From: Trinickia soli
Lineage (GTDB): Bacteria > Pseudomonadota > Gammaproteobacteria > Burkholderiales > Burkholderiaceae
Assembly: GCF_002879855.1 (NCBI RefSeq)
Contig: NZ_PNYB01000015.1
Location: 1-64,000 of the forward strand
Length of the DNA stretch: 64,000 nt
Direction of reading: 5' to 3'
Shown one piece after another: positions 1 to 64,000 of the stretch. The position numbers and the translations under genes were made by a program. How positions within the stretch are numbered: position 1 is the stretch's first letter; each line of letters opens with the position of its first letter. Below the pieces are notes generated by a model that was not told where the DNA came from, ran no database searches, and was given only the letters and a program-made list of their open reading frames with translations.

Positions 1-392
1 GTCATGATTCGGCTCCTGTTGAAGAACGAGGCGGATTGCCTCATTCGCCAACATAAAGCCGCGTGACCGGCCTCTCCCTGACCTCCAGCGCCGGACCGTA
101 GCCCCTACCGCGCGAGCGGTTTAGTCCGTCGACCCAAACCGGGCAGTCGTGCATCGCATTCGAGTGACGGCTCTCAGTGGTCCAGCGGCTGTTGACCGAT
201 GGAAGTATCGCGATCGTATTCGGACCCGAACCATGCCTGTGCGATAGAGGCCACTTCAAAGGCGCCCCTTACTCACCGCCCTCCCGCCGTACTCTCCTGA
301 CGCTTGCCTCTTTAGTCCGCGATATGGATTACATCATCGTGCTTGAGCGACAAGTCGCAATTTTTTGGAATCCTCGCAGCGCGATTTTCTTG
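1..392. other. Left-edge region without a recognised gene
   Basis: No open frame here gives a protein I recognise. Short frames exist on both strands but show no family motif and no convincing ribosome binding site. The right part is probably the 3' untranslated region of the minus-strand symporter gene that ends at 393. Anything beginning to the left of the window cannot be judged. Confidence 0.4.
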
Positions 393-1709
393 TCACACGT
401 TCGCGACGTCCGCTTCCTCCTCTGAACGGAATCCATCGCCGTGGTGTCTGCTGGTATTGCCAACACGAATACCTTCGGTCGACGACCGTGCAAGCACGCC
501 TTCCCATTTCGCGACCGCCGCCGAAGCGACAGCATTGCCCAGCACGTTGGTTGCCGTGCGTCCCATGTCGAGAAAATGATCGACGCCCATGATCAGTAGC
601 AGCCCGCCCTCGGGGATATTGAACTGGCTCAGCGTCGCAGCGATCACGACCAGTGATGCACGCGGCACTGCAGCCATGCCTTTGCTCGTCAGCATGAGAA
701 TCGCGAGCATCGAGACCTGCTGCACGAATGACAGATGAATGCCATAGGCCTGCGCGATGAAAAGTGTTGCGAACGTGCAGTACATCATCGTGCCATCCAG
801 ATTGAACGAATAGCCGATGGGCAACACGAAGCTCGCGATCCGTCTCGGAACCCCGAAACGCTGAAGTTGCTCTAGCGTCTTCGGGTACACGGACTCGCTG
901 CTCGCGGTGCTGAAACCGATCAGCATCGGCACGCGCATGAAACGCACCAGCGCGAACACCCTGCGCCCGAGCAGCGCGCCGCCCGCCAATATCAGCAGAA
1001 GCCATAGCGCGATCAGACTTGCGTAGAACTCGCCCATGAAGCGGCCATAAGTGACGAGCACCGATACACCACGGGTCGTCACGACATTCGCGATCGCGCC
1101 GAACACCGCAAACGGTGCGAGCGCCATCACGTAACCCGTCACTTTCAGCATGACTTGTGAAACCTGATCGAGCAGACGCACGACGAGTTGCGCCTTCTCG
1201 CCGAGCGTTGTGAGTCCGACGCTGAAGAATGCCGCGAATACCACGATCTGCAGGATTTCGTTGCTTGCCATCGCCCCGACAATACTGCTCGGCACGAGAT
1301 GCACAACGAATTCCTTCAGCGACAATGCATTCGCATTCAACCCGGACGATGCGCTCGCCGCTGGCAAAGGCAGGCCGAGCGCGCTACCCGGGTGAAGCCA
1401 GTTGGCGATCAGCGCGCCAAACATGAGCGAGATGAACGATGCGACGAGAAACCATCCCAGCGTTCTGAGTCCAATGCGGCCGACAGCGTGAACATCGCCG
1501 ATTCTGGTTACGCCGATCACGAGCGTGCAGAACACCAGCGGCGCAATGATCATCTTGATGAGCCGCAAAAACAGCTCAGCGAACAGCGAGAAATAGCCGG
1601 CGACCTGAGTGGCGGCGTTGGCGCTCGGCAGCGTCGCGTGACAGGCGACGCCCGTTGCGATGCCGAGCAGCATCCCTGCAAGAATGCGCGCAGTAAGAGG
1701 GAATTTCAT
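393..1709 (-). CDS. Dicarboxylate/amino acid:cation symporter (DAACS/GltP-DctA family)
   Basis: An inner-membrane secondary transporter that couples uptake of an acidic or small neutral amino acid, or a C4-dicarboxylate, to H+ or Na+. The 438-aa length and many hydrophobic segments fit the family. Diagnostic motifs are the serine-rich re-entrant loop FSTASSES (about 266-273), NLDGT (303-307) and the substrate/cation helix D-x-x-R-T-x-x-N (about 381-388). The ATG at 1709 is preferred over one 33 nt upstream because GGAG lies about 8 nt before it. It is the last gene of a minus-strand set with an ornithine cyclodeaminase-like and a PhzF gene (45-nt gap to the former), so it probably imports the substrate of those enzymes. 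The exact substrate cannot be read from sequence. Confidence 0.88.
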   Translation of the reverse strand: MKFPLTARILAGMLLGIATGVACHATLPSANAATQVAGYFSLFAELFLRLIKMIIAPLVFCTLVIGVTRIGDVHAVGRIGLRTLGWFLVASFISLMFGALIANWLHPGSALGLPLPAASASSGLNANALSLKEFVVHLVPSSIVGAMASNEILQIVVFAAFFSVGLTTLGEKAQLVVRLLDQVSQVMLKVTGYVMALAPFAVFGAIANVVTTRGVSVLVTYGRFMGEFYASLIALWLLLILAGGALLGRRVFALVRFMRVPMLIGFSTASSESVYPKTLEQLQRFGVPRRIASFVLPIGYSFNLDGTMMYCTFATLFIAQAYGIHLSFVQQVSMLAILMLTSKGMAAVPRASLVVIAATLSQFNIPEGGLLLIMGVDHFLDMGRTATNVLGNAVASAAVAKWEGVLARSSTEGIRVGNTSRHHGDGFRSEEEADVANV

Positions 1710-1754
1710 GGGTGACTCCAATCTGTCGGTGGCGAAGGACATTGACGAGATGTT

Positions 1755-2669
1755 TTAGGAAGGGAGGCGCGTGTAAGCCAGATAAGCGACGGCCGCGTCC
1801 TGTAGCGCGATTCCGACCGCCTTGTAGATCACGATGTCGGTGGCGTCCGCGACGCGATATTCATCGGCGCTAATGACCGACGACAGATCCTCCATCGGCC
1901 GGCTCTCGATCAACGCTCGCGGCGGGCGCAGCAGATCGCCCGTTTCGAACGGCGTCTGCTGCGTCCAGTCGACGACAATGCGCGACGCCGCGAGCAACGA
2001 TGTATCGTCGATCTCACGCTGGTCTGGACGCGTCGCGCCGATACTCACGACGAATGCTCCCGGCCGAAGCCATTCGCCGCGTATTACCGGTTCGGAGGCG
2101 CGTGTTGCAAGCACGACGATGTCGGCGTTGGCGGCCTCATCCGCATCGACAACCCGGGCGTCGAGGTCGAACCGCCGCTCGAGGCTGTCGGCGAGAAGAT
2201 GCGCGGTTGCGGCGTCGTGACTGTGAATCATCACTTCGCGCAATCCGGTTCGGTCGGCGAAGGCCTCGGCATGAGCCCGTGCCTGCACACCGCTGCCGAA
2301 CAGCCCCAAACGGCGGCTGCCCGGACGCGCCAGGTATCGCGCCGCAAGCGCGGTGGTCGCGGCCGTGCGAATACCCGTGATTGCATCGCCTTCAAGCAAC
2401 GCGACGAGCGCACCATCGGCTAGCGAAAACAACGCGATGTAAAAGCGGAACCGGCCATTGATCGTCGTGTACATTTTTGTCGCCGCGATCTGCGCGGAGC
2501 CCAGAATCGCACTCATTGCGCTGAACTTCACGTCGGATAATCCAATGCGTGCGCGCGGCTGAATCGCGGCTGCGCCGCGCTGCAGATCGAGATAGGCTGC
2601 CCGGACTGCGTCCGAAGCCGAGCGCACGTCGAGTTGTGCTGCGATCTGTTCGTTGGTGAAGATCTTCAT
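1755..2669 (-). CDS. Ornithine cyclodeaminase/mu-crystallin family protein
   Basis: A 304-aa NAD(P)-dependent enzyme of the OCD/mu-crystallin family. Members include ornithine cyclodeaminase, alanine dehydrogenase, ketimine reductase and delta1-pyrroline-2-carboxylate reductase. Visible features are a Lys in TKMYT (about 65), the GIRTAATTALAA segment (about 99-110) with the conserved Arg, and the Rossmann G-S-G-V-Q-A (125-130). The true start is the ATG at 2669, which overlaps the phzF stop as ATGA and implies translational coupling. A longer in-frame extension lies wholly inside phzF and is rejected. With a PhzF protein and an amino-acid symporter, a ketimine or pyrroline-carboxylate reductase role is as likely as true ornithine cyclodeamination. 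Confidence 0.85.
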   Translation of the reverse strand: MKIFTNEQIAAQLDVRSASDAVRAAYLDLQRGAAAIQPRARIGLSDVKFSAMSAILGSAQIAATKMYTTINGRFRFYIALFSLADGALVALLEGDAITGIRTAATTALAARYLARPGSRRLGLFGSGVQARAHAEAFADRTGLREVMIHSHDAATAHLLADSLERRFDLDARVVDADEAANADIVVLATRASEPVIRGEWLRPGAFVVSIGATRPDQREIDDTSLLAASRIVVDWTQQTPFETGDLLRPPRALIESRPMEDLSSVISADEYRVADATDIVIYKAVGIALQDAAVAYLAYTRLPS

Positions 2670-3604
2670 TGCACCGGCTCCAGCGTCGTGCTTTCCACCG
2701 CGCCACTGATCCAGCAGCCCGCGTCGGGGTCGTTTAGGTCTCGCATTTCGACCTCGATTCGGGACGGCTTCCCCATCGCATAGCCTTGATGCACGGTCAT
2801 GCCCGATGCACCATCTGCGAGCAATCTGTAGTGCAACGCGCCGTACAGCGTCGCGGCAGCGGCAATGCCCGTCGCGGCATCCTCTGGATAGCCGGACGAG
2901 CGCGGAAACTGCCGCGCATGCACATCGAGCGGACAAATGCCTTCGACTGCAAATGGATACAGTCCTGTCGAACCGAGCGCGTCACACAACGGCTGCACAT
3001 CGTCGAACGAAGGCGTCAGTGCATGAAGGCTCTGCAGCGAGCGAAGCGGTATCAGCGTCTTCGTCCGGCTCGTCGTCGCGTTGACGATACCGAGCGAATC
3101 CAGATCGTCGGCGTCGATGTGCAGCACGTCGCATATCGCGGCGTGCAGCCATTCGTCTTCGACCGGTTGCACGATGCCCTTGGGCTGACTCACTTCGATG
3201 AATTGCGTGCTTTCGTTGAAACGGGCGTCGACAATGCCGCTCAACGTTTCGAGCGTCGCGACGCGGGACGTCCAGCGGCCGAGCCTGCGCAGAACCCACA
3301 ACGCGCCGAGCGTCGCATGACCGCACATCTCCATCTCGTGCTGGGGGACGAAGAAGCGCAGACGATAGGTGTTGGCCGCATCGCGCGGCGCACAGACGAA
3401 TGCGCTCTCGTGGCCGTAGCTCGCGGCGATGGCCTTCATCTCCTCGGCGGACATTGCATCGGCATCTAGTGCAACGGGCGCGGGATTGCCGCCGCATGGT
3501 CCCTCAGGAAAGACGCGCACAAAATGCAGGTCCCCACGAGTTCGCAACGCGGTTGGCACAGTAAGGGAATGAGGCAATGACGATGGGGCTCTTGCAACAG
3601 GCAT
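2666..3604 (-). CDS. PhzF family isomerase/epimerase-like protein
   Basis: A 312-aa member of the PhzF family, which shares the diaminopimelate epimerase/proline racemase fold. The family's catalytic Glu is seen in GHESAFV (E66), and the second-half motif MCGHATLGA follows at about 93-101. The N-terminal family signature (F-x-G-N-P-like: CGGNPAPV) is at 37-44. The first 22 residues precede the usual start of the fold, so a shorter start is possible. First gene of the minus-strand set phzF-ocd-symporter, overlapping the next by 4 nt. Known members isomerise small amino or hydroxy acid compounds; here the gene context suggests an amino-acid-like substrate, which is inference. Confidence 0.82.
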   Translation of the reverse strand: MPVARAPSSLPHSLTVPTALRTRGDLHFVRVFPEGPCGGNPAPVALDADAMSAEEMKAIAASYGHESAFVCAPRDAANTYRLRFFVPQHEMEMCGHATLGALWVLRRLGRWTSRVATLETLSGIVDARFNESTQFIEVSQPKGIVQPVEDEWLHAAICDVLHIDADDLDSLGIVNATTSRTKTLIPLRSLQSLHALTPSFDDVQPLCDALGSTGLYPFAVEGICPLDVHARQFPRSSGYPEDAATGIAAAATLYGALHYRLLADGASGMTVHQGYAMGKPSRIEVEMRDLNDPDAGCWISGAVESTTLEPVQ

Positions 3605-3897
3605 GAACGGGCTCCGGTGTGGAAGTGCGGCCAGCATGCCGAAGCAAAAACGAGCTTTCGCCGCCTGTCGGGCCACCGCAATCACACAATCGGGCCAATC
3701 GCCGTTTTGGCCCAACACACGGGTGTCCGCGCGCATCCGTGTTTTCCCTGGGAACCGGGCCTTATGCCTCGTTTCTCGTGCCGTACCACACGGAGATTTG
3801 AGGCGCTATACTGCGCTTTCCATCGACGCGTCCGCCTGCACATCGCCGCTGCGGCTGGCAGAAGCGCATCGTTTATGGCGAACCTGAGGTTGATTTC
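3605..3897. promoter_or_regulatory. Divergent promoter/operator region, phzF set versus araC-type gene
   Basis: A 293-nt intergenic stretch separates two divergent transcription units. It holds no gene and should contain both promoters and the operator of the AraC-type regulator. It includes the inverted pair CACGGGTG...CATCCGTG around 3718-3741. No strong -35/-10 pair was identified, so promoter positions are not assigned. Confidence 0.4.
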
Positions 3898-4722
3898 GTG
3901 AAGCACTATCCGACCGCACATACCCATCTGTCAGGAGATCGCGTCGCCGATGTCCGGCAGGTCTCGGTCGGCGATTACCGCACGCAATCGCACGAGCATG
4001 ACGAGTACATGTTTTTGCTACCGCGCACGGGCCAACTGATCCTCAACGTCGAATCGAATGCCGCACCGTTGCGTGTGGCGCCGATGTCGTTCGTCGTGGT
4101 GCCGCCGCGGCGCCTGCACGACACGCACAGCTACCGTGCGCAGCAGGAGCACGTTGCCGTCTATGTGGCGACCGATTTCGTCGCGTACTGCGAGCGCAAG
4201 GCGCAGAGAAGGCTCTCTTGCGCGCGAATATCGATCTGGTCCGCGCCATTACCGCTGCTCAATGCAGTCCGCCTCGCCACCGAAACGTGTGCTCGCGGTG
4301 GCGGGGAACTCGCTGCCTATCGCAAGGATCTGACGGCAAGGATGGTGGCCGCCACGTGCGTCGAGGCGGGATTGACCCCGGAACATGTGCCGTTGACGGC
4401 CCTTGACGCGCGCCGCGAACTCGTGAAAGAAATCCAGACGTTTCTCGATTCGACACTCGATCAATCCGTCAGCCTCGATCGCATCGCTTATGAATTCGGC
4501 CTTTCGCGACGCACGTTAACGCGAATGTTTCGCGACGTCACGGGCAAATCCATCGTCGACTATCAATCGATGCAACGTGTGCGCCACGCGTCGCTTCTGT
4601 TGCAAACACCCGGGGTGACGGTCGTTATGGCCGCGGCAGTCGTCGGGCTCGATTCGCCGTCGTATCTCGCCCGGCTGTTCCGGAAGTACGGACAGGCTCT
4701 GCCGCGATCCTTCAAGGTGTGA
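3898..4722 (+). CDS. AraC family transcriptional regulator
   Basis: A 274-aa regulator with an N-terminal cupin-like sensor (HEHDEYMFLLP with conserved His at about 29-32) and a C-terminal AraC-type double helix-turn-helix (about 170-272, including LSRRTLTRMFRDVTGKSI and a second LARLFRKYGQ segment). The start is GTG with a TGAGG-type ribosome binding site 9-13 nt upstream. No in-frame ATG lies nearby. It is divergent from the phzF-ocd-symporter set, which it most likely controls in response to a small ligand; that target assignment is inference from layout. The C-terminal helix is complete, so the gene appears intact. Confidence 0.88.
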   Translation: MKHYPTAHTHLSGDRVADVRQVSVGDYRTQSHEHDEYMFLLPRTGQLILNVESNAAPLRVAPMSFVVVPPRRLHDTHSYRAQQEHVAVYVATDFVAYCERKAQRRLSCARISIWSAPLPLLNAVRLATETCARGGGELAAYRKDLTARMVAATCVEAGLTPEHVPLTALDARRELVKEIQTFLDSTLDQSVSLDRIAYEFGLSRRTLTRMFRDVTGKSIVDYQSMQRVRHASLLLQTPGVTVVMAAAVVGLDSPSYLARLFRKYGQALPRSFKV

Positions 4723-4903
4723 CCTCGAACACGCACAGCCGGTGGAAGTCCTGGCGGAGCAGGCGCTGACTAAATTTACCCATCCAGGCAAGCGGAACGG
4801 TACAACTCCGGCAGGACGACCCAACTCCCGGTGGAAGTAGTGATCAACACAGGGAGACGTCGCATCGGTCGGAAACCAGGTTTCGGCAAAAACACCGTTC
4901 AAT

Positions 4904-5062
4904 ATGAAAACAATCTCAAGTGAGCAGAAAGAGCTTATCGATGCGCTGGTGGCAGCGGGGCTTGCCGGAAACCTCTCTGCGGCAGTCCTTGAGAAAGATG
5001 TTCACCTCACTGCGGCTGCAGAATCCGAAGAGAAGACGCGCCAGGAAATCAGGATGTACTGA
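4904..5062 (+). CDS. Possible small protein of unknown function, 52 aa
   Basis: An open frame of 52 codons encoding a charged, Ala/Glu-rich peptide beginning MKTISSEQKELIDAL. I do not recognise it. No clear Shine-Dalgarno sequence precedes the ATG, and it lies in a stretch that otherwise looks like decayed mobile DNA between the AraC gene and the tRNA-Leu/integrase remnant. It may be a fragment of an older gene. It is listed because the frame looks compositionally protein-like. Confidence 0.25.
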   Translation: MKTISSEQKELIDALVAAGLAGNLSAAVLEKDVHLTAAAESEEKTRQEIRMY

Positions 5063-5225
5063 TGCCGCTGATTTACGGGCCGATAAAGCCGACGTTTGTT
5101 GAAGCGTTCAGCGTGTTCAAGCCTGCAGCATTGGCATTTTCTGGGTACGCTTTGACGGGCAACTCAGGACCGCCCTGATGGGAACGCGATACCGGTTCCT
5201 TTACCCGTTTCCGTCTCACTGACGA

Positions 5226-5366
5226 GCGCCACTCGCCTTTTCCCAGGTTGACCTGCGGCCATTCGGCCTGCCGCAGATCGCCGGGGCGCACCAATAATAT
5301 CGGCGCGAGTTTGAGCGCGCAAATCACAGGGAAGGCGCACGAGAACCTGCCGGACAAGCGCCGCAG
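5226..5366 (-). pseudogene. Tyrosine recombinase (P4-type integrase) fragment
   Basis: A minus-strand stretch encodes about 47 residues resembling the catalytic-domain entry of P4-type integrases: a block ending ALKLAPILLVRPGDLRQAEW, then a ...NLGKGEWR stretch. The block includes the family's conserved Arg in VRPGDLR. Both flanks lose similarity. A further in-frame piece with NTLNA (about 5100-5140) may be more of the same gene but is uncertain. No start, no C-terminal R-H-R-Y box and no full-length integrase exist, so it is a relic. Its place just beyond the 3' end and terminator of tRNA-Leu fits an island that once integrated at this tRNA. Confidence 0.6.
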
Positions 5367-5431
5367 CGCCCCGGATGCAGCCACAAATACCACCGCGTAC
5401 CACTGGCTGCCGAAGGACCAAGTCGGTCTGA

Positions 5432-5473
5432 AAAGAAACAAAAAACCCCGCAAGACCGTGATCTGGCGGGGTT
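5432..5473 (-). terminator. Rho-independent terminator after tRNA-Leu
   Basis: On the minus strand an 8-bp stem (arms 5466-5473 and 5444-5451, AACCCCGC/GCGGGGTT) is followed by a T-rich run ending near 5432. It lies about 37 nt past the tRNA CCA end and is the natural terminator of the tRNA transcript. Confidence 0.85.
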
Positions 5474-5509
5474 CTTCGGAACACATCGGCACAAGCCGAA
5501 ACATATCCA

Positions 5510-5889
5510 TGGTGCCCGGGACCGGACTCGAACCGGCAAGCCGTAAGGCGGCGGATTTTCGTCACACTGCATCTTTCGATGCCGGCGATGCGAACATCGC
5601 CGTTCGTGCGCTGGACTATGCCTTCGCCGTCGCATCGCACACGTGGCACTCGTGCGCGACGCATTAGGCGCCCCCCGTCTAGTCTCTACACCTTCCGCGA
5701 AACGGACCACGATTCAGGCCGCGTTTTCGGGCTTGGCTCGGCGTTGCCTCGGCGCACTTGATGTCGTCTTGCTTGCGCAAGCGCAGGCGCCAGGGGGTTC
5801 ACCGAATTTGAAGGGTTCTGCACCGACCGTTTCCAGCCGGGCACTCAATTGCTTAAGTCCGCTATGTTTACCAATTTCATCACCCGGGC
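5510..5889 (-). tRNA. tRNA-Leu(UAA), split by a group I intron in the anticodon
   Basis: Exon 1 is 5889-5855 (35 nt): acceptor GCCCGGG, D arm with stem ATG/CAT, anticodon stem GCGGA and loop start CTT. Exon 2 is 5559-5510: AAAA, stem TCCGC, a variable arm typical of a class II tRNA, T arm with TTCGAGT, acceptor CCCGGGC, discriminator A and encoded CCA (5512-5510). The acceptor pairs in all 7 positions. Joining the exons gives a 7-nt loop CTTAAAA, so the anticodon is UAA (decodes UUA/UUG). The intron lies between U34 and A35, so the tRNA is unusable without splicing. A whole-gene tRNA finder would see only the 3' half. Confidence 0.93.
5560..5854 (-). ncRNA. Group I self-splicing intron in tRNA-Leu(UAA)
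   Basis: A 295-nt intron bounded by exon 1 ending in U and an intron 3' terminal G (5560), as group I introns require. The internal guide GAGU can pair with exon ACUU, giving the splice-site U-G wobble. Core segments match what I recall of the Azoarcus tRNA-Ile intron: GGCAACGCCGAGCCAAGC (5748-5731), GAAGGTGTAGAGACTAGACGG (around 5695-5675) and GAAGGCATAGTCCAG (5625-5611). It contains no credible homing endonuclease, so it is a minimal ribozyme. The insertion point U34/A35 is the one used by cyanobacterial tRNA-Leu(UAA) introns. It should fold and splice on its own; that is inference from family chemistry. Confidence 0.92.
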
Positions 5890-5901
5890 AGGGCGGACGC
5901 G

Positions 5902-5907
5902 ATTCTA
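5902..5907 (-). promoter_or_regulatory. Likely -10 element of the tRNA-Leu promoter
   Basis: The minus strand reads TAGAAT, 13-18 nt before the mature 5' end of the tRNA, leaving a leader of only a few nucleotides. No good -35 hexamer is visible at the usual distance. Confidence 0.4.
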
Positions 5908-6054
5908 CCACTGGTCGCGCTCCACCATCGCGCGCTATACCATCGCCCGCCGAGGCTGCCCTGCATCCATTCGCATAGTGCGGACGAGCCGGCGGACAGT
6001 CCGCAGCAACGGCGTATAGTTGCCTTTCCACGATCCGCGAGCGAGGTCGACGGC

Positions 6055-7434
6055 ATGAATTTTCGTGAAACCATCGGCGCACGCAGCTATCGCTTCGACA
6101 GTCTTGCCACGCTGCTCGCCAAAGCAAGCCCACTCCGTTCCGGCGACGAACTGGCCGGGCTCGCCGCCGACACCGAAGAAGAACGCGCGGCGGCGAAGAT
6201 GGCGCTGGCCGCCGTGCCGCTGCGAACGTTCCTCGATGAGGCCGTCATCCCATACGAAGAGGACGAGGTGACGCGGCTCATCATCGACGACCATTGCGCC
6301 GACGCCTTCGCGCCGATCGCGCATCTGACCGTTGGCGAACTTCGCGAATGGATGCTGGCCGATGCCACCGACAGTCAGGCACTCGCTCGCGTAGCGCCAG
6401 GGCTGACGCCGGAGATGGTTGCCGCGGTGTCCAAACTCATGCGCAATCAAGACCTGATCCTCGCCGCGCGCAAGCGCCCGGTCGTCACGCGCTTTCGCAA
6501 TACCGTGGGTCTGCCCGGCCATCTCTCCGTGCGTCTGCAGCCCAATCATCCGACCGACGATGTGAAAGGCATTGCGGCAGCGATGATCGACGGTCTCATG
6601 TACGGCTGCGGCGACGCGATGATCGGCATCAATCCGGCGTCCGATTCGCTTGCTGCGATCACGGCGCTGCTGACGATGACCGATGAATTCCGCCGCGCGT
6701 ACGACGTGCCCACGCAGACCTGCGTCCTGACGCACGTGACCAATACGATCGCGGCAATCGAAGCCGGCGCGCCCGTCGATTTGATCTTTCAGTCGATCGC
6801 AGGCACGGAAAAAGCGAATGCCGGATTCGGCATTTCGATTTCGCTGTTGAAAGAAGCGTATGACGCCGGCCTCTCGCTGAACCGGGGCACGGTCGGCAAC
6901 AATCTGATGTACTTCGAAACAGGACAAGGCAGCGCGCTCTCGGCCAATGCGCATCACGGCGTCGATCAACAGACTTGCGAAGCCAGAGCGTATGCCGTTG
7001 CCCGTAAATTCAATCCGTTCCTCACGAACACGGTCGTCGGCTTTATCGGCCCCGAGTATCTTTACGACGGCAAGCAAATCATCCGCGCCGGGCTGGAAGA
7101 CCATTTCTGCGGCAAGCTCCTCGGCGTGCCGATGGGCTGCGATATCTGTTACACGAACCACGCTCAAGCCGATCAGGACGATATGGATACGCTGCTGACG
7201 TTGCTCGGCGCGGCCCACGTCAATTTCATCATGGGCGTTCCGGGCGCGGACGACATCATGCTCAACTATCAGAGCACATCGTTTCACGATGCGCTTTACG
7301 TACGCCAGTTGCTCGATTTGAAGCGTGCGCCGGAATTCGAAGCGTGGCTCGCATCGATGCGCATTACGAATCCTGCCGGGCGCCTTCAGGAGTCACCGCG
7401 GCATCCGCTGCTCCTCGATTGGATTGCACCTTGA
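6055..7434 (+). CDS. eutB: Ethanolamine ammonia-lyase large subunit
   Basis: The 459-aa large (catalytic) subunit of the adenosylcobalamin-dependent enzyme that converts ethanolamine to acetaldehyde and ammonia, providing carbon and nitrogen. Length and sequence match EutB throughout, including the TIM-barrel segments with LPGHLSVRLQPNHPTDD near 165-180, NNLMYFETGQGSALSANAHHG near 282-302 and the C-terminal GVPGADDIMLNYQSTSFHD. The ATG follows a GCGAGG-type site. The next gene, eutC, overlaps its stop by 4 nt. No ethanolamine transporter, reactivase (eutA), aldehyde dehydrogenase or microcompartment gene is adjacent, so this is the short proteobacterial form of the pathway. It is divergent from the tRNA-Leu gene. 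Confidence 0.96.
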   Translation: MNFRETIGARSYRFDSLATLLAKASPLRSGDELAGLAADTEEERAAAKMALAAVPLRTFLDEAVIPYEEDEVTRLIIDDHCADAFAPIAHLTVGELREWMLADATDSQALARVAPGLTPEMVAAVSKLMRNQDLILAARKRPVVTRFRNTVGLPGHLSVRLQPNHPTDDVKGIAAAMIDGLMYGCGDAMIGINPASDSLAAITALLTMTDEFRRAYDVPTQTCVLTHVTNTIAAIEAGAPVDLIFQSIAGTEKANAGFGISISLLKEAYDAGLSLNRGTVGNNLMYFETGQGSALSANAHHGVDQQTCEARAYAVARKFNPFLTNTVVGFIGPEYLYDGKQIIRAGLEDHFCGKLLGVPMGCDICYTNHAQADQDDMDTLLTLLGAAHVNFIMGVPGADDIMLNYQSTSFHDALYVRQLLDLKRAPEFEAWLASMRITNPAGRLQESPRHPLLLDWIAP

Positions 7435-8276
7435 AAGAAGACATCAAAGAAACCGAGAGAGACGCGTCGGGTGTGCGAACGCCGACGGTCGCCGAAAACC
7501 CGTGGGCCGCATTGCGCCAATTCACCCATGCGCGCATTGCGCTCGGTCGTACAGGCGCAAGCCTGCCCACGGCCCCGCTGCTCGCCTTCACATTGGCTCA
7601 CGCGCAGGCACGTGATGCCGTTCATGCGCGGCTCGATACGCACGCGCTCCGGAGCGAACTCGAGCGCAGAGCGCTCGATTCGATCGAGGTGCGCAGCGGG
7701 GCGCGAGACCGCGCGCAATATCTGCGTCGGCCCGATCTCGGCCGAATACTCGACGCCGACAGTGCAGCTCTTTTGGGGCAGCACGCCGCGTCGGCTCAAG
7801 CGCGGCCCGAGCTCGTCTTCGTCATCGCCGATGGGCTTTCGTCAAAAGCGGCCGAGCTGCATGCGCTTCCTTTGCTCGACCGCACGATCGCGCGCTTGAA
7901 TGACTGGCGTGTCGGCTCGATCGTCGTCGCCACGCAAGCTCGCGTCGCGATCGGCGACCCCATCGGCGAGCTCATGCATGCCGATATCGTGGCCGTGTTG
8001 ATCGGCGAACGGCCCGGCCTCAGTTCGCCGGCAAGCCTCGGCGTTTACCTGACGTATGGGCCACGCGTCGGACGCAGCGATGCCGAGCGCAACTGCATCT
8101 CCAACGTGCGTCCCGAAGGCCTCAGTTATGACGCCGCTGCATTCAAGCTTGTGCATCTGCTCGAAGCTGCGCGTACGCGCCGGCTCACCGGTATCGGCTT
8201 GAAAGACGATAGCGTTTGGAACGGCGGCTTGCCGCCGGCGGATACGACGACACCCTATAAGGTCACCGACGGCTGA
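7431..8276 (+). CDS. eutC: Ethanolamine ammonia-lyase small subunit
   Basis: The small subunit that with EutB forms the B12-dependent ethanolamine ammonia-lyase. Recognised from DLGRILDADSAALL, VFVIADGLSSKA, the GERPGLSSPASLGVYLTYGP block and SNVRPEGLSYDAAAFKLVHL. The best start is TTG at 7431, within the sequence TTGA shared with the eutB stop; it gives 281 aa, close to the family's usual size. An upstream in-frame ATG at 7344 would add 29 residues encoded inside eutB and without family character. The N-terminal ~35 residues after TTG are variable in the family, so a start at a later codon cannot be excluded. Confidence 0.93.
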   Translation: MKEDIKETERDASGVRTPTVAENPWAALRQFTHARIALGRTGASLPTAPLLAFTLAHAQARDAVHARLDTHALRSELERRALDSIEVRSGARDRAQYLRRPDLGRILDADSAALLGQHAASAQARPELVFVIADGLSSKAAELHALPLLDRTIARLNDWRVGSIVVATQARVAIGDPIGELMHADIVAVLIGERPGLSSPASLGVYLTYGPRVGRSDAERNCISNVRPEGLSYDAAAFKLVHLLEAARTRRLTGIGLKDDSVWNGGLPPADTTTPYKVTDG

Positions 8277-8447
8277 GCCCTACTGCACCCACACTCGCCC
8301 GTGCCGCTTGCACCAATCGCCGAACGCGACGAGCACGACAACGCGACACCTCCAAGAACCGCACGCAGGGCACCAGGACCTCAGCAGGCGATCTGTCAAT
8401 GAGCGCCTCAGTTTCCAGGCGCTCGTCGCGGCCTCGATGTGCTTGCT

Positions 8448-10214
8448 TCAGAAAGTTTGCCAAGTGGCGTCGGACGCTCCGCTAACTGCAGGCATCGGCG
8501 CACCCGTTTTGCGCAGATCGAGCGCAGGCGCTGTTCTGGCGGGCCTCACCACTGCGGGCCGCGACGGTTTGCCCGGCCGCGGGGCGCTCGCGCGCCTCGC
8601 CGCACCCGTCGCCACGGGACGCGTCGTCGGCGTGACGCGGGCCGCTTCGCCAAGCTGGAAGAACGCGATCGACTCATTCAACAGGCGACCTTGGTCTTCG
8701 AGCGACTTCGACGCCGCAGCGGCTTCTTCGACCAACGCAGCATTCTGTTGCGTGACTTCATCCATTTGCGTGATCGCATGGTTGACTTGCTCGATGCCTC
8801 GGCTTTGCTCGTTCGAAGCAGCCGCGATCTCGCCCATGATGTCAGTCACGCGTGCCACCGCTTGCGTCACTTCGGCCATCGTCTCACCCGCCGTGCCCGC
8901 GAGCGCGGAGCCGTCGTGGATCTTCTGCACGGAAGCGCCGATCAACTCCTTGATCTCTTTTGCCGCGCTCGACGAGCGTTGCGCCAGCGAACGCACCTCG
9001 CTCGCGACAACCGCAAAGCCGCGCCCTTGTTCGCCGGCGCGAGCGGCTTCGACCGCCGCGTTTAACGCAAGGATGTTCGTTTGAAAAGCGATGCCTTCGA
9101 TAAGTCCAGTGATATCGGCGATCTTCGACGAGCTCTCACTGATTTCGGTCATCGTCGTCACGACCTGGCCGACGACGTTGCTGCCCTTGGCCGCCACATC
9201 CGACGCGTTGGCCGCCAGTGCGCTGGCCTGTTGCGCGTTTTCGGCGTTCTGCTTCACGGTGGACGTCAATTCCTCCATGCTCGATGCAGTTTCCTCGAGC
9301 GATGCCGCTTGCTCTTCCGTTCTCGACGAAAGGTCCACGTTGCCCGCTGCGATCTGGCTCGAACCGGTCGCAATGTTGTCGGCCGTGGCGCGCACCTGCC
9401 CGATCAACTTCACGAGGCCGGTCTGCATCGCCGACATCGATACCAGCACGCTGCCTCGCGGCGCTTGCTCTGCACCGGGCACGGGGCTCAGATCGCCGTC
9501 CGCGATGCGTCGGGTGATATCCGACAGCTCGGCCGGCTCGGCGCCCAGCGCTCGCGTAATACCGCGCGTAATGGTCCATGCGGCAAGAATCGCCGCTATG
9601 ACGCTGGCTACGCAAATGCCGAGCAGCAACGCACGTTGACGCTGATAGGACTCCCCGGTCACTTCGACTTTGTGCTGCGCACGCGACTCCGTGTACCTGG
9701 CGAATTCATCACTCGCCTTGACGAGTTCGGCGAGCAGCGGCCGACATTTCTCGTCGATCTTCGTCACTGCTTCATCGTGCCTGCCGTTGAGCGCATCGTT
9801 CTCGATGTCGGCCGCCACAGGACGATACAGACGCTCTATACGATTTATTTCGGCGATCAGCGCCCTGGCTTTTTCCGTCGTATCGACCCCGGATGTCGCA
9901 AGCTCGTTGAGCTTTTTGAGCGATGACTGCACGTCACTGTCGGCACGTTGCACCGCGGCTTTCTCCGCCTCCACGTCTGCCGGCTTCGTCACGAGCACCA
10001 GATTGCGCGCGGCAATCGCGCGCCGATCGACCGCTGTTCGCACTTCGGCGGCCCTGCGTGCTCGCGCATCGACGCCATTCACGTATGTCGAAAAGCTGTC
10101 ATTGATATCGTTCAGCGCATACAGCGCGAGCCCGGAAACAAGCATAACCAGCGTCGCGAAAACGCCAAAGCCGAGCGAAAGCTTTGCCTTGACCGTCATT
10201 TGATTGAAACTCAT
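8448..10214 (-). CDS. Methyl-accepting chemotaxis protein with C-terminal receptor-tether pentapeptide
   Basis: A 588-aa transmembrane chemoreceptor. TM1 is at about 12-33, a periplasmic four-helix-bundle type ligand domain spans about 35-190, TM2 is at about 195-216, then HAMP and a long methyl-accepting coiled coil. The signalling tip [21 protein letters not shown] is intact. The protein ends in TWQTF, matching the xWxxF pentapeptide that binds CheR/CheB, so it probably belongs to a high-abundance receptor class adapted by methylation. It lies downstream of motAB-like genes on the same strand but with a 278-nt gap and probably its own promoter. Its ligand is unknown. Confidence 0.92.
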   Translation of the reverse strand: MSFNQMTVKAKLSLGFGVFATLVMLVSGLALYALNDINDSFSTYVNGVDARARRAAEVRTAVDRRAIAARNLVLVTKPADVEAEKAAVQRADSDVQSSLKKLNELATSGVDTTEKARALIAEINRIERLYRPVAADIENDALNGRHDEAVTKIDEKCRPLLAELVKASDEFARYTESRAQHKVEVTGESYQRQRALLLGICVASVIAAILAAWTITRGITRALGAEPAELSDITRRIADGDLSPVPGAEQAPRGSVLVSMSAMQTGLVKLIGQVRATADNIATGSSQIAAGNVDLSSRTEEQAASLEETASSMEELTSTVKQNAENAQQASALAANASDVAAKGSNVVGQVVTTMTEISESSSKIADITGLIEGIAFQTNILALNAAVEAARAGEQGRGFAVVASEVRSLAQRSSSAAKEIKELIGASVQKIHDGSALAGTAGETMAEVTQAVARVTDIMGEIAAASNEQSRGIEQVNHAITQMDEVTQQNAALVEEAAAASKSLEDQGRLLNESIAFFQLGEAARVTPTTRPVATGAARRASAPRPGKPSRPAVVRPARTAPALDLRKTGAPMPAVSGASDATWQTF

Positions 10215-10492
10215 AAGAAGACTCCTTTACGCGAGACGCGAGCGGGGCGACGCGACTGCCGCGGCGCTACAAGTGCATATCGACGCCCCGGATCGATGAT
10301 TGAAGACTGTTCTCTGGCTCCCAAACGTTTGCGTCAGGGATTCGGAGCAGTAGGACTTTCCCGATCAATCGGTGGAATCAAGTGAATGCGACATCGCCGC
10401 GCTGATGAGCGCCGAGGTACGCGGAACAGTCAAGCAAAAACGGCTTGAGCCGCGGTGAGGCCACCCGGCCACGATTGGCATGCCATCCGCGC

Positions 10493-11188
10493 TCAGTACT
10501 GAACGAGGATCGTCACACGACGATTGGCCGCGCGCGCGGCCACGTCGTCGCCCAGCACGAGCGGCACGTTATCGGCGCGGCCAACGGCCGCAAGCCGATG
10601 GGGCTCGATACCTTTATCGACAAAGAAGCGTACAACCGCACCTGCACGCGCAGCCGAGAGCTCCCAATTGGAGGCGTATTTGCCGTTTGAGATCGGCACG
10701 CTGTCGGTGTGTCCTTCGACCAGGATGTTCCTGCCCGTATGATCGGCAAGCACCCGTTCAACGCGATCGAGGACGTCGATCGAGTCGGGCAACAATCGCG
10801 CATCGCCCGAGTTGAACAGCACCTTGGCGTTGATCGCGATTTCGACGCCCTGCGTCGATTCGGTCACTGTAATCGCGTGCTCGTCGCTGAGCGGTTTGAG
10901 CAGCGCGACAAGCGTTGCGCGTGCGGCCTTGCGGGCGTCGGCCGCCGTGTTCGTCGCGGCCTGCACCCGTGCGCTGGCGGCCTGCGCTTCGAACTTCCTG
11001 GTCTGCAAATCGCGGTCTTTCGCGAGTTCCAGCACATAGAGCGCAAGAAAAAACACCATCAACGTCGTGATGAGATCAGCGTACGAGATCAGCCAGCGTT
11101 CGGCGTGCTCGTGCTCATGCTCATAATCGTGCGCGTCATGCCCGATCTCGCTCGCAGCCAGACGTTTTCCATCGGCGAGAGTACTCAT
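10493..11188 (-). CDS. MotB/OmpA-like stator protein
   Basis: A 231-aa stator B-subunit. One transmembrane helix (about 33-53) carries the conserved proton-carrying Asp in SYADLITTLMVFFLALY. A linker of about 60 residues follows, then an OmpA-type peptidoglycan-binding domain with LVEGHTDSVPISNG and AANRRVTILV. It is shorter than E. coli MotB (308 aa). The N-terminus is His/Glu/Asp-rich (GHDAHDYEHEHEHAE), unusual before the helix. Upstream are the MotA-like and CNB/FliG-C-like genes on the same strand with 80-100-nt gaps. The pair should form a proton-driven stator; whether it drives the flagellum or something else is open because no flagellar gene is nearby. Confidence 0.88.
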   Translation of the reverse strand: MSTLADGKRLAASEIGHDAHDYEHEHEHAERWLISYADLITTLMVFFLALYVLELAKDRDLQTRKFEAQAASARVQAATNTAADARKAARATLVALLKPLSDEHAITVTESTQGVEIAINAKVLFNSGDARLLPDSIDVLDRVERVLADHTGRNILVEGHTDSVPISNGKYASNWELSAARAGAVVRFFVDKGIEPHRLAAVGRADNVPLVLGDDVAARAANRRVTILVQY

Positions 11189-11276
11189 TGGCGCTCGCTC
11201 CGTGCAAACAAGTGCGTCAGAAACATAGAAGGACCCGGCAGAAAGCGCGATATCGCCATGCGATGCCCGTCACCGC

Positions 11277-12041
11277 TCAAGCCAGCGACTCCGCCGCACG
11301 TTCGCGCACTTCGGCCGCGAGGCGCGTCTCGATCGTTTGCGGCGACTCCTTGCGGGAAATCGCGAGCAAGCCATCCATATAGAGCTTGCGGAAACGCAGT
11401 TCGCTGTCCACTTGCGCCTTGATCTTGCCGTACAGTGGCAGGAACACGAGGTTGGCGAGCGCGAGCCCGTACAACGTCGCCGTGAAAGCCGTGGCGATGC
11501 CGCTGCCCAGTTGCGCCGGTTCGAGCACGTGACCCGTGACATGGATCAGGCCGAGCACGGCGCCAAGAATGCCGAACGTCGGCGCGTAGCCGCCCGCCTG
11601 CTGCCAGATGCGCGCCGCTGCCATTCGGTTGCGCTCGTAAGCCGCGAGTTCACGGTGCAGCGCGTCCTCGATCACGGCCGTCGGCACGCCGTTGGCCAGC
11701 AGTTCCAACCCGCGCTTGGCGAATGCGCTGATGCCGGTGGCGTCGATCGATTCGAATGCGAGCATGCCGTTGAGCTTCGCCTGGTCGCCCCATTCGAGCA
11801 ACATCGACAAGCTCTCCCGATCGACCTGACGCGCCTTCATGAACGCGAGATGCAGTTGCTTGATCCCGTCGAAGAAGCGCGCCCAGGTGTTTTGGATCAT
11901 GACGGCGCTCAACGTACCGCCGAGCACGATCACGAACGCCTCGCCCTGCAGCAGCGTGCTGAAATGGCCGCCTTCGAGCCAAAAGCCCACGCCTATCGCG
12001 GCTGCGCCGAACAGCGCACCGATAACGGTCAGCAAATCCAT
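11277..12041 (-). CDS. MotA-like proton-channel stator protein
   Basis: A 254-aa MotA/TolQ/ExbB superfamily protein with four predicted membrane segments: two N-terminal, then a large cytoplasmic loop, then two C-terminal. The channel Pro is in GYAPTFGILGAVLGLI. The loop carries KRGLELLANG, the region that in MotA contacts FliG. The start is ATG 12041 with AGGAG 6 nt upstream; an in-frame upstream extension is rejected as unlike the family. Size resembles MotC/MotP-type proteins rather than the 295-aa enteric MotA. Partner of the MotB-like protein encoded 88 nt downstream. Confidence 0.9.
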   Translation of the reverse strand: MDLLTVIGALFGAAAIGVGFWLEGGHFSTLLQGEAFVIVLGGTLSAVMIQNTWARFFDGIKQLHLAFMKARQVDRESLSMLLEWGDQAKLNGMLAFESIDATGISAFAKRGLELLANGVPTAVIEDALHRELAAYERNRMAAARIWQQAGGYAPTFGILGAVLGLIHVTGHVLEPAQLGSGIATAFTATLYGLALANLVFLPLYGKIKAQVDSELRFRKLYMDGLLAISRKESPQTIETRLAAEVRERAAESLA

Positions 12042-12143
12042 GAGTACTCCTAATGATTCGGCTTGCCAGGCAAGCGTTGGCCGATGCCGGCCGATTGCCG
12101 CGCGCGGGCGTGCCCCCAGCGGCACGCCCGCGCTTCGATGGCG

Positions 12144-13376
12144 TTACGCTTCGCGGCTCATGGCAACCGGCGCATGGCCGCTTGCCGCTTTGACCGAGCG
12201 AATCGTTTCGACGAAGCGCTGCTCGATATCATCGACTTCGGCCTGATCGATCTTCAGATCGCGCCGCATGACCCACGACACTTCTTTCTTGCGCGCTTCG
12301 GTCATGACCGAGAACAGCTGATCGACGATCGTCTGATCGCCCGTCGAAGCGGCGAGTTTCGCGAGGTCGTAGGTATCGGTTGCGCTGACCGCTTCGAACA
12401 GCGTCCGGTGATCGACGAGGCCAAGGTCTTCGAGCGACTTGAACTCGCCGCCGCGCGCGCGCTTCGTGAAGTAGCTGACGCCCTTCTCTTCCACGTAGCG
12501 GAGCACCTTCGTCTTGCGGAACGCGAACAGGTCTTCGGCGATCTCGTCGTGCGAAAGCTTGTTGAGGATCATCTTGCGCTCGACGCCGATCAGCGCTTCG
12601 AGATCGGACAGTTCTATCAATTCGAGCTCGCTGTTGATAGCGATGTCGAGTTCCTGATCGGCCACCTGCTGAGCGCGCTCGGTGATGCGGGCCGGATCGA
12701 ATGTGACAACCTGCCGGCTCGTCGCCGGGTCCTGTCCCGCACGCGTGTTGCCGCTGAGATGGTCGGCTCGGCCCGTCCCCAGCGAAACGAGGTTCAGGCG
12801 CTCCATGCGGCCGAGCATCGTCATCACGTGGGGTCGCGAGTGTCCCGCGATGGCGCGGCATTTCTTGATCACTTCGGGCAGCGGCACGGACACTTCATCG
12901 GATTGACCGCGACGCATGCGCGCATCCACCGAATCGCCGGCGTCTGCGCCGGCCATCAATGCGAGCACGTGGGCGTAAGAAACAATGCCGGGCAGAAAAT
13001 CGGCATGCGTGTAGGTGGCAAGCAAATCGTCCTTCTTGCGGCTGCGTCGGATCGTCGTGCGCACGATATGCCGTAGCAACGGCGACGCGCGCTCGAGTTC
13101 CTCTTCAACCATGCTCACATGCACGACTGTCAGCTGGCAGAACGCGAGCGCCTTGGCCGTGTGAGCGCGCGGTTCGGCCTGCAGCAGCACCGCTTCGCCG
13201 AAGAATTCGCCCTTGCCGAGCGTGGCCAGCACGACCTTCTTATCGTCGCAACGGGTCGAGATTTCGACTTTGCCCTCGGTGATGACATAGAGGACCGGCT
13301 CTCCGGCAAAACCCTCCGCGTAGATGACTTCGCCCGGCGCCGCGGTACGCGTCCAGGACGATCGTTGCTGGTTCAC
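12144..13376 (-). CDS. Cyclic nucleotide-binding protein with FliG-C-like repeats
   Basis: A 410-aa soluble protein. Residues about 14-99 are a cyclic-nucleotide-binding domain: GEVIYAEG, YVITEGKVEIS and the phosphate-binding cassette GEFFGEAVLLQAEPRAHTA with the cassette Arg. Residues about 160-205 look like a CRP-type winged helix. Then come two FliG-like helical repeats, LSDLEALIGVERKMILNKLS (about 256-275) and a paralogous KSLEDLGLVDHRTLFEAVSA (about 313-332), ending with VSWVMRRDLKIDQAEVDDIE, like FliG-C. GTG at 13376 is chosen because GGGGAAA lies about 9 nt upstream; a TTG 18 nt earlier is the alternative. First gene of the set with MotA- and MotB-like proteins. The FliG resemblance is my own reading of the pattern and needs profile confirmation. 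Confidence 0.75.
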   Translation of the reverse strand: MNQQRSSWTRTAAPGEVIYAEGFAGEPVLYVITEGKVEISTRCDDKKVVLATLGKGEFFGEAVLLQAEPRAHTAKALAFCQLTVVHVSMVEEELERASPLLRHIVRTTIRRSRKKDDLLATYTHADFLPGIVSYAHVLALMAGADAGDSVDARMRRGQSDEVSVPLPEVIKKCRAIAGHSRPHVMTMLGRMERLNLVSLGTGRADHLSGNTRAGQDPATSRQVVTFDPARITERAQQVADQELDIAINSELELIELSDLEALIGVERKMILNKLSHDEIAEDLFAFRKTKVLRYVEEKGVSYFTKRARGGEFKSLEDLGLVDHRTLFEAVSATDTYDLAKLAASTGDQTIVDQLFSVMTEARKKEVSWVMRRDLKIDQAEVDDIEQRFVETIRSVKAASGHAPVAMSREA

Positions 13377-13600
13377 AGTGCTTTCCCCGTTCAATTCTTT
13401 GTCGCCCTCGGTCCGCGTTACCCAACGAGCGAGGCGGTGGGCCGATTTTTCGGACGGCCCTTGCGTACGTTAACGTCCCGTCCCTTTCAATTCTTTAGGC
13501 TGCGCAAGGGCCTTGCATCGCTCTTTTGGATCAGGTAAACGCGCATCGACACCAGATGGGCACGCATGCAATCATCTGACGGTTCGCTGCCCGGCGCAGA

Positions 13601-14125
13601 TCAGCGATGGCCATGCGCGCGAGCGGCACGGGTTCGCGCAGCCTTCTTTGCTGCAGCCGAGCGCGCAGCGGCGCCCTTCGTTTGCGCCGCTTTTTTCGCC
13701 GCCGCTGAACGGCTTGCGGCTGGTCGCTTCGCAGCTGCGGTCTTCGCCTGCTTCGACACGGCCGCGTGAGATGCGCCGCGCGTGCTTTCGCGTTTGAGCA
13801 CCGACTCGGTCGTGCGCGAGCGCTTCGCTTTGCTCTCCGTGCTGGCGGAGCGGCCCGCCTTGCCCTGCCCCGCGGCGGCGTCTTTCTCGGCTTTCTTACG
13901 CGTGGCTTCGCTCGTCTGTCCCTTCTTCGGCGGTTTCAGATCGACTCCGGCGCGCCGCGCCTTCGATAGGCCGATTGCGATCGCCTGCTTCGTGGAGCGC
14001 ACGCCGTGTTTGCCACTGCGCACGTGATCGATTTCTTCTTTGACGAATTCGCCGGCCTGCGTCGACGGGGCCTTGCCTGCCCGCTTGTCCGCACGGGCAC
14101 GCGAGAGTGTTTTTCGTTCGGGCAT
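13601..14125 (-). CDS. DUF6496 protein with histone H1-like Lys/Ala-rich tail
   Basis: A 174-aa basic protein. Residues 1-70 match DUF6496: a MPERKTLSRARADKR start, TQAGEFVKEEIDHV, and HGVRSTKQAIAIGLSKARRAGV. Residues 75-174 are low complexity, with repeated AAKK, TKGAAARSAAAKKAA and K/R-A steps resembling eukaryotic H1 or bacterial nucleoid-tail proteins. That suggests DNA binding or compaction, which is inference. ATG 14125 is the start because the family begins MPERK; an in-frame extension is rejected. The gene stands alone between the motor-like set and a small secreted protein. Confidence 0.78.
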   Translation of the reverse strand: MPERKTLSRARADKRAGKAPSTQAGEFVKEEIDHVRSGKHGVRSTKQAIAIGLSKARRAGVDLKPPKKGQTSEATRKKAEKDAAAGQGKAGRSASTESKAKRSRTTESVLKRESTRGASHAAVSKQAKTAAAKRPAASRSAAAKKAAQTKGAAARSAAAKKAARTRAARAHGHR

Positions 14126-14277
14126 GAGACGCCTCCATAAAACGAATGACGATGCCTTTCGTGACGCAACGTGTGTGCCCGCGACGCCCGCCCCAAACGA
14201 AAGCTGCCCGCACACCGGACAGGCATGCGGGCAGCGGGACACGCTTCTACGAGAGGCTGATAATGCGCCGTGATTGG

Positions 14278-14673
14278 CTATTGACGCTGACGTTGCTGCA
14301 GATACTGCCTGACGTCGCTCATCGTCACGCGGCCACTATGCGCCGTGTCGATTTCGTCGAAGTGTTTGGCGATGTATCCGAGACCGTTCGTTTGCGCCTG
14401 CGCCTTCGTGATCGCAGCGCCGTTGCTGAGCACCGTGTTCGCGCCAAGGCGTGCCTCCAGGCGTTGCTGCGCCTGCTGCTGCAGGTCGCTGCCCGTGCTC
14501 GGCATGACCGCGGCCGCCCGTGTGCGCGGAAAATAGGGGCCGTCCACGCCGCCGCCACGGTTGGGCAGGTTTGCGGGCGCGACCGCTTGCAGCGCAGCCG
14601 CATGGGCCGCGCCGGCTATCACGGTCAGTGCAATGAAGGGAGAAAGTCGTCGCAGCATATCGATGGGTGACAT
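14278..14673 (-). CDS. Small secreted EF-hand-like protein
   Basis: A 131-aa protein with a signal peptide (about 1-26: hydrophobic FIALTVIAGAAHA, cleavage near AHA-A). The C-terminal half has one EF-hand-like helix-loop-helix: FDEIDTAHSGRVTMSDVRQYL, with loop D-T-A-H-S-G-R-V-T-M-S-D. The loop keeps positions 1, 6 and 12 in degenerate form (D, G, D), so calcium binding is doubtful. An ATG 15 nt downstream (MLRR) is an alternative start. Probably periplasmic. Related small EF-hand proteins are common in Burkholderia-type genomes but the role is not known to me. Confidence 0.65.
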   Translation of the reverse strand: MSPIDMLRRLSPFIALTVIAGAAHAAALQAVAPANLPNRGGGVDGPYFPRTRAAAVMPSTGSDLQQQAQQRLEARLGANTVLSNGAAITKAQAQTNGLGYIAKHFDEIDTAHSGRVTMSDVRQYLQQRQRQ

Positions 14674-14720
14674 GATCCGCTCGCTATAGGAAATTAGCCG
14701 AAATTACGCGCTTTCGCCGG

Positions 14721-16556
14721 TTACTGCGCGGACGATTGCGCAGCCAGCGTCGCCGTGCCCGCGGGGTTCTCGTCGCCCCACGGCGGCGGCAACATCCAGA
14801 GCCCCAGTGCGCCGGGCGCCGGCTGCCCGGCATAGAAGTCGCGCAGGTCCGATTTCATCTTCGGACGTGCGCTGTCGTCGAGATAAGTCATGTGGCCGCC
14901 GGGATAGAACGTCACCTGCAGGTTCGGATTCAAGCCGGGCACCGTCTGCAAGCGCGCGAGTTGCTTTTCGGTGTTGAAGAACGGCGTCGCCAGATCGTGG
15001 TAGCCGTTCAACGCAAGCACCTTCAGCTGAGGATTGAGCTCGATGGCCGCCAACAGATCGGGGATCGTATCGGGCAGCGGCTGGCCGTCATGCGAGAAGT
15101 CCCATGCGTAGATGATCGCGTCGTTCAACGTCATGTAGGTGGCATTCGGCGCCGTGTAGCCCAGGTAGTTCGGCATCTGCTTAGCAAGCGCATTGGTAAA
15201 CGGCTGCGAGATCAGAATGTCCGACGGGTCGCCGTCCGCCTGCAGACGCGGATCGGAATCGGGCAACGATACGCGCCCGTCATAGCGGCCGATCGTGGTG
15301 CCCGGCAGCAGTTCGCTATTGAACGGGTTGATATTGAAGTATCCGTTGAGCGCCTGGAACGACAACCCTGACGACCAAGTCCACGAAGCCAGCGTCGGCG
15401 CGCTCGGGAACACCGGGGTGCCCAGGAACGTCGGGACGCCCAATTGGCTCAGCACCCACGACTGCGCGTACTGCTTGAACTGCTGATAGTGCGTCGTCGC
15501 GAACAACTCCGATTGGAACGCGAACAAGGCCGGATCGACCTGCACCGGCAGCGCCGTTTGCTTGAAGTACGAGGCGACCGCCGCGTAGCCGGGGTAGTAG
15601 CCGCTCAGCGTATCGGTGTCGAGCTTGAGCGCATTCATGTCGATCGTATTGCCGCTCAGGATCGCGACGGCTTCAATGGCATCGGCGAAATAGTTCAGGA
15701 TCGACGACTGCAGCATGATGCCCGTCAAATGCACGCCGGCCGATTCAAGCGAGAGCGCAAGCATGTCCGTGCGCGGTGTGCCGTACGATTCGCCGTACAG
15801 GTACAGCGGGGAATTCGTGCGATTGTTCTTCGCGATATAGCGCCGAATGAAGTCACGCATGACGGTGACATCGGCATCGCTGCCCCAGAACTTCTGGTTC
15901 GTGTTCGGCGCAATCGCTTCGGACAGCCCCGTACCCGGCGGATCGATGAAGACCATATCGGTCGTATCGATCAGACTCTCGGCGTTCTGCGCGAGTGGGA
16001 AGTTCGGCCAGTTCGTCATCAGCGGGTCGGGCGTGACCACGCGCGTCGGCGCAAACGAGCCGAGCCGAAGCCAAATCGACGAGGAGCCGGGGCCGCCGTT
16101 ATAGAAGAACGTCACGGGCCGCGGTTTGCCGTTCTTGCTCGGCGCCGTGTAGGCGACGTACGACATCGTTGCTTCGGCATTGCCGCCGAGGTCGGATGCG
16201 GTCAAATGCCCCGTCGTCGTCGTGTAGTGCATGGCCTTGCCGCCCGCATTCCACACGTGATGCATGACGGCCGCGTTTTCGTTGACCTGTGTCGAATCGA
16301 GGCTATCGCCCGCGCTCGCCTTGTATGCAATGGAATCGCTGTAAGGTTGATCGGCCGCTGCCTGCTGCTGATTGGCAACCTCGGATTGCGCAGCCGCAAC
16401 CTGCTGCGCGTTTGCGCTCGTCGCCATCGACGAACCGCTGTCGTCGCCGCCGCATCCGGCAAGCACAAGCGCCGCCGCCGCGATGGCGGTGAGCCAGAGC
16501 CCGCCGCCGTAGCGACGCTCGAGGCCCGGGGTACCACTCCTATCTCGCTTCTTCAT
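14721..16556 (-). CDS. Serine carboxypeptidase-like (peptidase S10) lipoprotein
   Basis: A 611-aa protein exported as a lipoprotein: hydrophobic LTAIAAAALVLAGC with lipobox LAGC and Cys35. It has the S10 alpha/beta-hydrolase signature: oxyanion segment NGGPGSSS (about 153-160), nucleophile Ser257 in YGESYGT, and near the C-terminus LNGYHDLATPF (Asp) and YPGGHMTYLDD (His). All triad members are thus present. S10 enzymes remove C-terminal residues at acidic pH or act as acyltransferases. ATG 16556 is chosen because it gives a proper signal sequence; an upstream in-frame ATG would add 31 non-signal residues. It is downstream of a long AT-richer intergenic region and apparently monocistronic. Confidence 0.86.
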   Translation of the reverse strand: MKKRDRSGTPGLERRYGGGLWLTAIAAAALVLAGCGGDDSGSSMATSANAQQVAAAQSEVANQQQAAADQPYSDSIAYKASAGDSLDSTQVNENAAVMHHVWNAGGKAMHYTTTTGHLTASDLGGNAEATMSYVAYTAPSKNGKPRPVTFFYNGGPGSSSIWLRLGSFAPTRVVTPDPLMTNWPNFPLAQNAESLIDTTDMVFIDPPGTGLSEAIAPNTNQKFWGSDADVTVMRDFIRRYIAKNNRTNSPLYLYGESYGTPRTDMLALSLESAGVHLTGIMLQSSILNYFADAIEAVAILSGNTIDMNALKLDTDTLSGYYPGYAAVASYFKQTALPVQVDPALFAFQSELFATTHYQQFKQYAQSWVLSQLGVPTFLGTPVFPSAPTLASWTWSSGLSFQALNGYFNINPFNSELLPGTTIGRYDGRVSLPDSDPRLQADGDPSDILISQPFTNALAKQMPNYLGYTAPNATYMTLNDAIIYAWDFSHDGQPLPDTIPDLLAAIELNPQLKVLALNGYHDLATPFFNTEKQLARLQTVPGLNPNLQVTFYPGGHMTYLDDSARPKMKSDLRDFYAGQPAPGALGLWMLPPPWGDENPAGTATLAAQSSAQ

Positions 16557-17078
16557 TTTTGTCCTTGGTAGTTGAGTTGCCGTTTCTCGATGACCGCCCG
16601 CCGCCACACGCCTTTTTTTCAGCGCGTAATACGCGACGACGGTCGACATTCAGCCCTCTTTTCGATTACGACCAAGAGCCTGCTATCGAACCGCACAAAT
16701 GACTACTGAGTGACGCGAAACGTCTGTGGAGCGATTTACTGAATTTCGGATGACATTGCAGATATGCCGTAGAGGGCGGCGTTAGAAAATTATGCGCGTT
16801 CCAAATCAATGTCAAGACGCAGCGCGGCTAAGCCCTTTCGCGCGTTTCCGCCGACGTCGGCCGCACTACGAAACGCCGTCGGAACTGGTTTATTTGCGAT
16901 TTATTTGCGAACGAATACGTTTTTTTAGAAAGCAGTAAGCCGATCGTCAATAAAGATATAAAGGTCTTTCTGGTTTATTTTTGGCGATCTGCCGTCCATA
17001 GTTTCCAGACAAAATGTTGCGCAAAAGGACAAACGATCGGAATTGGCGGCACGAAGATTGCGACGAGCTCCCATATCG
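16557..17078. promoter_or_regulatory. Long AT-rich intergenic region upstream of the S10 lipoprotein gene
   Basis: 522 nt without a gene, clearly more AT-rich than its neighbours (especially 16740-17010). It includes a tandem 11-bp repeat TTTATTTGCGA at 16889-16899 and 16900-16910. It should contain the promoter of the minus-strand S10 gene and possibly the terminator of thioredoxin. No RNA gene was recognised. Confidence 0.35.
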
Positions 17079-17402
17079 TCAGCGCAGCGCCGCCACGCCT
17101 TCATCCACGGCGCCGGCATCCATGGGTCGCACCACTCGCGCGACTTCCACGCCGTCGCGCAGAAAGATCAACGTCGGCCAAAGCTTGACCTTGAACGAGC
17201 GCCCCAGGGGACGCCCCGGGCCATCTTCGATTTTGATGTGGCGCAACCCGGGCGCACGGGCGAGCGCCTCTGCGATCGCGGGCTGCGCGCCCTGGCAATA
17301 ACCGCACCAATCAGTGCCGAATTCGAGTACGGTCGCGCCCGTCAGCGCTTCCACTTCGGCGCGGGTAGGCGCCGTCTTCGCATAGCTGTTCTCTGCCGTC
17401 AT
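17079..17402 (-). CDS. Thioredoxin family protein
   Basis: A 107-aa single-domain thioredoxin-fold protein with active site WCGYC (W-C-G-Y-C, in FGTDWCGYCQGAQPAIAEAL) rather than the canonical WCGPC. The cis-Pro is in KLWPTLIFLRDG. No signal peptide, so it should be cytoplasmic. The G-Y dipeptide differs from housekeeping TrxA and resembles glutaredoxin-like CxYC sites, so redox potential and partners may differ. ATG 17402 is chosen; upstream frame extension lacks family character. It is isolated, divergent from the BON-protein gene. Confidence 0.85.
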   Translation of the reverse strand: MTAENSYAKTAPTRAEVEALTGATVLEFGTDWCGYCQGAQPAIAEALARAPGLRHIKIEDGPGRPLGRSFKVKLWPTLIFLRDGVEVARVVRPMDAGAVDEGVAALR

Positions 17403-17672
17403 CGCTTGTCCACCTGGTTTTGCAATGCATTGCAACACGTTGCGCGCATCCGCGGGCTGCTCGCCCTGCGCTTCGCCTGCGCGTTTGACGCAAGTCGAGC
17501 AGGCATTGTGCCGCGTCCTGGGGCTGCCGTGCATTCATCAGATGGGGCCGCGCATAAGGGCCACGCGGGCGCTCACAGAGCCGATTGCGAGGCGCGGCAC
17601 GCGCGATGCTGCTTGGTGGAGACGTTCTCGTGCTGCTTCCCGCGGCAAGGGACGATCTCCGGGAGTCCTCGC

Positions 17673-18152
17673 ATGAAGCGCTTTTTCCACAGCGTCGCCT
17701 CGCTCGCAGCGGGTGCGGTCGCCATGTATTACCTCGACCCCGCGATGGGCCACCGGCGCCGCGCCGTGCTGCGCGACAAGCTTCGCTCCGGGCAACGCAA
17801 TGCGGCGCGGGTCGCGCGTTCGCAAGCCAAGCGTGCAGCCGATAAGGCACGCGGTGCCATCAGAGAAATGAGCGCGGTCGGCAACGGGCATGCGCCGGTT
17901 ACCGACGAGCAATTGGCCGAGCGTGTTCGCTCGCAACTGGGCAGGCTGTCGACGCGGCCAGGCGCCATCCACGTATCCGCCCAGGCAGGCCATGTCTGCC
18001 TGCACGGCCACGTCCTGGCGGCGGAGCATACGCCGCTCGTGCAAACGATCAGCGCGATGAACGGCGTGCAAGACGTCGACGATCAGCTCCTCGTGCAAGA
18101 TCGTCCGGGCAACATTCCCGAATTGCCGGGCGAGGAGCACAGACCACTATGA
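17673..18152 (+). CDS. BON-domain membrane-anchored protein
   Basis: A 159-aa protein. The N-terminus has a short hydrophobic anchor (about 7-22) followed by YLDPAMGHRRRAVLRDK, a YtxH-like 'LDP...G.RRR' motif common in such proteins. A charged helical linker (about 30-70) and one BON domain (about 77-143: ERVRSQLGRL, GAIHVSAQAGHVCLHGHV, NGVQDVDDQL) follow. BON domains bind phospholipids or peptidoglycan-side partners and often occur in stress-response envelope proteins. ATG 17673 has GGGAG about 9 nt upstream. Its stop overlaps the start of a 50-codon Pro-rich gene. Confidence 0.82.
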   Translation: MKRFFHSVASLAAGAVAMYYLDPAMGHRRRAVLRDKLRSGQRNAARVARSQAKRAADKARGAIREMSAVGNGHAPVTDEQLAERVRSQLGRLSTRPGAIHVSAQAGHVCLHGHVLAAEHTPLVQTISAMNGVQDVDDQLLVQDRPGNIPELPGEEHRPL

Positions 18153-18301
18153 GCGCCTATCCGGTTTATGCTTCCGACCCACCGATTCCCGACCAGCCGA
18201 CGATCCCCGATGCTCCGAGCCCGGGCACCCCGGGCGACGTGCCCGACGTCGGCATACCGGAACCGGAGCCCGATCAGCAGCCGGGCAAGATGGGAGACTG
18301 A
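18149..18301 (+). CDS. Proline/aspartate-rich mini-protein, 50 aa
   Basis: A 50-codon frame starting at the ATG in ATGA shared with the BON-protein stop, so it is probably translationally coupled. The product is acidic and repetitive, with P-x-x-P steps such as PPIPDQPTIPDAPSPGTPGD and PEPEPDQQPGKMGD. It has no hydrophobic segment. I know no named family. The coupling and strictly open, strongly biased composition argue it is real; the high GC content could also leave it open by chance. Confidence 0.5.
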   Translation: MSAYPVYASDPPIPDQPTIPDAPSPGTPGDVPDVGIPEPEPDQQPGKMGD

Positions 18302-18430
18302 GCGGGCGGCCGATGAAACGCGACGGCCGGGGCGCGCGGTTCGATTGCGTGCATCGGCTTGTCACGCATTCGGTGACGGCGTCCCCGGGGGCATCAACGT
18401 GCCGCTGCCGAGGTGCCCTCGCCCGACTGC

Positions 18431-18649
18431 TCATTGCCAGTAGCTGGCGGCGCGCGGGAAAACGAGGGTCAGCACCAGGCTGAGGAATCCCCACGCGAAC
18501 AAGCACGCCCCGACGATCGCCGCCACGGCGATGCACGATGTCCGCCACCCTGCAAGCCACGGCCGCCATTGCGGTACGCGCGCCCGCAATTGACGCAACG
18601 ACGCAGCCCACGCTTCATGTGTCGAGAGTTTGCGCAATGTGTCGGTCAT
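18431..18649 (-). CDS. Small single-pass membrane protein
   Basis: A 72-aa protein starting MTDTLRKLSTHEAW, with an amphipathic N-terminal half and one strong transmembrane helix near the C-terminus (about 43-65: SCIAVAAIVGACLFAWGFLSLV). Length and layout resemble small DUF membrane proteins, but I cannot name one. ATG 18649 is preferred over a longer frame because the upstream part has no protein-like character. Convergent with the BON-protein mini-operon. Confidence 0.55.
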   Translation of the reverse strand: MTDTLRKLSTHEAWAASLRQLRARVPQWRPWLAGWRTSCIAVAAIVGACLFAWGFLSLVLTLVFPRAASYWQ

Positions 18650-18944
18650 GTGCACCTCGTTGCAATGAGTGCCGTGACAATTATTTCTCACGATTTTTGC
18701 CGAATTCAAGGCGTGTGCTTCCAATTCGGGCGATTGCACGCCTGAAGGCACGCGCCGCCATCCCCGGGTCTCACATTCGAAGACATTTCAATCGCATGTA
18801 ATGCCAGCGGTCCGCAGCGATCGTCGCCCTGCGCTACGCTCTTCACAATCGTTTTGATCTCGATCGCGCCAGCGCGGATAAGATGCGGCCTACAAAAAAC
18901 GGATTGCTCTCGATATCCGCCCGCCTTGCTTTGGAGTCCTGATT

Positions 18945-19694
18945 ATGTCGATATGGAAACGCTCGCTCGCCGAAATTTTCGGCACTTTCTGGCTGGTTTT
19001 CTGCGGCTGCGGCAGCGCGCTGATTGCGGCCGGCTCCTCAGGGGCGACGCATGGCATGGGCATCGGTTTTGTTGGCGTCTCATTCGCCTTCGGCCTTACG
19101 GTGCTGACGATGGCTGTCGCCGTCGGCCATATATCGGGCTGTCATTTAAATCCCGCGGTCACAATCGGCTTGACTGTCGGCCGTCGTTTTCCCGTGCGCG
19201 ATGTCGTGCCTTATATCGTTGCGCAATCGATCGGGGCAACCTTGGCCGCGTTCGTCCTGCTGCAAATCATGCAAGGCAATCCCGAGTTCAATCTCGCGAC
19301 GAGCAGTTTCGCAACCAACGGTTACGCCGAACACTCGCTCGGACACTACACGCTGCAGGCGGCGTTCATCGGCGAAGCGGTGATGACGGGCTTTTTCGTG
19401 TTCGTGATTCTAGGGGCCACCGACAAGCGCGCGCCGGCGGGTCTGGCGCCGGTCGCGATCGGGCTGTGCCTGACGCTGATTCATCTTGTCTTGATCCCGG
19501 TTACCGGCACGTCGGTCAACCCGGCTCGCTCGCTGGGCCCGGCGCTGGTGGCAGGCGGAGCCGCGCTCGATCAGCTTTGGCTGTTCTGCGTCGCCCCGAC
19601 GCTCGGCGCCATCGTAGCGGGCCTCCTCTATCCGGCGCTGGCCGGGCACACCGAGGCGATCTACGACGCGTGCGCCGTGCCCTCTGCGAGATGA
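18945..19694 (+). CDS. aqpZ: Aquaporin Z
   Basis: A 249-aa six-helix water channel of the inner membrane. Both pore NPA boxes are present: HLNPAVT (NPA 69-71) and SVNPARS (NPA 192-194). The ar/R filter Arg follows the second NPA (R195), and narrow-filter water-channel context ([24 protein letters not shown]) points to AqpZ rather than a glycerol facilitator. The start has GGAG 8-11 nt upstream. The 3' end overlaps the end of the convergent PAS-MCP gene by 34 nt. Confidence 0.96.
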
Positions 19695-21253
19695 AACACG
19701 CTGACGGCCGACTCGAGCGACTGCGTTTGCTGACGCAATCCGACCGAAGCCGCCGCCGATTGCTCGACGAGCGCCGCATTGCGTTGCGTCAGATCCGACA
19801 CCTGCCCGACTGCATCGTTGATTTGGGCGATCTGCAGGCTTTGCCCGCGGCTGGCGAGCACGATCTCCTGCAGCGTGTCGGTCAGCCGCGTGACGAACTG
19901 CTCGACGGTCGACATCGTTTCGCCGGCCCGGCTTGCAGTCTGCGTTGCCGTCGTGACGGTATCGAGCGAACTCTCGATCAGATCCTTGATCTCGCGGGCC
20001 GCGCCCGCGGCGCGTTGCGCCAGGTTGCGCACTTCGGTGGCCACGACTGCGAACCCGCGGCCGTATTGCCCCGCCCGCGCCGCTTCGACCGAAGCATTGA
20101 GCGCAATGATGTTCGTCTGGAATGCAATGCCGTCGATCAGCGACGTGATCTCGGCGATCTTGCGCGAATGGTCCCGCACCTGCGCCATGACTTCGACGGT
20201 TCGTTGCACCTCGCGCGCAGCCGACTCCGCCGATTCGGCCGTCTGGTGTCCCGCTGCGTTTGCCCGTTCGGCGCCCAGCGCATTGCGCTCAGCCGTTTGC
20301 GTGATTTCGGCAAGGCTCGCCGTGGTTTTTTCGATTGCGCTGGCCTGTTCGTCGGTGCGATTGGCAAGATCCGCGGTACCGTTCGCGAACTCTTGCGTGG
20401 CGCGCTCGATCACATCGATCGACACCTTTGCGTCGATCAGGATCCCGACGAGTTTGGCGTTCATCTGATTGAGCATGCGCGCGAGCCGCCGGGCCTGCGC
20501 ATCGCCACGTTCAGGAAACAGCGCCTGGATATGGCCGCACAGCACGTCGAGCGCGCTTTCATTGAGCGCTTTGAGCGGCGTCAGAATCTCATGCATGACG
20601 TACAGCCCGGTCGCCAACGCCATCACGATGCCTACGCCCCCGAGCGCCGCGCTCAGGGCGAAGGCGGAGATGCCCGGCACGAACGCATGGGCCGCCGCCA
20701 GGCTTTGCAGCAGGAACAGCACCATCAGACACGACATTACGCCCCACAGGCGCAGCGCGACAGGCAACTTCAGCACACGGTCGACGATGCCGCGCACACC
20801 CGTGCGCACGAGTTCTCCGCCCGACAAATGCAAGCGCGCACCATCAGGACTGCCAAGCAATTCGTAAAGGCGCGAGGCCCGCGCGATCTGCTCGGCGCTC
20901 GGCTTGGTGCACACGGCCATATAGCCGGCCTTGAGACCGCGCTCGAACACGGGCGTCACGTTCGCGAGCACCCAGTAGGGCTGGCCGTTCCGGCGCCGGT
21001 TTTTCAAGAGCCCGGTCCACGGTTGATCGGAATCGATCGTCGCCCACAGATCGCGGAACGCTTCGGGCGGCATGTCGGGATCACGGATGATGCTGTGCGG
21101 CTTGCCAGTCAGCGCCTCGCGCGCATAGCCGCTGCTTTTCACGAATGCTTCGTTGACGTAGACGATGCGCCCCGCCGTATCGGTGCGCGAGATGACGACG
21201 TCTCGCTCGGACAGGAAATACGTTTCGGCCGCCGCCGTCGGATGCTCGGTCAT
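19661..21253 (-). CDS. Aer-like PAS-containing methyl-accepting chemotaxis protein
   Basis: A 530-aa energy/redox-taxis receptor type. N-terminal PAS domain (about 10-115: [39 protein letters not shown]) closely follows Aer, where it binds FAD. It has a hydrophobic membrane-anchor region at about 165-220 (two adjacent segments), then HAMP-like and signalling domain with tip [21 protein letters not shown]. It lacks a periplasmic ligand domain and lacks the C-terminal xWxxF pentapeptide, ending ...AEGTAHAS. It likely reports electron-transport or redox state. Its 3' end overlaps the aqpZ 3' end tail to tail by 34 nt. Confidence 0.9.
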
Positions 21254-21431
21254 AGTGAGAACGGTTTATCGATGCTGATGAACCGCCTCAAGATACAGAA
21301 TCGCCCGCCGTGTCAGATTGACGTGAGTCAAGGTGACGCGTCGCCGGCAAACGTTAAAACGACGGAACAGAAGGGGTACGGGCATCCGACGACGGGCGCC
21401 GGGGAATGGCACCCTGGCCCGGGCGGCGCGC

Positions 21432-21518
21432 TCAGCGCGGCAGGCGGTAGAAGAAGAGGACCGTGCTGGCGGTGAAGATGCCGAACAGCGACAGGCCCAT
21501 GGCCATGGCGAGATCCAT
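21432..21518 (-). CDS. Possible 28-aa single-helix membrane peptide
   Basis: A short frame encoding a Met followed by DLAMAMGLSLFGIFTAS and TVLFFYRLPR: almost entirely one hydrophobic helix with a basic end, the pattern of a small inner-membrane peptide. A GGAG lies about 7-10 nt before the ATG. It is isolated between the PAS-MCP start and the aldose epimerase gene. Too short to be sure; conservation across related genomes would decide. Confidence 0.4.
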   Translation of the reverse strand: MDLAMAMGLSLFGIFTASTVLFFYRLPR

Positions 21519-21944
21519 GCTGGCTCCGGTACGTGATGCGATTGACGCGTGCGCGGAAACGTGATGACTGCAGACGGCAAAGCAAGTCCGGGTTGCCGAC
21601 ACCGCGACAAAGCCTCGGGACCACACTTCGAGGCCAGACTTCGGCTCAAAAAGACAAAACATCCGCACGTGACGTCATTATGGGGTGCCCACCGCGCCCC
21701 CCGGAAGCGGCAATTTCCCCAGCAGGGTTTTTCCCGAGCGCAAGGCAAGGCACAATCGCATCTCGCGTGGGATCTCGCTTCACAGCCCGATTCGCAGCCC
21801 GATTCAACATCCGGCTTCGCAGGCCGCATCAAGTCCCGCCTTGCAGCGGCAGCGAGCTGGTGCGAAGCCGTGGCCGGCCGCGGAGCGTTTGGCTTGCTTT
21901 TGGACTTCCGACTTTCCTCAACTTCACTTGGACGCGCTACCACC
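21519..21944. other. Intergenic region before the aldose epimerase gene
   Basis: 426 nt with no recognised gene. It includes a short tandem duplication around 21785-21810 (CAGCCCGATTCG twice). An open frame runs through in phase with the downstream gene but has no protein-family features and is not treated as an N-terminal extension. A promoter for the epimerase gene is expected here; none was identified. Confidence 0.35.
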
Positions 21945-22850
21945 ATGACCGCTCCCTCGCAGCAGGCTTTCGTCGACATCGCACTTGGCTCGTCGCGCCT
22001 GCGGCTCGCCCCGCAATTGGGCGGGCGGCTGCTCAGTTGGCATATCGGCGATCGACCGATCATCTACTGGCCCGATTCGGCCGACTGGAGCAACGTCGCG
22101 CGTGTGCGCGGCGGCAACCCGCTGCTGTTCCCGTTTCTCGGACGGCACCGCGTCGACGGACGCATCGGCGAGTGGCGCGATGGACAAGGCGTCGTGCGCC
22201 CGCTGCCGATGCACGGTTTCGCACGCGACCTCCCGTTTGCACATGAACTCCATCCCGACGGGCGTGGCCTGAGCATGACGCTGACCGACAGCGAAGCGAC
22301 ACGCGCGCAGTATCCGTTCGCCTTCCGCTTCGAAGCGATTTACCGGCTCGCCGACGAGCAAACGCTCGATGTGACGCTCGTCACCTCCAATCCGGGCGAT
22401 GCACCGCTGCCCTACTACGCCGGGCATCACTTCTACTTCGCGTTGCCGCACACGGCGCGCGGCGAAGCGACGCTCGCTTTGCCGCCGACGGAACGCCGCC
22501 GCCAGCTCGAGGACGGATCGATCAGCGCACCGAAAGCCGGCGCCACGCGTTACTCGCTGGACGATCCGCTCATCCTCGATCGCTTCCATTGCTTGACCGG
22601 CATTCCCGCGCAGCCCGTGCGGCTCGACTGTCCTTCGCTGGGACGACGCATCGAGATCAATCTCGATCGTGAGGGCTCGATACCCTGGTACGCCGTCACG
22701 ACCTGGACGGAGGCCGACACCTCGGACTTCTATTGCGTCGAACCCTGGCTCGGGCTGCCCGATGCGATCCATAACGGGCTCGGTTTGCGCTGGGTCGAAC
22801 CGGGCGCGAGCGAGACTGCGTCGCTGCGCATCGCCATCGGCGGAATCTGA
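21945..22850 (+). CDS. Aldose 1-epimerase family protein
   Basis: A 301-aa GalM-like galactose-mutarotase superfamily enzyme interconverting the anomers of an aldose or acting on a hexose-6-phosphate. Landmarks: RGGNPLLFPFLGRH (about 55-70, the substrate Arg region), MHGFARDLPF (about 88-98, catalytic His), GHHFYFALP (about 158-166, second His) and VEPWLGLPDA near the end with the catalytic Glu. Short for GalM (~340 aa) and closer to the shorter GalM-like homologues. It is not in a galactose operon. ATG 21945 is chosen by homology to the family's N-terminal strand. Confidence 0.82.
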   Translation: MTAPSQQAFVDIALGSSRLRLAPQLGGRLLSWHIGDRPIIYWPDSADWSNVARVRGGNPLLFPFLGRHRVDGRIGEWRDGQGVVRPLPMHGFARDLPFAHELHPDGRGLSMTLTDSEATRAQYPFAFRFEAIYRLADEQTLDVTLVTSNPGDAPLPYYAGHHFYFALPHTARGEATLALPPTERRRQLEDGSISAPKAGATRYSLDDPLILDRFHCLTGIPAQPVRLDCPSLGRRIEINLDREGSIPWYAVTTWTEADTSDFYCVEPWLGLPDAIHNGLGLRWVEPGASETASLRIAIGGI

Positions 22851-22940
22851 GCGTTGCGCCCGGCGGGGCGCCTCCCCGGCCGGCCGCCCCCTTTTAAGCA
22901 CATTCGTCGACATAGGCCCGTTACAATCGGACGTTTTGTT

Positions 22941-22963
22941 CGCCGCCCCCTTAAGGGGCGGCG
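22941..22963 (+). other. GC-rich hairpin in the leader of the LysM/LytM gene
   Basis: Perfect 9-bp inverted repeat CGCCGCCCC / GGGGCGGCG around a 5-nt loop, 28 nt before the nlpD-like start. No T-run follows, so it is either a weak terminator of the upstream gene or a leader structure. Confidence 0.5.
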
Positions 22964-22990
22964 CGTTTCGAAGGTGTAGAGCGAGGTTCA

Positions 22991-23716
22991 ATGTTGCGAA
23001 AAACGATGATGCGGCTCGCGTGCGTGCCGCTGGCGGCGGCGCTGGCTGCCTGCGGGTCGGCGCCCGTCGCGCCCGGCTACTACCGCGTCGAGCGCGGTGA
23101 TACGGTCTCGAGGATTGCGCGCAGCCATCGCCAATCGCTCCAGAGCATCGTCCGCTGGAACAATCTGACCAATCCCGATGCAATCGATGTCGGACAAGTA
23201 CTGCGCGTCGCTCCACCAGGAACGGCAAGGGCGGCCGGGGCCAATGCGGCAACGGGAACGACACTGCGCTCGGGCACCGCTTCGAACACGCCATCTGCGG
23301 GCGATGTACCGGCCGCACGCGCGCTGCCCGACACCGCCGTGCCCGCAAACGGCATCTCGCTGATTTGGCCCACCTCGGGCAAGCTCGTGCGTGGATTCGA
23401 CGGCGTCAATTCGAAGGGCATCGATATCGCCAATGTGGCGGGCACGCCGGTCCTCGCGGCTGCCCCGGGTACCGTCGTCTATGCCGGCAACGGCCTGCGC
23501 GGCTACGGCAATCTGCTGATCATCAAGCACAACGCCGATTTCCTCACTGCCTACGCGCACAATCGCAAGCTGCTCGTCAAAGAAGGGGAGCGCGTCGCAC
23601 AAGGCGAAACCATCGCCGAGATGGGCGACACCGATTACGACCGCGTCGTGCTGCACTTCGAGCTGCGCTATGGCGGGCGCTCGATCGATCCGTCGCGCTA
23701 CCTGCCGGCGCGTTAA
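22991..23716 (+). CDS. NlpD-like LysM/degenerate LytM (M23) lipoprotein
   Basis: A 241-aa outer-membrane lipoprotein: signal peptide with lipobox LAAC (Cys at about 21). One LysM peptidoglycan-binding repeat at about 30-75 (YYRVERGDTVSRIARSH...DAIDVGQVLRV), a linker, and an M23/LytM domain at about 125-238. The metal ligands are altered: SKGIDIAN lacks the first His of H-x-G-x-D, and VVLHFEL replaces H-x-H, so it should not be an active endopeptidase. In known NlpD/EnvC proteins such degenerate LytM domains activate periplasmic amidases for septum splitting. The neighbours (epimerase, acyl-CoA synthetase) are not the usual surE-pcm-nlpD-rpoS context, so it is a second, stand-alone paralogue. 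Confidence 0.85.
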   Translation: MLRKTMMRLACVPLAAALAACGSAPVAPGYYRVERGDTVSRIARSHRQSLQSIVRWNNLTNPDAIDVGQVLRVAPPGTARAAGANAATGTTLRSGTASNTPSAGDVPAARALPDTAVPANGISLIWPTSGKLVRGFDGVNSKGIDIANVAGTPVLAAAPGTVVYAGNGLRGYGNLLIIKHNADFLTAYAHNRKLLVKEGERVAQGETIAEMGDTDYDRVVLHFELRYGGRSIDPSRYLPAR

Positions 23717-23736
23717 GGTGGAGCCCCCAAAAAAGA

Positions 23737-23757
23737 GGCCCGGCTTGGAGCCGGGCC
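23737..23757. terminator. Hairpin after the NlpD-like gene
   Basis: An 8-bp stem GGCCCGGC/GCCGGGCC with loop TTGGA, 20 nt past the stop. The plus-strand side has no T-run; the minus strand has TCTTTTTT after the stem. It may end transcription in either direction. Confidence 0.55.
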
Positions 23758-24147
23758 AACGGGGGTTTGGCGCAGTGAGGCAAAGGACCGGTTCGCCATG
23801 CGCCGCTTACAATTTAATGAATCTGCAATATACCTACAATGAGTTCATTGAAAGAAAAGCGGTAATTAGCACATAGCTTCGAATAACGTCTTAGAAATGC
23901 GGCTGGATCTCGGACATTGTGCAGTGCGTCGCCGAAAATAGCGAAAGCACCACGTCTCGCCCGCCAGTCAAGGGTGACAGCGGGCAGCAAAGGCACCTGG
24001 AAGAATTGAGCGGCAAAGTCGGATTATCCGTAAATCGAGAGATTTGATTCGACGAATTGCAATTGATCAGGATTTTTGGAGAGCCGTTGCTTTTATCGAA
24101 ACTTTAATCGATCCTACCGAAGATAAGAGGAAAGGAGGAGACGCAGC
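23758..24147. other. Low-GC intergenic region before the acyl-CoA synthetase
   Basis: 390 nt with lower GC than its surroundings and no convincing gene. A 60-codon minus-strand frame (23814-23996) has no family match. The last 20 nt hold a strong AGGAAAGGAGG ribosome binding site for the next gene. No structured RNA was recognised. Confidence 0.35.
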
Positions 24148-25776
24148 ATGCTTACCCGAACCAGCAGCTACGACGCACTCGTCGAAGGCTTCGAGTGGCG
24201 CATCCCGGAGCACTACAACATCGGCGTCGACGCCTGCGACAAGTGGGCCGACGGAACGGGCCGGCTCGCGCTCGTCTATGAAACGCGCGACGGCGCGGTC
24301 GCGCGTTACACGTTCGACGAACTGAAGGCGCTGTCGAATCAGCTCGCGCATAGCTTCGAGCGGCACGGTGTGGCGCGCGGCGAGCGCGTCGGCATCTTTT
24401 TGCCGCAATCGCCCGAAACCGCGCTCGCGCATCTCGCCACTTACAAGCTCGGGGCGGTCGCGGTGCCGTTGTTCGCCCTGTTCGGCGTCGAAGCCTTGCA
24501 GTACCGTCTCTCGAACAGCGGCGCCGTGGCGCTCGTCACCGACGCCGCAGGTCTGAAGAAAATCGAGCAGATCCGTGCCGACCTGCCCGAGCTGAAGACG
24601 ATCTACTGCATCGAAGGCGATGCGCAAGCGCTCGAGGCTGCGGGCGTGCTTCCGTTTTGGTCATCGCTCGAGCAGGAAGAGCGCGTGCTCGAACCCGCCG
24701 ATACGCGCGCCGACGATCCGGCCGTCATCATCTACACATCGGGCACGACGGGCAAGCCGAAAGGCGCGTTGCACGCCCACCGCGTGCTGCTCGGGCATCT
24801 ACCCGGCGTGGAAATGCCGCAAGGGTTTTTCCCCGAAAACGCCCGGCTCATGTGGACGCCGGCCGATTGGGCCTGGATCGGAGGCTTGCTCGACGTGCTG
24901 TTGCCGTCGTGGCACCACGGCGTACCGGTCCTCGCACGACGCTTCGAAAAATTCGACGCCGAGGCAGCGTTCGATCTGATCGCGCGCCACGGCGTCACCC
25001 ATGCGTTTCTGCCGCCCACCGCTCTCAAGATGCTGCGCACGGTCGAGCGGCCGCGCGAACGCTATGCGCTGTCACTCGTGGCCGTCGCAAGCGGCGGCGA
25101 ATCGCTCGGCGAGGAACTGATCGAGTGGGGCCGCGCGGCACTGGGCGTCACGCTCAACGAGTTCTACGGCCAAACTGAATGCAATGTCGTCGTCAGTTCG
25201 TGCAGCGCGCTGTTCGAACCGCGCATCGGCTCGATCGGCAAGGCCGTGCCCGGCCACCGCGTGCAAATCGTCGACGATGCGGGTCGCGTGCTGCCAACTG
25301 GCGCCGAAGGCAATATCGGCATCCTTGCGCCTGATCCCGTCATGTTTCTCGGCTATTGGCGCAACCCCGAGGCCACGCGCGAAAAATTCGCGGGCGACTA
25401 CCTCGTCACGGGCGACGTCGGCGTGATGGATGCCGACGGCTTCATCCGCTTCGTCGGCCGCAACGACGATGTCATCACGAGCGCCGGCTATCGCATCGGG
25501 CCCGGACCGATCGAAGATTGCCTGCTGGGCCATCCGGCCGTGCGCATGGCCGCTGTCGTCGGGGTGCCCGATGCAACGCGCACCGAAATCGTCAAGGCGT
25601 TTATCGTCCTGAACGAAGGGTTCGCGCCTGGCGACGCGCTCGTGCGTGAAATCCAGGAGCATGTCCGAACGAGGCTGGCCGCGCACGAATATCCGCGCGC
25701 GATCGCATTTGTCGACAGTTTGCCGATGACGGCGACGGGCAAGATCGTGAGGCGGGAACTGCGCACGTTGGGATGA
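24148..25776 (+). CDS. Medium-chain-type acyl-CoA synthetase (AMP-binding)
   Basis: A 542-aa ANL-superfamily ligase activating a carboxylic acid to its acyl-CoA through an acyl-AMP. It carries the P-loop-like A3 motif YTSGTTGKPKGALH (about 195-208), FYGQTE (A5), YLVTGDVGVMDADGFIRFVGRNDDVI (A7-A8) and the C-terminal acylation Lys in TGKIVRRELR. The N-terminus (YNIGVDACDKWADG) matches the AcsM/benzoate-like acyl-CoA synthetase group rather than acetyl-CoA synthetase. The substrate, probably a medium-chain or aromatic acid, cannot be fixed. A strong AGGAAAGGAGG site precedes the ATG. Monocistronic; convergent with cytochrome b561. Confidence 0.9.
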   Translation: MLTRTSSYDALVEGFEWRIPEHYNIGVDACDKWADGTGRLALVYETRDGAVARYTFDELKALSNQLAHSFERHGVARGERVGIFLPQSPETALAHLATYKLGAVAVPLFALFGVEALQYRLSNSGAVALVTDAAGLKKIEQIRADLPELKTIYCIEGDAQALEAAGVLPFWSSLEQEERVLEPADTRADDPAVIIYTSGTTGKPKGALHAHRVLLGHLPGVEMPQGFFPENARLMWTPADWAWIGGLLDVLLPSWHHGVPVLARRFEKFDAEAAFDLIARHGVTHAFLPPTALKMLRTVERPRERYALSLVAVASGGESLGEELIEWGRAALGVTLNEFYGQTECNVVVSSCSALFEPRIGSIGKAVPGHRVQIVDDAGRVLPTGAEGNIGILAPDPVMFLGYWRNPEATREKFAGDYLVTGDVGVMDADGFIRFVGRNDDVITSAGYRIGPGPIEDCLLGHPAVRMAAVVGVPDATRTEIVKAFIVLNEGFAPGDALVREIQEHVRTRLAAHEYPRAIAFVDSLPMTATGKIVRRELRTLG

Positions 25777-25809
25777 AAGCGTCGGCCGGGGCCGCCCCCC
25801 GCCGGCGTG

Positions 25810-26340
25810 TCAGGCCATCCGGCGCAAGACGCCGTCGCGCAGCAGGAAATGGTGGTACAGCGCGGCGGCGACATGCAGGCCGATCAGGCCGAGCATGACC
25901 CAGGCCAATACGCCGTGAACGTCGCCAAGTGCATGGCCGATCGTGGAACCGGTCGGCGCCAGCGACGGCAACTCGACGCCGAACACGGTGATCCGCCACC
26001 CGCGCGACGAGGCATTGGCCCACCCCATCAGCGGCTGCACGATCAACAACAGATAAAGCAGGCCGTGAGTCAGATAGGCCACGGCGCGCGCCCATGCGCT
26101 GCCGTCGACCACATCGGGTTCCTTGCGCACGAAACGCCATACGGCCCGTACGATCATCACGGCGATGATGGACACGCCCAGTTCGAGATGAATGTCGATC
26201 AGCCCGACCGGCTGCGTGCCGCGATGGATGTCGGGCATCGTCCATCCAACAACGTATTGCGCGGTGACCAGCACCACGATCAGCCAATGGAGCAGACGTG
26301 CGAACGGATCGTATTTGGACACAGTAAAAGCCTCAGCCAT
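25810..26340 (-). CDS. Cytochrome b561-type protein
   Basis: A 176-aa four-helix di-haem cytochrome b561 (CybB-like). Haem-ligand His candidates are in RLLHWLIVVLVT (helix 1), DIHLELGVSI (helix 2), and near the end DVHGVLAWVMLGLIGLHVAAALYHH (helices 3/4). It shuttles electrons from ubiquinol to a periplasmic acceptor or to superoxide in known cases; here the partner is unknown. Start ATG 26340 gives the usual family N-terminus; a 13-residue upstream extension is rejected. It lies tail to tail with the acyl-CoA synthetase gene. Confidence 0.9.
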   Translation of the reverse strand: MAEAFTVSKYDPFARLLHWLIVVLVTAQYVVGWTMPDIHRGTQPVGLIDIHLELGVSIIAVMIVRAVWRFVRKEPDVVDGSAWARAVAYLTHGLLYLLLIVQPLMGWANASSRGWRITVFGVELPSLAPTGSTIGHALGDVHGVLAWVMLGLIGLHVAAALYHHFLLRDGVLRRMA

Positions 26341-26512
26341 GATGCCCCTCGTAGATAGACGAATTCGGATGCCGGCCACCAGTGCGCAGCCGCATAAATC
26401 GGGCCGATTGTAGCCCAGGCTACCTTAAGGGATCCTTGCGCCGACGCAAGCGCGCAACTGCCCCGCCTATGGTTTATAGTGACGGCCCACTCCGCCTCGA
26501 TGCACGATCGCC

Positions 26513-26845
26513 ATGACTTCTCCGGAGCGCTCAGCCGCCGACGCCACCGACTCCACCCATTCGCCGCTCTATCTGAAGCTGCTTGCGGAAACGGCCAAGA
26601 TCGGCTGGTCCGAACTCGAACGGTTTTTCGCCCGCGGGGTGCTGCTGCGCGTCGCCCGCGACCTCGACCTCGTGACAGTTGCCGCCGCCATCGCGGAGGA
26701 CGACAAGGCGCAGGTCGCGCAGTGGCTGTCGTCGGGTCTCGTCGAACGGATGCAGTCGGAAACCGCTGCCGATTTCGCCGCGCGCGATCCCGAACTGTGG
26801 GCGGTCGTCGTATCGCCATGGGTTTGCGTGCAGGAGCGCGGCTGA
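26513..26845 (+). CDS. DUF2288 family protein
   Basis: A 110-aa soluble protein matching DUF2288: YLKLLAETAKIGWSELERFFARG, LDLVTVAAAIAEDDKAQVAQWL and ELWAVVVSPWVCVQE. The function is unknown. The first ~17 residues are less conserved in such proteins, so the exact start could be later, but ATG 26513 is the only good candidate nearby. Followed 78 nt on by a small membrane protein gene on the same strand. Confidence 0.85.
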   Translation: MTSPERSAADATDSTHSPLYLKLLAETAKIGWSELERFFARGVLLRVARDLDLVTVAAAIAEDDKAQVAQWLSSGLVERMQSETAADFAARDPELWAVVVSPWVCVQERG

Positions 26846-26923
26846 CAGCTGGCCGCTTTGCCGCTTGTGCTTCGCATGTCCTAGTATGTATTGGCGCGAC
26901 TCCATTCGCGAAAGGAGGCTGCC

Positions 26924-27097
26924 ATGGACGCTGAATCGATCGCCGGGCTGGTCGGGCTCGCAGTCGGGTTGCTCGTGCTGCTTGCGCTGACGATATTCGA
27001 ATCGCGCTCCTACAAGCGAGAGCATCAGGGCGAAGGCATGGTCCATCACTGGCTCGCCCAGCATCACATGCTCGACTGGCGTCGAACGAGGCACTGA
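26924..27097 (+). CDS. Small membrane protein, 57 aa
   Basis: A 57-aa protein with one transmembrane helix at about 6-26 (IAGLVGLAVGLLVLLALTIF), then a His- and Arg-rich C-terminus (HHWLAQHHMLDWRRTRH). ATG 26924 follows a strong AAAGGAGG site 5-12 nt upstream. No family name known to me. The His-rich tail is notable (5 His in about 20 residues) and could bind a metal, which is speculation. Confidence 0.65.
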   Translation: MDAESIAGLVGLAVGLLVLLALTIFESRSYKREHQGEGMVHHWLAQHHMLDWRRTRH

Positions 27098-27179
27098 CCT
27101 GCGTACGCCGGCGGGAGCCGGCTTCGGGTTGAACGGCTGCCCGTCCAACCGCCGCGCGGCGTCGCCGCGGGCGGTGCCT

Positions 27180-28124
27180 TCACGTACGCGCGAATTCCTT
27201 CAATGCGGCCTGTTCCGCGGCAATCGTCGCCGGCAATTCGTCATGCAGAAAATCCACCCAGGTGCGGATTTTCGCGTCGAGATATTGGCGCGACGGATAA
27301 AGCGCGTAGATATTGAGCGGCATGGACGTGTATTCGGGCAGAATCCAGACCAATTCCCCGCTCTTGAGCCAGCGCATTGCCGCGTAGGTTGGCAGCACGG
27401 CCACGCCCATGCCCTCGCGCACGGCCACCGCCATTGAATCGGCGCCGTTCACCTGGAAGGTCGGCGCCGATACGGTGAACGTCTCGGTTCCGTTCGGGCC
27501 GTCGAAATTCCACTTGTCGAACACCGACGCGGGCGTGACGATGCGCAGACAGTCATGGGTGGCGAGATCGGCCGGCGTGCGTGGCACGCCGCGGCGCTCG
27601 AGGTACGACGGCGACGCGCAGGCGATGCTGAAGACACTGCCGAGCCGCTGTGAAATCAGTCCCGAATCGGGCAGGTCGTAACCGAGCACGATCGAGACGT
27701 CGATCCCTTCGTCGAGCAGGTCCGGAATTCGCTGGGCGAGCGTCATCTCGACCGAGACGTCGGGGTAGCGCCGCTGGTAGCGCCCCACGGCCGGCACGAT
27801 GTAATGCGTGCCGAAACTGGCCATGACGTGCAATCGAAGCTTGCCCGAGGGCCGCGCGTGCGCGTCGCCGGCCTCGGCCTCAGCCTCCTCCACGTACGCC
27901 AGGATTTGTTGACAGCGCTGCAAGTAGCGCTCGCCCGCCTGCGTCAACGCAATTCGCCGTGTGGTGCGGTTCAGCAGACGCGTATGCAGATGGGCTTCGA
28001 GGTCGGAAACGGCGCGCGACGCGTAGGCCGTCGTGGTGCTCAGGTGCTGCGCCGCAGCAGTGAAGCTGCCCGATTCGACCACGCGTACGAAAACGCGCAT
28101 GTTTTGAAGCGTATCCATTGCCAC
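27180..28124 (-). CDS. LysR family regulator of the efflux operon
   Basis: A 314-aa LysR-type regulator: N-terminal winged HTH (about 4-62: MRVFVRVVESGSFTAAAQHL...ASRAVSDLEAHL) and a C-terminal effector-binding domain (about 90-300). It is divergent, across a 140-nt gap, from the nodT-aaeB-aaeX-aaeA set. In E. coli the LysR protein AaeR sits next to aaeXAB and activates it in response to aromatic carboxylic acids. The layout here is the same, so an AaeR-like role is the best inference. No symbol is assigned because the LysR family is large and orthology was not tested. Confidence 0.85.
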   Translation of the reverse strand: MAMDTLQNMRVFVRVVESGSFTAAAQHLSTTTAYASRAVSDLEAHLHTRLLNRTTRRIALTQAGERYLQRCQQILAYVEEAEAEAGDAHARPSGKLRLHVMASFGTHYIVPAVGRYQRRYPDVSVEMTLAQRIPDLLDEGIDVSIVLGYDLPDSGLISQRLGSVFSIACASPSYLERRGVPRTPADLATHDCLRIVTPASVFDKWNFDGPNGTETFTVSAPTFQVNGADSMAVAVREGMGVAVLPTYAAMRWLKSGELVWILPEYTSMPLNIYALYPSRQYLDAKIRTWVDFLHDELPATIAAEQAALKEFART

Positions 28125-28233
28125 CCCTTCTCTGTCTGCGACGCGATTGTTGCATGTTTCGCAACGGCGATTGTCTCAACCCGGGTAAAGATCCATTACA
28201 TCTTTACGACTTATTCGACAATCACGCCAAAAA

Positions 28234-28239
28234 TATAAT
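28234..28239 (+). promoter_or_regulatory. Likely -10 of the efflux operon
   Basis: TATAAT lies 25 nt before the nodT-like start codon in the divergent LysR/efflux gap. A TCGACA at 28215-28220 resembles a -35, but the 13-nt spacer is too short, so only the -10 is proposed. Activator-dependent promoters often lack a good -35. Confidence 0.4.
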
Positions 28240-28264
28240 CGTTTGCGTACGAATAACGCCGCTA

Positions 28265-29845
28265 ATGGAGAAGATCTTGCGACTGCCGATCGGCACACTG
28301 CGCCTGGCCCCCGTTTTTCTTGCACTGTCGATAATAATCGCCGGCTGTGCAAGCACGGGCGGCATTGCGCCGCAGCGGCAGCCGCTCGCCCCGGCCGCGC
28401 TCGATGCCGGCGATGCCCTGCGCGCTGCCCAGCGCAGCGCCCGGTGGCCCGATGCCGATTGGTGGCGTGCGTACGGCGACGCGCAGCTCGATTCGCTGGT
28501 CGCGGCCGCTATCGCCGGCAATCCGACGCTCGCGGCCGTCGGTGCGCGCGTACGTCAAGCGCAATCGCTCGCCGGCGTCGCGGCCGCCGAACTCGCCCCG
28601 CATCTGACGGGCAACCTCTCGGTCACGCGCGAGCATTGGCCCGACAATCCGATGTATTACGGGCCCGGCGAACTCGCCAATCAAAACACCTGGAACAACA
28701 CCGGCACTTTGGGATTCTCCTACCGCCTCGATCTTTGGGGCGGCGACGAACATGCGCACGAGCAAGCGCTCGACATCGCCCACCAACGTGTGGCCGACGA
28801 GCGCGCCGCGCAACTGGAACTCGAAGTCAATCTGGTGCGGGCCTATATCGACTTCTCCAAGCAATACGCTTTGCGCGATATCGCCACCGACACGCTGGCG
28901 CGCCAACGCGACCTGGTGGACCTTGCGCAGCGGCGGCTGGCCGGCGGCCTCGGCACGCAGCTCGAACTGAGCCAAGCCGAAGCGCCGTTACCGGAATACG
29001 AACGTCAAATCGAAGCATTGGACGAAGCGATCGCCCTCGCGCGCAACCAGCTGGCCGCACTGACGGGCAAGGGGCCGGGCGCAGGGGCCGAACTGACGCG
29101 GCCCGCGCTGGCGATGAGCGCACCCGTCGCGCTGCCCTCGGCGTTGCCGGCCGAATTGATCGGCCATCGTCCCGATGTCGTCGCCGCGCGTTGGGCGGTA
29201 GCAGGCGCCGCGCGTGGGATCGACGTCGCCCATGCCGCCTTGTATCCCAACATCAATCTGATGGCCTCGTTGGGAGGCTTTGCCGCCGGCGGCCCCCTGT
29301 TTCAGTTTCTGCACGCAGCCAACGGCGGCTGGACCGCCGGGCCCGCGCTCTCGTTGCCGATCTTCGAGGGCGGCGCCCTGCGCAGCCGGCTCGGCGCGGC
29401 GGCGGCCGGGTACGACGAAGCCGTCGAACACTACAACGGCGCCGTCGTCGCCGCGCTCAAGCAGATTGCCGATCAGATCGTGCAACTCGATTCGCTCGCG
29501 GTTCAGCAACGCGACGCAGAGCGTTCGGCCAGCGCGGCCCAACGCAGCTACCAACTTGCGCAAATCGGCTTCAAGCGCGGCCTGAACGACTATGTCAACG
29601 TCATCGTCGGCGAAACGCAATGGCTCGGCTCGCAACAGCGCGTCGCGCAGATTCGCGCGGCGCGGCTGGCCGCCTACGCGTCGTTGATGGGCGCGCTCGG
29701 CGGTGGCCTGACCACGCCCGCGGACAGCCCCGAAGCGGCCGCTCTGAAACCGGCGCAGCGCGGCGCGCCCGGCCTGAGCGCGGCTCAACGCGGGGCGAGC
29801 GTCGCTGCGCGCCAGGCTTCCGGCGCGCCCGACGCACTGCGATAG
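28265..29845 (+). CDS. Outer-membrane efflux lipoprotein, NodT family
   Basis: A 526-aa TolC-type outer-membrane channel of RND/FUSC efflux pumps. Signal peptide with lipobox IAGC (Cys at about 29), then two OEP repeats: first about 90-290, second about 300-480. The NodT/OprM signature GHRPDVVAARW (about 299-309) is present. ATG 28265 is chosen because it gives a lipoprotein signal; upstream frame lacks it. The Ala-rich C-terminal tail (about 490-526) is a poorly conserved extension. First gene of the operon with an FUSC pump, a DUF1656 protein and an HlyD-type adaptor. Confidence 0.9.
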   Translation: MEKILRLPIGTLRLAPVFLALSIIIAGCASTGGIAPQRQPLAPAALDAGDALRAAQRSARWPDADWWRAYGDAQLDSLVAAAIAGNPTLAAVGARVRQAQSLAGVAAAELAPHLTGNLSVTREHWPDNPMYYGPGELANQNTWNNTGTLGFSYRLDLWGGDEHAHEQALDIAHQRVADERAAQLELEVNLVRAYIDFSKQYALRDIATDTLARQRDLVDLAQRRLAGGLGTQLELSQAEAPLPEYERQIEALDEAIALARNQLAALTGKGPGAGAELTRPALAMSAPVALPSALPAELIGHRPDVVAARWAVAGAARGIDVAHAALYPNINLMASLGGFAAGGPLFQFLHAANGGWTAGPALSLPIFEGGALRSRLGAAAAGYDEAVEHYNGAVVAALKQIADQIVQLDSLAVQQRDAERSASAAQRSYQLAQIGFKRGLNDYVNVIVGETQWLGSQQRVAQIRAARLAAYASLMGALGGGLTTPADSPEAAALKPAQRGAPGLSAAQRGASVAARQASGAPDALR

Positions 29846-29855
29846 GACGTTCGAC

Positions 29856-32045
29856 ATGGCCGATCCCACCTTTCGCGACACGCACTCGATCTCCGCGCTG
29901 CAAGCGGCCTTCATCGACTGGGCCCGGACCGATGGCCGGACCTGGGTCTATCTGCTCAAAGCGCTGACCGCCGCTTTCCTCGCACTCGGCATCGCGATGC
30001 GCCTCGATCTGCCGCAGCCGCGCACGGCCATGACGACTGTGTTCATCGTCATGCAACCGCAAAGCGGTGCCATCCTCGCCAAAAGCTTTTATCGGATCGG
30101 CGGCACGCTCGTGGGCCTTGTCGCCACACTGTTTCTGATCGCCGTCTTCGCGCCACAGCGCGAATTGTTTCTGGGCGCCCTTGCGATATGGACCGGCGTT
30201 TGCACGGCCGGCGCGGCGCGCAATCGCAACTTTCGTTCGTATGGCTTCCTGCTCGCCGGTTATACGGCCGCGCTGATCGGCATTCCAGCGGCGCAACATC
30301 CTGACGGCGCATTCCTGTCGGCGCTCACGCGCGCGGCCGAAGTGACGCTCGGCGTCCTCTGCGCGGGCTTCGTCGGCGCGTTGGTTCTGCCGCAACAGGC
30401 CAGCCTGCAAATGCGCACGACAGTGCGCGCGCGCTTCTCCGCCTTCGTCGAATACGTCGCCGCGGCGCTTTCGGGGCGCGTCGAGCGCGAGCAAATCGAG
30501 CGCACCAACGCGCGCTTTCTCGCGGAAATCGTCGGCTTCGAGGCAATGCGCAGCGTCGCCGTCTTCGAAGGACCCGAAACACGCGCGCGCAGCGGCAGAC
30601 TCGCACGCCTGAACAGCGAGTTCATGACCGCCTCGACGCGCTTTCATGCGCTCCACCAACTGATGAATCGATTGCGCAGCGCCGGCGCCATGCAGGCCGT
30701 GAACGCGCTCGAACCGTATTTCAAGGAACTCGCGCCGCTGTTGCACACGCCCGGCGAACCCGTGCTGAGCGCCACCGACGCCGCCGGCTCCGCGCGCAAG
30801 TTGGAAGCGCTCAAGGCTGCGCTGCCGCGTCGCGTGCGCGAGGCGCGTGCCGCGCTCGCCGAGCAACCCGGCTTTGCCCTGCTCGATTTCGACACGGGGG
30901 CGGAATTGCTGTATCGGTTCGTCGATGACATGCATGCCTACGCGCTGACCTATGCCTCGCTCGCGACGACCACGCACGAGCGCGAGCGCTGGCCCGAGCG
31001 CTACGAGCCGAAGACCAATACGGTGCTGACGTTGATCGCCGGTGCGCGCGGCGCGATCGTGATGGCCGCGCTCAGCGTCTTTTGGATCGCCACTGCCTGG
31101 CCGAACGGTGCGATGCTCGTGCTCAACGCGGCCGCCGTCTGTGCGCTCGCGTCATCGTCGGCTCACCCGACGCGGATGACCTATCAGATGGCCGTCGGCA
31201 CGATCCTGGCAACGATCTTCGGATTCATCGAGGTATTCGGCGTCTATCCCCACATCGACGGTTTCCCGCTCCTGTGCGCCGCACTCACGCCGCCGCTCGC
31301 GCTCGGCATCTGGATGACGACGCGTCCGAAACTCGTCGGCTACGGCGCCGGTTATTGCATCTTTTTCTGCGTACTCGCCGGCCCCGACAACCTCCTCGCC
31401 TACCATCCGGCCGGCTTTGCGAACGATGCGATCGCGCTTGTGCTTTCGATGGCAGCCTGCGCGCTCGCTTACTCGGTGCTATTGCCGCCTTCGACGCCCT
31501 GGCTGCGCGCTCATCTGCTCGCCGACCTGCGGCGCCAGGTCGTGCTGGCCTGCCGGGCGCCGCTCGCGCCGGTGCGCGCCCGCTTCGAAAGCCGTGCGCG
31601 CGATCTCGCCTTTCAGGCACATGCGCTCATGGAACGCGACGCGGCTGCACAGCGCGACGCGCTCGCCTGGCTGATTGCCGTGCTGGAGGTCGGTCACGCC
31701 GTCATCGATCTGCGCCGGGAGTTGAGCGCACTGCCGAGCGACGCGCGCTACGCCGCGACGATGCCGTGGCGACGTGCGATCGCGCAGTCGGGCAAGGCGC
31801 TGATCGCCTTGTTCGCGCGCCCGACCGACCGGCGCCTGGACACCGCGCTGGCGGCGAACTTCGACGCCATCGCAGCCACGCAGCAGGCGCTCGCCGCGTT
31901 CGCCCCGTTGCGCGAAGATCGCCACCGTCTGCAACGCATCCTGAGCTACCTGCACTTCGTGCGAACGGCGCTCATCGACCCTCAATCGCCGCTCGCGCGC
32001 TACGCGGGCGGCGCGGTGAGCCGCGATCGCGCGGCCCATGCATGA
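29856..32045 (+). CDS. aaeB: FUSC/AaeB-type aromatic acid efflux inner-membrane protein
   Basis: A 729-aa inner-membrane transporter of the FUSC/AaeB (PET) family with two membrane bundles (about 30-160 and 390-510), each followed by a long cytoplasmic helical region. Landmarks: PRTAMTTVFIVMQPQSGAI, AGAARNRNFRSYGFLLAGYT, and the second bundle TAWPNGAMLVLNAAAVCALASS. AaeB extrudes hydroxylated aromatic acids such as p-hydroxybenzoate. The start ATG is 10 nt after the nodT-like stop. Being fixed between an outer-membrane channel, a DUF1656 protein and a membrane-fusion protein makes a tripartite pump nearly certain. The exact substrate is inferred. Confidence 0.88.
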   Translation: MADPTFRDTHSISALQAAFIDWARTDGRTWVYLLKALTAAFLALGIAMRLDLPQPRTAMTTVFIVMQPQSGAILAKSFYRIGGTLVGLVATLFLIAVFAPQRELFLGALAIWTGVCTAGAARNRNFRSYGFLLAGYTAALIGIPAAQHPDGAFLSALTRAAEVTLGVLCAGFVGALVLPQQASLQMRTTVRARFSAFVEYVAAALSGRVEREQIERTNARFLAEIVGFEAMRSVAVFEGPETRARSGRLARLNSEFMTASTRFHALHQLMNRLRSAGAMQAVNALEPYFKELAPLLHTPGEPVLSATDAAGSARKLEALKAALPRRVREARAALAEQPGFALLDFDTGAELLYRFVDDMHAYALTYASLATTTHERERWPERYEPKTNTVLTLIAGARGAIVMAALSVFWIATAWPNGAMLVLNAAAVCALASSSAHPTRMTYQMAVGTILATIFGFIEVFGVYPHIDGFPLLCAALTPPLALGIWMTTRPKLVGYGAGYCIFFCVLAGPDNLLAYHPAGFANDAIALVLSMAACALAYSVLLPPSTPWLRAHLLADLRRQVVLACRAPLAPVRARFESRARDLAFQAHALMERDAAAQRDALAWLIAVLEVGHAVIDLRRELSALPSDARYAATMPWRRAIAQSGKALIALFARPTDRRLDTALAANFDAIAATQQALAAFAPLREDRHRLQRILSYLHFVRTALIDPQSPLARYAGGAVSRDRAAHA

Positions 32046-32056
32046 AGGAGCCGCCC

Positions 32057-32257
32057 ATGCCCCGCGAGATCGCCGTGCTCGGCGCTTTCATTCCCGCACT
32101 CGTGCCGCTGTTCATCGGCGGCGCGGCGCTCACATGGCTCGTCGATCGCTTGCTCGCAAGCCTCGGACTCTACCGCGTGGTCTGGCACCCCGCGCTGTTT
32201 CGCGCCAGCCTGCTCGCTTGCGTATGCGGCCTGCTCGGGCTCGCCGTCTACCGCTAG
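32057..32257 (+). CDS. aaeX: DUF1656 (AaeX-like) membrane protein
   Basis: A 66-aa protein with two membrane helices (about 8-30 and 45-65), starting MPREIAVLGAFIPALV, matching the DUF1656/AaeX family that always accompanies AaeB-type pumps. ATG 32057 is chosen because AAGGAG lies 7 nt upstream; an ATG 15 nt earlier is possible. Function in the pump unknown. Confidence 0.88.
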   Translation: MPREIAVLGAFIPALVPLFIGGAALTWLVDRLLASLGLYRVVWHPALFRASLLACVCGLLGLAVYR

Positions 32258-32299
32258 GGCCGCTATGCCGATCCCCGCCTTCTTTCCTCGATTGCCATC

Positions 32300-33178
32300 A
32301 TGACGCTTCGACACATCATCGGTTTCATAGCAACGGCGCTGCTCTTCCTGCTTGCGCTGGCGCTCGGCCGTTCGCTTTGGGTTCATTACATGGACGAACC
32401 CTGGACGCGCGACGCTCGCGTGCGCGCCGAGATCGTCAACGTCGCGCCCGATGTATCGGGCGCCGTCGTCGAACTGCCCATTACGGACAACATGTTCGTC
32501 AAGCGCGGTCAGGTGCTGATGCGGATCGATCCGGCGCATTACGCGGTGGCAGTCGAGCAGGCCCAAGCGGCCGTCGCCGCGCGCCGCGCCGAATGGCAGA
32601 TGCGCCGCGCGGACGCCGCGCGCCGGGCAGACATGGACAGCCTCGTCGTCTCCAAGGAGAGCCGCGACAACGCGACGAGCGCCGCCGCGAGCGCGGAGGC
32701 GCTCTATCGCGAGGCCGTGGCCGCGCTCGACGCCGCCAAACTGAATCTCGCGCGCACGACCGTCGTCTCGCCCGTGGACGGCTATGTCACGAACCTGTCC
32801 GTGTTTCGTGGCGACTATGCGACGGCCGGCACCGCGAAGCTCGCGATCGTCGATAGTCACTCGTTTTGGGTTTACGGATATTTCGAAGAAACGAAGCTGC
32901 CGCGCGTGAGAATCGGCGACGAGGCGGACATCCGGCTGATGAGCGGCGGGGTGCTGCAAGGACACGTCGAAAGCATCTCGCGCGGCATTTACGACCGCGA
33001 CAACCCGCAAAGCCGGGAACTGGTGGCCGACGTGAATCCGACCTTCAATTGGGTGCGGCTCGCCCAGCGTGTGCCGGTGAGGATCCACATCGACAAGATT
33101 CCCGAGGGGCTCGTGCTCGCAGCCGGGACGACCTGCACGGTCGTCGTCAAGCCGGCGCCCTCGTCGCACCGCGGCTGA
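32300..33178 (+). CDS. aaeA: HlyD-type efflux adaptor (AaeA-like)
   Basis: A 292-aa periplasmic adaptor (membrane-fusion protein) anchored by an N-terminal helix at about 8-28. The biotinyl-lipoyl-like half-motifs are at about 40-70 (VNVAPDVSGAVVELPITDNMFVKRGQVLMRID) and 145-175 (TTVVSPVDGYVTNLSVF), a coiled-coil hairpin lies between, and beta-barrel domains follow. Coupled with the upstream FUSC pump and NodT channel. Downstream, a GC-rich inverted repeat (33196-33216) lies between this gene and the convergent MCP. Confidence 0.9.
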   Translation: MTLRHIIGFIATALLFLLALALGRSLWVHYMDEPWTRDARVRAEIVNVAPDVSGAVVELPITDNMFVKRGQVLMRIDPAHYAVAVEQAQAAVAARRAEWQMRRADAARRADMDSLVVSKESRDNATSAAASAEALYREAVAALDAAKLNLARTTVVSPVDGYVTNLSVFRGDYATAGTAKLAIVDSHSFWVYGYFEETKLPRVRIGDEADIRLMSGGVLQGHVESISRGIYDRDNPQSRELVADVNPTFNWVRLAQRVPVRIHIDKIPEGLVLAAGTTCTVVVKPAPSSHRG

Positions 33179-33231
33179 GCCGCCGGGGAAACGGTGAGCG
33201 GGCCGCGCGTCGGCCCGCCCCGAGCAAAACC

Positions 33232-34908
33232 TTACTGCCCTGCGCGCAGCTTGAACTTGCCGACGAGGCGCTTGAGCGCCTGCGCTTGATCGTCGAGCGA
33301 GCGCGCGGCCGCGGTTGCCTCTTCGACGAGCGCGGCGTTTTGCTGCGTGCCGGAATCCATCTGCGTGACGGCGCGGTTCACTTCCTCGATACCGGCGCTC
33401 TGCTCCGACGAAGCCGCCGAGATTTCGCCCATGATGTCGGTCACGCGCTTGACCGCCTTGACCACTTCGTCCATCGTCCGGCCCGCGTCCTGCGCAAGGT
33501 TCGAGCCATTCGCCACGCGTTCGAGCGACGTGTTGATGAGCGTCTTGATTTCCTTGGCGGCAGCCGCGCTGCGTTGCGCGAGGCTGCGCACTTCACCGGC
33601 GACGACGGCGAAACCGCGGCCCTGCTCGCCCGCGCGCGCCGCTTCGACCGCTGCATTGAGCGCCAGGATGTTGGTCTGGAACGCGATGCCGTCGATCACG
33701 CCGATGATGTCGCCGATGCTCTTCGCGCTGTCGTTGATTTCACCCATCGTCGTGACGACGCGCGAAACGACGCCGCCGCAGGTCGAGGCGATTTCGGACG
33801 CATTGTTGGCCAGCGAGCTGGCCTGCTTCGCGTTGTCGGCGTTTTGCTTCACGGTCGAAGTCAATTGCTCCATGCTCGTCGCCGTGCGTTCGAGCGACAC
33901 GGCCTGCAACTCCGTGCGTTGCGACAAGTCGAGGTTGCCCATCGAGATCTCGCCGGCGGCCGAAGAAATCGCCTCGGCGCTTGCGGCGATTTCACCGACG
34001 GTCGCCGCAAGGCCCGTTTGCATCTCCGACAGCGCGTAGAGCATGCTGGAGCCGTCTTTCTTCGCAAGGGCGATGCGGTTCGACAGGTCGCCGGCCGCGA
34101 TATGGCTCGCGATTTCCTTCGCATAGCCCGGCTCGCCGCCGAGTTGACGCGTGAGGCGCCGCACGACGGCCTCGCTGACGACGAAGGCCAGCGCGATCAA
34201 CGCGATCGTCATGACCGCGATCATGATGAAGGACGACTTGAAGATGAACGCCGACTTTTCGATCGTCGCCTTCGCCGCCTCGCCGCGTCGGGCCACGAGT
34301 TCATCGACCTGCTTCTCGAGCTTGCCCGTTTCGACGAGCAGCGACACGTCCTGCATGCCCACCTGCCAGTTCATCTGCGACAGGTCGAGCGACTGCGTTT
34401 TCACGAGCTTGACGAAATCGCGCAGATGGCCCGTCCAGGCGCCGACCGCCGCCGTGAATTTCTTCTGATCGGCAATGCCTGCGCTGTCGGACGCGTCGGT
34501 GTACTTATCGAGCACCGCGAGTTCGCCGTTGATGGCCGCCAGCGCCTTTTCGACATCGACGCCAAGCTCATCGCGCTCTTTGGCCGTCGTGGCCGTCAGC
34601 AACATCTTTTGGGCGCGGCTCGCACGCAGCACGTTGGCACGCACTTCCTCGACAGCGCGGCTCGCAACGTGGCCCTGCTCATAGATCGACTTCGTCGAAC
34701 CGTTCAGGCGCTGGATCTGCATCAGCGAGAAAACGCCGATCACGAGGGTACCGACGAGCACGACGGCAAACGCCAAGCGCAGCGATGCCTTGACCGACAA
34801 GCCGCTCAGCCTGGCCTTGACCGCCCGTTTGTTCGATCGACCGCCGGCCCCCGTGCCGTCCGGGACAAATCGTGCACCGGAACGTCCGCCCAGCGAAACT
34901 GCCTTCAT
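33232..34908 (-). CDS. Methyl-accepting chemotaxis protein, four-helix-bundle sensor
   Basis: A 558-aa chemoreceptor. A basic 40-residue cytoplasmic N-terminus precedes TM1 (about 43-63). A 4HB_MCP-type periplasmic domain spans about 65-230, TM2 lies at about 235-258, then HAMP and a signalling domain with intact tip [21 protein letters not shown]. No C-terminal pentapeptide (ends ...FKLRAGQ), unlike the MCP at 8448-10214, so it likely depends on other receptors for adaptation. A GCCGATAT element about 95 nt upstream resembles a flagellar sigma-28 -10. Monocistronic. Confidence 0.9.
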
Positions 34909-35320
34909 AAAAACCCCCTTCTTATTCCGCGCCGCCGTGGGTAGGGTGGCGAAATCCTTGTTGACCTTCTCGGGTCAACGGCAGGATGCGTGTCGTTCTT
35001 TAATATCGGCAGCCTTACGTAAACCCGGTGGCATGCCCGGCGCTTTATAACCCGCCAAAAAGGACAGTGCAGCGAAGCCGGCCCGCACAGGGCCTCGCGG
35101 CCTGCCCCCGGTCCCGCACGCCGAACGGGCATGGCGTTGCGCCGTATCCCTTTTTCGCGGAAAGATCTGAGCAGTCGATGGCTCATTCACGACAAACTTT
35201 GTCCGATTATTCATTTCAAGACAATCTACACTCAAGCCGTACAAACAGGCGAATTTACTCACGCGCGGCCCGTCGCCCGCCCCGACAGGCGCCACGCTCC
35301 CTTTCCCCAAAGAGCCAACG
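34909..35320. promoter_or_regulatory. Divergent promoter region, MCP versus MFS gene
   Basis: 412 nt without a gene. On the minus strand GCCGATAT (35010-35003) matches the sigma-28 -10 consensus, but its -35 is poor. TTGACC/GGTCAA (34961-34966 and 34973-34978) form a 6-bp hairpin in the MCP leader. Toward the MFS gene the sequence is AT-richer (35180-35260). Confidence 0.35.
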
Positions 35321-36592
35321 ATGCAAACCAGCACGCAGAACAACAGTCTCGCCGGCAATACGGCAGGGGCGATATCAGCGCCGCCTCCCTCTGCCGCCCC
35401 CGCTTCCGGCGCCGTCTCTCGCACCGCATATTCGGTGCTCGGCGCGATCAGCTTCTCGCATCTGCTGAACGACATGATCCAGTCGTTGATCCTCGCGATC
35501 TACCCGATGCTGAAGGAGAACTTTTCGCTTTCATTTGCCCAGATCGGCCTGATTACGCTGACCTACCAGATCACGGCATCGCTGCTGCAGCCGCTCGTCG
35601 GCCTCTACACCGATAAACGCCCGCAACCCTATTCGCTGCCGGTCGGCATGGGCTTTACGTTGTCCGGGCTGTTGTTGATGTCGATGGCGTCGCATTTCGG
35701 CGTGCTGCTCGTTGCTGCGGCGCTCGTCGGCTGCGGATCCTCGGTGTTCCACCCTGAATCGTCGCGCGTCGCGCGCATGGCCTCGGGCGGGCGCTATGGA
35801 CTCGCCCAATCGCTGTTTCAGGTCGGCGGCAATGCCGGTTCTTCGCTGGGGCCGCTGTTCGCTGCGCTGATCGTGATCCCGCACGGCCAACGCAGCATCG
35901 CGTGGTTTTCGGTGGCGGCGCTCATCGCGATCGTCGTGCTCGCCAATATCGGCCGCTGGTACAGCCGTCACCCGGCCACGAAAAAGAAGGCCGGCGCACG
36001 CGCCCTGCATCCGTCGCTCTCGAAGTCGCGCGTGGTGCTTGCCGTCGGCGTGCTCGTATTGCTCGTCTTCTCGAAGTATTTCTACCTCGCGAGTCTGAAC
36101 AGCTACTTCACGTTCTATCTGATCGACAAGTTTCATTTGTCGGTGCAGGCCGCGCAGATTCACCTGTTCGTGTTCCTCGCCGCCGTGGCCGCCGGCACGA
36201 TCATCGGCGGACCGATCGGCGACCGCATCGGCCGCAAGTATGTGATCTGGGTGTCGATTCTCGGCGTGGCGCCGTTCACGCTCATGCTGCCGTACGCGAA
36301 TCTGTTCTGGACTGACGTGCTGACGATCGTCATCGGCGTCGTGCTCGCCTCGGCGTTCTCGGCCATCATCGTCTATGCCCAGGAGCTGATTCCCGGCAAC
36401 GTGGGGATGGTCGCCGGCCTGTTCTTCGGCTTCGCCTTTGGCCTCGGTGGCGTCGGCGCCGCTGTGCTCGGCGACCTGGCCGACGCAACGAGCATCGGCT
36501 TCGTCTACAAAGTGTGCTCGTTCCTGCCGCTGATCGGCATTCTCACGGTGCTGTTGCCGAACATCGAGCAAAAGCGTCAGGCGCACGCCTGA
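35321..36592 (+). CDS. MFS transporter, fosmidomycin-resistance (Fsr) type
   Basis: A 423-aa major-facilitator transporter with 12 predicted helices after a 40-residue Ala/Ser-rich N-terminus. Landmarks of the Fsr group: ISFSHLLNDMIQSLILAIYPMLKENFSLSF, GCGSSVFHPESSRVARMASGG (helix 4/5) and the TDKRPQPY loop. Fsr proteins export fosmidomycin and probably other compounds; the native substrate is unknown. ATG 35321 is used; the N-terminal stretch before AYSVLGAISF is poorly conserved. A terminator follows directly. Confidence 0.88.
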   Translation: MQTSTQNNSLAGNTAGAISAPPPSAAPASGAVSRTAYSVLGAISFSHLLNDMIQSLILAIYPMLKENFSLSFAQIGLITLTYQITASLLQPLVGLYTDKRPQPYSLPVGMGFTLSGLLLMSMASHFGVLLVAAALVGCGSSVFHPESSRVARMASGGRYGLAQSLFQVGGNAGSSLGPLFAALIVIPHGQRSIAWFSVAALIAIVVLANIGRWYSRHPATKKKAGARALHPSLSKSRVVLAVGVLVLLVFSKYFYLASLNSYFTFYLIDKFHLSVQAAQIHLFVFLAAVAAGTIIGGPIGDRIGRKYVIWVSILGVAPFTLMLPYANLFWTDVLTIVIGVVLASAFSAIIVYAQELIPGNVGMVAGLFFGFAFGLGGVGAAVLGDLADATSIGFVYKVCSFLPLIGILTVLLPNIEQKRQAHA

Positions 36593-36603
36593 CAGACAGC
36601 CGG

Positions 36604-36624
36604 GAACCCCGCCGCGCGGGGTTC
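36604..36624 (+). terminator. Terminator after the Fsr-type gene
   Basis: A 9-bp stem GAACCCCGC/GCGGGGTTC with a 3-nt loop, 11 nt after the stop, followed by TTCC. The T-run is short, but the stem shape is typical. Confidence 0.7.
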
Positions 36625-36719
36625 TTCCGTCCGAAATATCGTCTCTGTTCGCGAGCTGGACCTGGAAACGATTACCTTGCGGCGTCCGAGTTAATCTCGT
36701 CACCGTCAAGGAGTCGCTG

Positions 36720-37127
36720 ATGACTGTTTCGAAGCAATGCCAACGCGTTCGCACGGCATCGAAAACCCGCGCTGCTGTATCCGCCGCGCTCCTGGCCGCA
36801 TTGGCCGGGAGCGGGGGCGGAGTCGGCCCGGTCTACGCCGGGGCAATAGCCGAACCGCCGCGCGTAGAGCAAAGCCGCAACGTCGAACGTGCCATATCCG
36901 ATGCGCTGGCCCCACCACGACAGCGATGCGCCGAACTGCGAGCGGCCATCAATCAGGCCGTCACCGATGCGAGGAGCAGCCAGGGCACACCCGCCTATTC
37001 GCAGTTCGGCTGGGATCGGAGGTCCGGAGCCGGCCCGTCGGGGCCGCCGGGAGGAAGCGGCGCGGACCGGCGGACACGGCTCGAAAACGAGTATGCCCAG
37101 CTCAACTGCGCGAGGCGGGCACCGTGA
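36720..37127 (+). CDS. Secreted protein of unknown function
   Basis: A 135-aa protein with a probable signal peptide (about 1-41; ends GPVYAGAIA). The mature part has two conserved-looking Cys (QRCAELRAAI near 69 and QLNCARRAP near 131), a Gly/Pro-rich mid-section (SGAGPSGPPGGSG), and an amphipathic helix rich in Arg/Ala. I do not recognise a named domain. AGGAG lies 10-15 nt upstream of the ATG. Two Cys could form a disulfide in the periplasm. Confidence 0.6.
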   Translation: MTVSKQCQRVRTASKTRAAVSAALLAALAGSGGGVGPVYAGAIAEPPRVEQSRNVERAISDALAPPRQRCAELRAAINQAVTDARSSQGTPAYSQFGWDRRSGAGPSGPPGGSGADRRTRLENEYAQLNCARRAP

Positions 37128-37246
37128 GATGACGGGGCCATCCGCCTGACGAGGGAATCGCGGTCGAAATCACGCCCGCAACCGCGGGCGCTGGCATCAG
37201 CCTGATCGGGCGGCGGGTTCGCCTGGCGTGCGCGCCGGCGCTGCAT

Positions 37247-38077
37247 TCACGCGCCGACTCGCTCCGCTGCCGCGTATTCGCGCAAGAAAAGCGCGAGTAC
37301 GCCCGACGAATAGGTGCCGGCGATATCGGTCAGGAATGTCGTGAACGAAGCCGTCGCGTGGTCGTCGGCGGTGTCGGATATCGTACGCACGATCGCACAG
37401 GGCACGCCGTGCTCGTAGCAAACCTGCGCCATCGCGGCGCCTTCCATTTCAACCGCCATCGCTTCGGGCAGCGCACCCGACAGTGCCCGCACTTCGGCCG
37501 CGCTCGACACGAACCGGTCGCCGCTGACGATCAATCCGCGATGCACGCGAGGGTGCTCGAACGCAAAGCGCTCGGCCAGCACCGGGCCTTGCTCTGCGAC
37601 GAAACGCTCGCAGGCGGCGGCCAACCGGTCGGACAGCGGCGCGTGGGCGGAAAAATGGGCGCGCTCGAGCAACGGTACTTCGTAACGCGGGAACAGCGGC
37701 GAGGCGTCCATGTCGTGCTGTAGCAGCGTATCGGCCACGACGATGTCACCGACTCGGACCCCGGCGCCCACCCCGCCCGCCACGCCCGTAAACACCATCG
37801 AATGCACGCCGAAGACGTGAATCAGGGCGCTGGCCGTCGCTGCCGCCGCAACTTTGCCGACGCGCGCGAGCGTGACGACGCATGGGACGCCGTGCGCGGT
37901 GCCGATGTGGTAATCGCGTCGACCTAGCGTGACGGTGCGCATTTCGCCTTCGGCACGCATGGCGTCGATGAGATCGCCGAGTTCTTGCGGCAGCGCAGCC
38001 AGCACGCCGAGACGGGCCGCCGTACGCTCACCGCCAGCCGTGCGCGCGTTGTCGTTCGGATGCGATTCGATGCTCAT
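37247..38077 (-). CDS. mtnN: 5'-methylthioadenosine/S-adenosylhomocysteine nucleosidase
   Basis: A 276-aa purine-nucleoside phosphorylase-superfamily enzyme that hydrolyses MTA and SAH to adenine and the ribosyl product, feeding methionine salvage and autoinducer precursors. Landmarks: LGVLAALPQEL (N-strand), VFTGVAGGVG (about 109-118), AVEMEGAAMAQVCYEHG with the substrate-binding Met-Glu-Gly, and ISDTADDHA with the catalytic Asp. It is longer than the ~230-aa E. coli enzyme. Its ATG overlaps the helicase stop (ATGA), so it is coupled to the upstream uvrD-like gene. Confidence 0.8.
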   Translation of the reverse strand: MSIESHPNDNARTAGGERTAARLGVLAALPQELGDLIDAMRAEGEMRTVTLGRRDYHIGTAHGVPCVVTLARVGKVAAAATASALIHVFGVHSMVFTGVAGGVGAGVRVGDIVVADTLLQHDMDASPLFPRYEVPLLERAHFSAHAPLSDRLAAACERFVAEQGPVLAERFAFEHPRVHRGLIVSGDRFVSSAAEVRALSGALPEAMAVEMEGAAMAQVCYEHGVPCAIVRTISDTADDHATASFTTFLTDIAGTYSSGVLALFLREYAAAERVGA

Positions 38078-40434
38078 GATTCGACGATCTGCAATTTGGC
38101 GACGGCAAGCGCGAGCCATTTTTCGCCGTGCCGCTTGAACCGGACTTGCGCGCGCGCATCAGCCCCGCTGCCTTCGAGCGCCGTGATCGCACCTTCTCCG
38201 AACTTCGTATGGAAAACCTGTTGCCCGACGCGAAAGCCCGTATCGGCCGCACGCTGCTCATTGGCGAACGCGGGCAGCGGCGCCGACGCGTAGCTCGCGG
38301 CGGGGCTGCCGCGATCGGGTCGCGCGAACCAATCGCGGCCCCACGCTGAACTTTCCGCCCGGCCGCCCCAGCGCGAACCGGCCTCGACCTTCGGCGTCAG
38401 CCACTTCAGCGTCGTCTCGGGCAGTTCGTCGAAGAACCGCGAGCGCACGTTGTAGCGGGTCTGTCCGTGCAGCATCCGGCTTTGCGAGAACGACAGATAG
38501 AGGCGCTCCTTCGCACGCGTGATCGCCACATACATGAGGCGCCGCTCTTCTTCGAGCCCATCGGCCTCCATCGCGCTGTTCTCGTGCGGGAACAGCCCTT
38601 CTTCGAGCCCCGTGATGAAGACGGCCGTGAACTCGAGCCCTTTGGCCGCATGGACCGTCATCAATTGCACGGCATCCTGCCCCGCCTGCGCCTGATTCTC
38701 GCCGGCCTCGAGCGAGGCATGTGACAAGAAACCCGCAAGCGGCGTCATCGTGTCGGGGTTTTGCGCCGGGTCGCCAAGGCCTGCGGCATCGAGCACCACG
38801 GTTTCGCCCTCGGCCGACGACGCAGCCAGTTCCGGCGCCGCGGTTGCACCCGGCGCCAGCCGAACCGAGCGCGCGGGCGTATCGAGCCCATACCCTTCTT
38901 CGCTGACGAAAGCCGTCGCGGCGTTCACGAGTTCCTGCAGGTTCTCGAGACGGTCCTGCCCTTCACGCTCGTTCTGATAGAACTCGGCCAAGCCGCTGGC
39001 GCGCACGACGTATTCGACCGTCTCGGGCAGACTCATGCGTTCGGTTTCGACGCGCATCCTGGCGATCAGATTCGCGAACGCACCGAGACTCGTGCCGGCC
39101 TTGCCCGTGACGTACGCAATGGCGGCGGCCATCGAGCAGCCATAGAGGCGGGCCGCGTCGGCCAACTGCTCGATCGAGCGTGCGCCGATGCCGCGCGTCG
39201 GGAAATTGACGACGCGCGCGAACGCCGTGTCGTCATTGGGGTTGTCGATCAGGCGCAGATACGCGAGCGCATGCTTGACTTCCTGCCGCTCGAAAAAGCG
39301 CAGGCCGCCGTACACGCGGTACGCGATGCCCGCGTTCACGAGCGCGTGTTCGATCGTGCGCGACTGCGCGTTGCTGCGATAAAGCACGGCGATCTCGCTG
39401 CGCGCGAGGCCGCTGTTGTTCATCAGCGCACGGATTTCCTCGACCAGCCAACCGGCTTCCTGCGAATCGGTGGCCGCTTCATACACGCGCACGGGCTCGC
39501 CGTGACCGGCGTCGGTGCGCAGGTTCTTGCCCAGACGCCGCGCGTTGTGCGCGATCAGCGCGTTCGCCGTATCGAGGATGTAGCCGTGCGAGCGATAGTT
39601 CTGCTCGAGCTTGATGAGGTGGCGCACGTTGAATTCGCGCTCGAAGTCGAGCATGTTGCCGACGTTCGCGCCGCGAAACGCGTAGATCGATTGATCGTCG
39701 TCGCCGACCGCGAAGATCGCATTGGTCTGCCCCGCCAGCAACTTGAGCCAGGCGTATTGCAGCTTGTTCGTGTCCTGGAACTCGTCGACAAGAATGTGCC
39801 GAAAGCGCGCCTGATAGTGGGCACGCAACGGTGCATTGTGCGCGAGCAGCTCATAGCAACGCAGCAGCAACTCCGGGAAATCGACGACGCCCTCGCGCTG
39901 GCATTGCTGGTCGTAAGCGCGGTACAGCTCGACGAACTTCAGATTGAAGCTGTCGGTCGCATCGACCTGATCGGGGCGCAGCCCTTGCTCTTTCGCGTTG
40001 TTGATGAAGTACTGCACGTTCTTCGGCGGATATTTCTCGTCGTCGACGTTCAAGCCCTTCATGAGACGTTTGATCGCCGAGAGCTGGTCCGCCGTATCGA
40101 GGATCTGAAACGTGGCGGGCAGCCCCGCGTCGCGATGGTGCGCGCGCAGCATGCGGTTGCACAGGCCGTGGAACGTGCCGATCCACATGCCGCGCGTGTC
40201 GATCGGCAACAACGCCGAAAGCCGGCTCAGCATTTCGCGCGCAGCCTTGTTCGTGAAGGTGACGGCAAGCACCGTCGCCGGCGATGCATAGCCTTGCTGA
40301 ATCAACCAGGCGATGCGGGTGATCAGCACGCGTGTCTTGCCGCTGCCCGCGCCGGCCAGGATCAGCGCCGGTTCGTTCGGCAGCGTGACGGCCGCATGTT
40401 GTTCGGGGTTCAGATTGGCGAGCAGTTCTGGCAT
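38074..40434 (-). CDS. uvrD: UvrD/Rep-type DNA helicase
   Basis: A 786-aa superfamily 1A 3'-5' helicase with the full motif set: Q-motif LNPEQHAAV, Walker A AGAGSGKT (about 27-34), DEFQDTN (motif II), GDDDQSIYAFRGA (III), QNYRS (IV), TVHAAKGLEF (V) and VAITRAKERLYLS (VI). It ends in a C-terminal Tudor-like region (VGQQVFHTKFGEGAI). It unwinds DNA in repair and replication restart. PcrA/Rep paralogy makes the symbol probable, not certain. Start ATG 40434 follows the -10 TATAAT near 40505-40510. Translationally coupled to mtnN downstream. Confidence 0.92.
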   Translation of the reverse strand: MPELLANLNPEQHAAVTLPNEPALILAGAGSGKTRVLITRIAWLIQQGYASPATVLAVTFTNKAAREMLSRLSALLPIDTRGMWIGTFHGLCNRMLRAHHRDAGLPATFQILDTADQLSAIKRLMKGLNVDDEKYPPKNVQYFINNAKEQGLRPDQVDATDSFNLKFVELYRAYDQQCQREGVVDFPELLLRCYELLAHNAPLRAHYQARFRHILVDEFQDTNKLQYAWLKLLAGQTNAIFAVGDDDQSIYAFRGANVGNMLDFEREFNVRHLIKLEQNYRSHGYILDTANALIAHNARRLGKNLRTDAGHGEPVRVYEAATDSQEAGWLVEEIRALMNNSGLARSEIAVLYRSNAQSRTIEHALVNAGIAYRVYGGLRFFERQEVKHALAYLRLIDNPNDDTAFARVVNFPTRGIGARSIEQLADAARLYGCSMAAAIAYVTGKAGTSLGAFANLIARMRVETERMSLPETVEYVVRASGLAEFYQNEREGQDRLENLQELVNAATAFVSEEGYGLDTPARSVRLAPGATAAPELAASSAEGETVVLDAAGLGDPAQNPDTMTPLAGFLSHASLEAGENQAQAGQDAVQLMTVHAAKGLEFTAVFITGLEEGLFPHENSAMEADGLEEERRLMYVAITRAKERLYLSFSQSRMLHGQTRYNVRSRFFDELPETTLKWLTPKVEAGSRWGGRAESSAWGRDWFARPDRGSPAASYASAPLPAFANEQRAADTGFRVGQQVFHTKFGEGAITALEGSGADARAQVRFKRHGEKWLALAVAKLQIVES

Positions 40435-40504
40435 GGAAGAGGCGGTTTTCTGCAACTTGACGAGGCGGACGTGGCCGCGTGCGGCGACGCTTTGCGAGCC
40501 CATC

Positions 40505-40548
40505 ATTATAAGGCGGCGCGCCGGGCCGGGCCGCCCTCCCCTTATAAT
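40505..40548. promoter_or_regulatory. Facing divergent -10 elements of uvrD and valS
   Basis: Minus strand: TATAAT at 40510-40505 for uvrD. Plus strand: TATAAT at 40543-40548 for valS. They lie in a 9-bp perfect inverted repeat ATTATAAGG (40505-40513)/CCTTATAAT (40540-40548). The GC-rich spacer has no good -35 on either strand. Confidence 0.55.
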
Positions 40549-40650
40549 TGACGGTTTCGAACCTGAAAAACCGGGCCGGCCACGGCCAGCCACAGGTTCC
40601 GATACCAATACTCCATCTCATTTCAGGCATTTTTCGGCGGATTTCCAACC

Positions 40651-43518
40651 ATGACCGACACCACGCTGGCGAAGAGTTTCGAGCCCCAGACGATCGAGGC
40701 CCAATGGGGCCCCGAATGGGAAAAACGCGGGTATGCGCAACCGTCCTTCGCGCCGGGCGCACCCAGCTTCTCGATCCAACTGCCGCCGCCGAACGTCACG
40801 GGCACGCTGCACATGGGGCATGCGTTCAACCAGACGATCATGGACGGGCTCACGCGCTATCACCGCATGCTCGGCGAAAACACGATGTGGCTGCCCGGCA
40901 CGGACCACGCCGGCATCGCCACGCAGATCGTCGTCGAACGCCAGCTCGACCAGGAAGGCGTCTCGCGCCACGACCTCGGTCGCGAAAAATTCGTCGAGCG
41001 CGTCTGGGCCTGGAAGGAACACTCGGGCTCGACGATCACGAACCAGGTGCGGCGCCTGGGCGCGTCGATCGATTGGTCGCGCGAGTACTTCACGATGGAC
41101 GAGAAGATGTCGAAAGTCGTCAGCGACGTGTTCGTGCGGCTTTACGAGCAGGGCCTCATCTATCGCGGCAAGCGCCTCGTCAATTGGGACCCGGTCTTGA
41201 TGACGGCCGTCTCCGACCTCGAAGTGGCGAGCGAGGAAGAAAACGGCCATCTGTGGCACATCCGCTACCCGCTCGCGGACGGCAACGGTCATTTGACGGT
41301 CGCCACCACGCGTCCCGAGACGATGCTCGGCGACGTGGCGCTGATGGTTCATCCGGAAGACGAACGGTACGCGCACCTGATCGGCAAAATGGTCACGCTG
41401 CCGCTGACCGGGCGCGAGATTCCGATCATCGCCGACGATTACGTCGACCGCGAGTTCGGCACGGGCGTCGTGAAGGTCACGCCCGCACACGATTTCAACG
41501 ACTATCAGGTGGGCCTGCGCCACAACCTGCCGCAGATCGAGATCCTCACGCTCGAAGCGAAGATCAACGACAACGCGCCAGAGGCTTACCGCGGCCTCGA
41601 TCGCTTCGAGGCACGCAAGCGCGTCGTCGCCGATCTCGACGCGCAAGGTCTCCTCGATTCGGTCAAAGACCACCGGCTGATGGTGCCGCGCGGCGACCGC
41701 ACGGGCGTCGTGCTCGAGCCGATGCTGACCGATCAATGGTTCGTCGCCATGAGCAAACCGGCGCCCGAGGGCACGTACCATCCGGGCAAGTCGATCGCGC
41801 AGACGGCGCTTGACGTCGTGCGCAACGGCGAAGTGCGCTTCGTCCCCGAAAACTGGACGACGACGTACTACCAGTGGCTCGAAAACATTCAAGACTGGTG
41901 CATCTCGCGTCAGCTCTGGTGGGGTCATCAGATCCCCGCCTGGTACGGCGAAAACGGCGAAGTGTTCGTCGCACGCACCGAGGCGCAGGCGCGCGAACAA
42001 GCCACGGCGCGCGGCTACGCTGGCGCGCTCAAGCGCGACAACGACGTGCTCGATACGTGGTTCTCGTCCGCGCTCGTGCCGTTCTCGTCGCTCGGCTGGC
42101 CGAACGAGACGCCTGAACTGGCGGCGTTCCTGCCCTCGTCCGTGCTCGTCACAGGCTTCGACATCATCTTCTTCTGGGTCGCGCGCATGATCATGATGAC
42201 GACGCACTTCACGGGCAAGGTGCCGTTCCACACGGTCTACGTGCATGGGCTCGTGCGCGACCACGAAGGTCAGAAGATGTCGAAAAGCAAGGGCAATACG
42301 CTCGACCCGATCGATATCGTCGACGGCATCGACCTCGAAGCGCTCGTCGCCAAGCGCACGACGGGCCTCATGAATCCGAAGCAGGCCGGCACGATCGAAA
42401 AGAAGACGCGCAAGGAATTTCCCGACGGCATTCCCGCGTTCGGCACCGACGCCTTGCGCTTTACGATGGCGTCGATGGCCACGCTGGGCCGCAACGTCAA
42501 TTTCGATCTGGCGCGTTGCGAAGGCTATCGCAATTTTTGTAACAAGTTGTGGAATGCCACGCGTTTCGTGCTGATGAATTGCGAAGGGCACGATTGCGGC
42601 TTTTCGAAGCCTGGCGCTTGCGCGCCCGGCGATTGCGGCCCGGGCGGCTACACCGATTTTTCGCAAGCGGACCGCTGGATCGTGTCGCTGCTGCAGCGCG
42701 TGGAAGCGGAAGTGGAAAAGGGCTTTGCCGACTATCGCTTCGACAATGTGGCCAATGCGATTTACAAATTCGTCTGGGACGAGTACTGCGATTGGTACCT
42801 CGAACTCGCGAAAGTGCAGATTCAACACGGCACGCCCGAGCAACAGCGCGCAACGCGCCGGACGCTGTTGCGTGTGTTGGAAACGGTGCTGCGGCTCGCG
42901 CACCCGATCATCCCGTTCATCACGGAAGCGCTCTGGCAAAAGGTCGCGCCGCTGACGGACGCCTATCCGCAAGGCATGGCGAGCGGTGAGGCGTCGATCA
43001 TGCTGCAACCGTACCCGCAAACGGAACAGAAAAAAATCGACGAAAAAGCCGAGCGCTGGGCAGCCGATCTGAAAGCCGCGATCGACGGTTGCAGAAACTT
43101 ACGAGGCGAAATGAACCTATCGCCCGCAACGAAAGTCCCTCTCCTGGTACACGGCGACGCTGGTCAATGGCAGACCTTCGCCCCGTATGCACAAGCGCTC
43201 GCACGCCTGTCGGAGGTGCGCATCATGGCCGACGAAGCGACGCTCGACGCCCAGTCTCAGGGCGCGCCAATCGCGATCGTCGGCAGCGATAAGCTCGCGT
43301 TGCTCGTCGAAATCGACGTAGCGGCCGAGCGTGAGCGGCTGGGCAAGGAAATTGCTCGGCTCGACGCGGAAATCGTCAAGTGCTCGGCGAAGCTCGGAAA
43401 TGAGGCTTTTGTCGCAAAAGCACCGACTTCCGTCGTAGAGCAAGAGCAGAAAAGGCTGTCACAATACCGGGACACCATTGCCAAGCTCAGCGCACAGCTC
43501 GCGCGCCTGCCGGCATAA
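40651..43518 (+). CDS. valS: Valyl-tRNA synthetase
   Basis: A 955-aa class Ia synthetase that charges tRNA-Val. Signature HIGH is HMGH (54-57, in [13 protein letters not shown]) and KMSKS is at 542-546. An editing domain lies between (about 200-400), and the C-terminal coiled coil ends ...[11 protein letters not shown]. Length is typical (E. coli 951). Intact. Followed 78 nt on by galU. Confidence 0.98.
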
Positions 43519-43596
43519 GTTCGGTGTTCGATGGCACCGGACAATGCGTTCAATGGGCACGTGGTCCCAACAGTACTCGAGAATCAGGGTAACGCC

Positions 43597-44478
43597 ATGC
43601 TAAAAGTCACCAAGGCTGTCTTTCCCGTCGCGGGCCTCGGCACGCGCTTTCTTCCTGCCACGAAGGCCAGCCCCAAGGAGATGCTGCCGATCGTCGATAA
43701 GCCGCTGATCCAATATGCGGTCGAAGAAGCGATGGCCGCCGGCATCACCGAGATGATCTTCGTCACCGGCCGCAGCAAGCGCGCCATCGAAGACCACTTC
43801 GACAAATCATACGAGATCGAAGCGGAACTCGAAGCACGCGGCAAGGACAAGCTGCTCGAACTCGTGCGCAGCATCAAGCCGAGCCACGTCGATTGCTTCT
43901 ACGTGCGTCAACCGGAAGCATTGGGCCTGGGCCACGCCGTGCTGTGCGCCGAGAAGCTCGTCGGCGACAATCCGTTCGCCGTCATTCTCGCCGACGATTT
44001 GCTCTACGCCGAGCCGCCCGTCATGAAGCAAATGATCGACGTGTTCGACCACTATCACAGCTCCGTGATCGGGGTCGAAGAGATTCCGCCGCAAGAGACG
44101 CGCTCGTACGGGATCGTCGACGGCAAGGAGTGGGAAGACGCGATCATCAAGATGTCGGGCATCGTCGAAAAGCCGGCGCCCGAGGTGGCGCCCTCGAACC
44201 TCGGCGTCGTCGGCCGTTATGTGCTCAAGCCGCGCATCTTCGATCATCTGCGTGCGCTCAAGCCCGGCGCGGGCGGCGAAATTCAATTGACCGACGGGAT
44301 TCAATCGCTGCTCGGCGACGAGCAGGTGCTGGCCTACAAGTATCACGGCACGCGCTTCGATTGCGGCAGCAAGCTCGGCTATTTGAAAGCGACGGTCGAG
44401 TTCGCGCTGCGTCACCCCGAAGTGGCCGAAGAGTTCGACCACTATCTGCGCACGCGCTCGCCGGTGATGGACAGCTAA
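43597..44478 (+). CDS. galU: UTP-glucose-1-phosphate uridylyltransferase
   Basis: A 293-aa nucleotidyltransferase making UDP-glucose for LPS, exopolysaccharide and trehalose synthesis. Landmarks: [29 protein letters not shown] (N-terminal UTP-binding and catalytic region), VILADDLLY (metal-binding Asp) and [14 protein letters not shown] 43597 is chosen because the family starts at [10 protein letters not shown]. Followed by a strong terminator. Confidence 0.97.
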
Positions 44479-44530
44479 GCGTTGCTTGCGCGTAAGCGGC
44501 ACGCGGATCGGCGTTGCTGCGCATGGAAAG

Positions 44531-44561
44531 AGGCGGGACGCTCGGCGTCGCCGCCTTTTTT
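44531..44561 (+). terminator. Rho-independent terminator after galU
   Basis: Stem AGGCGG-GACG / CGTC-GCCGCCT around CTCGG, followed by TTTTTT. It lies about 53 nt past the galU stop, the usual distance. Confidence 0.85.
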
Positions 44562-44646
44562 ATCGACCCGCGCCGCCATGCCGCTTGCACATGACAAACG
44601 CGTATCGCCGACTGACCGATCGTGCAGGTTCGGCGTTGAAGCCGCG

Positions 44647-44874
44647 CTAGCGGCGGCGCATCAGAAAGATAAAGGTCTTGTCCTGCGTCGAACTCTCGAC
44701 GATTTCGTTGCCCGTTTGCTTCGCGAACGCAGCGAAATCCCGTTGCGAGCCAGGGTCCGTCGCCAGCACCTTCAGAATCTGGCCGCTTTGCATATCGGCC
44801 AGCGCCTTTTTCGCCCGCAAAATCGGCAGCGGGCAAGTCAGCCCGCGCGCATCGACTTCCTTATCAATATCCAT
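44647..44874 (-). CDS. TusA/SirA family sulfur-carrier-like protein
   Basis: A 75-aa protein of the TusA/SirA/YedF family with the N-terminal catalytic motif in ARGLTCPLPILRAKKAL (C-P-x-P, Cys about 14). Such proteins relay sulfur as a persulfide in tRNA thiolation or in sulfur metabolism. It is isolated on the minus strand. E. coli has three paralogues, so orthology to tusA itself is not claimed. Confidence 0.88.
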   Translation of the reverse strand: MDIDKEVDARGLTCPLPILRAKKALADMQSGQILKVLATDPGSQRDFAAFAKQTGNEIVESSTQDKTFIFLMRRR

Positions 44875-45020
44875 CGGCAACCGACCTTTTTGTAAAGCGC
44901 CCCGTTCGCACCCCGCCTGACGCTTAGCGGTGCATCGCGGCACGAAATGCGAAAAGTCGATTTTACCGCAGCCTTGCACCGCTGCCGGGCGTGATCTTTG
45001 CGACTGTGCGTGCGCGCTTA

Positions 45021-45050
45021 CGCCCTGGCGCTGCCAGCAGCGCCAGGGCG
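45021..45050 (-). terminator. Strong hairpin ending the dehydrogenase operon
   Basis: A perfect 13-bp inverted repeat CGCCCTGGCGCTG/CAGCGCCAGGGCG with a 4-nt loop CCAG, 24 nt past the end of the minus-strand Gfo/Idh gene. T-run is short, so termination strength is uncertain. Confidence 0.6.
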
Positions 45051-45073
45051 TTTGAACAGAGCGGTTTCGTGGT

Positions 45074-46126
45074 TCAGGCGGGTAAATCCACCGGCAGGCC
45101 GGTGCTACAGGCCTCGCGTAGCGCTCGCCCAATGCGCGTTGCTTCCAGCGCGTCGGCAAGCGTGGCCCCACCCGCGGCGACCGGCGGCATACCTGCCATG
45201 CGCGCGGCCACGGCCTGTACGAATGCGTGCGCCTCGTTCAGGAAGGCATCCTCGAAACGCGCGAAGAAGGTCGGCGTGCTTTCGCTGCGCACGCCGCCCG
45301 CGTCATAGATCTCGACGCGATTCAAACGCGGGTTGTGCCCGATCGCGAGCGCGCCGCCCGTCCCGATCACCTCACTGTGCGTATCGCAACCGTGCGCCAT
45401 CGTGCGCGACGCATAAAACACGGCGAGCCTGCCGCCTTCGAATTCGACCACTCCCACGCCGTTATCGACATCCCCGCATTCGCGCAAGCCTTCGTGCAGC
45501 GCGATGGTGCCTGTTGCGAATGCCCGCGTCGCACGTGCGCCGTTGAAAAACCAGCGCGCAATATCGATGTCGTGCACCGTGCAATCGAGAAAGATCCCGC
45601 CCGAGGTCGGCGCAAAGCGAACGAAAAAACCGTCGGGGTCGTTTTGATCGGTCGTCTGCGAGCGCACCATGAAGGGTCTGCCGATCGTGCCGGCTCGCGC
45701 CTTCTCGTATGCGTCGCGGTAGCTCCGATCGAACCGACGCATGAAACCGATCGTCGCTTCCAGATGCGGATATTCGCGCGCCACGCTGAGCACGCGCTCG
45801 CATTCGGCCACGTCCAGTGAAAGTGGCTTCTCGCAGAAGACGTGCTTGCCCGCTCGTAACGCCGCGATGATTTGGTCGGCATGCAGCGACGACGGCGTAA
45901 CGAGCCAAAGCGCGTCGAGTTCACGATCCGCCAGTAATGCTTCGTAGTCCGAATGAATTCGAGGATCGGGCAGTGTCTCGCGCGCCCAATCGAGTTCTTC
46001 GTCGACCGGGCTGCAAGCGGCCGCCAACACCGCACCGGGTACGCGGTAAGCCAGATTCGTCGCGTGCTGCTTACCGAGCCGGCCCAATCCCGCAATGCCG
46101 ATCTTCACAGGCCGGCGTGTTGCCAT
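45074..46126 (-). CDS. Gfo/Idh/MocA-family inositol-type dehydrogenase (second)
   Basis: A 350-aa NAD(P)-dependent dehydrogenase: N-terminal Rossmann fold with GIAGLGRLGKQHA, EKPLSLD with the catalytic-type Lys, then the C-terminal Gfo domain with GGIFLDCTVHDIDIARWF (His-Asp dyad). It is 34% or so alike by eye to the IolG next door, but clearly a separate paralogue. In inositol clusters such a second dehydrogenase commonly handles scyllo-inositol, D-chiro-inositol or an inosose epimer. The role is inference from context. Start ATG 46126 fits the domain. Confidence 0.82.
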   Translation of the reverse strand: MATRRPVKIGIAGLGRLGKQHATNLAYRVPGAVLAAACSPVDEELDWARETLPDPRIHSDYEALLADRELDALWLVTPSSLHADQIIAALRAGKHVFCEKPLSLDVAECERVLSVAREYPHLEATIGFMRRFDRSYRDAYEKARAGTIGRPFMVRSQTTDQNDPDGFFVRFAPTSGGIFLDCTVHDIDIARWFFNGARATRAFATGTIALHEGLRECGDVDNGVGVVEFEGGRLAVFYASRTMAHGCDTHSEVIGTGGALAIGHNPRLNRVEIYDAGGVRSESTPTFFARFEDAFLNEAHAFVQAVAARMAGMPPVAAGGATLADALEATRIGRALREACSTGLPVDLPA

Positions 46127-46180
46127 TAACGTCACTGTCTCGCTCCTTGCGCAATGTGTCTCCGCCACGCCATCCCCGGC

Positions 46181-47191
46181 CTACTCGGACAGGTCGACGA
46201 CCCGCCCTTCCCGCCACGACCGCGTGGCGGCCTCGGCAAGCTCCAGCGCCTTGACGCCGTCGGCGATTGTCGTGCGCACGCTGGCGCCCTGCGTCACCGC
46301 ATCGAAGAAATGTGCGATCTCGTTCGCATAGGCGGCGCGGTATCGCTCGAGGAAGAACGCCTCGGGCACATCGCTCGACACCGCGCCCGCCGTATAGGCC
46401 ACCACCTCGGTCGGCCGCACATTGCCCGCTTGCAGCATGCCTTGACTGCCGAGCACTTCGAAACGCTGGTCGTAACCGTAAGCGGCGCGCCGCGTCGTGT
46501 TGATCTGGCAGAGCCGTCCGCGCTTCGTGCGAATCGTGACGGCCGTCGAATCGATGTCGCCGGCATCGAGAATCGCCGGGTCCGTCAGGCAACTGCCGCT
46601 CGCATGGACCGTCAGCGCTTCGTCGTCGAGAATCCAACGGAAGATGTCGAAGTCGTGAATGAGCATGTCCTTGAAGATGCCGCCGGAGCGCCGGATGTAT
46701 TCGACGGGCGGTGCACCGGGATCGCGGCTCGTCACCACGAGCATTTCGGGCGTACCGATCTCGCCGGCATCGAGCCGCGCTTTGACCGCGGCAAAAGTCG
46801 GATCGAAGCGGCGCTGAAAGCCGATCATGCAAACCACGCCGGCCGCCTGCACGGCACGCGCACAGGCGCGCGCGCGTTCAAGCTCGAGGTCGACGGGCTT
46901 TTCACAAAAGACATGTTTGCCCGCCGCCGCCGAGCGTTCGATCAGATCGGCGTGTGTATCGGTGCTCGAACAAATGACGCTGGCGCCGATCGCCGGATCG
47001 GCGAGCGCCACGTCGGCCTCGACGACCATCGCGCCGTATTGCGCGGCCAGCCCGGTGGCCGCGACGCGATCGACGTCCACGACATACTTGAGCCGCGCGC
47101 CGGGGTGGCGAGCGAGGTTGCCCGCATGGATGCGGCCGATACGCCCCGCGCCGAACACCGCCACGTCGATTGCATCGCTCCTGCTAGTCAT
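46181..47191 (-). CDS. iolG: myo-Inositol 2-dehydrogenase
   Basis: A 336-aa Gfo/Idh/MocA enzyme oxidising myo-inositol to 2-keto-myo-inositol, the first catabolic step. N-terminal GAGRIGRIHAGNL, CEKPVDL (Lys of the EKP motif), and DMLIHDFDIFRWIL with the catalytic His-Asp. It overlaps the upstream RpiR gene's end by 8 nt and belongs to the same minus-strand transcript. The iolB-E genes on the other strand support the assignment. Confidence 0.9.
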   Translation of the reverse strand: MTSRSDAIDVAVFGAGRIGRIHAGNLARHPGARLKYVVDVDRVAATGLAAQYGAMVVEADVALADPAIGASVICSSTDTHADLIERSAAAGKHVFCEKPVDLELERARACARAVQAAGVVCMIGFQRRFDPTFAAVKARLDAGEIGTPEMLVVTSRDPGAPPVEYIRRSGGIFKDMLIHDFDIFRWILDDEALTVHASGSCLTDPAILDAGDIDSTAVTIRTKRGRLCQINTTRRAAYGYDQRFEVLGSQGMLQAGNVRPTEVVAYTAGAVSSDVPEAFFLERYRAAYANEIAHFFDAVTQGASVRTTIADGVKALELAEAATRSWREGRVVDLSE

Positions 47192-48065
47192 CGTATCCTC
47201 CGTTGTCCTTGGATTCTTCTACGTTCAACTCGAGCCTGTACGCAAGCGCGACGAACAGCGCCTGGCACAGACAAATCGTGCTCGTCAGCGCGCGAAATGC
47301 AAACGCGCTGCCTTCCTTGACAAACAACTGCGCGCTCGCGTAGCGCGCGAGCGGCGACAAACGGCTGTCGGTAATGATGAGCGTTTGCGCCTGGTGGTGA
47401 TGCGCGACGCGCAGGCAGTACTGCGTCTCGCGGCCATACGGTTCAAAGCTGATGGCGATGACGACATCGCCCTTCTTCACGCTGCGGATCTGCTCGCGAA
47501 ACATGCCGCCAAAACCCGAGACCAAATGCACGCGTTTGGCCGTATGCTGCAACGCATAGACGATGTAGCTCGCCACCGCGAACGAGCGCCGCACGCCGAT
47601 GACATAAATGTTCTCGGCGTGCTGCAGCATCGAGACGGCCGCATCGAACTGCTCGTCGTCGAGCGTCGCTTCGAGTTCGTCCAGGCCGTTGCGGCAAGCG
47701 GCAATGAATTCGTGCGCCACATTGCCGCCCGACAAGCGCCCCGGCTTTTCGTCGATCAACCTGCGGATGCGCTGCTTGTACGTTTGCCCTGACGGGCTCT
47801 GGCCCGCGTAGGCCTGCTTGAACACTTCCTGCAGATCGGAAAACCCCGAGAACCCGAAACGCTGGGCAAACCGCACGACGGCCGAGGGATGCACGCCGCA
47901 CCCCGCCGCGATATCGCTCGTGCGATCCATCATCACGCTCGAACGGTGTTGCTCCAGATACGTCGCCACGCTTTTCAATTGCCGCGGCAGCGAGTCGTAG
48001 GCATCGGCGACGCGCTGCATGAACTCCTCAACGCTCGGCAGCGCGTCGGTGGTGTCTTCCTGCAT
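47184..48065 (-). CDS. RpiR-family regulator of inositol catabolism
   Basis: A 293-aa MurR/RpiR regulator: N-terminal HTH (about 15-95: SDIAAGCGVHPSAVVRFAQRFGFSGFSDLQEVF) and C-terminal SIS sugar-phosphate-binding domain (about 130-270: IYVIGVRRSFAVASYIVYAL, KKGDVVIAISFEPYGRET). It is divergent from the inositol ABC transporter and heads the dehydrogenase transcript, so it likely represses both until an inositol catabolite binds. Rhizobial IolR is the known analogue. ATG 48065 is chosen; a 10-residue upstream extension is possible. Confidence 0.87.
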   Translation of the reverse strand: MQEDTTDALPSVEEFMQRVADAYDSLPRQLKSVATYLEQHRSSVMMDRTSDIAAGCGVHPSAVVRFAQRFGFSGFSDLQEVFKQAYAGQSPSGQTYKQRIRRLIDEKPGRLSGGNVAHEFIAACRNGLDELEATLDDEQFDAAVSMLQHAENIYVIGVRRSFAVASYIVYALQHTAKRVHLVSGFGGMFREQIRSVKKGDVVIAISFEPYGRETQYCLRVAHHHQAQTLIITDSRLSPLARYASAQLFVKEGSAFAFRALTSTICLCQALFVALAYRLELNVEESKDNGGYDD

Positions 48066-48173
48066 GGCTCTTGTCCTTTTAAGCGGGCATTGCACCGTAC
48101 CGTCGGGGACGACCCGAGGTCCACGGTACAGGCTACCCGACGATGCGGATTATAGGCACGTCGGCACCGAAAT

Positions 48174-48187
48174 GGAATGGATTTTCC
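48174..48187. promoter_or_regulatory. Putative IolR operator, GGAA-N6-TTCC
   Basis: The sequence GGAATGGATTTTCC is an exact match to the GGAA-N6-TTCC operator described for rhizobial RpiR-type IolR. It sits midway between the RpiR gene (start 48065) and the ABC substrate-binding gene (start 48311). A nearby TTTCAT-cgca-ATGAAA palindrome (48191-48206) is a second candidate half. Confidence 0.6.
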
Positions 48188-48310
48188 ATTTTTCATCGCA
48201 ATGAAATTTTCTTTGCAATCGTGATCGACTTCGCCTACTCTGTTTCGTGAGCGGTGCGTGCCGGTCCCTGCGTCGCTCCCAACGACATAACTTCGAATAG
48301 GTGGAGACAA

Positions 48311-49369
48311 ATGAGACTTTGCACCCGCAAGGCCGCACTGAGGACGTTCGCCGCGGCATTCACATCCGCGCTCGCACTTTCGTTCGGCCCGTTCGCCGTG
48401 CCGTCGGCCCATGCTGCCGATGCCAGATTCGTGCTGATCAGCCACGCGCCCGACTCCGATTCCTGGTGGAACACGATCAAGAATGCGATCAAGCAGGCCG
48501 ACGAGGACTTCAACGTCGAGACCGACTACCGTAACCCGCCGAACGGCGATTTGTCGGACATGGCGCGCCTCATCGAGCAGGCTGCCGCCCATAACTACGA
48601 CGGCGTGGCCACGACGATCGCCGATTTCGATGTGCTCAAGAGTTCGATCAAAAAAATCACGGATAAGAAGATCCCGCTCGTGACGATCAATTCGGGCACG
48701 CTCCAACAGAGCAAGCAACTGGGCGCCATCATGCATATCGGCCAGCCCGAATATGTCGCCGGGCACGCCGCGGGCGAAAAGGCGAAGGCCGCCGGCATCA
48801 AGTCGTTCCTGTGCGTGAATCACTACGCCACGAACCCGGCTTCGTTCGAGCGTTGCCGCGGCTTTGCCGAAGCACTCGGCGTCGATTTCAAATCATCGAC
48901 GCTCGATGCAGGCCAGGATCCGAACGGCGTGAAGTCGAAGGTCGAAGCCTATCTGCGCAACCATCCGACCACGCAAGCCGTGCTCGCGCTCGGCCCGCTT
49001 TCCGCCGACCCGACGATTCGCGCATTGAAGGACATGGGCCTCGCCGGCAAGACCTGGTTCGCCACGTTCGACTTCGACGACGACATCGCGAAGGCGATCA
49101 AGGACGGCACGATCCAGTTCGCGATCGATCAACAGCCGTACCTGCAGGGCTATCTGGCCGTGGCCGTGCTCGCGATCGCGAAGCAGGAACATACGAGCAA
49201 CCCCCTGAAGATCGAGAAGGCGCTGCAGGGCAATGCGAAGTTCAAAGCCCGGCTCGAAACCTACGGCCTCGCCCCCGTCTATCAGCCCGACACGATCCTC
49301 TCCGGTCCGGGCTTCATCACGAAGGCCAACGTCGACAAGGTCGTGAAGTACGCAGGCCAGTATCGCTGA
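48311..49369 (+). CDS. Sugar/inositol ABC transporter periplasmic binding protein
   Basis: A 352-aa periplasmic binding protein of the ribose/xylose cluster (PBP1, Peripla_BP_4) with a signal peptide (about 1-36, ending SAHA-A). The two-lobe domain includes FVLISHAPDSDSWWNTIKNAI and VKKGAEAY-like C-terminal ATFDFDDDIAKAIKDGTIQFA. It is the first gene of the plus-strand transport-catabolism unit. Substrate myo-inositol is inferred from neighbours. A 25-nt hairpin follows before the permease gene. Confidence 0.88.
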   Translation: MRLCTRKAALRTFAAAFTSALALSFGPFAVPSAHAADARFVLISHAPDSDSWWNTIKNAIKQADEDFNVETDYRNPPNGDLSDMARLIEQAAAHNYDGVATTIADFDVLKSSIKKITDKKIPLVTINSGTLQQSKQLGAIMHIGQPEYVAGHAAGEKAKAAGIKSFLCVNHYATNPASFERCRGFAEALGVDFKSSTLDAGQDPNGVKSKVEAYLRNHPTTQAVLALGPLSADPTIRALKDMGLAGKTWFATFDFDDDIAKAIKDGTIQFAIDQQPYLQGYLAVAVLAIAKQEHTSNPLKIEKALQGNAKFKARLETYGLAPVYQPDTILSGPGFITKANVDKVVKYAGQYR

Positions 49370-49395
49370 TTCCAACTTTCGCATGAAGGCGCGGC

Positions 49396-49420
49396 GCGAA
49401 CCGGTCATCCGGCGGTTCGC
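49396..49420 (+). other. Intercistronic hairpin between binding-protein and permease genes
   Basis: An 8-bp inverted repeat GCGAACCG/CGGTTCGC with a 9-nt loop, with further pairing possible outside. Such hairpins after binding-protein genes commonly stabilise the upstream mRNA and raise its level over the membrane subunits. Confidence 0.5.
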
Positions 49421-49442
49421 CTCGCGCATAAGGAGACATTCG

Positions 49443-50594
49443 ATGGGCGTCGCCGATCACTTCCACGCCAACCTGCGCAAGCATGATTCGTCCGACCCGC
49501 CAGGCGCGGCCGACGAGCGCGTGCGTCGCGAATCGTGGTTCAAGCAGCTTCTCTCGCGCCCGGAGTTCGCTTCGCTCGCGGGCACCGTCATGGTGTTCCT
49601 CGTGTTCGCCGTGAGCGCCGGCAATTCCGGCATGTTCAATCTCGACGGCGTGATGAACTGGTCGCAGGTCGCCGCCTATCTGGGCCTGATCGCCGTCGGC
49701 GCCTGCCTGCTCATGATCGCCGGCGAATTCGATCTGTCGATCGGTTCGATGATCGGCTTCGCGGGCATGATGGTCGCGCTGCCGACCATGTACTTTCACT
49801 GGCCGATCGAACTCGCGATCGTATTTGCCTTCGTCGGCTCGATGCTGCTCGGTGCGCTCAACGGCTATCTCGTGATGCGCACGCGGCTCCCGTCTTTCAT
49901 CGTCACGCTCGCCTTCATGTTCATCCTGCGCGGCCTGACGCTGGCGCTTTCGGTCATGTTCGCCGATCGCACGATCATCTCGGGCGTGGGCGACGTGGCG
50001 GCCAAGAGCGCACTCGCGCATATGTTGTTTCAGGGCGTCGCGTTTCATGGGCTGTTTCGCTGGCTCGGACATATCGGCCTCGTCAAGCTGCTCGATTCCG
50101 GCGAACCGCTCGTGCCCGGCGTGCCGAAAGTCATCGTCTGGTGGCTCGCGCTGGCCGCCGTCTGTGCCTTCACGCTCGCCAAGACACGCTTCGGCAATTG
50201 GATCTTCGCCGTCGGCGGCGACGCCAATGCGGCCAAGAATGTCGGCGTTCCCGTGCGCCGCGTCAAGATCCGCCTGTTCGTGCTGACCGCCTTTTGCGCC
50301 TGCCTGTTCGCCGTGCTGCAGGTGTGCGACATCGGCTCGGCCGCAGCCGACCGCGGTCTGCAAAAGGAATTCGAAGCGATCATCGCAGCCGTCATCGGCG
50401 GCACGCTGCTGACGGGGGGCTACGGCTCGGTCGTCGGCGCCTGCTTCGGCTCGTTGATTTTCGGTGTCGTGCAAATCGGCATCACCTACACGAACATCGA
50501 TTCCGACTGGTTCCGCGTTTTCCTCGGCCTGATGCTGCTGTTTGCCGTGCTCTTCAATCACTATGTGCGCAGCCGTGTCGCCGCGTCGCGTTGA
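49443..50594 (+). CDS. Sugar/inositol ABC transporter permease
   Basis: A 383-aa RbsC-type permease with about 8-10 membrane helices. A hydrophilic 35-residue N-terminus precedes the first helix. The family signature GEFDLSIGSMIGFAG is present, as is the C-terminal GGTLLTGGYGSVVGACFGSLIFGVVQIGITY. ATG 49443 is chosen because AAGGAG lies 8-13 nt upstream; a frame extension to 49383 is rejected. Partner of the adjacent ATPase and binding protein. Confidence 0.9.
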   Translation: MGVADHFHANLRKHDSSDPPGAADERVRRESWFKQLLSRPEFASLAGTVMVFLVFAVSAGNSGMFNLDGVMNWSQVAAYLGLIAVGACLLMIAGEFDLSIGSMIGFAGMMVALPTMYFHWPIELAIVFAFVGSMLLGALNGYLVMRTRLPSFIVTLAFMFILRGLTLALSVMFADRTIISGVGDVAAKSALAHMLFQGVAFHGLFRWLGHIGLVKLLDSGEPLVPGVPKVIVWWLALAAVCAFTLAKTRFGNWIFAVGGDANAAKNVGVPVRRVKIRLFVLTAFCACLFAVLQVCDIGSAAADRGLQKEFEAIIAAVIGGTLLTGGYGSVVGACFGSLIFGVVQIGITYTNIDSDWFRVFLGLMLLFAVLFNHYVRSRVAASR

Positions 50595-50609
50595 TCGACG
50601 GAGAACTCC

Positions 50610-51425
50610 ATGACTTCCGCTACTTCGACACAAGAACAATCCGGCGACTACATCCTCGCACTCGAAAACGTCAGCCGCTACTTCGGCAGCGTCATTGCGC
50701 TGAAAGACGTCACGCTGAGGCTGCGGCGCGGCGAAGTGCATTGCCTGCTCGGCGATAACGGCGCAGGCAAGTCGACGCTGATCAAGACGCTCGCGGGCGT
50801 GCATCAACCGAGCGACGGCCAATACCTCGTCGATGGGAAACCCGTGCAGTTCGCCTCGCCCAAGGAAGCGCTCGACCTCGGCATCGCCACGGTGTATCAG
50901 GACCTTGCGCTGGTGCCGCTGCTTTCCGTTGCACGCAACTTCTTCATGGGACGCGAGCCGAGTCGTAAATTATTCGGACTCCTGAATGTTCTCGATATCG
51001 AAACCGCAGCCACGACGGCGCGCGACAAGCTCGCTGAAATGGGCATCCATGTGCGCGACGCGAATCAGCCGATCGGCACGATGTCGGGCGGCGAACGGCA
51101 GTGCCTGGCCATCGCACGCGCCATCCACTTCGGCGCTCGCGTGCTGATTCTCGACGAGCCGACGGCCGCGCTCGGCGTCAAGCAAAGCTTCAATGTCCTC
51201 AAGCTCATTCACAAGGCGCGCGAGCGAGGGATCTCGGTCATCTTCATCACGCACAACGTGCATCACGCCTATCCGATCGGCGATTCGTTCACGCTGCTCA
51301 ATCGGGGCCGCTCGATGGGCACGTTCACGAAGGAAACGATCAGCAAGGAAGCCGTGCTCGACATGATGGCCGGCGGCGCTGAAATGCAAAAGATGATCGC
51401 CGAACTCGACGGCGCGACGATCTGA
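50610..51425 (+). CDS. Sugar/inositol ABC transporter ATP-binding protein, single-domain
   Basis: A 271-aa ATPase with one nucleotide-binding domain: Walker [10 protein letters not shown] (about 48-56), signature MSGGERQ, Walker [12 protein letters not shown] and H-loop FITHNVHH. RbsA/XylG-type ATPases usually fuse two such domains (~500 aa); this one is the single-domain FrcA-like type, so it presumably works as a dimer. Starts 15 nt after the permease stop. Context makes it part of the inositol importer. Confidence 0.9.
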
Positions 51426-51487
51426 CGCGGTCCCGTGTCGCCCGACGCCCTCACCGTTTCATACGACGTGTAATCAGGATCCCCTTC

Positions 51488-53506
51488 ATGGCTGCCCCTT
51501 CTACTTCCGCTACCGCTACAGGCCGCTTCGCGCCGGGCCGCACGCGCGACATCGTTTGCCTCGGCCGCCTCGCGGTCGATCTCTACGCGCAGCAAATCGG
51601 CGCGCGGCTCGAAGACGTCACGAGCTTCGCCAAATACCTCGGCGGCTCATCGGCCAACATTGCGTTCGGCTGCGCGCGGCTCGGGCTCGCCTCGGCCATG
51701 CTCGCACGCGTCGGCAACGACCACATGGGCCGTTTTCTGACCGAAACGTTGGCGCGCGAAGGTTGCGACGTCAGTCATACGCGCGTCGACGCCGAGCGGC
51801 TCACCGCGCTCGTCTTGCTCGGCATCAAAGATCGCGACACGTTCCCGCTCGTCTTTCACCGTGAGAACTGCGCCGATATGGCGATCGACGAAACCGACTT
51901 CGACGAAGCGTTCATCGCTTCGAGCAAGGCGCTGCTCATCACGGGTACGCACTTCTCGACCGAGCGCGTGAATCGGGCGAGCCGGCGCGCGCTCGAATAC
52001 GCGCGGCGCAACCAGGTGCGCACGGTGCTGGACATCGACTATCGTCCCGTTCTGTGGGGTCTCACCGGCAAGGCCGATGGCGAAACGAGGTTCATCGCCA
52101 ATGAAAGCGTCACCGCGCATCTGCAACGCATCTTGCCGCTGTTCGATCTCGTGATCGGCACGGAAGAGGAGTTTCGCATCGCGGGCGGCAAACATGAACT
52201 CCTCGACGCGCTCGCCATGGTGCGCGCCGTCACGCCGGCGACGCTCGTCGTCAAGCGTGGCCCGCTCGGCTGCACGATCATCGACGGCAAAGTACCGCCC
52301 TCGATCGACGAAGCACCGACCGAACGCGGCATCGAAGTCGAAGTGCTCAATGTGCTTGGCGCGGGCGATGCTTTCGCTTCCGGTTTCCTTTCCGAATGGC
52401 TGCGCGATGCGCCGCTCGAGCGCTGCGCGCAAACAGCCAACCTGTGCGGTGCGTTGGTCGTCTCGCGCCACGGCTGCGCCCCGGCAATGCCGACGCCGGC
52501 CGAACTCGATTACCTGCGCGAAGCCGTCCAGCGCGATCCGGTGCGGATGCGCCGGCCCGACCTCGACGCCGGGCTTGCACGCCTGCATCGGGTCAGCGTC
52601 AAGCGCACGCCGCATGACGAAGTGCTCGGGTTCGCGTTCGACCATCGCAATCAGTTCTTCGAGCTCGCGCAGCAAGCGGGCGTCAGCGAGGCGCGCATTC
52701 CCGCACTGAAGCGCCTGCTCGTCGACGCCGTCGCGCAAACCGAAACGGCGCTCGGCTTGCAGGGGCGCATCGGCGTGCTGATCGACGACCGCTACGGCCA
52801 GGATGCCCTCAACGCCGCTACCGGGCGCGGCTGGTGGATCGGCCGCCCCGTCGAACTGCCGGGCTCGCTGCCGCTCGTGTTTCAGCATGGACGCTCGGTC
52901 GGCACCGCCCTCGTCTCATGGCCGCACGAGCATGTCGTCAAATGTCTCGTGCAGTATCACCCGGATGCGCCGGTCGCCGAGCGCATCGAACAGGAGGCGC
53001 AACTGCGCGCGCTTTACGATGCCGTGCAAGCGAGCGGACACGAGTTGCTGCTCGAAGTCATCCCGCCGCAACGCGATGGGCTGCCTTCGGCGCCCGACAC
53101 CGTGTTTCGCGCGCTCAAGCGGCTTTATAACCTCGGCATTCAACCGGAGTGGTGGAAACTCGCGCCGCTTGCCGCTGAGCAATGGCAGGCCATCGATGCG
53201 CTGATCGCCGAGCGCGATCCTTACTGCCGCGGCGTCGTGCTGCTGGGGTTGTCGGCCGGCGTCGAGGCACTGAGCGAGGGTTTTCGCGCCGCGGCCGCCT
53301 CGAAAACGTGCAAGGGCTTCACGGTCGGGCGCACGATCTTTCACGAGCCGAGCCGCGCGTGGCTGGCGGGCGAGATCGCTGACGATGCGCTCGTCGCACA
53401 AGTGCGCGCGACCTTCGAAACATTGATCAAAGCCTGGCGCTCGGCGCGCGGCGACGCCGGCAGTAACGCCGCGCGGCCGCATGCGACGCGGCAGGAGGCG
53501 GCGTGA
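51488..53506 (+). CDS. iolC: 5-Dehydro-2-deoxygluconokinase fused to DUF2090
   Basis: A 672-aa protein in two parts. Residues about 15-330 are a PfkB/ribokinase-type kinase: KYLGGSSANIAFGCARLGL (substrate region) and VLGAGDAFASGFLSEWL (catalytic GAGD). It phosphorylates 5-keto-2-deoxygluconate in inositol catabolism. Residues about 350-650 match DUF2090, a TIM-barrel aldolase-like domain (LPLVFQHGRSVGTALVSWPHEH, KGFTVGRTIFHEPS) that could supply the following aldol cleavage (IolJ step). This fusion is common in proteobacteria; no separate iolJ is present here. It starts 62 nt after the ABC ATPase stop. Confidence 0.92.
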   Translation: MAAPSTSATATGRFAPGRTRDIVCLGRLAVDLYAQQIGARLEDVTSFAKYLGGSSANIAFGCARLGLASAMLARVGNDHMGRFLTETLAREGCDVSHTRVDAERLTALVLLGIKDRDTFPLVFHRENCADMAIDETDFDEAFIASSKALLITGTHFSTERVNRASRRALEYARRNQVRTVLDIDYRPVLWGLTGKADGETRFIANESVTAHLQRILPLFDLVIGTEEEFRIAGGKHELLDALAMVRAVTPATLVVKRGPLGCTIIDGKVPPSIDEAPTERGIEVEVLNVLGAGDAFASGFLSEWLRDAPLERCAQTANLCGALVVSRHGCAPAMPTPAELDYLREAVQRDPVRMRRPDLDAGLARLHRVSVKRTPHDEVLGFAFDHRNQFFELAQQAGVSEARIPALKRLLVDAVAQTETALGLQGRIGVLIDDRYGQDALNAATGRGWWIGRPVELPGSLPLVFQHGRSVGTALVSWPHEHVVKCLVQYHPDAPVAERIEQEAQLRALYDAVQASGHELLLEVIPPQRDGLPSAPDTVFRALKRLYNLGIQPEWWKLAPLAAEQWQAIDALIAERDPYCRGVVLLGLSAGVEALSEGFRAAAASKTCKGFTVGRTIFHEPSRAWLAGEIADDALVAQVRATFETLIKAWRSARGDAGSNAARPHATRQEAA

Positions 53507-55491
53507 TGAACATGCGGATCAAGGAAACGACGATGAGCCCCGGTGCTGAGCGCACCGGCAAGGCCGATGAAGCGACCGCCGCCACGACGACAATCCGGCT
53601 GACGGCGGCGCAGGCACTCGTGCGCTATCTGGCGGCGCAACGTGTGACTGACGAAGACGGCGCTTCGACGTCGCCGCTGTTCGGCGGTGTGTTCGCCATT
53701 TTCGGGCACGGCAATGTGGCGGGCCTGGGCGAAGCGCTTTATCAACATCGCGAAGCACTGCCTACTTACCGCGCTCATAACGAACAAGCCATGGCCCACA
53801 GTGCGATCGCTTACGCGAAAGCGCACATGCGTCGCCGGATGATGGCCGTGACGACTTCGATCGGACCCGGCGCAACGAACCTCGTGACCGCAGCCGCGCT
53901 GGCCCACGTCAATCGCCTGCCCGTGTTGCTGCTGCCGGGCGATGTGTTCGTCTCGCGCGCGCCGGACCCCGTTCTGCAACAAGTCGAAGACTTTCACGAC
54001 GGCGGTGTTTCGGCGAACGATACGCTCAAGCCCGTGTCGCGCTACTTCGATCGCATCGTGCATCCGGCGCAATTGCTGAACGCGCTGCCTCGCGCCATCC
54101 GCGTGCTGACCGATGCTGCGCTGGCCGGGCCCGTCACGCTTGCGTTGCCGCAGGACGTGCAAGCGATGGCTTACGATTACCCCGCCGCGTTCTTCGAACC
54201 GCGCGTCGTGCGGTTCAATGCGCCGACGCCAGGCGAAGACGAACTCGACGCGGCGCTCGACGTGCTGCGCGCTGCATCGAAGCCTCTGATCGTCGCAGGC
54301 GGTGGCGTGCTTTACAGCCATCGCGGCCCCGACGCGCTACGCGCGTTCGCCGAGCGGCACGGCATCCCCGTCGCCGAAACGCAGGCCGGCAAAGGTGCGT
54401 TGCCGTGGAGTCATCCGCTCAACGCGGGCGCCGTCGGCGTCACAGGCGCCAGTGCAGCGAATGCACTCGCGCACGAAGCCGATTGCGTGATGGCGGTCGG
54501 CACCCGACTGCAGGATTTCACGACCGGGTCCAATACGTTGTTCGCGAACGCGAAAGTCATCGGCATCAACGCCAATGCGTTCGATGCGCTCAAGCATCAG
54601 GCAACGAGCGTCGTCGGCGATGCGCGCACCGCGCTCGATGCATTGGGCGGCCGGCTCGCCGACTGGCAGGCGGATCCGGCTTGGACGCAGCGCGCCCGCA
54701 CGCTCTGCGATGCCTGGCGCGAGACCGTAATCGCACGCACGAACTCACAACCGGCGACGGGCGCGCTACCGTACGACGCCCACGTCATCGGCGCCGTGCA
54801 GCGTACGAGCGCAACTTCGCCCGAAGGCGATATCGCAGTTTGCGCCGCGGGCACATTGCCGGCCGAACTGCATAAGCTCTGGCGTACGGGATGTCCAGGC
54901 GGCTACCACGTCGAGTACGGCTATTCGTGCATGGGCTATGAGATCGCCGGAGGGCTCGGCGCGAAACTGGCCCGGCCCGATCGCGAAGTGATCGTCTTCG
55001 TCGGCGACGGCAGCTACCTGATGATGAACAGCGAGATCGCGACCTCGGTCATGCTCGGCGTCAAGCTCATCGTCGTCGTGCTCGACAACCGCGGCTACGG
55101 CTGCATCAATCGTCTTCAGCAAGCTTGCGGCGGCGCGCCGTTCAACAACCTGCTGAGCGACTGCCTGCAGGGCCCGCTCGGTGCGCCCGCGATCGATTTC
55201 GCCGCGCACGCGCGCGCGCTCGGCGCATATGGCGAGCACGTGGACAGCGTCGCCGCGCTCGAAGGCGCACTCGTGCGAGCCCGCGCGGCCGACCGCACAT
55301 CGGTCGTCGTCATCGATACGGACCCGGCACGCACCACCGACGACGGCGGCTGGTGGTGGGAAGTCGCGGTGCCCGAAGTGTCGCCGCGCGAAGCCGTGCG
55401 TGCAGCGCGCGCGGCCTACGAGACGAAGCTGGCGGAACGGGGTGGCTTCTCGCCTCGCAACGTCAACAACGACACCGGCAACGACGCCTGA
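53506..55491 (+). CDS. iolD: 3D-(3,5/4)-trihydroxycyclohexane-1,2-dione hydrolase
   Basis: A 661-aa thiamine-pyrophosphate enzyme that opens the inosose-derived ring to 5-deoxyglucuronate. It has the N-terminal PYR domain (HNEQAMAHSAIAYAKAHMRR, Glu in the HNEQ motif), a central domain (LIVAGGGVLYSH), and the C-terminal PP domain with GYEIAGGLGAKLARPDREVIVFVGDGSYLMMNSEIATSV (GDGS Mg/TPP motif). ATG 53506 is chosen over GTG 53503: AGGAGG lies at a 7-nt spacing. It overlaps the iolC stop by 1 nt, implying coupling. Confidence 0.95.
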   Translation: MNMRIKETTMSPGAERTGKADEATAATTTIRLTAAQALVRYLAAQRVTDEDGASTSPLFGGVFAIFGHGNVAGLGEALYQHREALPTYRAHNEQAMAHSAIAYAKAHMRRRMMAVTTSIGPGATNLVTAAALAHVNRLPVLLLPGDVFVSRAPDPVLQQVEDFHDGGVSANDTLKPVSRYFDRIVHPAQLLNALPRAIRVLTDAALAGPVTLALPQDVQAMAYDYPAAFFEPRVVRFNAPTPGEDELDAALDVLRAASKPLIVAGGGVLYSHRGPDALRAFAERHGIPVAETQAGKGALPWSHPLNAGAVGVTGASAANALAHEADCVMAVGTRLQDFTTGSNTLFANAKVIGINANAFDALKHQATSVVGDARTALDALGGRLADWQADPAWTQRARTLCDAWRETVIARTNSQPATGALPYDAHVIGAVQRTSATSPEGDIAVCAAGTLPAELHKLWRTGCPGGYHVEYGYSCMGYEIAGGLGAKLARPDREVIVFVGDGSYLMMNSEIATSVMLGVKLIVVVLDNRGYGCINRLQQACGGAPFNNLLSDCLQGPLGAPAIDFAAHARALGAYGEHVDSVAALEGALVRARAADRTSVVVIDTDPARTTDDGGWWWEVAVPEVSPREAVRAARAAYETKLAERGGFSPRNVNNDTGNDA

Positions 55492-55558
55492 TGTCGAAGT
55501 CGCGGACACGGCAACCGACATCGACATCGCTACTTCACGCGAACAAAAGGAACGCAGC

Positions 55559-56470
55559 ATGACCGACTTTCAAGTGCGCATCGGCGTCAATCCGCTGTCG
55601 TGGATGAACGACGACCTGCCCTCGCTCGGCGGCGAGACGCCGTTGTCCGTCGCCCTTACCGAAGGGCGCGCAATCGGCTACGAAGGGTTCGAGCTCGGCA
55701 ACAAATTCCCGCGCGAGCCCGACGCACTCAAAACGCTACTCGCGCAATACGACCTCGCGCTCGTATCGGGCTGGTATTCGGGGCGCCTCGCCGAGCGCAG
55801 CGCCGAGCAGGAGATCGAGGCAGTGGGTCCGCATCTGGAACTGCTCGCGAAAAACGGTGCAACCGTGATGGTCTATGGCGAAGTCGCGCAGACCATCCAA
55901 GGCTCGCCCATTCCGCTCTATCAGCGGCCGCGCTTTTTCAGCGCGGCCCAGTGGGACGCTTACGCCGAACGCCTCGATCGCTTCGCGCAATACACGCTTT
56001 CGCATGGCGTACGCGTGGCCTACCATCACCACATGGGCGCCTACGTCGAAACGCCGGCCGACGTGGACAATCTGATGAAACGCACGAGCGACGCCGTGGG
56101 CTTGTTGCTCGATACCGGCCACATCACGTTCGCGGGCGGCGATCCGCTCGCCATGCTCGAAGCCTACGCGGCGCGTATCTGCCACGTGCATTGCAAAGAC
56201 GTGCGCCCCGATGTCATCAAGCTCGCGCGCAATCGCGATTGGAGCTTTCTCGAAGCCGTTATCAACGGGGCTTTCACGGTGCCCGGCGACGGTGCGGTCG
56301 ATTTCGCGGCCGTCATCGCCGGCTTGAGGCGACACGGCTATCGCGGGTGGCTCGTCGTCGAAGCCGAGCAGGATCCCGCCGTGGCGCCGAGCTTCGACTA
56401 TGCCCAGCTCGGATATCGAACGCTGCGCGCGCTCGTCGATGCGGCGAGCGCAGCGAGGGAGGCAGCATGA
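55559..56470 (+). CDS. iolE: Inosose dehydratase
   Basis: A 303-aa TIM-barrel metalloenzyme dehydrating 2-keto-myo-inositol to trihydroxycyclohexane-dione. Landmarks: RIGVNPLSWMNDDLPSLGG, YEGFELGNKFP, VAYHHHMGAYVET (metal-ligand His region), LLLDTGHITFAGGDP and HCKDVRPDV. ATG 55559 follows AAAGGAA. The stop overlaps the iolB start by 4 nt. Confidence 0.95.
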   Translation: MTDFQVRIGVNPLSWMNDDLPSLGGETPLSVALTEGRAIGYEGFELGNKFPREPDALKTLLAQYDLALVSGWYSGRLAERSAEQEIEAVGPHLELLAKNGATVMVYGEVAQTIQGSPIPLYQRPRFFSAAQWDAYAERLDRFAQYTLSHGVRVAYHHHMGAYVETPADVDNLMKRTSDAVGLLLDTGHITFAGGDPLAMLEAYAARICHVHCKDVRPDVIKLARNRDWSFLEAVINGAFTVPGDGAVDFAAVIAGLRRHGYRGWLVVEAEQDPAVAPSFDYAQLGYRTLRALVDAASAAREAA

Positions 56471-57270
56471 GTCTGCTTGTGAAGGCCCAGCGCGAGGGCA
56501 TGACGATCGCGCGCGTAACGCCCGAAACGGCTGCCTGGCGCTATGTCGGCTTCGCCGCGTATCGCCTCGCTCAGGATGAGCTGTTCTATGTGCATGAAAG
56601 CGAACGCGAATCATGCATCGTCGTGCTGTCGGGTGCGGTCTCGATCGAAGTCGACGGCGAACGCTATACGAGTGTCGGTGCGCGCGACAGCGTGTTCGAG
56701 GATGCGGCTCCATACGCGCTTTATGTGCCGCCGAATGTGCGTGCGACCGTGCGCGCCGAACGGGACGCGGAACTTGGCGTAGCCTCCGCTCCCGCGAAGG
56801 GCCGCTACCCGGCGCGCCTCATCGAGCCGTCGCAGATGAAACGCTCGGTGCGCGGCAAGGGGCTCAATACGCGTTACGTCTGCGACATTCTTCCGCAAAC
56901 GGAGCCGGCCGAATCGCTGCTCGTCGTCGAAGTGCGCACACCGGGCGGCCATTCGTCGAGCTATCCGCCGCATAAGCACGATGCCGATCAGATCCCGGTG
57001 GAGAGCGCGCTCGAAGAGACTTACTACCACCGGTTAAATCCGCCGCAAGGCTTTGCCTTTCAACGCGTCTATACCGACGCGCGCGACATCGACGAATCCA
57101 TGGCCGTCGAAGATCACGATGTCGTGATGGTGCCACGCGGCTATCACCCGGTCGTCGTGCCGTACGGATACGAGTCGTACTACCTGAACGTGATGGCCGG
57201 GCCGCAACGCGTTTGGCACTTCAAAAACGATCCCGCGCACGACTGGATCGCACAGCGCGACGCGCGGTGA
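56467..57270 (+). CDS. iolB: 5-Deoxy-glucuronate isomerase
   Basis: A 267-aa two-cupin protein isomerising 5-deoxy-glucuronate to 5-keto-2-deoxygluconate, the substrate of IolC. The metal-binding cupin has PPHKHDADQIPVESALEETYYH and the later VPYGYESYYLNVMAGP. ATGA overlap with iolE. It is the last recognisable gene of the plus-strand inositol unit. Between them iolC, D, E, B and iolG cover ring opening to the kinase and aldolase steps; a methylmalonate-semialdehyde dehydrogenase (iolA) must be elsewhere. Confidence 0.95.
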   Translation: MSLLVKAQREGMTIARVTPETAAWRYVGFAAYRLAQDELFYVHESERESCIVVLSGAVSIEVDGERYTSVGARDSVFEDAAPYALYVPPNVRATVRAERDAELGVASAPAKGRYPARLIEPSQMKRSVRGKGLNTRYVCDILPQTEPAESLLVVEVRTPGGHSSSYPPHKHDADQIPVESALEETYYHRLNPPQGFAFQRVYTDARDIDESMAVEDHDVVMVPRGYHPVVVPYGYESYYLNVMAGPQRVWHFKNDPAHDWIAQRDAR

Positions 57271-57509
57271 TGCACAGCGGCATCGCGGGCATGCCGGCGT
57301 CACACGCCATCGGGTCCCGCCTGCCGCTTCTCTTCGATCCGTAGGCGCCACGCCGAATCATCACAAAAAGTCGGCGCCCGATTACGGATCTACCCATTGT
57401 TGCGCCAAGCCCCGCGTTCGATACTTTTTTACGCGCATGGCATATCTGAGTCGGCAAACCCCTAACCGACGGCCACGCTATCTAAGTGAAAGACATCGAC
57501 GGAGGGCTT

Positions 57510-60500
57510 ATGGCACTGGATTTGTACGTTGACGGCGTACTTTACACACACGCTCTGCAACCGGTCCAAGCGCAACCGCCGCAGGTAGCCACGCCCGCCT
57601 CATCGGTCTCATCTTCCGCATCAGCCCCAGTATCGGCGCCCACGGCCAGCGCCGCACAAGTCGCGGCGGCGAACCAGCCTGCGCCGACGCAAGGAACTGC
57701 GCCTGCGCCATTCACGCCAAAGGGCATCCAGCAATTCGCCCTTCAGCAAGGCAACTCGTTCTGGGCCCTGCTCGCCAAGCAGAGCCAGTCAGTCGTCGAC
57801 AAGAACGCGTTGTCGGACGATGCTCAGCTGAAACAGAACCTGGCCGCAACCCCATGGCTCGATCAGCAGGCATTCGGCAACCGTCCAGCCAACAAGCCAT
57901 GCACGTTGGACCATATGCCGATCGGCGGCACGGTGACGCTGCTCGATTCGCACCGTCTCACCGACCTGGAACAGCAACGATCGGCCCTGGCCGACGCCGA
58001 ACACACGTTAAGCACGCCCGCCGGTCGAAAGCTCACACTCGATGACCGCGATGACATTCGCCAGGGCGTGGTAAATCCGATCGTCGACGAGATCGTGTAC
58101 GCCTCCGGCAACGGCGTGACCAGCAGCAGTCAACTCGATCAGATCGTCGCGCCGATCGCCGCCCGCGCGCCAGACGATCCCCTCTTTCAATCGGCAGTAG
58201 CGCGCGCAAAAGCGCTCGTGCTCGATAACGTGCCGCACGCCGCAGCTAACGCCGTGGAGGCCGCCACCGCCAACTCGCCCGTCGTCACTGCGGCGGACGT
58301 CGACAAGGTCCTCGCGCCGCTCGCTGCCGGCTCGCCGAACGACAAGACGTTTCAGGCCGCTCTCGCCACCGCGAAGCAACAAGTCCTCGCAGACATGAAA
58401 GCGCAAGGCCGCACCCCCGAGCAGTTGGGCCAATTGGTGCAGGACGCCGCCTCGGGCAACACTGATCAGCTGCAAGGGGACTTGCAAGCGCAGCTGTATT
58501 GCGTGGGCGAGCAAGCGTACAAAGACACGCAGGGCAATCTGACGGAAGCCATGGCGGCCATCGCCAATCGCTCCGGCGTTTACGCGAGCTACCTCGATCC
58601 GAAATTCAAGGATCAGTTGCAAAAAGCGGTGGCCACCGCCACTCAGCAAGTCACGGTGGAGCAGCCGGCGCAAAGCGTCGTCAACGCGTACAACGAGGGG
58701 CTGAAAAAGGGAAGCCCGGTGCAAGCCGCCGCGGCAGCCGCGCATCAACTGCAGCAGCTGATGGATCTGTCGCAGGGAGGCGACAATTCCGTCAAAATCA
58801 CGCCCGCTCAAGCGCAAGCGATCATGGACAAGCTCAATCAAATGTCCGTCGACCCGTCAAGCTCCAAAACGGTGATCAAATCCATCACCGACGGCCTCGC
58901 ACAAGGGGTGGGCAATGCCTGGGCTCATGGCCATAAAGATTCCGCCGCGGCGCAGAAAGGTCTGACCGATCTGGCGGCGGCCTTGCAGACCGTGCATGAC
59001 AGCGACGGCCCGCCTTCAGACACGGCTAACGGTCAGAGACACGGCAAGGAAATCGTCGACCAGGTCTCGAAGGATCTGTACCAATCGATCGAGTCCAACT
59101 CCGACGCCAACAGCGAGATGACGGGCGAACCCGATGGATGGGTGCTGGACAGCGTAAAAAAGGGCGACGTCGCGATGTGGGCTTCGATCACCGCGCAGTT
59201 CGCCGCCCCCAAACAAAACGCGAGCGATTCGATCTTCCTGGCGCTCTCGACCGGGCTGCAGGACTATCACGACAAAACGCTGGTTCCGCTCGGCAAAGCC
59301 TTCGCGGCCGACTATGGCGTGCTCGACATGGGCAACAAGGGCTACGGCAATCTCAAGACGGCGTCAGAACTCGATTCGATAAAGGGCAAGATTCGCAGCC
59401 TGCCGGGCGACAAAACGGTTGCGGACGACAACAAGCTCGTGGACGCCCGGCATTACGTGGGCGAGGTGCAGTGGACGCTGCAGGATTACGCCACGCAGGT
59501 GGCCGGGCCCGGCAAGGGCTCGGGGCAGGACAATCCCGCGCTGCTCGAATTCAATCAGTTGATGGGAAAGGTCGGTGATCTGCAAAAGGGCACGGATTTG
59601 CACGCGGCGCACGACGCTGCCGCGAATGTCCAGGACACGCAGAGTTATTGGCAAACGCGCGTCGGCCTGAGCGTGGCGAATCAAGCGCTCAAGTTCGTCG
59701 GCAACAAAGTACCGTCGATGACCTCGAACGATACGGTGCAGGCGATATCCGCGGCGATTCTGGGCAGCAAGGCGAGCGGCAAGGATGGTTTGCTGCCCAC
59801 AGCCATCAGCCCGAGCATCCTCGGGCCCATGTTCCTGCTCAACGCGAGCAACACATACAGCGCATTGGGGGGCATCAAGGGATTCGAGCAAATGGACTTC
59901 GCGGGGTTCGCTGCCGTCTATGCGGGAGTCGGGGTCAACATGACGCTCGACGCGGCCCTCCCGAATTGGAAAGAGACGGTGTTTAAGACCAACGCCGATG
60001 GCAAGGCGCTCACGCCGATGCAAAAGATGCTCGACAGGCTGTTGCCGAAAATCGAAGCGATGGATATACCCGCCGCGAGAAAGCTGGCGTATAAATCGGC
60101 GCTCTCGGCGACTTTTCAGAACTTCAGCGACGTTCTCGGTCCGATCGTCGCGGCCGCCGGCGCCGTCAATTACCTCACCAAGCCGGACGACCTGGGGCAC
60201 GCCACGGCGTTCACGTTGGCGACGTTCGGCGATTTGATTCCAGCGTTGGCCAAGCAGGGGCTCAGCAGCGCCGCGAAAGACGCGGAAGCACTGACCAGGC
60301 AAAACCTGGAGAAGAGCCTGTCGCAACTCCTCGCGGATCGCGGTATCAGCGAAAAGGATTTTCAGGCGACGGCGCAGAAAATCCTGACGGACCGCATGGC
60401 GCAACACGGTACCAGCGAAGCGGACTTTCATGCATGGGAGCAGGAACTCAAGGAAGCCGGTCTCAGCGATCAGGAAGCTCAGGAGACGGTGCAGCAATTC

Positions 60501-61079
60501 ATGAAGGAAGACATCGGTATCAACGCGAAGGACGCGACGAGCCTCGCCGAGGAGAACCTGGCAAAGGTGACGGGCAAAGACGTGTTGACCCAGATGGCGG
60601 CCGACGCAGCGGAGGGAAGCATCAAGCAGATTGGCCTGCAATTGCTGGCCGAGTCCTCCGCCGACGGGTGGACCGGCGTCGGCCTTGGATTGAACGTGCT
60701 TGCCGCGGGCACCCAGTTAGCGTTCAACATGCACGACACGGCGCATGCCACTGACGCCGAACTCACGAATTACCTCATCGCCGATGGCGTCAGGCCGGAC
60801 CTGGCCAAGCCGCTTGCCGAGCATAAGACGCTGTTCTTCAGCGGCAGGGATGCCGGGGCGTACCTCACGGCGTACGCCCGATCGCAAGGGATGAGCGATG
60901 AGGACTTCGTCAAATGGCTGAATAAGATCCCGAACGCGGATGCAGCCGACGACATCGCAACGTTTGCGAAGGATGCCGAACAGCCGAGCATGGACAAGGA
61001 CGGTCAATACACGCTCGATAAGAACGAAGTCGATTATTTTCAGGGGTGGCTCAAGGACAACCATTACGCGGGGCGCTAA
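57510..61079 (+). CDS. Large repeat-containing protein, possible secreted effector (HrpK-like?)
   Basis: A 1,189-aa protein I cannot assign with confidence. After MALDLYVDGVLYTHALQP comes a Pro/Ala/Ser/Gln-rich stretch (about 20-70). A LysM-like IQQFALQQGNSFWALLAKQ segment (about 73-91) ends near IGGTVTLLD (138-146). Two ~40-aa repeats follow (about 202-241 and 258-297; shared pattern ...LAPxAA..P.D..FQ.A...AK..VL...). Long helical regions, hydrophobic stretches (e.g. LGPIVAAAGAVNYL near 880), and a C-terminal EF-hand-like loop D-K-D-G-Q-Y-T-L-D-K-N-E complete it. No signal peptide. The pattern is reminiscent of type III secreted HrpK-domain proteins, but this is recollection, not proof. GGAGGG precedes ATG 57510. 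Isolated gene. Confidence 0.6.
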   Translation: MALDLYVDGVLYTHALQPVQAQPPQVATPASSVSSSASAPVSAPTASAAQVAAANQPAPTQGTAPAPFTPKGIQQFALQQGNSFWALLAKQSQSVVDKNALSDDAQLKQNLAATPWLDQQAFGNRPANKPCTLDHMPIGGTVTLLDSHRLTDLEQQRSALADAEHTLSTPAGRKLTLDDRDDIRQGVVNPIVDEIVYASGNGVTSSSQLDQIVAPIAARAPDDPLFQSAVARAKALVLDNVPHAAANAVEAATANSPVVTAADVDKVLAPLAAGSPNDKTFQAALATAKQQVLADMKAQGRTPEQLGQLVQDAASGNTDQLQGDLQAQLYCVGEQAYKDTQGNLTEAMAAIANRSGVYASYLDPKFKDQLQKAVATATQQVTVEQPAQSVVNAYNEGLKKGSPVQAAAAAAHQLQQLMDLSQGGDNSVKITPAQAQAIMDKLNQMSVDPSSSKTVIKSITDGLAQGVGNAWAHGHKDSAAAQKGLTDLAAALQTVHDSDGPPSDTANGQRHGKEIVDQVSKDLYQSIESNSDANSEMTGEPDGWVLDSVKKGDVAMWASITAQFAAPKQNASDSIFLALSTGLQDYHDKTLVPLGKAFAADYGVLDMGNKGYGNLKTASELDSIKGKIRSLPGDKTVADDNKLVDARHYVGEVQWTLQDYATQVAGPGKGSGQDNPALLEFNQLMGKVGDLQKGTDLHAAHDAAANVQDTQSYWQTRVGLSVANQALKFVGNKVPSMTSNDTVQAISAAILGSKASGKDGLLPTAISPSILGPMFLLNASNTYSALGGIKGFEQMDFAGFAAVYAGVGVNMTLDAALPNWKETVFKTNADGKALTPMQKMLDRLLPKIEAMDIPAARKLAYKSALSATFQNFSDVLGPIVAAAGAVNYLTKPDDLGHATAFTLATFGDLIPALAKQGLSSAAKDAEALTRQNLEKSLSQLLADRGISEKDFQATAQKILTDRMAQHGTSEADFHAWEQELKEAGLSDQEAQETVQQFMKEDIGINAKDATSLAEENLAKVTGKDVLTQMAADAAEGSIKQIGLQLLAESSADGWTGVGLGLNVLAAGTQLAFNMHDTAHATDAELTNYLIADGVRPDLAKPLAEHKTLFFSGRDAGAYLTAYARSQGMSDEDFVKWLNKIPNADAADDIATFAKDAEQPSMDKDGQYTLDKNEVDYFQGWLKDNHYAGR

Positions 61080-61171
61080 AGCGAGGCGAAGCCACGCCAA
61101 CGACGGCTGTCTGCGGCAAAGCAGTCGTCTCCCCCTGCGACCCGCGACCCGCGGCGCATGCGCGCGATCCT

Positions 61172-61825
61172 TCACGGTTCGCCCGACACCTGCTCCCCAC
61201 GTAGATCGCGCACGTGGTAGATGAAAATGGCCCCCGCGATGACGGCGATCGTCGCGACCTTCAAGAGAAAGCGCACGGTTGCCTCGCCGCCGAGAAAATT
61301 GGCGACGAGAGACGTGCAATCGCCGATCAAGGCCATTGAAGCGATGAATAGCGTCAGATACGTCAACCACTTGCGCACCTTCGAGGCGCGCCTGGCTGGG
61401 TCGCGTGCGATCGCGCGGCGCAGCCGCCACGCAATGAGCAGGTAAACCGGCAGCATGATGATGAGCGAGGCCACGGACCATCGAACGCCAGAAAGGAACG
61501 CTGCTTCACCATGCATCACCGTAGCGGGCGGCACAGTCGAAAACGCATGATCGATGAACTTGAAGATCAGGTCGCCGAGATTGAATGCGCTGACGTAGAG
61601 CGTCGTAAAGAGCAGCAGATACATGAACGCATCGCGCGCCGACAGATACGGCGCGGGCATCGGCACGGGCACCGGATAGTCGAGGTCGGCATAGGCGGCC
61701 AACGCGCCATTGATCCGATCGGCGCTCCACCCTGCCTTGATCAGGACCGCGCGAATCTGATCACGCGACCCGCCGCGCAGCAGCGCCTCGCGGACGAACA
61801 TCGCTAATTCTTCGCTCGCAGCCAA
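61172..61825 (-). CDS. DUF5671 membrane protein
   Basis: A 217-aa protein. The N-terminus (about 1-50) is a soluble helix pair with a UBA/SHOCT-like look (LAMFVREALLRGGSRDQIRAVLIKAGWSADRINGAL). It is followed by four transmembrane helices (about 66-88, 108-130, 148-172, 185-205) matching DUF5671. The N-terminal motif is common in bacterial membrane proteins of unknown function. Convergent with the large repeat protein. Confidence 0.78.
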   Translation of the reverse strand: MAASEELAMFVREALLRGGSRDQIRAVLIKAGWSADRINGALAAYADLDYPVPVPMPAPYLSARDAFMYLLLFTTLYVSAFNLGDLIFKFIDHAFSTVPPATVMHGEAAFLSGVRWSVASLIIMLPVYLLIAWRLRRAIARDPARRASKVRKWLTYLTLFIASMALIGDCTSLVANFLGGEATVRFLLKVATIAVIAGAIFIYHVRDLRGEQVSGEP

Positions 61826-62062
61826 GCAGCCCCCGTCGATTGGATGAGCTCGCGCTCAGGCACCCTGCCATGTATAGGCCGCACTATAGGCGACGCCGCC
61901 GGCCGTTGCCTACCATGCGTGCGCCGGTTCGGCCTCGCGCTTGCCGGGCGCGTTCGTTTGCCGGCGGACAGCCCACATTGTGAGATGCATTGCCGTCATC
62001 GCAAGCATCGAAGCGCGCGTACCTACCTGTCCACGCCAGCGGCGATTCGCCTGCGCACGGGC

Positions 62063-62785
62063 TTACCGTCCGCTCCCAATGGCGATCCATTCGTCGATGG
62101 TCGTTGCATCGAGCGCCTCGACCGCACCGTCGAAAACGATACGCCCGTGCCCCATCACCGCGATACGGTCGGCCAGGCGCTGCGCCATCGTCAGCCGTTG
62201 TTCGATCAGGAGCACCGCGCCACCCTGCTCGCACAGCGACTGCAAGCATGCCTCGACAGCCGCGACAGCCTGCGGCGCAAGCCCTTCGGTCGGCTCGTCG
62301 ACCACCACGAGGCGCGGCTCGCCCAAGAGCGCACGCGCCAGCACGAGCATTTGCTGCTCACCGCCCGAGAGGACGCCGGCGCTCGTTGCACGCCGCTGCG
62401 CAAGCAGCGGAAACCAATCGAATGTCTCGTCGATCCGGCGCTTCATCGCACGGCCAGTTGCGCGCTGTCCCGGCTTGATGCCGAGCCGCAGGTTTTCTTC
62501 GACGGAAAGCGTTGGAAACACTTCGCGTTGCTCGGCGACATAGCCGATTCCGCGGCGCGCAATCTCGAACGTGGGCAGCCCGACGATTTCTTCGCCGGCG
62601 AAAACGATCGAACCCGCTCGGCGAACGAGGCCGACGAGCGCCTTCGCAAACGTCGAACGCCCCGAACCATTGCGCCCGCACAACAGGACCAGCTCGCCCG
62701 CCTCGATGCGCAGATCCACGCCGTGCAGCACCTGCGCCTCGCCGTACCACGCGCAGACGGAGCCCACTTCGAGCAATACCGTCAT
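62063..62785 (-). CDS. livF: LivF-like branched-chain-type ABC ATPase with altered Walker A
   Basis: A 240-aa ATPase of the LivF group with signature LSGGEQQMLVLARALL, Walker B LVVVDEPTEGLAP and H-loop LIEQRL (the Glu-Gln of LivF). The Walker A reads GRNGSGRST (37-45): position 43 is Arg instead of the nearly invariant Lys, from codon CGT at 62659-62657. This should weaken or abolish ATP hydrolysis unless compensated. Overlaps livG by 4 nt (ATGA). Substrate unknown; could be amino acid, urea or an aromatic compound. Confidence 0.88.
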   Translation of the reverse strand: MTVLLEVGSVCAWYGEAQVLHGVDLRIEAGELVLLCGRNGSGRSTFAKALVGLVRRAGSIVFAGEEIVGLPTFEIARRGIGYVAEQREVFPTLSVEENLRLGIKPGQRATGRAMKRRIDETFDWFPLLAQRRATSAGVLSGGEQQMLVLARALLGEPRLVVVDEPTEGLAPQAVAAVEACLQSLCEQGGAVLLIEQRLTMAQRLADRIAVMGHGRIVFDGAVEALDATTIDEWIAIGSGR

Positions 62786-63597
62786 GGCGCCGTCCTGCCA
62801 GGATCGCGGGGCGGGCCCGGAGGCACGCCCAGGTACGCCTCGCGCACGCGTTCGTCGGCGGCGACCTCCGCGGCGGCGCCGGTCGCGACGATGCGGCCTT
62901 GAACCAATACCGAGACGCGATCGGCGAGCGCAAATACGGCGTCCATGTCGTGTTCGATGACGAGCAGCGTCTTGTCTGCCATCACGGCACGCATCCACTC
63001 GATCGTACGCGCAGCCTCGTCGCGGTTCATTCCGGCTGTCGGCTCGTCGAGCAGCAGCACGCGCGCGCCGCCCGCCAGCGCAACGCCGAGGTCGAGCCTG
63101 CGCTGGGCGCCGTATTCGAGGGTCCCGGCCGGCTGATGCGCCGCAGGTTCGAGCGCGAGATCGACGAGCACGCGCTCGGCTTGGTCTTCGATCGCGCGCG
63201 AGCGCCGCCACCACAGCGCCCACTTCGAAAGCAGCCCCGGGACGCCGTGCGCGCTCTGCGTCGCAACGACGCCACACCACGCTGCACACCGCAGATTCTC
63301 GAGCACAGTCAAGCGCGCAAAGACGCGCGTCGTCTGAAAGCTGCGCCCCAGTCCCGCGCGGGCGAGGCGATGGGGGCTGCGCCTCGTCACGTCGACGCCA
63401 TCGAGCCAGACCGTACCCCGATCGGGCCGCAACGCGCCGCCGATGACGTTGAACAAGGTCGACTTCCCCGCACCGTTGGGACCGATCAGCGCATGACGCT
63501 CGCCCGCCCTGACCGACAGATCGACACCGTCCAGCACACGCGCAGCGCCGAAGCGCCGGGCGACGCCTTCGAGTTTGAGCGCAACGGGGGCCGTCAT
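62782..63597 (-). CDS. livG: LivG-like branched-chain-type ABC ATPase
   Basis: A 271-aa ATPase. Walker A GPNGAGKST (intact), Q-loop SFQTTRVF and Walker B VLLLDEPTAGM with the LivG 'TAGM(N)' step and H-loop VIEHDMDAVF are seen. The signature is LEYGAQRRLDL instead of the usual LSYGxQRRLEI; the Ser-to-Glu change is unusual. Start ATG 63597 overlaps the livM stop by 4 nt. Confidence 0.88.
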   Translation of the reverse strand: MTAPVALKLEGVARRFGAARVLDGVDLSVRAGERHALIGPNGAGKSTLFNVIGGALRPDRGTVWLDGVDVTRRSPHRLARAGLGRSFQTTRVFARLTVLENLRCAAWCGVVATQSAHGVPGLLSKWALWWRRSRAIEDQAERVLVDLALEPAAHQPAGTLEYGAQRRLDLGVALAGGARVLLLDEPTAGMNRDEAARTIEWMRAVMADKTLLVIEHDMDAVFALADRVSVLVQGRIVATGAAAEVAADERVREAYLGVPPGPPRDPGRTAP

Positions 63598-64000
63598 CGT
63601 GGCGCTCCCTGGCGGGCTCTGATGGACGTGGCCACCCACCTCGCCATCGCAAACCGAGCCGCACCGCCAACGGCGACGAGCGCGCCGAGCATCCACCATG
63701 TCATCGCCGCGCTCAAATCGAAGACGAAGGAGCCCACGCGCCAAACGCCGCCGGCATCGGCGGCGAACCGGCGCGCATAGAGCGACTCGACCGCCACAAC
63801 GAGCGCGGCAAGCCAACTCGCAGTCGCGACGCCGCCCAGCGCATACGCCACGCCGGCCACCCGTACGCCGTTGTGTGCGAAACGCGAACGAAGGGCTCGC
63901 CACCACCCTGCGATGCCATCGGGCGATCGCAAGACGACGGCGATGAACAGCAACCCGAGATAAATGGGCCATGCACGCGTCACACCGGCCATGGCGACAC
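63594..64000 (-). CDS. livM: LivM-like branched-chain-type ABC permease, C-terminal part
   Basis: About 135 codons of the C-terminal part are in the window; the gene continues beyond the right edge. GLLFIAVVLRSPDGIAGWW is the typical C-terminal end of LivM permeases. After this, ~100 extra residues form three further hydrophobic segments (about 45-65, 82-105 and so on) not seen in ordinary LivM, which usually ends soon after the G-[IL]-x-G motif. This extension is odd and could be a fusion. It is operonic with livG and livF. Confidence 0.72.
   Translation of the reverse strand, partial: VAMAGVTRAWPIYLGLLFIAVVLRSPDGIAGWWRALRSRFAHNGVRVAGVAYALGGVATASWLAALVVAVESLYARRFAADAGGVWRVGSFVFDLSAAMTWWMLGALVAVGGAARFAMARWVATSIRARQGAPR

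Follow-up and report, generated by a model that had tools for sequence, protein, structure and literature searches.

Group I introns in bacterial tRNA genes

Group I introns interrupt tRNA genes of cyanobacteria and of alpha- and beta-proteobacteria, according to passages of a review of the subject (PMC4033280). Acidovorax and Burkholderia have such introns in tRNA-Ile2, as the authors of tRNAscan-SE noted (PMC8450103), and a 2025 database is described as holding 42,459 group I introns (PMC11835236). Among the closest relatives of the intron described here are those in the tRNA-Arg(CCU) genes of alpha-proteobacteria such as Agrobacterium and Bartonella (intron BbgpI), which share its IC3-like core and its position after a U in the anticodon loop, and differ in following U36 of tRNA-Arg(CCU) rather than U34 of tRNA-Leu(UAA). 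Excerpts of the Bartonella study (PMC7717549) report that a tRNA scanner misses the gene until the intron is removed, and that BbgpI splices in vivo and self-splices in vitro.

Other relatives share either the tRNA or parts of the core. The intron of cyanobacterial and plastid trnL genes occupies the same tRNA and the same insertion site as the intron studied here, a correspondence already pointed out for the cyanobacterial introns in an earlier note on this locus. The Azoarcus-type intron of tRNA-Ile(CAU), for which beta-proteobacterial Ile(CAU) introns stand in this analysis, belongs to the same class and is nearly identical in two core segments, but it follows U36 and has another P1-P2 and another 3' end. 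Outside the cyanobacteria, the leucine site is reportedly occupied in a deep-subsurface gamma-proteobacterium, in a tRNA-Leu(UAA) intron that Vepritskiy et al. are said to have described in 2002. In the literature searched, whose coverage extends to few subscription papers, we found no report of introns in the Leu(UAA) or Leu(CAA) genes of Burkholderiaceae. The intron described below is a conserved, easily missed member of this known ribozyme family, and is not peculiar to the genome in which it was noticed.

A split tRNA-Leu(UAA) gene in Trinickia soli

The window, a stretch of 64,000 nucleotides from Trinickia soli, contains a tRNA-Leu(UAA) gene on the minus strand (5889-5510; 380 nt including the encoded CCA). 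The earlier note had placed in it a 295-nt intron between U34 and A35, in a Burkholderiaceae-like genome. That insertion point and length are recovered by ARAGORN in intron mode and agree with the sequence, and the family relatives of the genome indeed include Mycetohabitans and Candidatus Vallotia. The parts of the gene and its downstream neighbours are:

5855 to 5889, minus strand: 5' exon of tRNA-Leu(UAA), 35 nt, ending in CUU with U34 at the splice site (ARAGORN and sequence)
5560 to 5854, minus strand: group IC3 intron, 295 nt, with omega-G at 5560 (ARAGORN, RNAalifold, covariation and sequence)
5510 to 5559, minus strand: 3' exon AAAAUCCGC..., 50 nt, with the long variable arm, the T arm and the encoded CCA
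5436 to 5476, minus strand: intrinsic terminator just downstream of the tRNA (-20.5 kcal/mol, z -4.58; none of 200 shuffles folds as stably)
5205 to 5347, minus strand: remnant, lying outside the intron, of an integrase gene of the tyrosine type; its DNA is 77.6% identical to that of an integrase adjoining this tRNA in a sister genome

In intron mode, ARAGORN calls a tRNA-Leu(taa) with a 295-nt intron in the anticodon loop and draws a full cloverleaf; after splicing, the loop reads C-U-U-A-A-A-A. In default mode the same program reports no tRNA in the window, so that the expectation that tRNA finders would miss the gene holds for the default settings and fails for the intron mode. The intron is too short to hold a homing endonuclease gene, as are the introns of 214-315 nt in 19 intron-bearing genes of the family.

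The terminator at 5476-5436, which was missed by a simple terminator scan, directly follows the tRNA, and the tRNA thus looks like a single-gene unit. A simple promoter scan of the minus strand found none; a TAGAAT that the eye picks out 12 nt ahead of the tRNA is not counted as evidence. The flanking genes are ordinary, with eutB/eutC on one side and an AraC-type regulator on the other.

The integrase fragment bears on the history of the downstream side of the gene. In the sister genome (G004; L050, 108-1443), integrase open reading frames lie directly downstream of the same tRNA, one matching PF00589 and another Arm-DNA-bind_3, while a Pfam search of the remnant at 5205-5347 gave no hit. When the window was searched for an att repeat matching the tRNA 3' end, nothing but the tRNA came up, and the fragment is therefore a remnant without visible borders. 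Because of its identity to the sister integrase, the 3' side of the tRNA-Leu(UAA) gene was probably once an integration site, of which this remnant has been kept.

Structure and covariation of the intron

The elements of the intron are:

5843 to 5846, minus strand: internal guide sequence GAGU (P1), pairing with exon ACUU (5858-5855) and forming U-G at the 5' splice site
5823 to 5841, minus strand: P2 hairpin with a GAAA loop (RNAalifold, covariation and sequence)
5810 to 5815, minus strand: 5' strand of P3, pairing with 5676-5671 (100% of cells paired, double changes in 4 of 6 pairs)
5731 to 5748, minus strand: 3' strand of P5/P4 and 5' strand of P6, GGCAACGCCGAGCCAAGC (covariation, string counts and sequence)
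5675 to 5692, minus strand: J6/7, 5' strand of P7 and start of the 3' strand of P3, GGTGTAGAGACTAGACGG (covariation and sequence)
5611 to 5625, minus strand: region of the 3' strand of P7, GAAGGCATAGTCCAG (covariation, string counts and sequence)
5569 to 5582, minus strand: hairpin GCAUC-GAAA-GAUGC of the branched P9 domain (RNAalifold, covariation and sequence)

The intron has the two terminal marks of a group I intron, a U-G pair at the 5' splice site and a final G (at 5560). All 55 pairs of the structure are standard in the window, including the core helices P3-P8 and P7. Alignment of 19 Burkholderiaceae genes led RNAalifold to P1, P2, P3, P4, P5, P8 and the branched P9, and the splice-site U-G is present in all 19. 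Covariation was measured over 22 diverse introns of our own choosing, against a structure written from the window that includes the P3/P7 pseudoknot. In these, 94.5% of the cells are paired, versus 80.0% in shuffles and 29.2-43.2% in slid versions of the structure, the slid control being one that flatters the figure because the structure was taken from one row. The double changes are independent of that bias: 29 of the 55 pairs have changed on both sides, and none of 500 shuffles reaches any of the five measures. P3, P6, P7 and P8 are paired in 100% of cells across the 22 sequences, and in P7, where 2 of 5 pairs are doubly changed, 6 of the 22 carry G-C/C-G instead of C-G/U-A at two neighbouring pairs of the guanosine site. 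The 5' splice-site pair is U-G in 19 of these introns and C-G in the other three.

The generic covariance model responds poorly to this class. Run on the locus, as had been proposed, Rfam RF00028 scores the intron at 22.8 bits (E 0.0013, search over 601 nt), which falls below the gathering score of 50; at the gathering score there is no match in the window, and a search of the whole genome with E up to 10 returned none. Eight control loci with introns of the class were drawn from cyanobacteria and from alpha- and beta-proteobacteria, and of these the cyanobacterial locus alone passed (96.3 bits). The low score thus appears to reflect a blind spot of the model, since seven of the eight controls fail as well, and the evidence for a group I intron comes from the structure. 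With its core helices present and strong covariation in relatives, the feature is confirmed as a group I intron, and its 295 nt, the lack of P5abc, the simple P5 extension, the location in an anticodon loop and the core strings of the class place it in subgroup IC3.

Splicing and the decoding of UUA

Each of the genome's 49 tRNA hits was assigned an identity, and the leucine anticodons among them are CAA (one), CAG (two), GAG (one) and UAG (one). A second, intact tRNA-Leu(UAA), which the earlier note had asked about, is not found among the 49; this is strong but not final, given that the assembly is in 103 contigs and a copy in a gap is conceivable. UUA codons are in use, with five in the 9 window open reading frames examined, two of which we take to be motility genes. 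The decoding of UUA requires tRNA-Leu(UAA), and since no other such gene was found, splicing of the intron is very probably needed by the cell. The same genome also encodes an 88-nt tRNA that combines a long variable arm with a CAU anticodon (G000:C30:53427-53511, L019).

From sequence and comparison together, it is highly probable that the only tRNA-Leu(UAA) gene of the cell holds a functional group IC3 intron. The transcript would end at the stem-loop at 5476-5436 and fold into a P1-P9 ribozyme, in which guanosine bound by P7 would attack after U34 and the freed U34 would then attack after omega-G, joining the exons into a tRNA whose UAA anticodon serves UUA codons. No mobility gene is carried by the intron, which is retained within its genus and polymorphic in the wider family, with exact empty sites, and which belongs to a large proteobacterial set of anticodon-loop introns. 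The anatomy, the covariation, the failure to find a second copy, the conservation and the empty sites are observed; we infer that the window copy splices itself, that the tRNA is essential and that the intron has descended within the genus.

Perhaps the gene is instead a dead one, with a decayed intron that no longer splices, and the low generic Rfam score could be read in that way; but the core helices are intact in the window and covary strongly, no other reader of UUA occurs among the 49 tRNA hits, and the intron motif is kept in every genome of the genus (see below), all of which makes a relic highly improbable. A dependence on a protein cofactor, such that the RNA alone would not splice, also seems rather unlikely. 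The Azoarcus tRNA intron, which is compact as well, self-splices in vitro. So does the compact Bartonella tRNA intron (see above), although general statements about group I introns, in parts of two papers (PMC3984707, PMC7717549), speak for protein help.

Distribution and empty sites in the Burkholderiaceae

The distribution of the intron was followed with a 20-nt intron motif, AAGGTGYAGAGASYMGACGG. The motif is present in 11 of 11 genomes of the window's genus, in 102 of 249 genomes of the family (113 matches, in 17 of 25 genera), and in 5 of 274 genomes of the class, the window's own genome being one of the five. Seventy of the 113 family matches were read, and they comprise 54 Leu(UAA), 11 Leu(CAA), 3 Met/Ile(CAU) and 1 Thr(UGU) genes, plus one called Ile(UAU). 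This intron-bearing tRNA-Ile (L432, G247:C1:1570800-1571400) has the anticodon UAU, as against CAU in its relatives.

The pattern of the empty site, an intronless tRNA-Leu(UAA), is found in 81 of the same 249 family genomes and in none of the 11 of the window's genus. Occupied and empty sites divide individual genera in different ways. All 30 genomes of genus g12 carry the motif and none of them the empty site. Genus g21 is split: 16 of its 29 genomes have the motif (the 8 of these that were read are all Leu(UAA)), the 13 others have the empty site, and no genome has both. In genus g11 the motif occurs in 3 of 30 genomes, each of the three read as Leu(UAA); 26 genomes have the empty site and one has neither. 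In the 11 intron-bearing genes read from g21 and g11, the exons flanking the intron are identical to the 28-nt empty site, so that gain or loss of the intron has been exact to the base. The gene also occurs on plasmids: in Mycetohabitans and Candidatus Vallotia the intron-bearing gene is plasmid-borne, with most of the query in 13 plasmid records, on one of which ARAGORN was run; the gene table for these records contains no RNA genes of any kind.

Type B introns and tRNA-Leu(CAA)

Some members of the family carry introns with another P7 sequence, here called type B, in Leu(UAA) and also in Leu(CAA) genes. Leu(CAA) introns were found in 12 genes (11 of the 70 matches read, plus one in the endosymbiont genome G017), distributed over five genera (g8, g10, g17, g21 and g25) and present in 7 of 8 sampled g8 genomes. 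Their loci are:

G017, chromosome C1, about 594091 to 594410 (L318): Leu(CAA) intron, predicted C at -1
L398-L405, L411, L413 and L415: Leu(CAA) introns, predicted C at -1

When the Leu(CAA) loop is rebuilt as CUC/AAAA, with the slash at the predicted boundary, C34 lies at -1 opposite the guide G and would form C-G rather than U-G at the 5' splice site. The nearest alternative boundary would leave an intron ending in A and an anticodon for Phe. The three C-G pairs among the 22 covariation introns are those of the three Leu(CAA) rows. According to Hur and Waring (1995), C-G at the 5' splice site is reportedly known from two group I introns.

The endosymbiont has a genome of 1.2 Mb. All 41 of its tRNA hits were identified and 0 of the 41 reads UAA, the intron-bearing gene being its only Leu(UAA). 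Its intronless leucine tRNAs have only the anticodons CAG, UAG and GAG, which means that its only UAA gene and its only CAA gene are both intron-bearing.

Related introns in other bacteria and in phages

Pattern scans brought up at least 119 stretches from named genomes and at least 120 from viral contigs, counts that are to be taken as samples. Among the matches listed, Leu(UAA) after U34 accounts for 73 of 120 genome sites and for 72 of 120 viral ones, as judged by ARAGORN and a rule-based re-call that was applied because ARAGORN at first often assigned Leu genes to Ser, Tyr or Phe. The same matches include Arg(CCU) after U36 (10 genome sites), Ile/Met(CAU) after U36 (6 genome and 4 viral sites) and Thr(UGU) after U34 (3 genome and 2 viral sites); the remaining sites are assorted ARAGORN calls, with isotypes as called, and ARAGORN gave no call at 12 of 120 genome and 30 of 120 viral sites. 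By their record titles, the hosts among the matches listed are alpha- and beta-proteobacteria, cyanobacteria and a few Acidobacteria, many of the records being metagenome bins that are possibly misbinned. An intron at the Leu(UAA) site is thus widespread among alpha- and beta-proteobacteria and is also present in some Acidobacteria and in phage contigs. The class is represented as well in tRNA-Thr(UGU) after U34, including Massilia and Thiobacillus records (L135, L140, L197), and in tRNA-Thr(GGU) after U36 in alpha-proteobacteria (L084, L136).

Until 2014 all phage introns had been found in protein genes, according to a portion of a review from that year (PMC3984707). The viral and phage loci with introns of the present class are:

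L198-L317, L438, L439 and L440: intron loci in viral contigs and phages, same intron class

In a 735-kb uncultured phage, whose record is without annotation, ARAGORN finds an intron-bearing tRNA-Leu, and it finds another in Agrobacterium phage Atu_ph07 and an intron-bearing tRNA called as Lys in Gordonia phage Daredevil, no tRNA feature being listed for the stretch in either of these two records. Nine large open reading frames from eight viral loci were compared with PHROGs: six match families and three match none, and only two of the matches are phage-specific, a tail fibre (L220) and an RIIA lysis inhibitor (L211); an endonuclease, a protease, a tRNA nucleotidyltransferase and a ferrochelatase make up the rest. 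When the window gene was compared with the phage collection, no intron was found, only pieces resembling the 3' exon in 3 records.

Origin of the leucine intron

The earlier note had offered two histories for the intron, a move of an Azoarcus-type ribozyme to the leucine site or an ancestry shared with the cyanobacterial introns. The comparison by phylogeny that it called for used 123 chosen introns and 220 columns with midpoint rooting; the alpha-proteobacterial Leu rows were halved, the viral rows were reduced in number, rows with odd sites were left out along with seven near relatives of the window, and 16 rows were added. In the best tree, introns of the window's type form one clade (100/98) and type B introns another (100/98), and the two are joined (99/84) within a broad, weakly resolved Leu(UAA) group of alpha-proteobacteria, Acidobacteria and others, which also holds the alpha-proteobacterial Arg(CCU) and Thr introns. 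The viral Leu row L304 adjoins the window-type and type B introns at 83/88, and is placed elsewhere in another tree. The Ile(CAU) introns have their own clade elsewhere (100/100), near the beta-proteobacterial Arg(CCU) introns, the beta- and gamma-proteobacterial Arg introns lying nearer to Ile(CAU) than the alpha-proteobacterial ones, and the cyanobacterial Leu introns form a further separate clade (100/100). These details are unstable, as the beta-proteobacterial Arg(CCU), Thr and some viral rows shift between three trees. The two histories are not rejected by the AU test (see below), but the choice between them leaves out the option that is best placed, a proteobacterial Leu(UAA) lineage.

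In the first of the two histories, an Azoarcus-type Ile(CAU) ribozyme would have transposed to the leucine site, perhaps with a later exchange of the P1-P2 and P9 ends. The three core strings that had been matched to the Azoarcus intron are each present once in the window; two of them are indeed Ile(CAU)-like, while the third is general to the class (25 of 25 alpha-proteobacterial Leu introns and 10 of 10 Arg introns). Thus GGCAACGCCGAGCCAAGC occurs in 14 of 20 window-type and 6 of 11 Ile(CAU) introns and in 0 of the other 92 rows, and GAAGGCATAGTCCAG in 19 of 20 and 11 of 11, respectively, and in one of the other 92, a viral row. Ile(CAU) is also the closest outside group, narrowly, in the P5/P4/P6 segment (0.87 versus 0.86 for type B) and in the P8/P7 3' segment (0.93 versus 0.91 for alpha-proteobacterial Leu), and a clade of window-type and Ile(CAU) introns is not rejected by the AU test for the whole intron (p 0.322, or 0.366 with type B included), the core (p 0.18) or the ends (p 0.279). 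Against this stand the best tree and a core-only tree that likewise joins window-type with type B (98/99); a tree of P1-P2 plus P9 sets these two apart, though their joining is not rejected (p 0.155). Moreover, Ile(CAU) is the most distant of all groups in P1-P2 (0.36) and P9 (0.18), where alpha-proteobacterial Leu reaches 0.64 and 0.53. The branched P9 tail, searched with a regular expression written after the sequences had been viewed, is found in 31 of 31 beta-proteobacterial Leu introns, 12 of 25 alpha-proteobacterial Leu, 6 of 10 Arg, 3 of 3 Thr and 4 of 7 viral Leu introns, but in 0 of 11 Ile(CAU) and 0 of 15 cyanobacterial Leu introns. On this balance a transposed Ile(CAU) ribozyme is unlikely, and such a move is not needed to account for the sequence.

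That the window intron and the cyanobacterial and plastid trnL intron come from one ancestral tRNA-Leu(UAA) intron is suggested by the identity of tRNA and site, and the AU test does not reject the corresponding clade (p 0.108, or 0.187 with type B). But the separate cyanobacterial clade, the lower mean identity to the window (0.54, as against 0.68 for alpha-proteobacterial Leu), the missing P9 tail and the rarity of the motif in the class outside the family make this descent quite improbable; the one cyanobacterial intron tested differs in passing Rfam as well. We read the window intron as a case of descent within the proteobacterial Leu-type introns, in which the Ile-like core segments may be ancestral, convergent or exchanged.

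Implications for leucine decoding

The window's genus probably depends on a ribozyme to make an essential tRNA. More broadly, an essential tRNA in a large beta-proteobacterial group appears to be ribozyme-dependent, in a gene that default ARAGORN and Rfam at the gathering score both missed in the window, and a gene split in this way could explain tRNA-Leu(UAA) genes that are apparently absent. A wider reading is plausible, and we offer it tentatively: that in the Burkholderiaceae a lineage of ribozymes is now a permanent component of leucine decoding; that a sister lineage spread from Leu(UAA) to Leu(CAA), changing U-G to C-G, in members of five genera; that both the only UAA and the only CAA tRNA of an endosymbiont depend on ribozymes; and that introns of the same class also move about in phage tRNA genes, which could carry them from host to host. 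If confirmed, the C-G sites of Leu(CAA) and the endosymbiont with both genes split would be new variants. The tRNAs for Leu (UAA and CAA), Ile, Arg and Thr that hold introns, together with exact empty sites inside a single genus and copies in phages, provide natural replicates in which the movement and persistence of bacterial group I introns may be tested.
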